Made by a program: the position numbers and the translations under genes. A stretch of 20,985 nucleotides of DNA, taken from positions 1 through 20,985 of IMG/VR virus record IMGVR_UViG_3300034093_001684; one strand, given 5' to 3'. The notes under the pieces were generated by a model. That model worked only from the letters and a program-made list of their open reading frames with translations. It had not been told where the DNA came from and did not search any database. Positions 1 through 20,985 of the stretch are shown one piece after another. This DNA is from a virus. Every line of letters begins with the position of its first letter. Positions within the stretch are counted from its first letter, which is position 1.

Positions 1-178
1 TTGAAGATAGAATATCAAATAATCGTATCTTACCATCCCATATACGCCGTTTAAACAATGGCATATACTCAGCACCGGGAATCATGAACGAGAAATAATC
101 TCTCAGTTCTTGTTTGACTCCCTTTTCTGTTTTTATATAGTAACGAACTTCGTCTACAGATTCAACTTCTACATCCAC
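1..178 (-). CDS. uvsW: UvsW-like DNA/RNA helicase, N-terminal part (runs off left edge)
   Basis: This is the first 59 codons of a gene leaving the window on the left. In T4, UvsW is a superfamily 2 helicase that unwinds branched DNA and R-loops and moves replication from origin-dependent to recombination-dependent initiation. What is visible matches the small N-terminal domain of T4 UvsW: a 'RDYFSF' stretch followed about 15 residues later by 'WDGKIRLFD', corresponding to RDFFSF and WDGRIRLLD in T4. The helicase motifs lie outside the window. The only in-frame start after the upstream stop is GTG at 176-178. It has no clear Shine-Dalgarno site and lies 18 nt after the uvsY stop, so translation may be coupled to uvsY. 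The start is less certain than the identity. Confidence 0.85.
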   Translation of the reverse strand, partial: MDVEVESVDEVRYYIKTEKGVKQELRDYFSFMIPGAEYMPLFKRRIWDGKIRLFDILSS

Positions 179-196
179 TCGATATTTATGGTAAGA

Positions 197-634
197 TTAC
201 ACAATGCCCTGAGTCATCTTAAACCAGTCAATAGCGGACTTAATAGAGAAGTTTCTATTATTGAGAACTTTTAAAAATTCTTCAACCATCTTAACCTTAA
301 CTTCAATGACAGCAATTTTTAATTTTAGTTCAATGACCTTTGGATCAGCCTCTATGAACTTTTCTACATCTGTCTTTAGTAGGGTTAATCCATTTGGATC
401 TTCTCCCCAGTCTTCTAATTCTTCGCGACTAGCCTTACCAGTAAAGATCTTCCACTTACGAAGTTTAAGAATTGCTAGGTCATTTACCTGCTTAGAGAGA
501 ATCAGTTTAAAATCGGCATGAAGGCACAGGTACTTACTATGCAGTTGAGGAGTTCTGATAGCCTCATTTCCTAGTTCTGAGGAGTCAACCAATGCATCTT
601 TAGAAATATTAAGTTTAAGGTCTTCTAGATTCAT
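197..634 (-). CDS. uvsY: UvsY recombination mediator protein
   Basis: UvsY loads the UvsX recombinase onto gp32-coated single-stranded DNA during phage recombination and recombination-dependent replication. The product is 145 aa against 137 in T4. Its N-terminus (MNLEDLKLNISKDALVDSS) lines up with T4 UvsY (MRLEDLQEELKKDVFIDST), and the 'LHSKYL' (T4 LYSKWL) and C-terminal 'RNFSIKSAIDW' (T4 RGFAIKHIQDM) stretches also match. The middle is charged and probably helical. It is followed in the same direction by uvsW. The ATG at 632-634 lies exactly six bases after a TATACT -10 box, so the transcript is predicted to begin at or very near the start codon. No Shine-Dalgarno site precedes the gene. Confidence 0.9.
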   Translation of the reverse strand: MNLEDLKLNISKDALVDSSELGNEAIRTPQLHSKYLCLHADFKLILSKQVNDLAILKLRKWKIFTGKASREELEDWGEDPNGLTLLKTDVEKFIEADPKVIELKLKIAVIEVKVKMVEEFLKVLNNRNFSIKSAIDWFKMTQGIV

Positions 635-640
635 AAAGAC

Positions 641-668
641 AGTATAGTAGAAGTCAAGAAAATGTCAA
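641..668 (-). promoter_or_regulatory. Sigma70-like promoter for uvsY-uvsW
   Basis: On the minus strand a perfect -35 box TTGACA (663-668) is followed by a 16-bp spacer and the -10 box TATACT (641-646). Six bases then separate the -10 from the uvsY ATG at 634, putting the predicted +1 on the start codon. The same N16/N6 geometry recurs at gp55 and at the ORF starting at 16223. Box identity is read directly; activity is inferred. Confidence 0.7.
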
Positions 669-675
669 CTAAATA
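669..675 (+). promoter_or_regulatory. CTAAATA motif, possible late-type promoter element
   Basis: CTAAATA resembles the T4 late -10 element TATAAATA recognised by gp55-RNA polymerase. Here it lies exactly between the two divergent TTGACA boxes and points toward the glycan island. By analogy with T4, transcription would start about six bases downstream, near 681. The motif is short and the DNA AT-rich, so this is the weakest of the four intergenic copies. Confidence 0.25.
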
Positions 676-677
676 AC

Positions 678-705
678 TTGACATCTTTATAAGTTGTATT
701 ATATT
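678..705 (+). promoter_or_regulatory. Sigma70-like promoter for the glycan island
   Basis: A perfect -35 box TTGACA (678-683), a 16-bp spacer and TATATT (700-705) precede the first island gene. The predicted +1 is near 712, so the mRNA would begin with the bases GAGG (712-715), the likely Shine-Dalgarno sequence for the ATG at 720. It is back-to-back with the uvsY promoter: the two -35 boxes form an inverted repeat TGTCAA-N9-TTGACA. Confidence 0.7.
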
Positions 706-719
706 TAACATGAGGTTTT

Positions 720-1388
720 ATGTCCAAATTAATTATTAAATTTCCAACAAGAAACAGACCAGAAAAATTTAAACAGGTATTACAGCTCTATATTGATGGG
801 CTTTCTAATAAACATGAAGTAAAATTTGTAATTACTATGGATAATGATGATTTATCTATGAATAATGAAGATATGAAATCATGGTTAGATGCTTTGCCAG
901 TAAACATCAAATACAATTATGGCAATTCAAAATCAAAAATTGAAGCCGTAAATGCCGATTTAGAAAATGAAGATGGTGATGTTTTATTACTTGCATCTGA
1001 TGATATGTTTCCTCAACTTCAAAATTATGATGATATAATTTTTGAAAGTTATAAGGAGTGTTTTCCAGATTTTAATGGTGCAATTAAATTCCATGATGGT
1101 TTACGTAATGACAATTTAATGACTTTATGTGTTATGGGTTGGAAATTGTATAAAGAATTTGGATACATTTACAATCCCGAATATCTTTCAGTCTATGCAG
1201 ATAACGAACAAACAATTGTTTTACAAAAAATGAATAAGTTCGCTGTATCACCATTATGCATCATTAGCCATAACTGGACCTCAGAACCGTGGGATGAACT
1301 GCATGCGCGCAATGAAAATGGTGACATGTATTCTAAAGATAGACTCGTTTTTGAAAAACGAATGAAAGAAATTCTTACATCTATATGA
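720..1388 (+). CDS. GT-A fold glycosyltransferase-like protein (GT2-like)
   Basis: This 222-aa protein looks like a short nucleotide-sugar-dependent glycosyltransferase with a GT-A fold. The N-terminus has a beta-strand followed by 'PTRNRP' (residues 9-14), as in GT2-type enzymes. 'NSKSKIEAVN' (69-78) resembles the segment contacting the nucleotide in this fold, and 'LLASDDM' (90-96) supplies a D-D pair at the usual metal/nucleotide-binding position. There is no signal peptide or membrane segment, so it should act in the cytoplasm. It is the first gene of the island, directly behind the promoter at 678-705, with GAGG four bases before the ATG. Its end overlaps the next gene by 4 bp (ATGA). 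Donor and acceptor cannot be inferred. Confidence 0.7.
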   Translation: MSKLIIKFPTRNRPEKFKQVLQLYIDGLSNKHEVKFVITMDNDDLSMNNEDMKSWLDALPVNIKYNYGNSKSKIEAVNADLENEDGDVLLLASDDMFPQLQNYDDIIFESYKECFPDFNGAIKFHDGLRNDNLMTLCVMGWKLYKEFGYIYNPEYLSVYADNEQTIVLQKMNKFAVSPLCIISHNWTSEPWDELHARNENGDMYSKDRLVFEKRMKEILTSI

Positions 1389-2062
1389 AATATTTAACTT
1401 ATTTAAATAGTGGTTGCAAAAGTATTTGTGATAACATGCTATTATCTTCTGAAAAAGTAGGAATAGATAAATCTCAATTTATTATTGTTGCCTTTGATAG
1501 ACGCATTTACAACTATTATCTTGATAAAGGCTATTTTGTTGATTTATATGCCGAAGAATCAGAAGAACCTTATTTTAATTGGACGTGGGATAAAAATTCT
1601 AAATTTAGAAATTTAGTAAAAAATAAATGGCAAATAATTAAAAAATATTACAGTAGTAATAAAAACTTAATGTGGTTGGACACCGATGTAGTTTTTATTA
1701 AAAATCCTGAAATATATTTAAAGGAAATGACGTTACCAACGTTTCAGATTGATTATCCTGTAAAGTGTGCATGTACAGGATTAATGTATTTTCCAGAACA
1801 CAATTTATCAGAAAAAATTATTAATGATCTTGGTTTACAAAATACAGAAGATGATCAAATAGTTTGTAATAATTATCTTACTCAACAATTATCTAAAAAT
1901 GATGTTGATTATTTTAATTTAAATTATTTCCCAAATGGGGGATATTTTTATGATGCAAAAGGTACAGATCTTGAAAGTACTGTTATGCTGCATTGCAATT
2001 ATATAGTTGGTCTAGAAAACAAAATAAATAGATTGAAAGAAACTGGAGTTTGGTATCTGTGA
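1385..2062 (+). CDS. Nucleotide-diphospho-sugar transferase family protein (DxD)
   Basis: A 225-aa GT-A type glycosyltransferase resembling the nucleotide-diphospho-sugar transferase (GT77-like) group. The core is 'MWLDTDVVFIKNP' (residues 96-108), with the metal-binding D-T-D at 99-101. A second acidic segment 'EDDQIVCNNYL' sits in the C-terminal half, where these enzymes carry an acceptor-side D-D-Q. The N-terminal 'TYLNSG' and 'IIVAFDR' strands fit the first half of the Rossmann-like fold. No membrane segment is seen. The ATG overlaps the stop of the preceding gene (ATGA), and its own TGA overlaps the GTG start of the next gene, which suggests translational coupling. The specific sugar is unknown. 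Confidence 0.7.
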   Translation: MKYLTYLNSGCKSICDNMLLSSEKVGIDKSQFIIVAFDRRIYNYYLDKGYFVDLYAEESEEPYFNWTWDKNSKFRNLVKNKWQIIKKYYSSNKNLMWLDTDVVFIKNPEIYLKEMTLPTFQIDYPVKCACTGLMYFPEHNLSEKIINDLGLQNTEDDQIVCNNYLTQQLSKNDVDYFNLNYFPNGGYFYDAKGTDLESTVMLHCNYIVGLENKINRLKETGVWYL

Positions 2063-2907
2063 TTCATACTCGTAATGATTTGAGACCGGTTCCAACATAT
2101 CCCGTGTATCCACCATATCATATTGGTGATTATATAGAGGATTTCTTTTATAAAAAATTTATAGAAGAAAGCCCTACTGTAGCTAGAGATTATATTGCAC
2201 TAAGTTGGACTACATTATATTGTCAGAATCAAGATCCGGGAATTCAAAGTTTTTTAAATTCTTTGGATCAATCTAAATCATACTTTACTGTATGTCAACA
2301 TGATGACGCACCAAGACATTCATTGCCACCAGATACTTTGATCTTTTCTCTATCTCAATCACAATGTAACCCTAAAAACTTAAATCCGATTCCTATCCCG
2401 GCAACATGTTCAAGCATATTTGTGCCAGAGGAAATTCCCAATAAAGATATATTTGCATCATTTGTAGGTTCTAACACACATCAAATTAGAATGGATCTTT
2501 ATAATTTGTGTAGAACCCAACCAAATTATTATTTTTCAGGACAACAATGGAATCCAGTGGTACCTCAATCAAAATTAAATGAATTAACTAATATTATGAT
2601 TAGAAGTAAATTCGCTTTGTGTCCTAGAGGATATGGAAACACAAGTTTTAGAATGTATGAAGCCATGCAACTGGGTGCAGTTCCAGTTTATATAAGTGAC
2701 GATTTCTTTTTACCTTGGTCAGATGAATTAAATTGGAATGAATTTTGTGTTATTGTAGATTCAAAAAATTTAAAAGACTTGCCTTCTATTTTAAACAATA
2801 TTCCAGAAGAACAAATAAATAAAATGGCAAACAAAGCAAAAGAAGTTTATTCAGAGTATTTTACTTTGGATGCAACTTATAGAAATATTGTAAAAAGGAT
2901 AAAATGA
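2059..2907 (+). CDS. Exostosin-family (GT47-like) glycosyltransferase
   Basis: A 282-aa protein with the exostosin-type GT-B C-terminal signature: 'FALCPRGYGNTSFRMYEAM' at about residues 185-203, then 'GAVPVYISD'. In exostosins this region binds the nucleotide sugar. The N-terminal half contains 'FASFVGSNTHQIR', also typical of the family. I place the start at GTG 2059, which gives a 4-bp GTGA overlap with the preceding gene and a GGAG about 11 bases upstream. A TTG at 2050 would add three residues but sits only two bases from that GGAG. The 3' end overlaps the next ATG by 4 bp. It is probably a soluble cytoplasmic enzyme of the island pathway with unknown linkage specificity. Confidence 0.75.
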   Translation: MIHTRNDLRPVPTYPVYPPYHIGDYIEDFFYKKFIEESPTVARDYIALSWTTLYCQNQDPGIQSFLNSLDQSKSYFTVCQHDDAPRHSLPPDTLIFSLSQSQCNPKNLNPIPIPATCSSIFVPEEIPNKDIFASFVGSNTHQIRMDLYNLCRTQPNYYFSGQQWNPVVPQSKLNELTNIMIRSKFALCPRGYGNTSFRMYEAMQLGAVPVYISDDFFLPWSDELNWNEFCVIVDSKNLKDLPSILNNIPEEQINKMANKAKEVYSEYFTLDATYRNIVKRIK

Positions 2908-3626
2908 AAAAAATATTATTTGTTATTGCAAATTATAAAGATAGCCGTCAAGAGTTCTTTGAAACAAACTTTTCTCCAAGAAATCAAAAATTTGCAGATA
3001 TGCATGGATATGAATATATTGTAAGTAAAGGTGGAGATCTTTTTAGAGATAATCCTACTTGGTGGAAATTTACTTTAGTCAAAGAAATGATCGATAATGG
3101 AACCTTAAAGGATGGTGATGAATTACTGCATCTTGATGCAGACATGCGTATCGATAAGTTTGAAAATGATTATCCATGTGATAAATCATTTTCCATTTGT
3201 ATTGATAATGGAAATTCATTTTGTATGGGATCATATAAAATGAAAATCAATGATTGGTCTAAAGCATTAGTTAATAATATTTTAGATGAATCTTTATGGC
3301 AAAAATGCAAAGATACTTCACACTGGAAATCTTTTAGAGAACAAGCAGCATTTTATACCTTGTGTGGTATTATTCCTCATAGTTGGATTTCATTTTTGAC
3401 TATAAAAGACTATGGGTGGCATCAAAATAAAACCGAAGATACAAAGTATTCGATAGAAGACTTATACAATAATATACAAGTTTTAGGTCCAGAATGGAAT
3501 ACAACATTGTTGGCTGAAGAACATGATTTGATTGGACCTATGTTAATGCAATATAACATAACAAGGTCCAAAAAAGAAGATACCATTATAAGACATTTTG
3601 CTGGTGGTCAACAATGGAGAATGTAA
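2904..3626 (+). CDS. GT34-like (galactosyl/mannosyl) glycosyltransferase
   Basis: A 240-aa GT-A enzyme resembling the GT34 (GMA12/MNN10) group. 'PTWWKFTLVKEMI' (residues 51-63) corresponds to the family's tryptophan-rich helix before the DxD, and 'ELLHLDADMRI' (73-83) carries the metal-binding D-A-D (78-80). The C-terminal 'IIRHFAGGQQWRM' matches the histidine-containing end motif of this fold. The N-terminal 'ILFVIANYKDSRQEF' is a strand-loop typical of these proteins, not a signal peptide. The start overlaps the upstream gene by ATGA. The stop TAA shares its last base with the next ATG. Donor sugar and acceptor are not predictable. Confidence 0.7.
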   Translation: MKKILFVIANYKDSRQEFFETNFSPRNQKFADMHGYEYIVSKGGDLFRDNPTWWKFTLVKEMIDNGTLKDGDELLHLDADMRIDKFENDYPCDKSFSICIDNGNSFCMGSYKMKINDWSKALVNNILDESLWQKCKDTSHWKSFREQAAFYTLCGIIPHSWISFLTIKDYGWHQNKTEDTKYSIEDLYNNIQVLGPEWNTTLLAEEHDLIGPMLMQYNITRSKKEDTIIRHFAGGQQWRM

Positions 3627-4615
3627 TGAAAATTTTATATATAACAACTGACGAAAATAATAATTTACATAAACCAGATCGCTCTCAGGGTGATTATATG
3701 GAAAATTTAATTTTACTTGGTTTGAGAAAAATTCTTAAAGAAAACTGTGTAGATTATCCAAGAAAAAAAATATTGTATAATGATTTTTCCACAGTATCAA
3801 AAGATTCATTGCATGGAAAAGGATTTTCTCTTTATTATGAACCTATGGAAGACATTCCAGATCATTGTAGAGATTTAAATAATCAAACCTTTGATGTTAT
3901 TTTATATGGAACTGCATTCGCATGGGGAATGCAAGATCTTCCAGAATTAGAAAAAAATTGTAAGTTAAAATTTTATATTGATGGTCATGATTTATATGGA
4001 CATGCTACTGCTGGAAATTATATTAGATACAATGGAGAAGTATTAATAGGAAATCAAGCAAAACCATCATTTAAAGAACAGCTTATTTTGGAAGAATCGC
4101 ATGTTTATCCAACTGGAGTTGGTTTACCTGAGAGCCGAATTTTGCCAATTGATTTAAATAAAAAATGTCAATTATATCAAAAAGCATATCCAAGAATGGC
4201 AAATTTTGAAATACCAAATGAAGCCAATAGAGCCCATCATATTTTTACCAATGAGGAAGACTATTATGAAGATATGTCAAAATCATGGTTTGGTTTATCT
4301 TGCAGACGCGGTGGATGGGATGCAATGAGAAATTATGAAATCATCGCAGCTGGGTCTGTTTTGCTTTTTAGAGACCATTATTTAAAACCAAGATACTGTT
4401 CTCCCGGAGATTGCCCAGCAATTTCATATTCCACAAAAGAAGAATTGCATCAAATAATGTCAACGTTAATTGTTGATAATAAACCTACAGATGCCTATAT
4501 AAATAAACTGAGAGAACAACGTGATTGGTTGTTAAATAATGGAACTGAGATTGCAAGAGCAAAGTATATTTTAAGTATATTGGAGAAATATGTCACCGGT
4601 GAAATTAAATATTAA
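3626..4615 (+). CDS. GT-B-like glycosyltransferase
   Basis: A 329-aa protein from ATG 3626, which has GGAG at 3616-3619 and a 1-bp TAATG overlap with the previous stop. An ATG at 3614 would add four residues but lies upstream of that site. The N-terminal 'MKILYITTDENN' looks like the first strand of a GT-B domain. 'FYIDGHDLYGH' (about 116-126) and the C-terminal 'SCRRGGWDAMRNYE' (225-238), followed by 'IIAAGSVLLFRD', resemble the nucleotide-sugar-binding loop of GT4/GT1-like enzymes in which a G-x-W/E-x-E region precedes 'AAG'. There is no transmembrane helix. Family assignment is less certain than for its neighbours; membership of the glycan pathway rests partly on context. Confidence 0.6.
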   Translation: MKILYITTDENNNLHKPDRSQGDYMENLILLGLRKILKENCVDYPRKKILYNDFSTVSKDSLHGKGFSLYYEPMEDIPDHCRDLNNQTFDVILYGTAFAWGMQDLPELEKNCKLKFYIDGHDLYGHATAGNYIRYNGEVLIGNQAKPSFKEQLILEESHVYPTGVGLPESRILPIDLNKKCQLYQKAYPRMANFEIPNEANRAHHIFTNEEDYYEDMSKSWFGLSCRRGGWDAMRNYEIIAAGSVLLFRDHYLKPRYCSPGDCPAISYSTKEELHQIMSTLIVDNKPTDAYINKLREQRDWLLNNGTEIARAKYILSILEKYVTGEIKY

Positions 4616-5345
4616 TGAGTTTACAATTTGTTTGCATTGTGGGTGTAATAGAGACTTAGTAAATAATCAAATGCAGGCTCTTAAGCCTCTTGAATCAATT
4701 TATAAAGTACATTGGAATAATCGAATAGATCGTTATCCTAAAATGTACCCAACATATTCTCAATTAATAAACCATTCTGTTGTTACATCACCCACAGAAT
4801 GGGTTATATTAATAAATGACAGATGCTCACCCAAACCAGAAGAAATACAAAAAATGATAAATCTTCTGGAAAATGGATTTGCATGTGTATTGTTTTATGG
4901 TGTGGGATTCATGGGATTTTCAAAAGAACTTATCAGGCAAATAGGATGGTGGGATGAAAGATTTATACAGGGATGGGAGGATAGAGATTGGGTGTGGAGA
5001 TTACAAATAAATGATATTGCGCTATACGAGAGCTGTGAAGCACTATATGATTATAGTTGGAGATCACCATTAAATCATCCTCCCGGACAATGTAGAGAAG
5101 AGCATTTAAAATTAAAATATCATTTTGATTCAAATATGGTTTATGTAAATTTACCGGAAGAAAAATATCAACATTGGGATTTATTTAATGGTGATTCAAA
5201 AGAAGAAATAAAAAATACATGGATGAAATGGAATGATTCTGTATTAAATTTAGGATATAGTAAAATTGGGGGTGGAATGGCAGGATCGGAATATTTTAAA
5301 AATAGAAAGATAATAAAAACTTATGAAAATGTTAAAAATAACTGA
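4590..5345 (+). CDS. GT2/GT7-like glycosyltransferase
   Basis: A 251-aa protein. 'INDRCSP' (75-81) sits at the usual DxD-like position. 'GFMGFSKELIRQIGWWDERF' (106-125), followed by 'GWEDRDWVWRL' (128-138), is the hallmark acceptor-binding and catalytic helix of GT2/GT7 C-terminal domains (the WWDERF...GWEDxD pattern). The start ATG 4590 has GGAG at 4582-4585 and overlaps the previous gene by 26 bp; a GTG at 4599 is an alternative. The gene overlaps the next by 23 bp. It is soluble by inspection. It probably adds a hexose or HexNAc in the island pathway, but specificity cannot be read. Confidence 0.7.
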   Translation: MSPVKLNINEFTICLHCGCNRDLVNNQMQALKPLESIYKVHWNNRIDRYPKMYPTYSQLINHSVVTSPTEWVILINDRCSPKPEEIQKMINLLENGFACVLFYGVGFMGFSKELIRQIGWWDERFIQGWEDRDWVWRLQINDIALYESCEALYDYSWRSPLNHPPGQCREEHLKLKYHFDSNMVYVNLPEEKYQHWDLFNGDSKEEIKNTWMKWNDSVLNLGYSKIGGGMAGSEYFKNRKIIKTYENVKNN

Positions 5346-5946
5346 TCAGTTAACCATGGTTGATGAAAATCATTTGGGTGGATTTATAATTGAAAATGAT
5401 CCAGCAACATTTACACCAAAACTATGGGAATATTTATGTATAAATTATAATATTAAACAAATAGTTGATGTTGGATGTGGTATGGGATATGCTATTAAAG
5501 AATTTTTAAAATATTCTGATGATGTTATTGGCATAGATGGTTCAGAATATGTAAAAAATAATAGTTCATTGAAACAAAATATTATTTTTCATGATTTTAC
5601 AAAAGAAAAATTTGTTGCAAATAAAATATATGATTTAGCATGGTCATCTGAATTTTTAGAACATGTAGAAGAAAAATACATGGATAATTATTTTTCCATT
5701 TTTATGAAATCACAATACTGCGCTGTTACATATGCTGATAAAGGACAGTCTGGGCATCACCATGTAAATTGCAAAGACAAAGATTATTGGATTAACAAAT
5801 TTAAAGAATATGGATTTGAATTTTTAAAAAATGATACAGAAATTTTAAAAAACAAAGCATACGAAGATGCACTGATTTATAACCCGTTATATAACGACAA
5901 CCATTTTTATAATAGAGGTTTATTTTTTAAGAATAATAACCTATGA
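5323..5946 (+). CDS. Class I SAM-dependent methyltransferase
   Basis: A 207-aa Rossmann-fold methyltransferase. Motif I is 'VDVGCGMGY' (residues 48-56), binding SAM. The acidic end of strand 2 is 'VIGIDGS' (68-74), and 'WSSEFLEHVEE' is the motif IV/post-IV segment common in small-molecule methyltransferases. The histidine-rich 'SGHHHVNC' that follows may contribute to the active site. Placed inside the glycosyltransferase cluster, it most likely methylates a sugar or glycan intermediate; this is inferred from context only. ATG 5323 overlaps the upstream gene by 23 bp (ATG 5329 is also possible), and its own stop overlaps the next start (ATGA). Confidence 0.75.
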   Translation: MKMLKITDQLTMVDENHLGGFIIENDPATFTPKLWEYLCINYNIKQIVDVGCGMGYAIKEFLKYSDDVIGIDGSEYVKNNSSLKQNIIFHDFTKEKFVANKIYDLAWSSEFLEHVEEKYMDNYFSIFMKSQYCAVTYADKGQSGHHHVNCKDKDYWINKFKEYGFEFLKNDTEILKNKAYEDALIYNPLYNDNHFYNRGLFFKNNNL

Positions 5947-6920
5947 ACAATAATAAAAATATTTTAATAACAGGTGGGCTTGGTTTTATCGGAACTCATT
6001 GTATAGAACAATGGAAATCTCTTGGATGGAAGGTATGGATAATAGATAACCTATCTTCCAATGCTATTGAAAGTACACATGAATTGGCTGCTGACTCTGA
6101 AGTAATCATATCTGATATTTTAAAAGTTGATTGGGAATCGTTACCCAAATTCGATTTGATCTTGCATTTAGCCTCTCCTGTTGGTCCTGTAGGTGTATTA
6201 AAACACTCAGGAACAATGGCAAGAATAATTTTAGATGATATCTATTGGGCAATAGATGGTGCAAATAAGAATAATTGTCCATTAATTTTTATATCTACTT
6301 CCGAAATTTATGGGTATAGAGAACATAAAAGTTATCTTGAAGAGAAAGATGATAAGGTTTTGCATGGTGAAGTTACAGTACGAAATGAATATGCTACTGC
6401 AAAATTGTTATCCGAAATTGTATTATCTAACCATGCTAAGATAAATTCTTCATTCAAATATCAAATTGTCAGACCATTTAATGTTACAGGAAAATATCAA
6501 CTTCCAGATGGGGGATTTGTTTTGCCACGATTTGTGGAGCAGGCATTAAAGAATGAAGATATAACTGTGTACTATTCTGGACAACAACTCAGAGCATTTA
6601 CATGGGTTAAAGATATTGTAAATGGAATATACCTTGCATCCACAGCACCAGAGCATTTATGGAATCAGGAATGGAATATAGGAAATGAATTGAATGAACA
6701 GACTATTATATATCTTGCAGAAACAGTTAAAAAACTCACATTCAGTACATCAAAAATAATTCATATTGATCCAAAAGAATTGCATGGTCCTCTGTTTTCA
6801 GAAGCACCAGAAAAAATTCCAAATAGTGAAAAAATTAAAACACAACTTGGTTGGAAACCAACTAAATATGTTGACGATGTTATTCGAGAAGTGATTGATT
6901 TTTATAAAGAAAAAAGATAA
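5943..6920 (+). CDS. NAD-dependent sugar epimerase/dehydratase (extended SDR)
   Basis: A 325-aa extended short-chain dehydrogenase acting on nucleotide sugars. It has the NAD-binding 'GGLGFIG' (residues 11-17), the acidic end of strand 2 'IIDNLSS', a 'STSEIYG' strand supplying the catalytic Ser/Thr, and the catalytic pair Tyr150-x-x-x-Lys154 ('YATAK'). 'RPFNVTGKYQ' and 'VLPRFVEQAL' are typical substrate-domain motifs. The pattern is closest to UDP-glucuronate decarboxylase or NDP-hexose 4,6-dehydratase-like SDRs, but the exact reaction is not decidable by eye. It overlaps the previous gene by ATGA and the next by one base. It likely supplies or modifies the sugar donor used by the neighbouring glycosyltransferases. 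Confidence 0.8.
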   Translation: MNNNKNILITGGLGFIGTHCIEQWKSLGWKVWIIDNLSSNAIESTHELAADSEVIISDILKVDWESLPKFDLILHLASPVGPVGVLKHSGTMARIILDDIYWAIDGANKNNCPLIFISTSEIYGYREHKSYLEEKDDKVLHGEVTVRNEYATAKLLSEIVLSNHAKINSSFKYQIVRPFNVTGKYQLPDGGFVLPRFVEQALKNEDITVYYSGQQLRAFTWVKDIVNGIYLASTAPEHLWNQEWNIGNELNEQTIIYLAETVKKLTFSTSKIIHIDPKELHGPLFSEAPEKIPNSEKIKTQLGWKPTKYVDDVIREVIDFYKEKR

Positions 6921-7528
6921 TGACTAGATTACAAGAAATTTTATCAACTATACAAAATGGATTCTTTTTTGAAGCTGGAGCAAATGATGGAGTTGAAGAA
7001 AGTAATACACATTTTTTAGAATTAAATGGGTGGCAGGGTATTTTAGTTGAACCAAATCCATCAAAATATTATCAATGTTCTTTAAATCGAAAAGCCCAAT
7101 CAATACATGGTGCTCTTGTATCAAATACGTATAATGAGCCAACTGTAAAGGGAAATTTTTTAAGAACAGATCGAAATAGTTTAATGTGTTCAATATTTGA
7201 TATTCCTGATTATTTTACAGAACATCAAAAACAAGAAATTTATGGTAAAATAAATGAAGGTGCAGTTGAAGTTCCTGCATTGACATTAGAATATATTTTT
7301 GATACAAATAATGTTAAACATGTAGATTTTTTGTCGTTAGATTTAGAAGGCTATGAAGTTGCAGCACTTTCTGGTTTAAATTTTAATAAAATAAAACCCA
7401 AATATATTTTAATAGAAACAGCAAATAATCCAGATTATCAGCAGTATACTTTAGAGTTTTTGTCTAATAAAGGCTACAGCTATTTTGAAAAAATTTCCGG
7501 TAATGATGATCTTTTTATATTAGAATAA
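6920..7528 (+). CDS. FkbM-family methyltransferase
   Basis: A 202-aa protein with the FkbM-type SAM-dependent methyltransferase layout: 'FEAGANDG' (17-24) as motif I, 'ILVEPNPSKY' (41-50) as the strand-2 acidic motif, and 'LSLDLEGYEVAAL' (138-150), the family's D-x-E-G-x-E signature. FkbM proteins are typically O-methyltransferases and are common in phage and bacterial glycan clusters, where they cap sugars. The ATG shares one base with the preceding TAA. It is one of two FkbM-like genes in the island; the other is at 11879. The acceptor is unknown but is probably a hydroxyl on the island's sugar. Confidence 0.8.
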   Translation: MTRLQEILSTIQNGFFFEAGANDGVEESNTHFLELNGWQGILVEPNPSKYYQCSLNRKAQSIHGALVSNTYNEPTVKGNFLRTDRNSLMCSIFDIPDYFTEHQKQEIYGKINEGAVEVPALTLEYIFDTNNVKHVDFLSLDLEGYEVAALSGLNFNKIKPKYILIETANNPDYQQYTLEFLSNKGYSYFEKISGNDDLFILE

Positions 7529-7543
7529 AAATATGAGTAATAT

Positions 7544-8251
7544 ATGAAAATAATAGCTCCCTGTTTTACAAATAATAAAGAATATGCAAATCCTTTGGTA
7601 AATAGTTTAAAAAAATATTCTCCAGAGTATAGTGATAGTTTAATTTTATATACAGATGGAACTACCAGCACAGATTTTTATCACACTAAAATGTTTCATG
7701 CTGCACAAGCAATGAAAAACATTGATGATGAAATCGTAATTCTTGTAGATGCTTTTGATGTATTAGTAAACAAACCATTAAAAAACATCGAAGAAGATTT
7801 TAAAAAACATGAATGTAAATTATTAATATCCGGAGAAGCAAATTGTTTTCCGTTTAAAGAATACGAAAGTTTTTTATCTTCAAAATCAAATACCAAATTA
7901 AAATTTCCATGTGCAGGTTGTTGGATTGGTTATAGAGAGTATATGATAGAATTGTTTGAAAGTCCTCTTTCTATAGAAAATCATATGACATGGAGAAGAT
8001 TTACTGACCAAGGTTTTATGGAAACTATTTACTACAATTCTTTTCATAACCCATACTTCTCAGTAAAACTTGATACAACTGCAAATATTTTTATTAATAC
8101 ATTTTTACTTAACCCCGGTGAAGATTTTATTATAAATGAAGAATCTAAACAACTTACATTTATAGATACTGATTCTATACCTTATTTTATACATTTTAAT
8201 GGCGATGGAAAAGCACATATGCCGCTTTTTGGAATTAAATATTGTGGCTAA
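7544..8251 (+). CDS. PLOD-like glycosyltransferase (collagen-lysine glucosyltransferase type domain)
   Basis: A 235-aa protein whose motif series matches the glycosyltransferase domain of procollagen-lysine hydroxylase/glucosyltransferases (PLOD/LH3) and their viral relatives: 'ILVDAFDVL' (66-74, metal-binding acidic residues), 'LISGEANCFPF' (94-104), 'CAGCWIGY' (123-130), 'FTDQGFM' (153-159) and the C-terminal 'FIHFNGDGK' (215-223). This region transfers glucose in the animal enzymes; here donor and acceptor are unknown. The hydroxylase part is absent. The ATG follows the previous stop after 15 bases, with no strong Shine-Dalgarno site. The last codons overlap a CTAAATA motif at 8248-8254. 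Confidence 0.75.
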   Translation: MKIIAPCFTNNKEYANPLVNSLKKYSPEYSDSLILYTDGTTSTDFYHTKMFHAAQAMKNIDDEIVILVDAFDVLVNKPLKNIEEDFKKHECKLLISGEANCFPFKEYESFLSSKSNTKLKFPCAGCWIGYREYMIELFESPLSIENHMTWRRFTDQGFMETIYYNSFHNPYFSVKLDTTANIFINTFLLNPGEDFIINEESKQLTFIDTDSIPYFIHFNGDGKAHMPLFGIKYCG

Positions 8252-8254
8252 ATA
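8248..8254 (+). promoter_or_regulatory. CTAAATA motif, possible late-type promoter
   Basis: CTAAATA overlaps the stop codon of the preceding gene and points into the 64-bp gap before the SDR-cupin-methyltransferase gene. It resembles the T4 late element TATAAATA. The assignment rests on similarity and intergenic position only. Confidence 0.3.
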
Positions 8255-8269
8255 ATTCTGTAGTATATT

Positions 8270-8297
8270 TTGCTTTTTTAAAAAATAGAGTTATATT
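8270..8297 (+). promoter_or_regulatory. Possible sigma70-like promoter inside the island
   Basis: TTGCTT (8270-8275), a 16-bp spacer and TATATT (8292-8297) lie in one of the few real gaps of the island. The predicted +1 near 8304 is the first base of AGGA (8304-8307), the Shine-Dalgarno site for ATG 8316. The -35 is imperfect. A 12-bp A/T palindrome (8274-8285) lies within the spacer region. Confidence 0.4.
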
Positions 8298-8315
8298 ATT
8301 AATAGGATGAATTAT

Positions 8316-10931
8316 ATGCAAAAAATCGTGATTACAGGTGGATTGGGATATATTGGTTCAGAATTATGCAAACTATATTCTGGCGAAACAAGATTTAAAA
8401 ATATTACAGTAGTAGATAGCAGATTTGTCTCTGAGCGCGTAAAACAATTACGTGACTGGGGGTTTAATTATATCCAAGCATCTATTTTAGATGAAGACAT
8501 TATTTCTAATATTATTAAAGATGCAGATGTTGTAATTCATCTAGCAGGTGTAACTGATGTTGCTTATGTTAAAACACAAGCAGATCCAGAAAAAGATAAA
8601 CTCATTACAGATACTGCTGTATTGGGTACAAGAAACATAATAAACAATGTAAAAAAAGAATGCAGGATTATATTTCCATCAACTCACGTTGTTTATGAGG
8701 GCTTTGAAGAAACTACCACAGATATTTCAGAAACTGTTGAACCGTGTCCAGTCTTAACCTATGCACAAGGAAAAGTTGCATCTGAAAAAGATTTTTTTGA
8801 GTCTGATAAAAATTATGTAATTTTAAGATTAGCTTCTGTATATGGATATTCCACTGATACTATGCGTATTGGTATTATGCCAAATTTGTTTGCTAAAACC
8901 ACTTCTTTAAATGGAACGATTAAATTATTTTCTGGTGGTATTCAATTAAAAAGTTTGGTTCCACTACTAGATGTAGCACGTTGTATGAAGTTTATGGCAG
9001 AGAATAAAAAGATAAACAGAGAACTATTTCACCTTTCTAGCGAAACCGTAACAGTAAAAGGTGTTGCTGATATATGTAAAGAAATTAATCCACTTGTAAC
9101 ACTTGTAGAAACAGATGATGAAATTCCAAATCTTGGTTATACAATTTCTAATAAAAAGTTAATTTCAACAGGTTTTACCTTTAGATATGCTTTAAAACCA
9201 GTAATGGAAGATATGATCAAAAAGTGGTCTGCTAAACCAGTAAATACAGAATTGGAATTTATTGATAGAGGTGGAAAAGAATTTGTAGATTCTCGTGGTA
9301 GAATTTTAAATTATGAATTAACAGAACCTATTAATTTAATAGGATATATTGAATCCAAAAAGGGAACAGTTAGAGCAAATCATTATCACCCAATACAAGA
9401 GCAAAAGTGTCTTTTGATAAAGGGACAATATATAAGTGTTGTTAAAGACCTATCCACACCCAATGCAAAGATTGAAACTAAGTTAATCAATGAAGGTGAT
9501 GTTGCTGTCATCCAACCAAATGTTGCACACGCAATGATTTTTACCGAAGATTCAATATTTTTAAATCTAGTTCGTGGTGAAAGAGAACATGAAAACTATG
9601 GTGTTACGCATACTATGCCATACACCCTGGTAACTGAAGAATTAAAAAATACTCTTTTGGCAGTATATAAGAAAACTTGTAGATGCTGTGGAAACAAACA
9701 TTTTGAAAGAGTTGTTAGTTTAGGAGAAAGTCCATTAGCCAATAATTTAAAAAATTCTGAAACAGAAATATGTGAAATGTTTCCTTTGGAAATGAATTAT
9801 TGTATTAAGTGTCATAATTGCCAACTTTCTGTTGCCATACCATCAGAAAAAATGTTTGACAACTACCTTTATGTTTCTTCAACAACATCTACGTTTAGAA
9901 AACACTTTGAAGATGCTGCAAAACAATATATCAAAGATTATAATTTGAATGAGGATAATTTTGTTATCGATATTGGAAGTAATGATGGTGTTGGTCTACT
10001 TCCATTTAAAGAAAGAGGTATCAAAGTTTTAGGTATTGAGCCAGCTAAAAATATTTCAAAAATGGCAAATGATGCAGGTATTGAAACAATCAATTCATAT
10101 TTTAATTTAGCGATAGCAGATGATATTATTAAATCTTATGGAAAAGCAGATATTATAACAGCATCAAATGTTTTTGCCCATGCTGATAATTTATCTGAAA
10201 TTGCCCATGCAGCATTAAAAACCCTAAAGGATGATGGAGTATTTATTGTAGAGGTTCAATATTTAAAAGATACTATTAAAGATTTAACTTTTGATAATAT
10301 TTATCATGAACATTTTAATTATTGGAGTGTAACTTCTTTAAATAATTTTGTGAATAATCTTGGGTTTAAGCTCACCAAGGTAGAGTCAGTAAATACACAT
10401 GGTGGTTCATTACGAGTGTTTATAACAAAAAATTTAAATAAACCTACACACTCAAGCGTTGGTGAATATTTAAAACAAGAAAATGAATTTGGTTTAAATT
10501 CGTTTGAAGTTTATAAAAAATTTGGAGAAGATGTTCTTACGATTAAAAATTCAATTAATAAAAATTTTAACTTATTAAAATCCAAATACAAAACTCTTTG
10601 TGCCTATGGTTCACCTGCAAAAGCTACAACATGTTTAAATTACTATGGAATTGATAATAATACAATATCTTACACTGTGGATGATAATCCAATGAAAACC
10701 GGTAAATATATTCCGGGCGTAAATATTAAAATTGAAAATAAACAATATTTTTTAGATAATTTACCAGATGCCGTTATAGTTTTAGCTTGGAATTTTTATG
10801 ATCATATCAAAGCAAATAATCAATCTCTAATTGATAATGGGGTTGAATTTATCAACATAAAAGATCTTGAAAATAAAAACGATATGAATTATAAAAATCT
10901 ACAAACAAAGTATCACACATATTTACAGTAA
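8316..10931 (+). CDS. Trifunctional SDR / cupin / sugar C-methyltransferase fusion
   Basis: An 871-aa protein with three sugar-nucleotide enzymes in one chain. Residues 1 to about 305 are an extended SDR: GGLGYIG (8-14) and Tyr149-x-x-x-Lys153. About 315-440 form a cupin with 'RANHYHPIQEQK' (353-364), resembling the cupin half of CapF-type epimerase/reductases. About 455-870 form a NovU/TylC3-type C-methyltransferase: an N-terminal zinc site (Cys455, Cys458, Cys499, Cys502), SAM motif 'IDIGSNDG' (551-558), 'YHEHFNYWS' (663-671) and a C-terminal 'GSPAKATT' domain (765-772). The combination suggests C3-epimerisation, C4-reduction and C-methylation to make a branched deoxysugar. I chose ATG 8316 because AGGA lies 8 bases upstream; ATG 8307 has no such site. 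The reading frame is continuous, with no sign of a frameshift artefact. Confidence 0.85.
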   Translation: MQKIVITGGLGYIGSELCKLYSGETRFKNITVVDSRFVSERVKQLRDWGFNYIQASILDEDIISNIIKDADVVIHLAGVTDVAYVKTQADPEKDKLITDTAVLGTRNIINNVKKECRIIFPSTHVVYEGFEETTTDISETVEPCPVLTYAQGKVASEKDFFESDKNYVILRLASVYGYSTDTMRIGIMPNLFAKTTSLNGTIKLFSGGIQLKSLVPLLDVARCMKFMAENKKINRELFHLSSETVTVKGVADICKEINPLVTLVETDDEIPNLGYTISNKKLISTGFTFRYALKPVMEDMIKKWSAKPVNTELEFIDRGGKEFVDSRGRILNYELTEPINLIGYIESKKGTVRANHYHPIQEQKCLLIKGQYISVVKDLSTPNAKIETKLINEGDVAVIQPNVAHAMIFTEDSIFLNLVRGEREHENYGVTHTMPYTLVTEELKNTLLAVYKKTCRCCGNKHFERVVSLGESPLANNLKNSETEICEMFPLEMNYCIKCHNCQLSVAIPSEKMFDNYLYVSSTTSTFRKHFEDAAKQYIKDYNLNEDNFVIDIGSNDGVGLLPFKERGIKVLGIEPAKNISKMANDAGIETINSYFNLAIADDIIKSYGKADIITASNVFAHADNLSEIAHAALKTLKDDGVFIVEVQYLKDTIKDLTFDNIYHEHFNYWSVTSLNNFVNNLGFKLTKVESVNTHGGSLRVFITKNLNKPTHSSVGEYLKQENEFGLNSFEVYKKFGEDVLTIKNSINKNFNLLKSKYKTLCAYGSPAKATTCLNYYGIDNNTISYTVDDNPMKTGKYIPGVNIKIENKQYFLDNLPDAVIVLAWNFYDHIKANNQSLIDNGVEFINIKDLENKNDMNYKNLQTKYHTYLQ

Positions 10932-10940
10932 GGTTAGATT

Positions 10941-11882
10941 ATGAATTGCTTAGTAACAGGTGGAGCAGGTTTTATAGGTTCAAATTTAGTTGACAAATTA
11001 ATTGATAGTGGACATAACGTTACTGTAATTGATAACGAATCGTCCGATGCACATGATCAGTTTTACTGGAATGAAAAGGCAAATAATTACAAGTATAATA
11101 TTTGTGATTATGAAATGTGCTCCGATGTCTTTGAAAGACACCAACCAGATATAGTATTTCACATTGCTGCAGAAGCAAGAATCCAGCCATGCATCATAGA
11201 TCCCTTAAAGGCAGTGAAAGCAAATGTAGTTGGAACTGCCACAATATTAGAATTATCTAGAAAACATAAAGTTAAACGAGTAGTATATTCATCAACTTCT
11301 TCTGCATATGGATTAAAAAACACACCACCATTAAACGAATATATGCCAAATGATTGTCTCAATCCTTATTCTGTAACTAAAACATCTGGTGAAGAATTGT
11401 GTAAAATGTATTCTAAATTGTATAATTTAGAAACAATAATTTTTAGATATTTTAATGTTTATGGAGAAAGACAACCACTCAAAGGGCAATATGCTCCAGT
11501 TGTTGGTATTTTTAAAAGACAAAAAAATGCTAGTGAACCCATGACCATAGTAGGAGATGGAGAACAAAGAAGAGATTTTACTCATGTTTCAGATGTTGTC
11601 TCCGCAAATATAATGGCAGCAACTAAAGAATTTGATGAATGGCAAGTAAATGGCTCGGAAAATAAAATATATCAGTATGGGCAAATATATAATGTTGGTA
11701 CAGGTACAAACTATTCTATAAATCAAGTTGCTGAAATGGTTGGTGGACCAACGACCAATATTCCATCTCGATCTGGTGAATCAAGAATAACATTAGCAAA
11801 TATATCAAAAATCCAAAGAGAAATAGGTTGGTCTCCAAAAATAAAATTAGAAGACTGGTTAAAAAAGAAAGAATTAATATGA
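10941..11882 (+). CDS. NAD-dependent epimerase/dehydratase (GalE/WbpP-like SDR)
   Basis: A 313-aa extended SDR. 'GGAGFIG' (7-13) binds NAD, 'VIDNESS' (29-35) closes strand 2, 'SSTSSAYG' (117-124) carries the catalytic Ser/Thr, and Tyr143-x-x-x-Lys147 ('YSVTK') is the catalytic pair. 'FRYFNVYGERQ', 'GDGEQRRDFTHV' and 'YNVGTGTNYS' are the canonical substrate-domain motifs of UDP-glucose/GlcNAc 4-epimerases and related enzymes; C4-epimerisation is the most likely activity. Length matches the family. AAGG at 10931-10934 precedes the ATG, and the stop overlaps the next start by ATGA. It likely sets the stereochemistry of a donor sugar in the pathway. Confidence 0.85.
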   Translation: MNCLVTGGAGFIGSNLVDKLIDSGHNVTVIDNESSDAHDQFYWNEKANNYKYNICDYEMCSDVFERHQPDIVFHIAAEARIQPCIIDPLKAVKANVVGTATILELSRKHKVKRVVYSSTSSAYGLKNTPPLNEYMPNDCLNPYSVTKTSGEELCKMYSKLYNLETIIFRYFNVYGERQPLKGQYAPVVGIFKRQKNASEPMTIVGDGEQRRDFTHVSDVVSANIMAATKEFDEWQVNGSENKIYQYGQIYNVGTGTNYSINQVAEMVGGPTTNIPSRSGESRITLANISKIQREIGWSPKIKLEDWLKKKELI

Positions 11883-12469
11883 ATAAATTACTTGATCTAG
11901 GAGCACATACTTTTGAAGGTATAAATCATTTATTACACAGAGGTATTATAGATTCTTCTTACGGTATATACAGTTTTGAACCAAATCCAACTGTTTATAA
12001 TAAAGCATTGAAAAAACTTGAAGAAAATGCAAAAAAATTTCAATATTTAAATTTATATGATTATGCTGTTGGCAACAAAGATGAAGAAGTTGTATTTCAT
12101 TTAGATGAAAGTAAGGTTAGTGAAGCATGTAATATCCTTGATCAACCTCCAAATTTAAAAGAATTGTGGCAACGCCCGGAATGGAATTGGACCCAAATTA
12201 ATGTGAAATGCATTTCTGCAAAAACTCTTTTTGAATTGTGTGATATACAAGCAAATGATTATGTAAAAATAAAATGTGATATTGAAGGTGCAGAATTTGA
12301 ATTTTTAAAAGATTTATTAAATAATAAAGATTTATCTATGGTCAAGCAACTTATTGTAGAATGGCATGATGGTTTTTGGTATGATAATAGAGAACCAAAG
12401 ATAAAAGAAAAGTATGAATTAACTAATGCATTTTTAAGTAAAAATATTCCAATACTAGAATGGCATTAA
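11879..12469 (+). CDS. FkbM-family methyltransferase
   Basis: A 196-aa SAM-dependent methyltransferase. 'LLDLGAHTFEG' (4-14) is motif I, 'YSFEPNPTVY' (31-40) the strand-2 motif, and 'KCDIEGAEFEFLK' (132-144) the D-x-E-G-x-E signature typical of FkbM proteins. The sequence between 'SKVSEACN' and 'VKCISAKTL' also follows FkbM order. The start is ATG 11879, giving a 4-bp ATGA overlap with the upstream epimerase; the frame stays open upstream to a GTG at 11828, but that would overlap the preceding gene by 55 bp. It is the last gene of the glycan island. It probably O-methylates a sugar; the target is unknown. Confidence 0.8.
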   Translation: MNKLLDLGAHTFEGINHLLHRGIIDSSYGIYSFEPNPTVYNKALKKLEENAKKFQYLNLYDYAVGNKDEEVVFHLDESKVSEACNILDQPPNLKELWQRPEWNWTQINVKCISAKTLFELCDIQANDYVKIKCDIEGAEFEFLKDLLNNKDLSMVKQLIVEWHDGFWYDNREPKIKEKYELTNAFLSKNIPILEWH

Positions 12470-12474
12470 TATAA

Positions 12475-12502
12475 TTGACAAATGTATTAATTGTGATATA
12501 CT
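12475..12502 (+). promoter_or_regulatory. Sigma70-like promoter for gp55 (predicted leaderless)
   Basis: Perfect TTGACA (12475-12480), a 16-bp spacer and TATACT (12497-12502). The gp55 GTG start at 12509 lies exactly six bases after the -10, where +1 is expected. It is identical in geometry to the uvsY promoter and separates the island from the replication operon. Confidence 0.75.
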
Positions 12503-12508
12503 AATAGA

Positions 12509-13081
12509 GTGAAAACCCCATCCAAGAAAAAGAAAGCCTCAGATGCAGATTACGTAAGTAACTCTGATTTATATGATGCTTTAGTCGATTATCGTAAAAA
12601 GTCAAATGATGCAGAAAATGCAGGTCGTAAGAAACCCAAACTTCCAGATTTTATAGGAGAGTGTGTTCTTAAGATTGCATCAAGACTATCATATAGACCA
12701 AATTTTGCAAACTATTCATATAGAGAAGAAATGGTATCAGATGCAGTATTAAATTGCATAACATATATTGGAAATTTTGATCCAGCAAAGTCTAAAAGCC
12801 CCTTTGGTTATTTGACTCAAATCTGTTGGTTTTCTTTTGTTCGTATAATAAACAAAGAAAAGAAAGAAAAATATGTTCAATATAAATTTGCTGAACAGAA
12901 AAATGACAAAGACTTTCATAATTGGTTTAATGAAACTTATGCTGGTATTGATATTGGTAGAAGAGATTTCTTTGGTTTAACAGATCTTGACATGGTACGT
13001 TTTGATGATATGTTAAATCCACCTAAACAGCTTAAAGTAAAAAAGAAAAGAAAAAGTAAAAAAGACGTATTAGATATATGA
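12509..13081 (+). CDS. 55: gp55 late-transcription sigma factor
   Basis: In T4, gp55 is a minimal sigma factor that replaces sigma70 on host RNA polymerase, recognises the late -10 element and touches the sliding clamp. The 190-aa length matches T4 (185). The sigma region-2-like stretch (about 70-120: 'REEMVSDAVLNCITYI', 'NFDPAKSKSPFGYLTQ', 'FVRIINKEKKEK') aligns with T4 'KQEMIADGI...NFDETKYKNPHAYITQ...FVQRIKKERKE'. The GTG start is fixed by an in-frame TGA upstream. No Shine-Dalgarno site is seen, and the promoter places +1 on the GTG. The C-terminus is very lysine-rich and ends in 'KDVLDI', which may be a clamp-binding tail like T4's 'LDFLYE' region; this is inference. It overlaps gp47 by ATGA. 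Confidence 0.9.
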   Translation: MKTPSKKKKASDADYVSNSDLYDALVDYRKKSNDAENAGRKKPKLPDFIGECVLKIASRLSYRPNFANYSYREEMVSDAVLNCITYIGNFDPAKSKSPFGYLTQICWFSFVRIINKEKKEKYVQYKFAEQKNDKDFHNWFNETYAGIDIGRRDFFGLTDLDMVRFDDMLNPPKQLKVKKKRKSKKDVLDI

Positions 13082-14124
13082 AAGCAGTTATTCTTAACGA
13101 TACCCACTTCGGGTATAAAGCAGATTCCCCAATAGTTTTGGAATACTTTCTGTCCTTCTTTGAGGGACAGTTATTTCCATATATTAAAGATAACGATATC
13201 AAGACCATCTTTCATTTAGGTGATGTCTTTGATCGTAGAAAATATATTAATTTTAAGACTCTTCAGCAGGTTCGTACAAGGTTCTTTGAACCACTACAAG
13301 AACTTGGCGTAAAGTGTATTGCTATCTGTGGCAATCATGATACTTATTATAAGAATAATAATACAGTCAATTCTTTGCAAGAAATTGCACAACAGTATTC
13401 TAACTGGGAGATTCATTCAGAACCAACAGAGATTCAAACCTCTGCTGGTTGTGTGGCATTATTGCCTTGGATTAACCCAGAGAATGAGATTCAATCAGCA
13501 GAATTTATCACCAACACTACATGCTCTCTACTACTAGGACATTTAGAGTTGTGTGGCTTTCAGAGTATTCGTGGTATCTTTATTGAGCATGGCTATGACC
13601 CAAAACATTTTGACAAATTTGAATATGTTCTTACTGGGCATTATCATATTAAATCTAGCCGGGATAATATACATTACCTGGGATCTCAGTACCAAATGGC
13701 TTTCTCAGACGTTTGGGAAGCCAAAGGGTTTCACGTATTTGATTTTGCAGCAAGAACGCTTGAATTTATTGAGAATCCAAAAAGGCTTTTCTATACGTTT
13801 GACTACGATGAAACCAACCCAGAAAAATTAGACTACTCAAAGTTTAAAGATACATACGTTAAGATCTTTATTAAGAACCGAACTAAAGGTCCAGCCTTTG
13901 AGAAGTACTTGGATAAGTTCTACGAAGCAGGAGTAGCAGAGTTAGCCGTTACAGAAGATGTAACAGCAAACCCAGACCTAGTGGCTGTTGATATTCATAA
14001 GGATACACTACAGTTACTTCATGAAGAGATTGATACAGTTACAGAAAAATCAATTAATAAAAATGTGCTTGCTGATATTATAAACTCAGCGTATAATGCT
14101 GCAATGTCAAAGGATGAAGATTGA
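13078..14124 (+). CDS. 47: gp47 recombination nuclease subunit (Mre11/SbcD-like)
   Basis: gp47 is the metallophosphoesterase subunit of the gp46/gp47 complex, which resects double-strand ends for recombination-dependent replication. All family motifs are visible: Asp8 and His10 ('NDTHFG'), 'HLGDVFDRR' (Asp49), 'CGNHDTY' (Asn86, His87), 'LLGHLE' (His155) and 'LTGHYH' (His188, His190), binding two Mn ions. The 348-aa length matches T4 (339). The start overlaps gp55 by ATGA, and the stop overlaps the TTG start of gp46 by 4 bp, giving coupled synthesis of the two subunits. The third codon positions contain visibly more G/C than in the glycan island. Confidence 0.95.
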   Translation: MKAVILNDTHFGYKADSPIVLEYFLSFFEGQLFPYIKDNDIKTIFHLGDVFDRRKYINFKTLQQVRTRFFEPLQELGVKCIAICGNHDTYYKNNNTVNSLQEIAQQYSNWEIHSEPTEIQTSAGCVALLPWINPENEIQSAEFITNTTCSLLLGHLELCGFQSIRGIFIEHGYDPKHFDKFEYVLTGHYHIKSSRDNIHYLGSQYQMAFSDVWEAKGFHVFDFAARTLEFIENPKRLFYTFDYDETNPEKLDYSKFKDTYVKIFIKNRTKGPAFEKYLDKFYEAGVAELAVTEDVTANPDLVAVDIHKDTLQLLHEEIDTVTEKSINKNVLADIINSAYNAAMSKDED

Positions 14125-15842
14125 TAGATTTTCTAACAGTTCGTTTTAAAAACTTTGGTTCATTTGGTAATAATTTTTCTGAGATCAAACTCGATAATTA
14201 TAAGACCACATTAGTTACTGGCACCAACGGAAATGGTAAGTCTTTTGCTCTATTAGACTCTCTGTGTTTTGGTTTGTTTGGTAAGCCATTCAGACCAATT
14301 AATATTCCACAACTAGTTAATACAGTTAATGCCAAGCAGTGTGTTGTCGAAATTGAATTTAAGAAGTCTAACTGCCATTTCCTAGTTCGCCGTGGTCTTG
14401 CACCCAAACTCTTTGAGATTTATAAAGATGGAGAGATGCTTGACCAGAATGCCAAGACTAAAGATTACCAAGAGATGTTTGAAGAAAATATTCTTGGATT
14501 TGACTACGCAGCATTCAAGCAGGTAGTTATTCTTGGTAAGTCTAATTTTGTTCCTTTCATGCAATTGACTCCCGCTGAACGACGAAAGATTATTGAAGGT
14601 CTGCTCAACCTTGATATTCTTGCTGATATGAATCTGTATGTTAAAGGACAACTATCAAGTCTTAAACTGTCTCTTGGTGAACAAGAAAGTTTATTAAAGA
14701 TTATTCATGAAAAAATTAAGTCTCAAAAAGAAGTATTAGAAACAATCCAAACTACCGCAGTCGAAGAGATAAAGGCTATTGAAACCTCTATTCAAGATTA
14801 CACAACTAAAATTGCAGATGATAATGTACTTCAGGCAAAGCATGAAAAGAATTTGAAAGATGTATCTGCTAAACTTTCTAAGAAGTTAACAAGCTTAAGT
14901 GCTTTAAAAGATGTTCCTGCAATGTTAACCAAGGCAGAAGTTTTAGAAAATAGTTTAGTTGAAGAAATTGCATCGTTAAAAGAAAATGCATTATGTAAGT
15001 GCTGTGGTCAGAATCTACCAAAGTTTCAAAAAGAAAAACATATTCAAGATAAAGAATCTAAGTTGGAAGATTGCCGTAAAGCAATTGTTATTGCCACAAA
15101 GAAAAATGCAGAACTTTTAGAACTTCAAACGGAAGTAGAAGAACTAAAGACACTCAAACTAAAACACCAATCCGACAATAATGATATATCATACCAGATT
15201 ATCAGTAACCAATCTTCTCTTAGTTTTATGAACAAAGAAAAGAATAAAAAATTGGTAAATGAAAATGAGAATACATTATTGCAAAAAATCAAAGATGCAG
15301 AATTAGAAAAGGAAAGTGCTACTAGTCAATTGGACGCACTAATTACAAAACAAATACACCATGATATTGTCTATGATATACTCAAAGATGGCGGTCTTAA
15401 AAGCCGGATTATTGCACATTATGTTCCCATCATCAATGGACTCGTTAACAAGTTCCTCGGAAAACTTAATCTCTATGTTGACTTCACCATCGACGAAGAG
15501 TTCAAGGAAACAATCAAATCACGATACCGAGATGCATTCTCCTACTCTTCCTTCTCAGAAGGTGAGAAACAACGAATTGATTTGGCAATCCTTTTAACTT
15601 GGCGTGAAGTTGCACGAATGAAAAATAGTCTTAATTGCAACCTATTGATCTTTGATGAGATTCTTGATTCATCTCTAGATGCTGCTGGTACTGAAGCCTT
15701 TATGAAAATTTTGAATAAGATGACAAACAAATGCTCTATCTATATCATTAGTCATAAGGCTGATCAGTTGGTAGATAAATTTGACCAAAGTATGCAATTT
15801 GAAAAGAAAAATAATTTTTCAAAGATAAAAACAAATATCTAA
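14121..15842 (+). CDS. 46: gp46 recombination nuclease ATPase subunit (Rad50/SbcC-like)
   Basis: gp46 is the SMC-like ATPase partner of gp47. It is 573 aa against 560 in T4. Walker A is 'GTNGNGKS' (34-41). A coiled coil on each side flanks the zinc hook Cys292-x-x-Cys295, with an extra Cys294 inside it ('CKCC'). The ABC signature is 'FSEGEKQR' (478-485), Walker B 'LLIFDE' (508-513), and the switch His lies in 'ISHKAD' (543-548). The start is TTG 14121, inferred from the 4-bp TTGA overlap with gp47 and an AGGATGAAG Shine-Dalgarno region just upstream. The coiled coil is short, as in phage Rad50 relatives. The stop codon lies inside the CTAAATA motif at 15839. Confidence 0.95.
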   Translation: MIDFLTVRFKNFGSFGNNFSEIKLDNYKTTLVTGTNGNGKSFALLDSLCFGLFGKPFRPINIPQLVNTVNAKQCVVEIEFKKSNCHFLVRRGLAPKLFEIYKDGEMLDQNAKTKDYQEMFEENILGFDYAAFKQVVILGKSNFVPFMQLTPAERRKIIEGLLNLDILADMNLYVKGQLSSLKLSLGEQESLLKIIHEKIKSQKEVLETIQTTAVEEIKAIETSIQDYTTKIADDNVLQAKHEKNLKDVSAKLSKKLTSLSALKDVPAMLTKAEVLENSLVEEIASLKENALCKCCGQNLPKFQKEKHIQDKESKLEDCRKAIVIATKKNAELLELQTEVEELKTLKLKHQSDNNDISYQIISNQSSLSFMNKEKNKKLVNENENTLLQKIKDAELEKESATSQLDALITKQIHHDIVYDILKDGGLKSRIIAHYVPIINGLVNKFLGKLNLYVDFTIDEEFKETIKSRYRDAFSYSSFSEGEKQRIDLAILLTWREVARMKNSLNCNLLIFDEILDSSLDAAGTEAFMKILNKMTNKCSIYIISHKADQLVDKFDQSMQFEKKNNFSKIKTNI

Positions 15843-15845
15843 ATA
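15839..15845 (+). promoter_or_regulatory. CTAAATA late-type promoter for the 113-aa virion-like gene
   Basis: CTAAATA is followed by five T residues and then the ATG at 15851. With T4 late spacing (+1 about six bases after the element), transcription would start on the ATG itself. It overlaps the gp46 stop codon. A late promoter here would let a structural gene inside the replication operon be expressed at the proper time. Confidence 0.5.
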
Positions 15846-15850
15846 TTTTT

Positions 15851-16192
15851 ATGAGTGCTAAAAAGCCTACAGTGACTTTGAGTGTTGAAAAGATTGAAAC
15901 CAATCCCACTGCAGCTGCTCCATATACAACTAAAAGTGTTAATGGATCTACTGTAACCTATAATAGGGGTGAAACTGTTACAAGTCAAGGTCGTTTGTAT
16001 AAATGTTTAAAGACAACAACTCAAAGTCCTTTACAAAATAAATTAAATTGGTCTTTTACCGGTACAACAGAAATATATAAAAATTCTATACCACCTATAA
16101 AACCATTAGAAAATCAATTATGGTTGGCTGATACAGGTGTCTTGTATACTTGGTATAAAGATGTTAATGGATTTCAGTGGGTTCAGATTTGA
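15851..16192 (+). CDS. Probable virion adhesin-like protein
   Basis: A 113-aa protein of unknown function that does not look like a replication protein. Residues 37-68 ('YNRGETVTSQGRLYKCLK', then 'SPLQNKLNW') resemble the small carbohydrate-binding modules of CBM5/12 type (Y-x-x-G-x-x-V-x-x-x-G-x-x-Y...P...W). The C-terminal 'NQLWLADTGVLYTWYKD' and 'FQWVQI' (88-113) follow a pattern common in phage tail-fibre and neck proteins (LW-D-x-x-G-x-x-Y-x-x-Y-x-D...QWV). There is no signal peptide. No Shine-Dalgarno site is evident; a CTAAATA motif lies five bases before the ATG. I infer a late, virion-associated, glycan-binding protein; the molecular role is unproven. Confidence 0.6.
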   Translation: MSAKKPTVTLSVEKIETNPTAAAPYTTKSVNGSTVTYNRGETVTSQGRLYKCLKTTTQSPLQNKLNWSFTGTTEIYKNSIPPIKPLENQLWLADTGVLYTWYKDVNGFQWVQI

Positions 16193-16216
16193 CTATTCAA
16201 ATACAGGAGATATAAT
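16189..16216 (+). promoter_or_regulatory. Sigma70-like promoter for the 50-aa basic protein (predicted leaderless)
   Basis: TTGACT (16189-16194), a 16-bp spacer and a perfect TATAAT (16211-16216) are followed after exactly six bases by ATG 16223. The -35 overlaps the stop of the preceding gene. AGGAGA lies in the spacer (16205-16210) and AAGG between the -10 and the ATG; neither would be in the transcript if +1 falls on the ATG. Read-through mRNA from upstream could use them. Confidence 0.65.
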
Positions 16217-16222
16217 AAGGTT

Positions 16223-16375
16223 ATGAACGAGGAAAGTTTTCAGAAGTTTAGTAATCGGGGCAAGAACAAGCCATCAGGACTAGGCAAGAAACAACAGAAG
16301 AGAAGTAAGCGTGGAGATCGCCACGAACAGAAGCAGCAACTTAACGATAGCGTTTATCGTAAAGAACGTGACTAA
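16223..16375 (+). CDS. Small highly basic protein, unknown function
   Basis: This short gene encodes 50 aa, beginning MNEESFQKFSNRG and ending SVYRKERD. It is rich in Lys, Arg and Gln, with a central block 'GLGKKQQKRSKRGD', and has no hydrophobic segment, so a nucleic-acid-binding or polymerase-associated role is plausible but only inferred. It occupies the position between 46 and 45 where T4 carries rpbA and 45.2, but I see no sequence match to either. It has its own strong promoter with +1 predicted on the ATG. A clean stop follows, and gp45 starts 20 bases downstream. The strong promoter and conserved-operon position argue that it is a real gene. Confidence 0.7.
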   Translation: MNEESFQKFSNRGKNKPSGLGKKQQKRSKRGDRHEQKQQLNDSVYRKERD

Positions 16376-16394
16376 TTTTTAGAAAGATTTATAT

Positions 16395-17066
16395 ATGGAA
16401 ACTGTGACAAAAATGCGTCTATCAAAAGACACCTATAACATTCTCAAGAATTTTGCATCAATCAATTCAAATATTCTTATTTCACCAGGAAACGTCCTAA
16501 AGACTATTTCTCCTGGTAAGAATATTTACGTTGAGTCTACTATATCAGAAGACTTTGATGTTGATGTTCCTATTTGGGATTTGAACAAGTTTTTGGGTAT
16601 TGTAAGTATGTTCTCAAACCCCGATTTAGAGTTCTACGATACTCATGTAGTGATTTCTAATGGTAGGTCGAGTGTTACATACTATTACTCTGAACCAAGT
16701 CTTCTGACAGTTCCTACTAGAGAATTGAAGATGCCAAAGACAACCATTAAGTTTGATCTTGATGAAAAGGATCTAAATGAAATTTTGAAGGCAGCAAGTA
16801 TTCTACAGGTAAGTGATCTTCGTATGATTGGTGGAGATGGTTCTTTCCGTATTATGGTTGACGATTCTAGCCAGAGTACTACCAATAGTTTTGAGATTGT
16901 TTTGGATGAGAACTATACTGGTAAAGATTTTGAGGGGACTTTGAATGTATCAGAGATTAAGTTTATTCCCGGTTCGTACACTGTGGAATTGAGTGATACC
17001 ATTATCTCTAAATTTACTCATAAGAGTCTGCAACTTGCCTACTACATCGCTATCAAGCGGGGTTAA
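16395..17066 (+). CDS. 45: gp45 sliding clamp
   Basis: gp45 forms the trimeric ring that holds the phage polymerase on DNA and, in T4, also activates late transcription with gp55 and gp33. The 223-aa length matches T4 (228). 'MRLSKDTYNILKNFASINSN' (residues 7-26) is nearly the T4 N-terminus (MKLSKDTTALLKNFATINSG), and 'DFDVDVPIWDLNKFLGIVSM' matches T4 'DFDVAIYDLNGFLGILSL'. ATG 16395 is used here; ATG 16413 would begin exactly where T4 gp45 does and cannot be excluded. No good Shine-Dalgarno site precedes either. It is followed two bases later by gp44. Confidence 0.95.
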   Translation: METVTKMRLSKDTYNILKNFASINSNILISPGNVLKTISPGKNIYVESTISEDFDVDVPIWDLNKFLGIVSMFSNPDLEFYDTHVVISNGRSSVTYYYSEPSLLTVPTRELKMPKTTIKFDLDEKDLNEILKAASILQVSDLRMIGGDGSFRIMVDDSSQSTTNSFEIVLDENYTGKDFEGTLNVSEIKFIPGSYTVELSDTIISKFTHKSLQLAYYIAIKRG

Positions 17067-17068
17067 TT

Positions 17069-18013
17069 GTGTCTGACATTAATAGTTTGCTCTGGGTTGA
17101 AAAATATAGACCTAAGTCTTTATCCGATTGTATTCTTCCTATTGATCTTACCACCATTTTTAATGGTATGATCAAGGAAGGCACAATTCCAAATATGATG
17201 CTCTATGGCAAGGCGGGTACGGGAAAGACAACCGTAGCCCGTGCTCTTGCCAATGACATCGGTGCTGAAAGTATTATTATTAACTGTTCTGAAGAGAACG
17301 GTATTGATACATTGCGGACGAAGATTCGTAATTACGCCTCAACGGTTTCCCTAAGTGGAAATCTCAAGGTTGTAATTTTGGATGAGTTTGATTATGCTAA
17401 TGCACAATCAATTCAACCTGCTCTTCGTGGAGCCATTGAAGAATTTGCAAAGAACTGCAGATTCATCATGACTTGCAATTACAAAAATCGTATCATTGAA
17501 CCTCTGCACTCTCGTTGCACCGGTATTGATTTTACAGTTCCTACGTCCGAAAAGGCTGCAGTTGCATCTGCAATGATGAAGCGTGTGGAATATATTCTTA
17601 CACAAGAGAAGATTCCATATGAGAAGACAGTAATTGTCAATCTTGTCAAGAAGCATTTTCCCGATCTTCGTCGTATTATCAATGAACTACAGAGATATGC
17701 CTCTGCAGGTAGTATTGATATTGGAGTTCTTGGTCAAGGTAGCAGTGAATCCTACAAGGAACTTCTAGGATTTATGAAGAACAAGGACTTTGTATCCTGC
17801 CGTAAGTGGGTGGTGCAAAATCTAGATCTTAATACATCAGATTTTTATAAGCGTTTATATACAGAACTATATACATCTCTTAAAAATCCTTCTATACCAC
17901 AGGCTATTCTGATTATTGCTGAATACCAATATAAGTCTGCATTTGCAGCAGACCAAGAAATTAATACGATGGCATTAATTGTTCAACTTATGATGGACTG
18001 TGAGTTTAACTGA
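17069..18013 (+). CDS. 44: gp44 clamp loader ATPase subunit
   Basis: gp44 is the AAA+ ATPase (four copies with one gp62) that opens and loads the gp45 clamp at primer ends. It is 314 aa against 319 in T4. Visible motifs: 'WVEKYRPKSLSDCI' near the N-terminus, Walker A 'GKAGTGKTT' (47-55), Walker B 'VVILDE' (101-106), sensor 1 'TCNYK' (135-139) and the arginine-finger SRC motif (148-150). The start is GTG 17069, preceded by a GGGG run about ten bases upstream. The last base of its TGA is the first base of the gp62 ATG, so the two subunits are translationally coupled. Confidence 0.95.
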   Translation: MSDINSLLWVEKYRPKSLSDCILPIDLTTIFNGMIKEGTIPNMMLYGKAGTGKTTVARALANDIGAESIIINCSEENGIDTLRTKIRNYASTVSLSGNLKVVILDEFDYANAQSIQPALRGAIEEFAKNCRFIMTCNYKNRIIEPLHSRCTGIDFTVPTSEKAAVASAMMKRVEYILTQEKIPYEKTVIVNLVKKHFPDLRRIINELQRYASAGSIDIGVLGQGSSESYKELLGFMKNKDFVSCRKWVVQNLDLNTSDFYKRLYTELYTSLKNPSIPQAILIIAEYQYKSAFAADQEINTMALIVQLMMDCEFN

Positions 18014-18393
18014 TGCAACTAAAAGATTTTCTATCTAGTATAAACCATGACAAGAAGCCTCTACTTGATACAGATGAGGGTGCAGTCAAGGCATATACAC
18101 CGTTTGTAGTCAATCGGTGTTTGTCTTATTTTGCAGATACCTTATTTCATGCTAACGAGATGAATTGTTCTCCTTGGCTAGACAATAAGAGCCAGTTTGA
18201 TTTTTATAGACTTGCTGTGCGTAAAAAGAAGCGGTTTTCTCCTTGGTTACGTAAAGATACTGAAGAGAATGTAACTCTTATAAAGCAGGTATATGGTTAC
18301 ACAGAATCCAAGGCTAGGGAAGTACTAAATATACTGAGTACTGAGGATTTGCAGGCAATACGCAAATCCCTTGATACTGGTGGTGTGAGGTAA
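18013..18393 (+). CDS. 62: gp62 clamp loader small subunit (short marine-phage type)
   Basis: gp62 is the non-ATPase subunit of the clamp loader. At 126 aa it is clearly shorter than T4 gp62 (187 aa), and similarity to T4 is not obvious by eye. The assignment rests on position (directly after gp44, one-base TGATG overlap, before regA) and on resemblance to the short gp62 proteins of marine T4-like phages as I recall them: an N-terminal 'LKDFLSSIN', 'FVVNRCLSYFADTLFHANEMN' split over a helix, 'KKKRFSPWLRK' and the C-terminal 'GYTESKAREVL'. It lacks enzymatic motifs, as expected. Confidence 0.8.
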   Translation: MQLKDFLSSINHDKKPLLDTDEGAVKAYTPFVVNRCLSYFADTLFHANEMNCSPWLDNKSQFDFYRLAVRKKKRFSPWLRKDTEENVTLIKQVYGYTESKAREVLNILSTEDLQAIRKSLDTGGVR

Positions 18394-18410
18394 TTTAGTA
18401 AGGATTTGTT

Positions 18411-18836
18411 ATGTCTGATCTATCTGATAAAACATTTAAAAATATTGGTATTCATATTAATCTTTTGGATGAAGAGGATTTCATGGTTATACGTGAAACT
18501 CTTTCTCGCATTGGTGTTTCTCCAAAAGGAAAAAATGTCCTATATCAATCATGTCATCTAATTCATAAAGATGACGTTTATATTATTGCACACTTCAAAG
18601 AACTATTTGCTCTAGATGATCTTCCATCTAATGTATCTGAAGAAGATTTACAAAGGCGAAATGCTATTGTTAAATTACTTGAAGAATGGGAACTTCTTGA
18701 AGTAGTTGATAAAGATAAACTTAAAGATTGTATGCCAATTAATGGGTTAAAAGTAATAAAACATACAGAAAAGCAAAATTGGGAATTGGTTCCTAAATTT
18801 AATACCGGATCACTACGTAAATTTTTTAATTCATAA
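18411..18836 (+). CDS. regA: RegA translational repressor
   Basis: RegA is an RNA-binding protein that represses translation of early phage mRNAs, in T4 including those of 44, 45 and regA itself. The 141-aa sequence aligns well with T4 RegA (122 aa): 'VIRETLSRIGVS' with KVKETLTRMGIA, 'VLYQSCHLIHKD' with VLYQSCHILQKK, 'YIIAHFKELFALD' with YIVHFKEMLRMD, and 'NWELVPKFNTGS' with EWKLVPKYTIGN. The extra length is a longer N-terminus and a C-terminal 'LRKFFNS' tail. AAGGA lies about eight bases before the ATG, so it is conventionally initiated. In T4, gene 43 follows; here a glycosyltransferase does. Confidence 0.95.
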   Translation: MSDLSDKTFKNIGIHINLLDEEDFMVIRETLSRIGVSPKGKNVLYQSCHLIHKDDVYIIAHFKELFALDDLPSNVSEEDLQRRNAIVKLLEEWELLEVVDKDKLKDCMPINGLKVIKHTEKQNWELVPKFNTGSLRKFFNS

Positions 18837-18844
18837 GGATGACT

Positions 18845-20062
18845 ATGTATAATTTGACACTATCTATGATCGTTAAGGACGAAGCACCAAATATCGAAAG
18901 ATGCTTGGCTTCATGCGCACCATTTATTAATTATTATGTTATTTGTGATACAGGTTCAACTGATAACACAAAGGAAATAATTAAGAAGTTCTTTGATGAA
19001 AAGGGAATTCCTGGTGAAATTTTAGACCATGAATGGTCTGATTTCGGAACCAATAGATCAAAGGCATTAGAAGCCTGCATGGGTAAAACCAAATGGGTTA
19101 TGATGATTGATGCTGATGATTTTCTTGTTGGAGAATTACCTGTAGCCTCCTTTGATGATGAATTGGATGGTTATGTCGTACAGATTAAACGAGGCGAGTT
19201 TCAGTGGCTTCGTGCACAAGTTTTCAATGTTGCAAGAAAGAAGTGGTGGTATGAAGAACCGTTGCATGAATATGCAATGTGTGAACAGCCCATGAACGTT
19301 AAAAAGCTTGAAGGTAATTATGGATGGGAAGTTCGTACTGAAGGCTGTCGTTCACGAGCCGTTGCCAATGACATTGAGAAGTATACTAAAGATTATCATA
19401 TTCTTAAGTCATACCTTGAAACAGATCCAAATCAGCCACGTAAGCAATTTTATGCAGCACAGTCAGCATTTGATGCCCGAATGTATGATATTGCAGAAGC
19501 AGAATACATGGCAAGAATTAAACTTGAATCTTGGCACGAAGAAGTGTTCTTCTCATGGATGCGAGTAGGAATGTGTCGTGAATTCCAAGGAAAACCTGTA
19601 AATGAAATTGCAGATGCATTTATGATGGCATTTGAAATTGCTCCCAATAGAGTAGAACCGCTATACCATCTTTCCTGTATCTATCGAAAGTACAACAGAC
19701 CAAGAAATGCATTCTTAGTGGCTTCATTGGGTCTAAGCATTCCTCTTCCAGAAAATGATATTCTGTTTGTTGATAAGGCAAATTATGCATGGGGAATTTT
19801 TGATGAAATTGCCACAACTGCATATTATACTGGTAGACCAGAAATTGGTATCGCAACCTGTGAAAAATTGCTAAAGGAACCCCATCTTCCTCAGGAACAC
19901 AGAGAAAGAATTGCCAATAATTATAAAATTTATGGGCAAGGTATGCAAAAGATGCAAGAAGCTCTTGCTAATCAGAACAAACAATGGGCAGAAAAAGTAA
20001 GTAAAGCAACCAATCAAACAACTTTAGTTATGGATCCCAAAGCGGCTACAGTTAAACTCTGA
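18845..20062 (+). CDS. Family 2 glycosyltransferase with C-terminal TPR-like helices
   Basis: A 405-aa protein. Residues 1 to about 170 form a GT2 domain: 'LSMIVKDEAPNIERCL' (6-21), 'CDTGSTDNT' (34-42), 'WVMMIDADDF' (84-93, the DxD) and 'WWYEEPLHEY', a segment common in this subfamily. The remaining C-terminal half is a run of helical hairpins with TPR-like spacing ('FYAAQSAFDARMYDIAEAEY', 'PLYHLSCIYRKYNR'), probably for binding a protein acceptor. I chose ATG 18845, which has AAGGA at 18835-18839 five bases upstream, over ATG 18839, which has none. It directly follows regA. The organisation suggests glycosylation of a phage or host protein, but the target is unknown. Confidence 0.85.
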   Translation: MYNLTLSMIVKDEAPNIERCLASCAPFINYYVICDTGSTDNTKEIIKKFFDEKGIPGEILDHEWSDFGTNRSKALEACMGKTKWVMMIDADDFLVGELPVASFDDELDGYVVQIKRGEFQWLRAQVFNVARKKWWYEEPLHEYAMCEQPMNVKKLEGNYGWEVRTEGCRSRAVANDIEKYTKDYHILKSYLETDPNQPRKQFYAAQSAFDARMYDIAEAEYMARIKLESWHEEVFFSWMRVGMCREFQGKPVNEIADAFMMAFEIAPNRVEPLYHLSCIYRKYNRPRNAFLVASLGLSIPLPENDILFVDKANYAWGIFDEIATTAYYTGRPEIGIATCEKLLKEPHLPQEHRERIANNYKIYGQGMQKMQEALANQNKQWAEKVSKATNQTTLVMDPKAATVKL

Positions 20063-20077
20063 TAATCTTCAAAGCTT

Positions 20078-20084
20078 CTAAATA
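20078..20084 (+). promoter_or_regulatory. CTAAATA late-type promoter for the virion gene pair
   Basis: CTAAATA sits 57 bases before the ATG of the gene at 20141. By T4 late spacing, +1 falls near 20090, giving an mRNA that starts with a hairpin-containing leader and then a GGAG site. The location between a glycosyltransferase and virion-like genes fits a late promoter. Confidence 0.5.
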
Positions 20085-20086
20085 TA

Positions 20087-20134
20087 GGAGAATCTATAAT
20101 AGCCTTTAATAGGGCTATTATTCTTTGGAGAATC
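20087..20134 (+). repeat. Direct repeat GGAGAATC flanking a hairpin
   Basis: GGAGAATC occurs at 20087-20094 and again at 20127-20134. The second copy is correctly placed to serve as the Shine-Dalgarno site for ATG 20141. The two copies bracket the stem-loop at 20096-20121. Confidence 0.6.
20096..20126 (+). terminator. Stem-loop with T-rich tail: terminator or leader hairpin
   Basis: ATAATAGCC (20096-20104) pairs perfectly with GGCTATTAT (20113-20121) around an 8-base loop, followed by TCTTT. It could terminate transcription from the regA/glycosyltransferase operon. Because it lies downstream of the putative late promoter, it may instead be a structured 5' leader of the gene at 20141. The T tract is short and interrupted, so termination would be inefficient. 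Confidence 0.5.
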
Positions 20135-20140
20135 CTATTA

Positions 20141-20539
20141 ATGTCAGATAATTTTAATCCAGTTGTTGTCAAAGGCGATACCCTAACATGGGTAATGAAT
20201 CTTTCTAATGCAGCGGGAACAACCTTTGATTTGGGTGGATCTACCTTATCGATGCAAGTTAGAAAAAGTTACCACCCAAGTGGTCTTTTAGTATCATATG
20301 TACTGGGAGTTCCTGTTGGTTCGTCAGTCATTCCTGTAGATGGAGTTACTGGTGGGTTAGCAGCAAGTGCTACAGGTGGATTAGTTTATATTACAATCGG
20401 ATCTCAATATACTAAAAGTTTTTCAGAATATACTCCCTCCTTCTATGATATGCAACTTCAATATCCAAATAATGGTGGTATAATAACTCTATTACGAGGA
20501 AAAATTGAAACTCTTCCTGATGTAACTGCAAATTCCTAA
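20141..20539 (+). CDS. Probable virion (tail/baseplate accessory) protein
   Basis: A 132-aa beta-rich protein. 'VVVKGDTLTWVMNL' (8-21), then 'GGSTLSMQVRKSYH' (32-45), is a pattern common in small phage structural proteins with an Ig-like or BppU-N-like fold (KGD-T...L-G...M-Q-V-R-K). The end, 'YDMQLQYP...ITLLRGKIETLPDVT', completes the same pattern, in which the last strands carry a G-x-I/V-x-V. There is no enzymatic motif or signal peptide. GGAG lies ten bases before the ATG. It is followed after one base by a collagen-like fibre gene, consistent with a tail or fibre module. The family assignment is by pattern only. Confidence 0.65.
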   Translation: MSDNFNPVVVKGDTLTWVMNLSNAAGTTFDLGGSTLSMQVRKSYHPSGLLVSYVLGVPVGSSVIPVDGVTGGLAASATGGLVYITIGSQYTKSFSEYTPSFYDMQLQYPNNGGIITLLRGKIETLPDVTANS

Positions 20540-20540
20540 T

Positions 20541-20985
20541 ATGGCAAATCCAAGCAAAACAGTTCAAGTAACCATATATCCAACTCCATATGCGGTTCAA
20601 GGTGCGCCTGGAGTATCTGGACCTACTGGTCCTGTTGGACCCGTAGGTATTGGATTTGAACCATTAAATTTTACGGGAATTGTAGTAATTGATTATGGAT
20701 CTGAATCTTCGGTAATTGTAGATATTTTATCTACACAAAACGCATTAACTGTGGGTAATACAGTTAAAATAAGTTTTCCAACTTTAAGTAGTTATTTGTA
20801 TGGTATTATTACTGACTATGATGCTAATTCATTAACTTTTCTTCAATTGAGTGGTACAGCAATTGAAGGAAATACACCAACCTCGGGAACAATAATTTTA
20901 AATGGTCTTCCAGGAGATGCTGGTAGTGGTGGTGGAGGTGACGGTAGTACATTCTACTATCAACCACCACAACCAACAGGTACCG
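20541..20985 (+). CDS. Collagen-like fibre protein, N-terminal part (runs off right edge)
   Basis: The first 148 codons of a gene leaving the window on the right. After a short N-terminus (MANPSKTVQVTIYPTPYAVQ) come six Gly-X-Y triplets beginning 'GAPGVSGPTGPVGPVG', which can form a collagen-type triple helix. A beta-rich domain of about 80 residues follows, then a second glycine-rich segment 'GLPGDAGSGGGGDGS'. Phage fibre and adhesin proteins often use such collagen-like stalks to trimerise. It begins two bases after the upstream stop (TAA-T-ATG) and probably depends on coupled translation. Its total length and receptor-binding end are not visible. Confidence 0.75.
   Translation, partial: MANPSKTVQVTIYPTPYAVQGAPGVSGPTGPVGPVGIGFEPLNFTGIVVIDYGSESSVIVDILSTQNALTVGNTVKISFPTLSSYLYGIITDYDANSLTFLQLSGTAIEGNTPTSGTIILNGLPGDAGSGGGGDGSTFYYQPPQPTGT

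Follow-up and report, generated by a model that had tools for sequence, protein, structure and literature searches.

A fused SDR-cupin-C-methyltransferase protein shared by a T4-like phage and SAR11 bacteria is predicted to form a methyl-branched sugar

Does one reading frame of a T4-like phage really combine three enzymes of sugar-nucleotide metabolism, and which sugar might such a protein make? The question was raised by a first-pass annotation of a virus record of 20,985 bases, which was analyzed over its whole length and will be referred to as the window. The frame is open on the plus strand to a stop at 10931 from either of two in-frame ATG codons (8307 and 8316), and the protein encoded by 8316-10931 has 871 amino acids. 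As the annotation had proposed, an extended SDR, a cupin and a NovU/TylC3-type C-methyltransferase follow one another in this order without interruption. Pfam profiles above their cut-offs were obtained for the SDR (residues 1-308, 8316-9239; Epimerase PF01370 at 4-231, 2e-22) and for the three parts of the methyltransferase, namely the zinc-binding domain PF08421 (455-514, 9678-9857; 7e-12), the SAM-binding domain PF13489 (544-688, 9945-10379; 1e-16) and the C-terminal domain PF08484 (694-846, 10395-10853; 1e-41). For the cupin (residues 309-450, 9240-9665), the Cupin_2 match remained below its cut-off (E 0.002); in AlphaFold models (mean pLDDT 86), this region is predicted as a beta-barrel.

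The sequence motifs named in the annotation are present, and an alignment with 39 relatives clearly demonstrated that the active-site residues of all three enzymes are intact in the window protein and invariant in the relatives, so that the loss of catalytic residues was observed in none of the domains. Approximately 80 non-identical fusion genes were found in phages and bacteria, which excludes a fusion produced by chance or by assembly. The triple fusion in one frame is thus confirmed, with an SDR of the extended type, a cupin that is probably CapF-like and a C-methyltransferase of NovU/TylC3 type that is complete, a novel architecture assembled from known kinds of enzymes. We found no description or characterization of it in open-access papers, and it is apparently undescribed so far.

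The SDR carries the glycine motif G8xxG11xxG14, S122/T123 and Y149xxxK153, and the glycines as well as S122, T123, Y149 and K153 do not vary among the 39 relatives. Its closest relative of known structure is Cj1427, the GDP-heptose C4-dehydrogenase of C. jejuni, by profile (E 2.5e-29) as well as by structure comparison (VIA Z 35.6), with approximately 300 residues aligned at 23% identity; many GalE-like structures score nearly equally. Cj1427 uses tightly bound NAD(H) to oxidize GDP-heptose at C4 and passes the 4-keto product to a cupin epimerase (PMC10680097), and enzymes of this type recycle the tightly bound NADH by means of alpha-ketoglutarate. In contrast to the window protein, Cj1427 stands alone, its cupin partner is encoded by a separate gene and a C-methyltransferase is lacking. 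An NDP-hexose 4,6-dehydratase of the RmlB/RfbG type was ruled out for the SDR, as the score against the RmlB equivalog TIGR01181 was 53 bits with a cut-off of 365 bits and the Asp-Glu pair of the 4,6-dehydratases is missing (STHVVY compared to STDEVYG in a phage RmlB).

The resemblance of SDR plus cupin to CapF, which the annotation had pointed out, holds for the architecture and not for the nearest kinship of the SDR. CapF (Cap5F of S. aureus) likewise consists of an N-terminal extended SDR followed in a single chain by a cupin with an NHxH motif, among solved structures it is the one whose alignment covers SDR and cupin together (Foldseek), and it gave the best, though weak, PDB sequence match of the cupin (E 0.13). 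However, identity is only ~15%, and CapF lacks a methyltransferase and acts on a UDP-N-acetyl sugar; moreover, profile and structure comparison both place the SDR nearer to the C4-dehydrogenase Cj1427 than to the reductase domain of CapF. In the cupin, H356, H358, Q363 and H405 are candidate metal-site residues, and the three histidines are invariant in the 39 relatives. A weak likeness to FdtA-type ketoisomerases (E 0.05) was detected in one SAR11 copy.

The methyltransferase part resembles sugar C3-methyltransferases whose structures have been solved, namely MtmC (4rv9, E 1e-66), KijD1 and TcaB9, with Foldseek TM scores to the target of 0.90-0.93, an rmsd of 1.8-2.0 and 29-31% identity. These enzymes show the same three-part arrangement and the same catalytic positions, whereas they are stand-alone proteins of antibiotic pathways and were solved with dTDP-sugars. 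The positions mutated in crystals of TcaB9 (Y76, H181, Y222, E224 and H225) correspond to Y517, H622, Y663, E665 and H666, the last three within the YHEH motif at 663-666; all five are invariant in the 39 relatives, and the SAM-binding domain additionally contains the motif IDIGSNDG. The zinc cysteines (C455, C458, C499 and C502) are present in the window protein and lost in five of the 39 relatives. Zinc-domain cysteines are missing in the phage copies L110, L113, L118, L120 and L122, in which the catalytic residues are all kept.

The annotation had regarded the triple fusion as unusual for a phage. A peptide-pattern scan of ~85,000 bacterial and archaeal species genomes, which detects close relatives only, gave matches exclusively in Pelagibacteraceae and Ca. 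Actinomarina, and in a sample of 147 Pelagibacteraceae genomes 67 carried at least part of the fusion, ~60 of them nearly at full length. About four out of ten sampled SAR11 species possess the gene at a fixed chromosomal site. Within the Actinomarina family, the SDR-cupin part is encoded by four of 42 genomes, three of which contain the fused form only. Full-length fusions in viruses amounted to 35 distinct ones, from viral contigs and one 642-kb phage genome. No fusion was seen in 385 Alphaproteobacteria and 296 Actinomycetota, when the SAR11 and Actinomarina centre genomes are set aside; the methyltransferase alone was matched, nearly always in frames of ~400-500 residues. Searching 398 Pseudomonadota with the SDR-cupin part yielded no further fused copy. 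A phage-specific fusion is ruled out by the chromosomal copies in SAR11 and in Actinomarina; the architecture is widespread within SAR11 and among aquatic phages.

Where the contig is long enough, the SAR11 fusion is located nearly always between clpX-lon and the nuo operon (nuoABCD), with rare exceptions (e.g., L014 and L095). A GT17 glycosyltransferase gene is its direct neighbour in 29 of 45 bacterial and in six of 35 phage loci. Since a SAR11 genome contains ~2 GT17 genes, adjacency by chance should be rare; the bacterial loci are, however, related by descent. No dehydratase gene was found beside the fusion at the SAR11 lon-nuo locus. Co-occurrence of RmlB or RfbG within SAR11 genomes was dropped as a pointer to the nucleotide, because both associate with the fusion as well as with each other and genome completeness is therefore a confounder. 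Among the phages, RmlB is encoded two genes downstream of the fusion in L144, and a true RmlB is also present in L146 and in phages of the L010 type. RmlB above the cut-off was absent from 16 of 20 phage records searched, many of them fragments; the 642-kb genome and the majority of the long phage contigs likewise lacked it. In phages of the L010 type, the genes for RmlB and an RmlA-like protein lie at a distance from the fusion, with neither RmlC nor RmlD beside them. In such phages (L175:2051-6879), RmlB, the RmlA-like enzyme and an RfbH-like 3-dehydrase are clustered ~44 kb from the fusion, possibly representing a phage dideoxysugar pathway.

Within the window, the fusion belongs to a sugar cassette, which is followed by the late sigma factor, gp46, the sliding clamp and both clamp-loader genes; gp46, considered as a pointer to the host, reaches at best 40% identity, to cyanophages. 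All members of the cassette discussed here lie on the plus strand. They comprise two glycosyltransferases (PF03407 and a GT47 exostosin, 1385-2907), a separate NDP-sugar epimerase/decarboxylase-like SDR (5943-6920), an FkbM-type methyltransferase (6920-7528), a glycosyltransferase directly upstream of the fusion (7544-8251), a separate GalE-like NDP-sugar epimerase (10941-11882) and a second FkbM-type methyltransferase downstream (11828-12469), so that the fusion is flanked on both sides by separate FkbM genes. Glycosyltransferase-rich cassettes are the setting of the fusion in the window and in its relatives. No 4,6-dehydratase is encoded within the 20,985 bases. The glycosyltransferase at 7544-8251 resembles the glycosyltransferase domain of collagen-lysine (PLOD) enzymes. 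In two sibling T4-like phages (L151 and L154), a stand-alone methyltransferase and a different SDR are found just upstream of gp55-gp47-gp46, at the place occupied in the window by the fusion cassette, which points to an exchangeable sugar cassette.

A tree built from the methyltransferase part places every fused form in one clade (support 100), within which SAR11 forms a clade of its own with the phages adjoining and Actinomarina outside. On these sequences, the fusion most simply arose once. A close chromosomal donor of the phage gene was not supported, as the phage sequences group next to those of SAR11 but apart from them. The nearest unfused methyltransferases, from other alphaproteobacteria, have a homologous cupin gene and sometimes an SDR gene next to them and are therefore probable descendants of the unfused state. 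Partial forms occur as well. SDR-cupin proteins without the methyltransferase (~67% identity) are encoded by the phages L142, L143 and L161, the two parts are split into overlapping genes in L145, and the methyltransferase alone stands beside a different SDR in L149 and L151-L154. Actinomarina G1240 keeps an intact fusion and a second copy (L187:1501-2919) that has lost the methyltransferase by an in-frame deletion and now consists of SDR-cupin, a remnant and the original C-terminus.

What would such a protein make? CapF epimerizes by its cupin and then reduces by its SDR (PMC5393024), and TylC3-type enzymes methylate C3 of NDP-4-keto sugars (PMC3539893). From these precedents we infer a trifunctional enzyme for the final steps of a C-methyl-branched NDP-sugar pathway, starting from an NDP-4-keto sugar and serving surface glycans, a reading which we favour with moderate confidence; the product is probably a rare methyl-branched sugar. 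The substrate would most simply be NDP-4-keto-6-deoxyhexose, supplied by a separately encoded phage or host 4,6-dehydratase, possibly RmlB. The methyltransferase part would then use SAM to methylate the carbon beside the ketone (C3); epimerization of an alpha carbon, either C3 or C5, would fall to the cupin and reduction of the ketone at C4 to the SDR. Transfer of the branched sugar to a surface glycan might be catalyzed by a glycosyltransferase, namely GT17 in SAR11 and in several phages or one of the others encoded in the window, and the phage would likely benefit from altering the glycan of the host surface, or of its own virion, during infection. Dehydratase, C3-methyltransferase and 4-ketoreductase steps have been proposed for virenose/mycarose-type pathways (PMC3539893), in which they are carried out by separate proteins, whereas the window protein would unite three steps in one chain.

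This pathway tail, which the annotation had suggested as mycarose-like and complete, is plausible in its chemistry; the dehydratase that would feed it is not encoded in the window. In its favour are the intact residues of all domains, the kinship to C3-methyltransferases with the invariant TcaB9 positions, and the alignment of CapF, an epimerizing and reducing enzyme, over SDR and cupin. The cupin gene adjoining the nearest unfused methyltransferases in other bacteria provides a Rosetta-stone argument, and RmlB in some fusion phages, the glycosyltransferase-rich cassettes and the adjoining GT17 genes point in the same direction. On the other hand, a 4,6-dehydratase is missing from the SAR11 locus and RmlB from most long phage contigs, the SDR is closer to a C4-dehydrogenase than to the CapF reductase, the co-occurrence in SAR11 is confounded, and the RfbH-like enzyme of the L010-type phages could consume the RmlB product.

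The same likeness to Cj1427, a C4-dehydrogenase feeding a cupin epimerase, would allow a cycle of oxidation, methylation and reduction without any dehydratase. The SDR, with tightly bound NAD, would oxidize C4 of an ordinary NDP-hexose or heptose, cupin and methyltransferase would act on the 4-keto intermediate, and the SDR would reduce C4 again, giving a branched, non-deoxy sugar from one gene. Such a self-sufficient cycle would agree with the SAR11 gene being kept at lon-nuo with no dehydratase beside it, and with the lack of RmlB above the cut-off in most phages; nevertheless, several phages do possess RmlB, GalE-like structures score almost as high as Cj1427, and the characterized methyltransferases were solved with dTDP-sugars, and we consider it a serious but less likely alternative. 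Its boldest form, in which one polypeptide would branch ordinary NDP-sugars in a closed cycle, its gene being maintained on the SAR11 chromosome and serving phages as a one-gene tool for rewriting surface glycans, appears unlikely to us.

The partial forms can also be read differently, with SDR-cupin making an epimerized and reduced sugar like CapF and the methyltransferase acting on a different intermediate, or on the same one only in some backgrounds, so that fusion would mainly secure co-expression or co-inheritance. The phages with SDR-cupin alone, the Actinomarina copy after methyltransferase loss and the methyltransferases beside a different SDR are in line with this. However, the single origin, the invariance of all three active sites and the fact that bacteria and phages have long kept the fusion entire, at 50-60% identity, suggest one pathway, and separate branches are improbable. 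A decayed or scaffold protein with one catalytically dead domain might be suspected from the relatives that have lost zinc cysteines; since the window protein has these cysteines and the catalytic residues are invariant even in cysteine-less relatives, we regard decay as highly improbable.

SAR11 bacteria belong to the most abundant cell lineages of the ocean, and little is known about the chemistry of their surface. The presence of the predicted three-step enzyme in both SAR11 and diverse phages suggests that SAR11 glycans contain a methyl-branched sugar and that phages make the same one. In addition, the fusion would offer a compact biocatalyst for the production of branched NDP-sugars.

Further variants were observed. 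A frame of 1124 amino acids (L164:5992-9366) continues the order SDR, cupin and C-methyltransferase with a fourth domain, an FkbM methyltransferase of the kind encoded separately at 6920-7528 in the window, which suggests that the product may also be O-methylated. In L123:6001-8553 the fusion is interrupted by three in-frame stops; recoding of stop codons was rejected, as all three stop types occur within a frame-shifted stretch, and the broken copy is probably due to sequencing error. Finally, the predicted structure of a Klosneuvirus KNV1 protein annotated as 'Methyltransferase' (A0A1V0SJ68, BFVD, 743 amino acids) aligns along the whole fusion (878 columns, E 3.7e-48). At 21% identity and 128 amino acids shorter, it is, as judged from predicted structure, perhaps an independent or cupin-less relative of the fusion.
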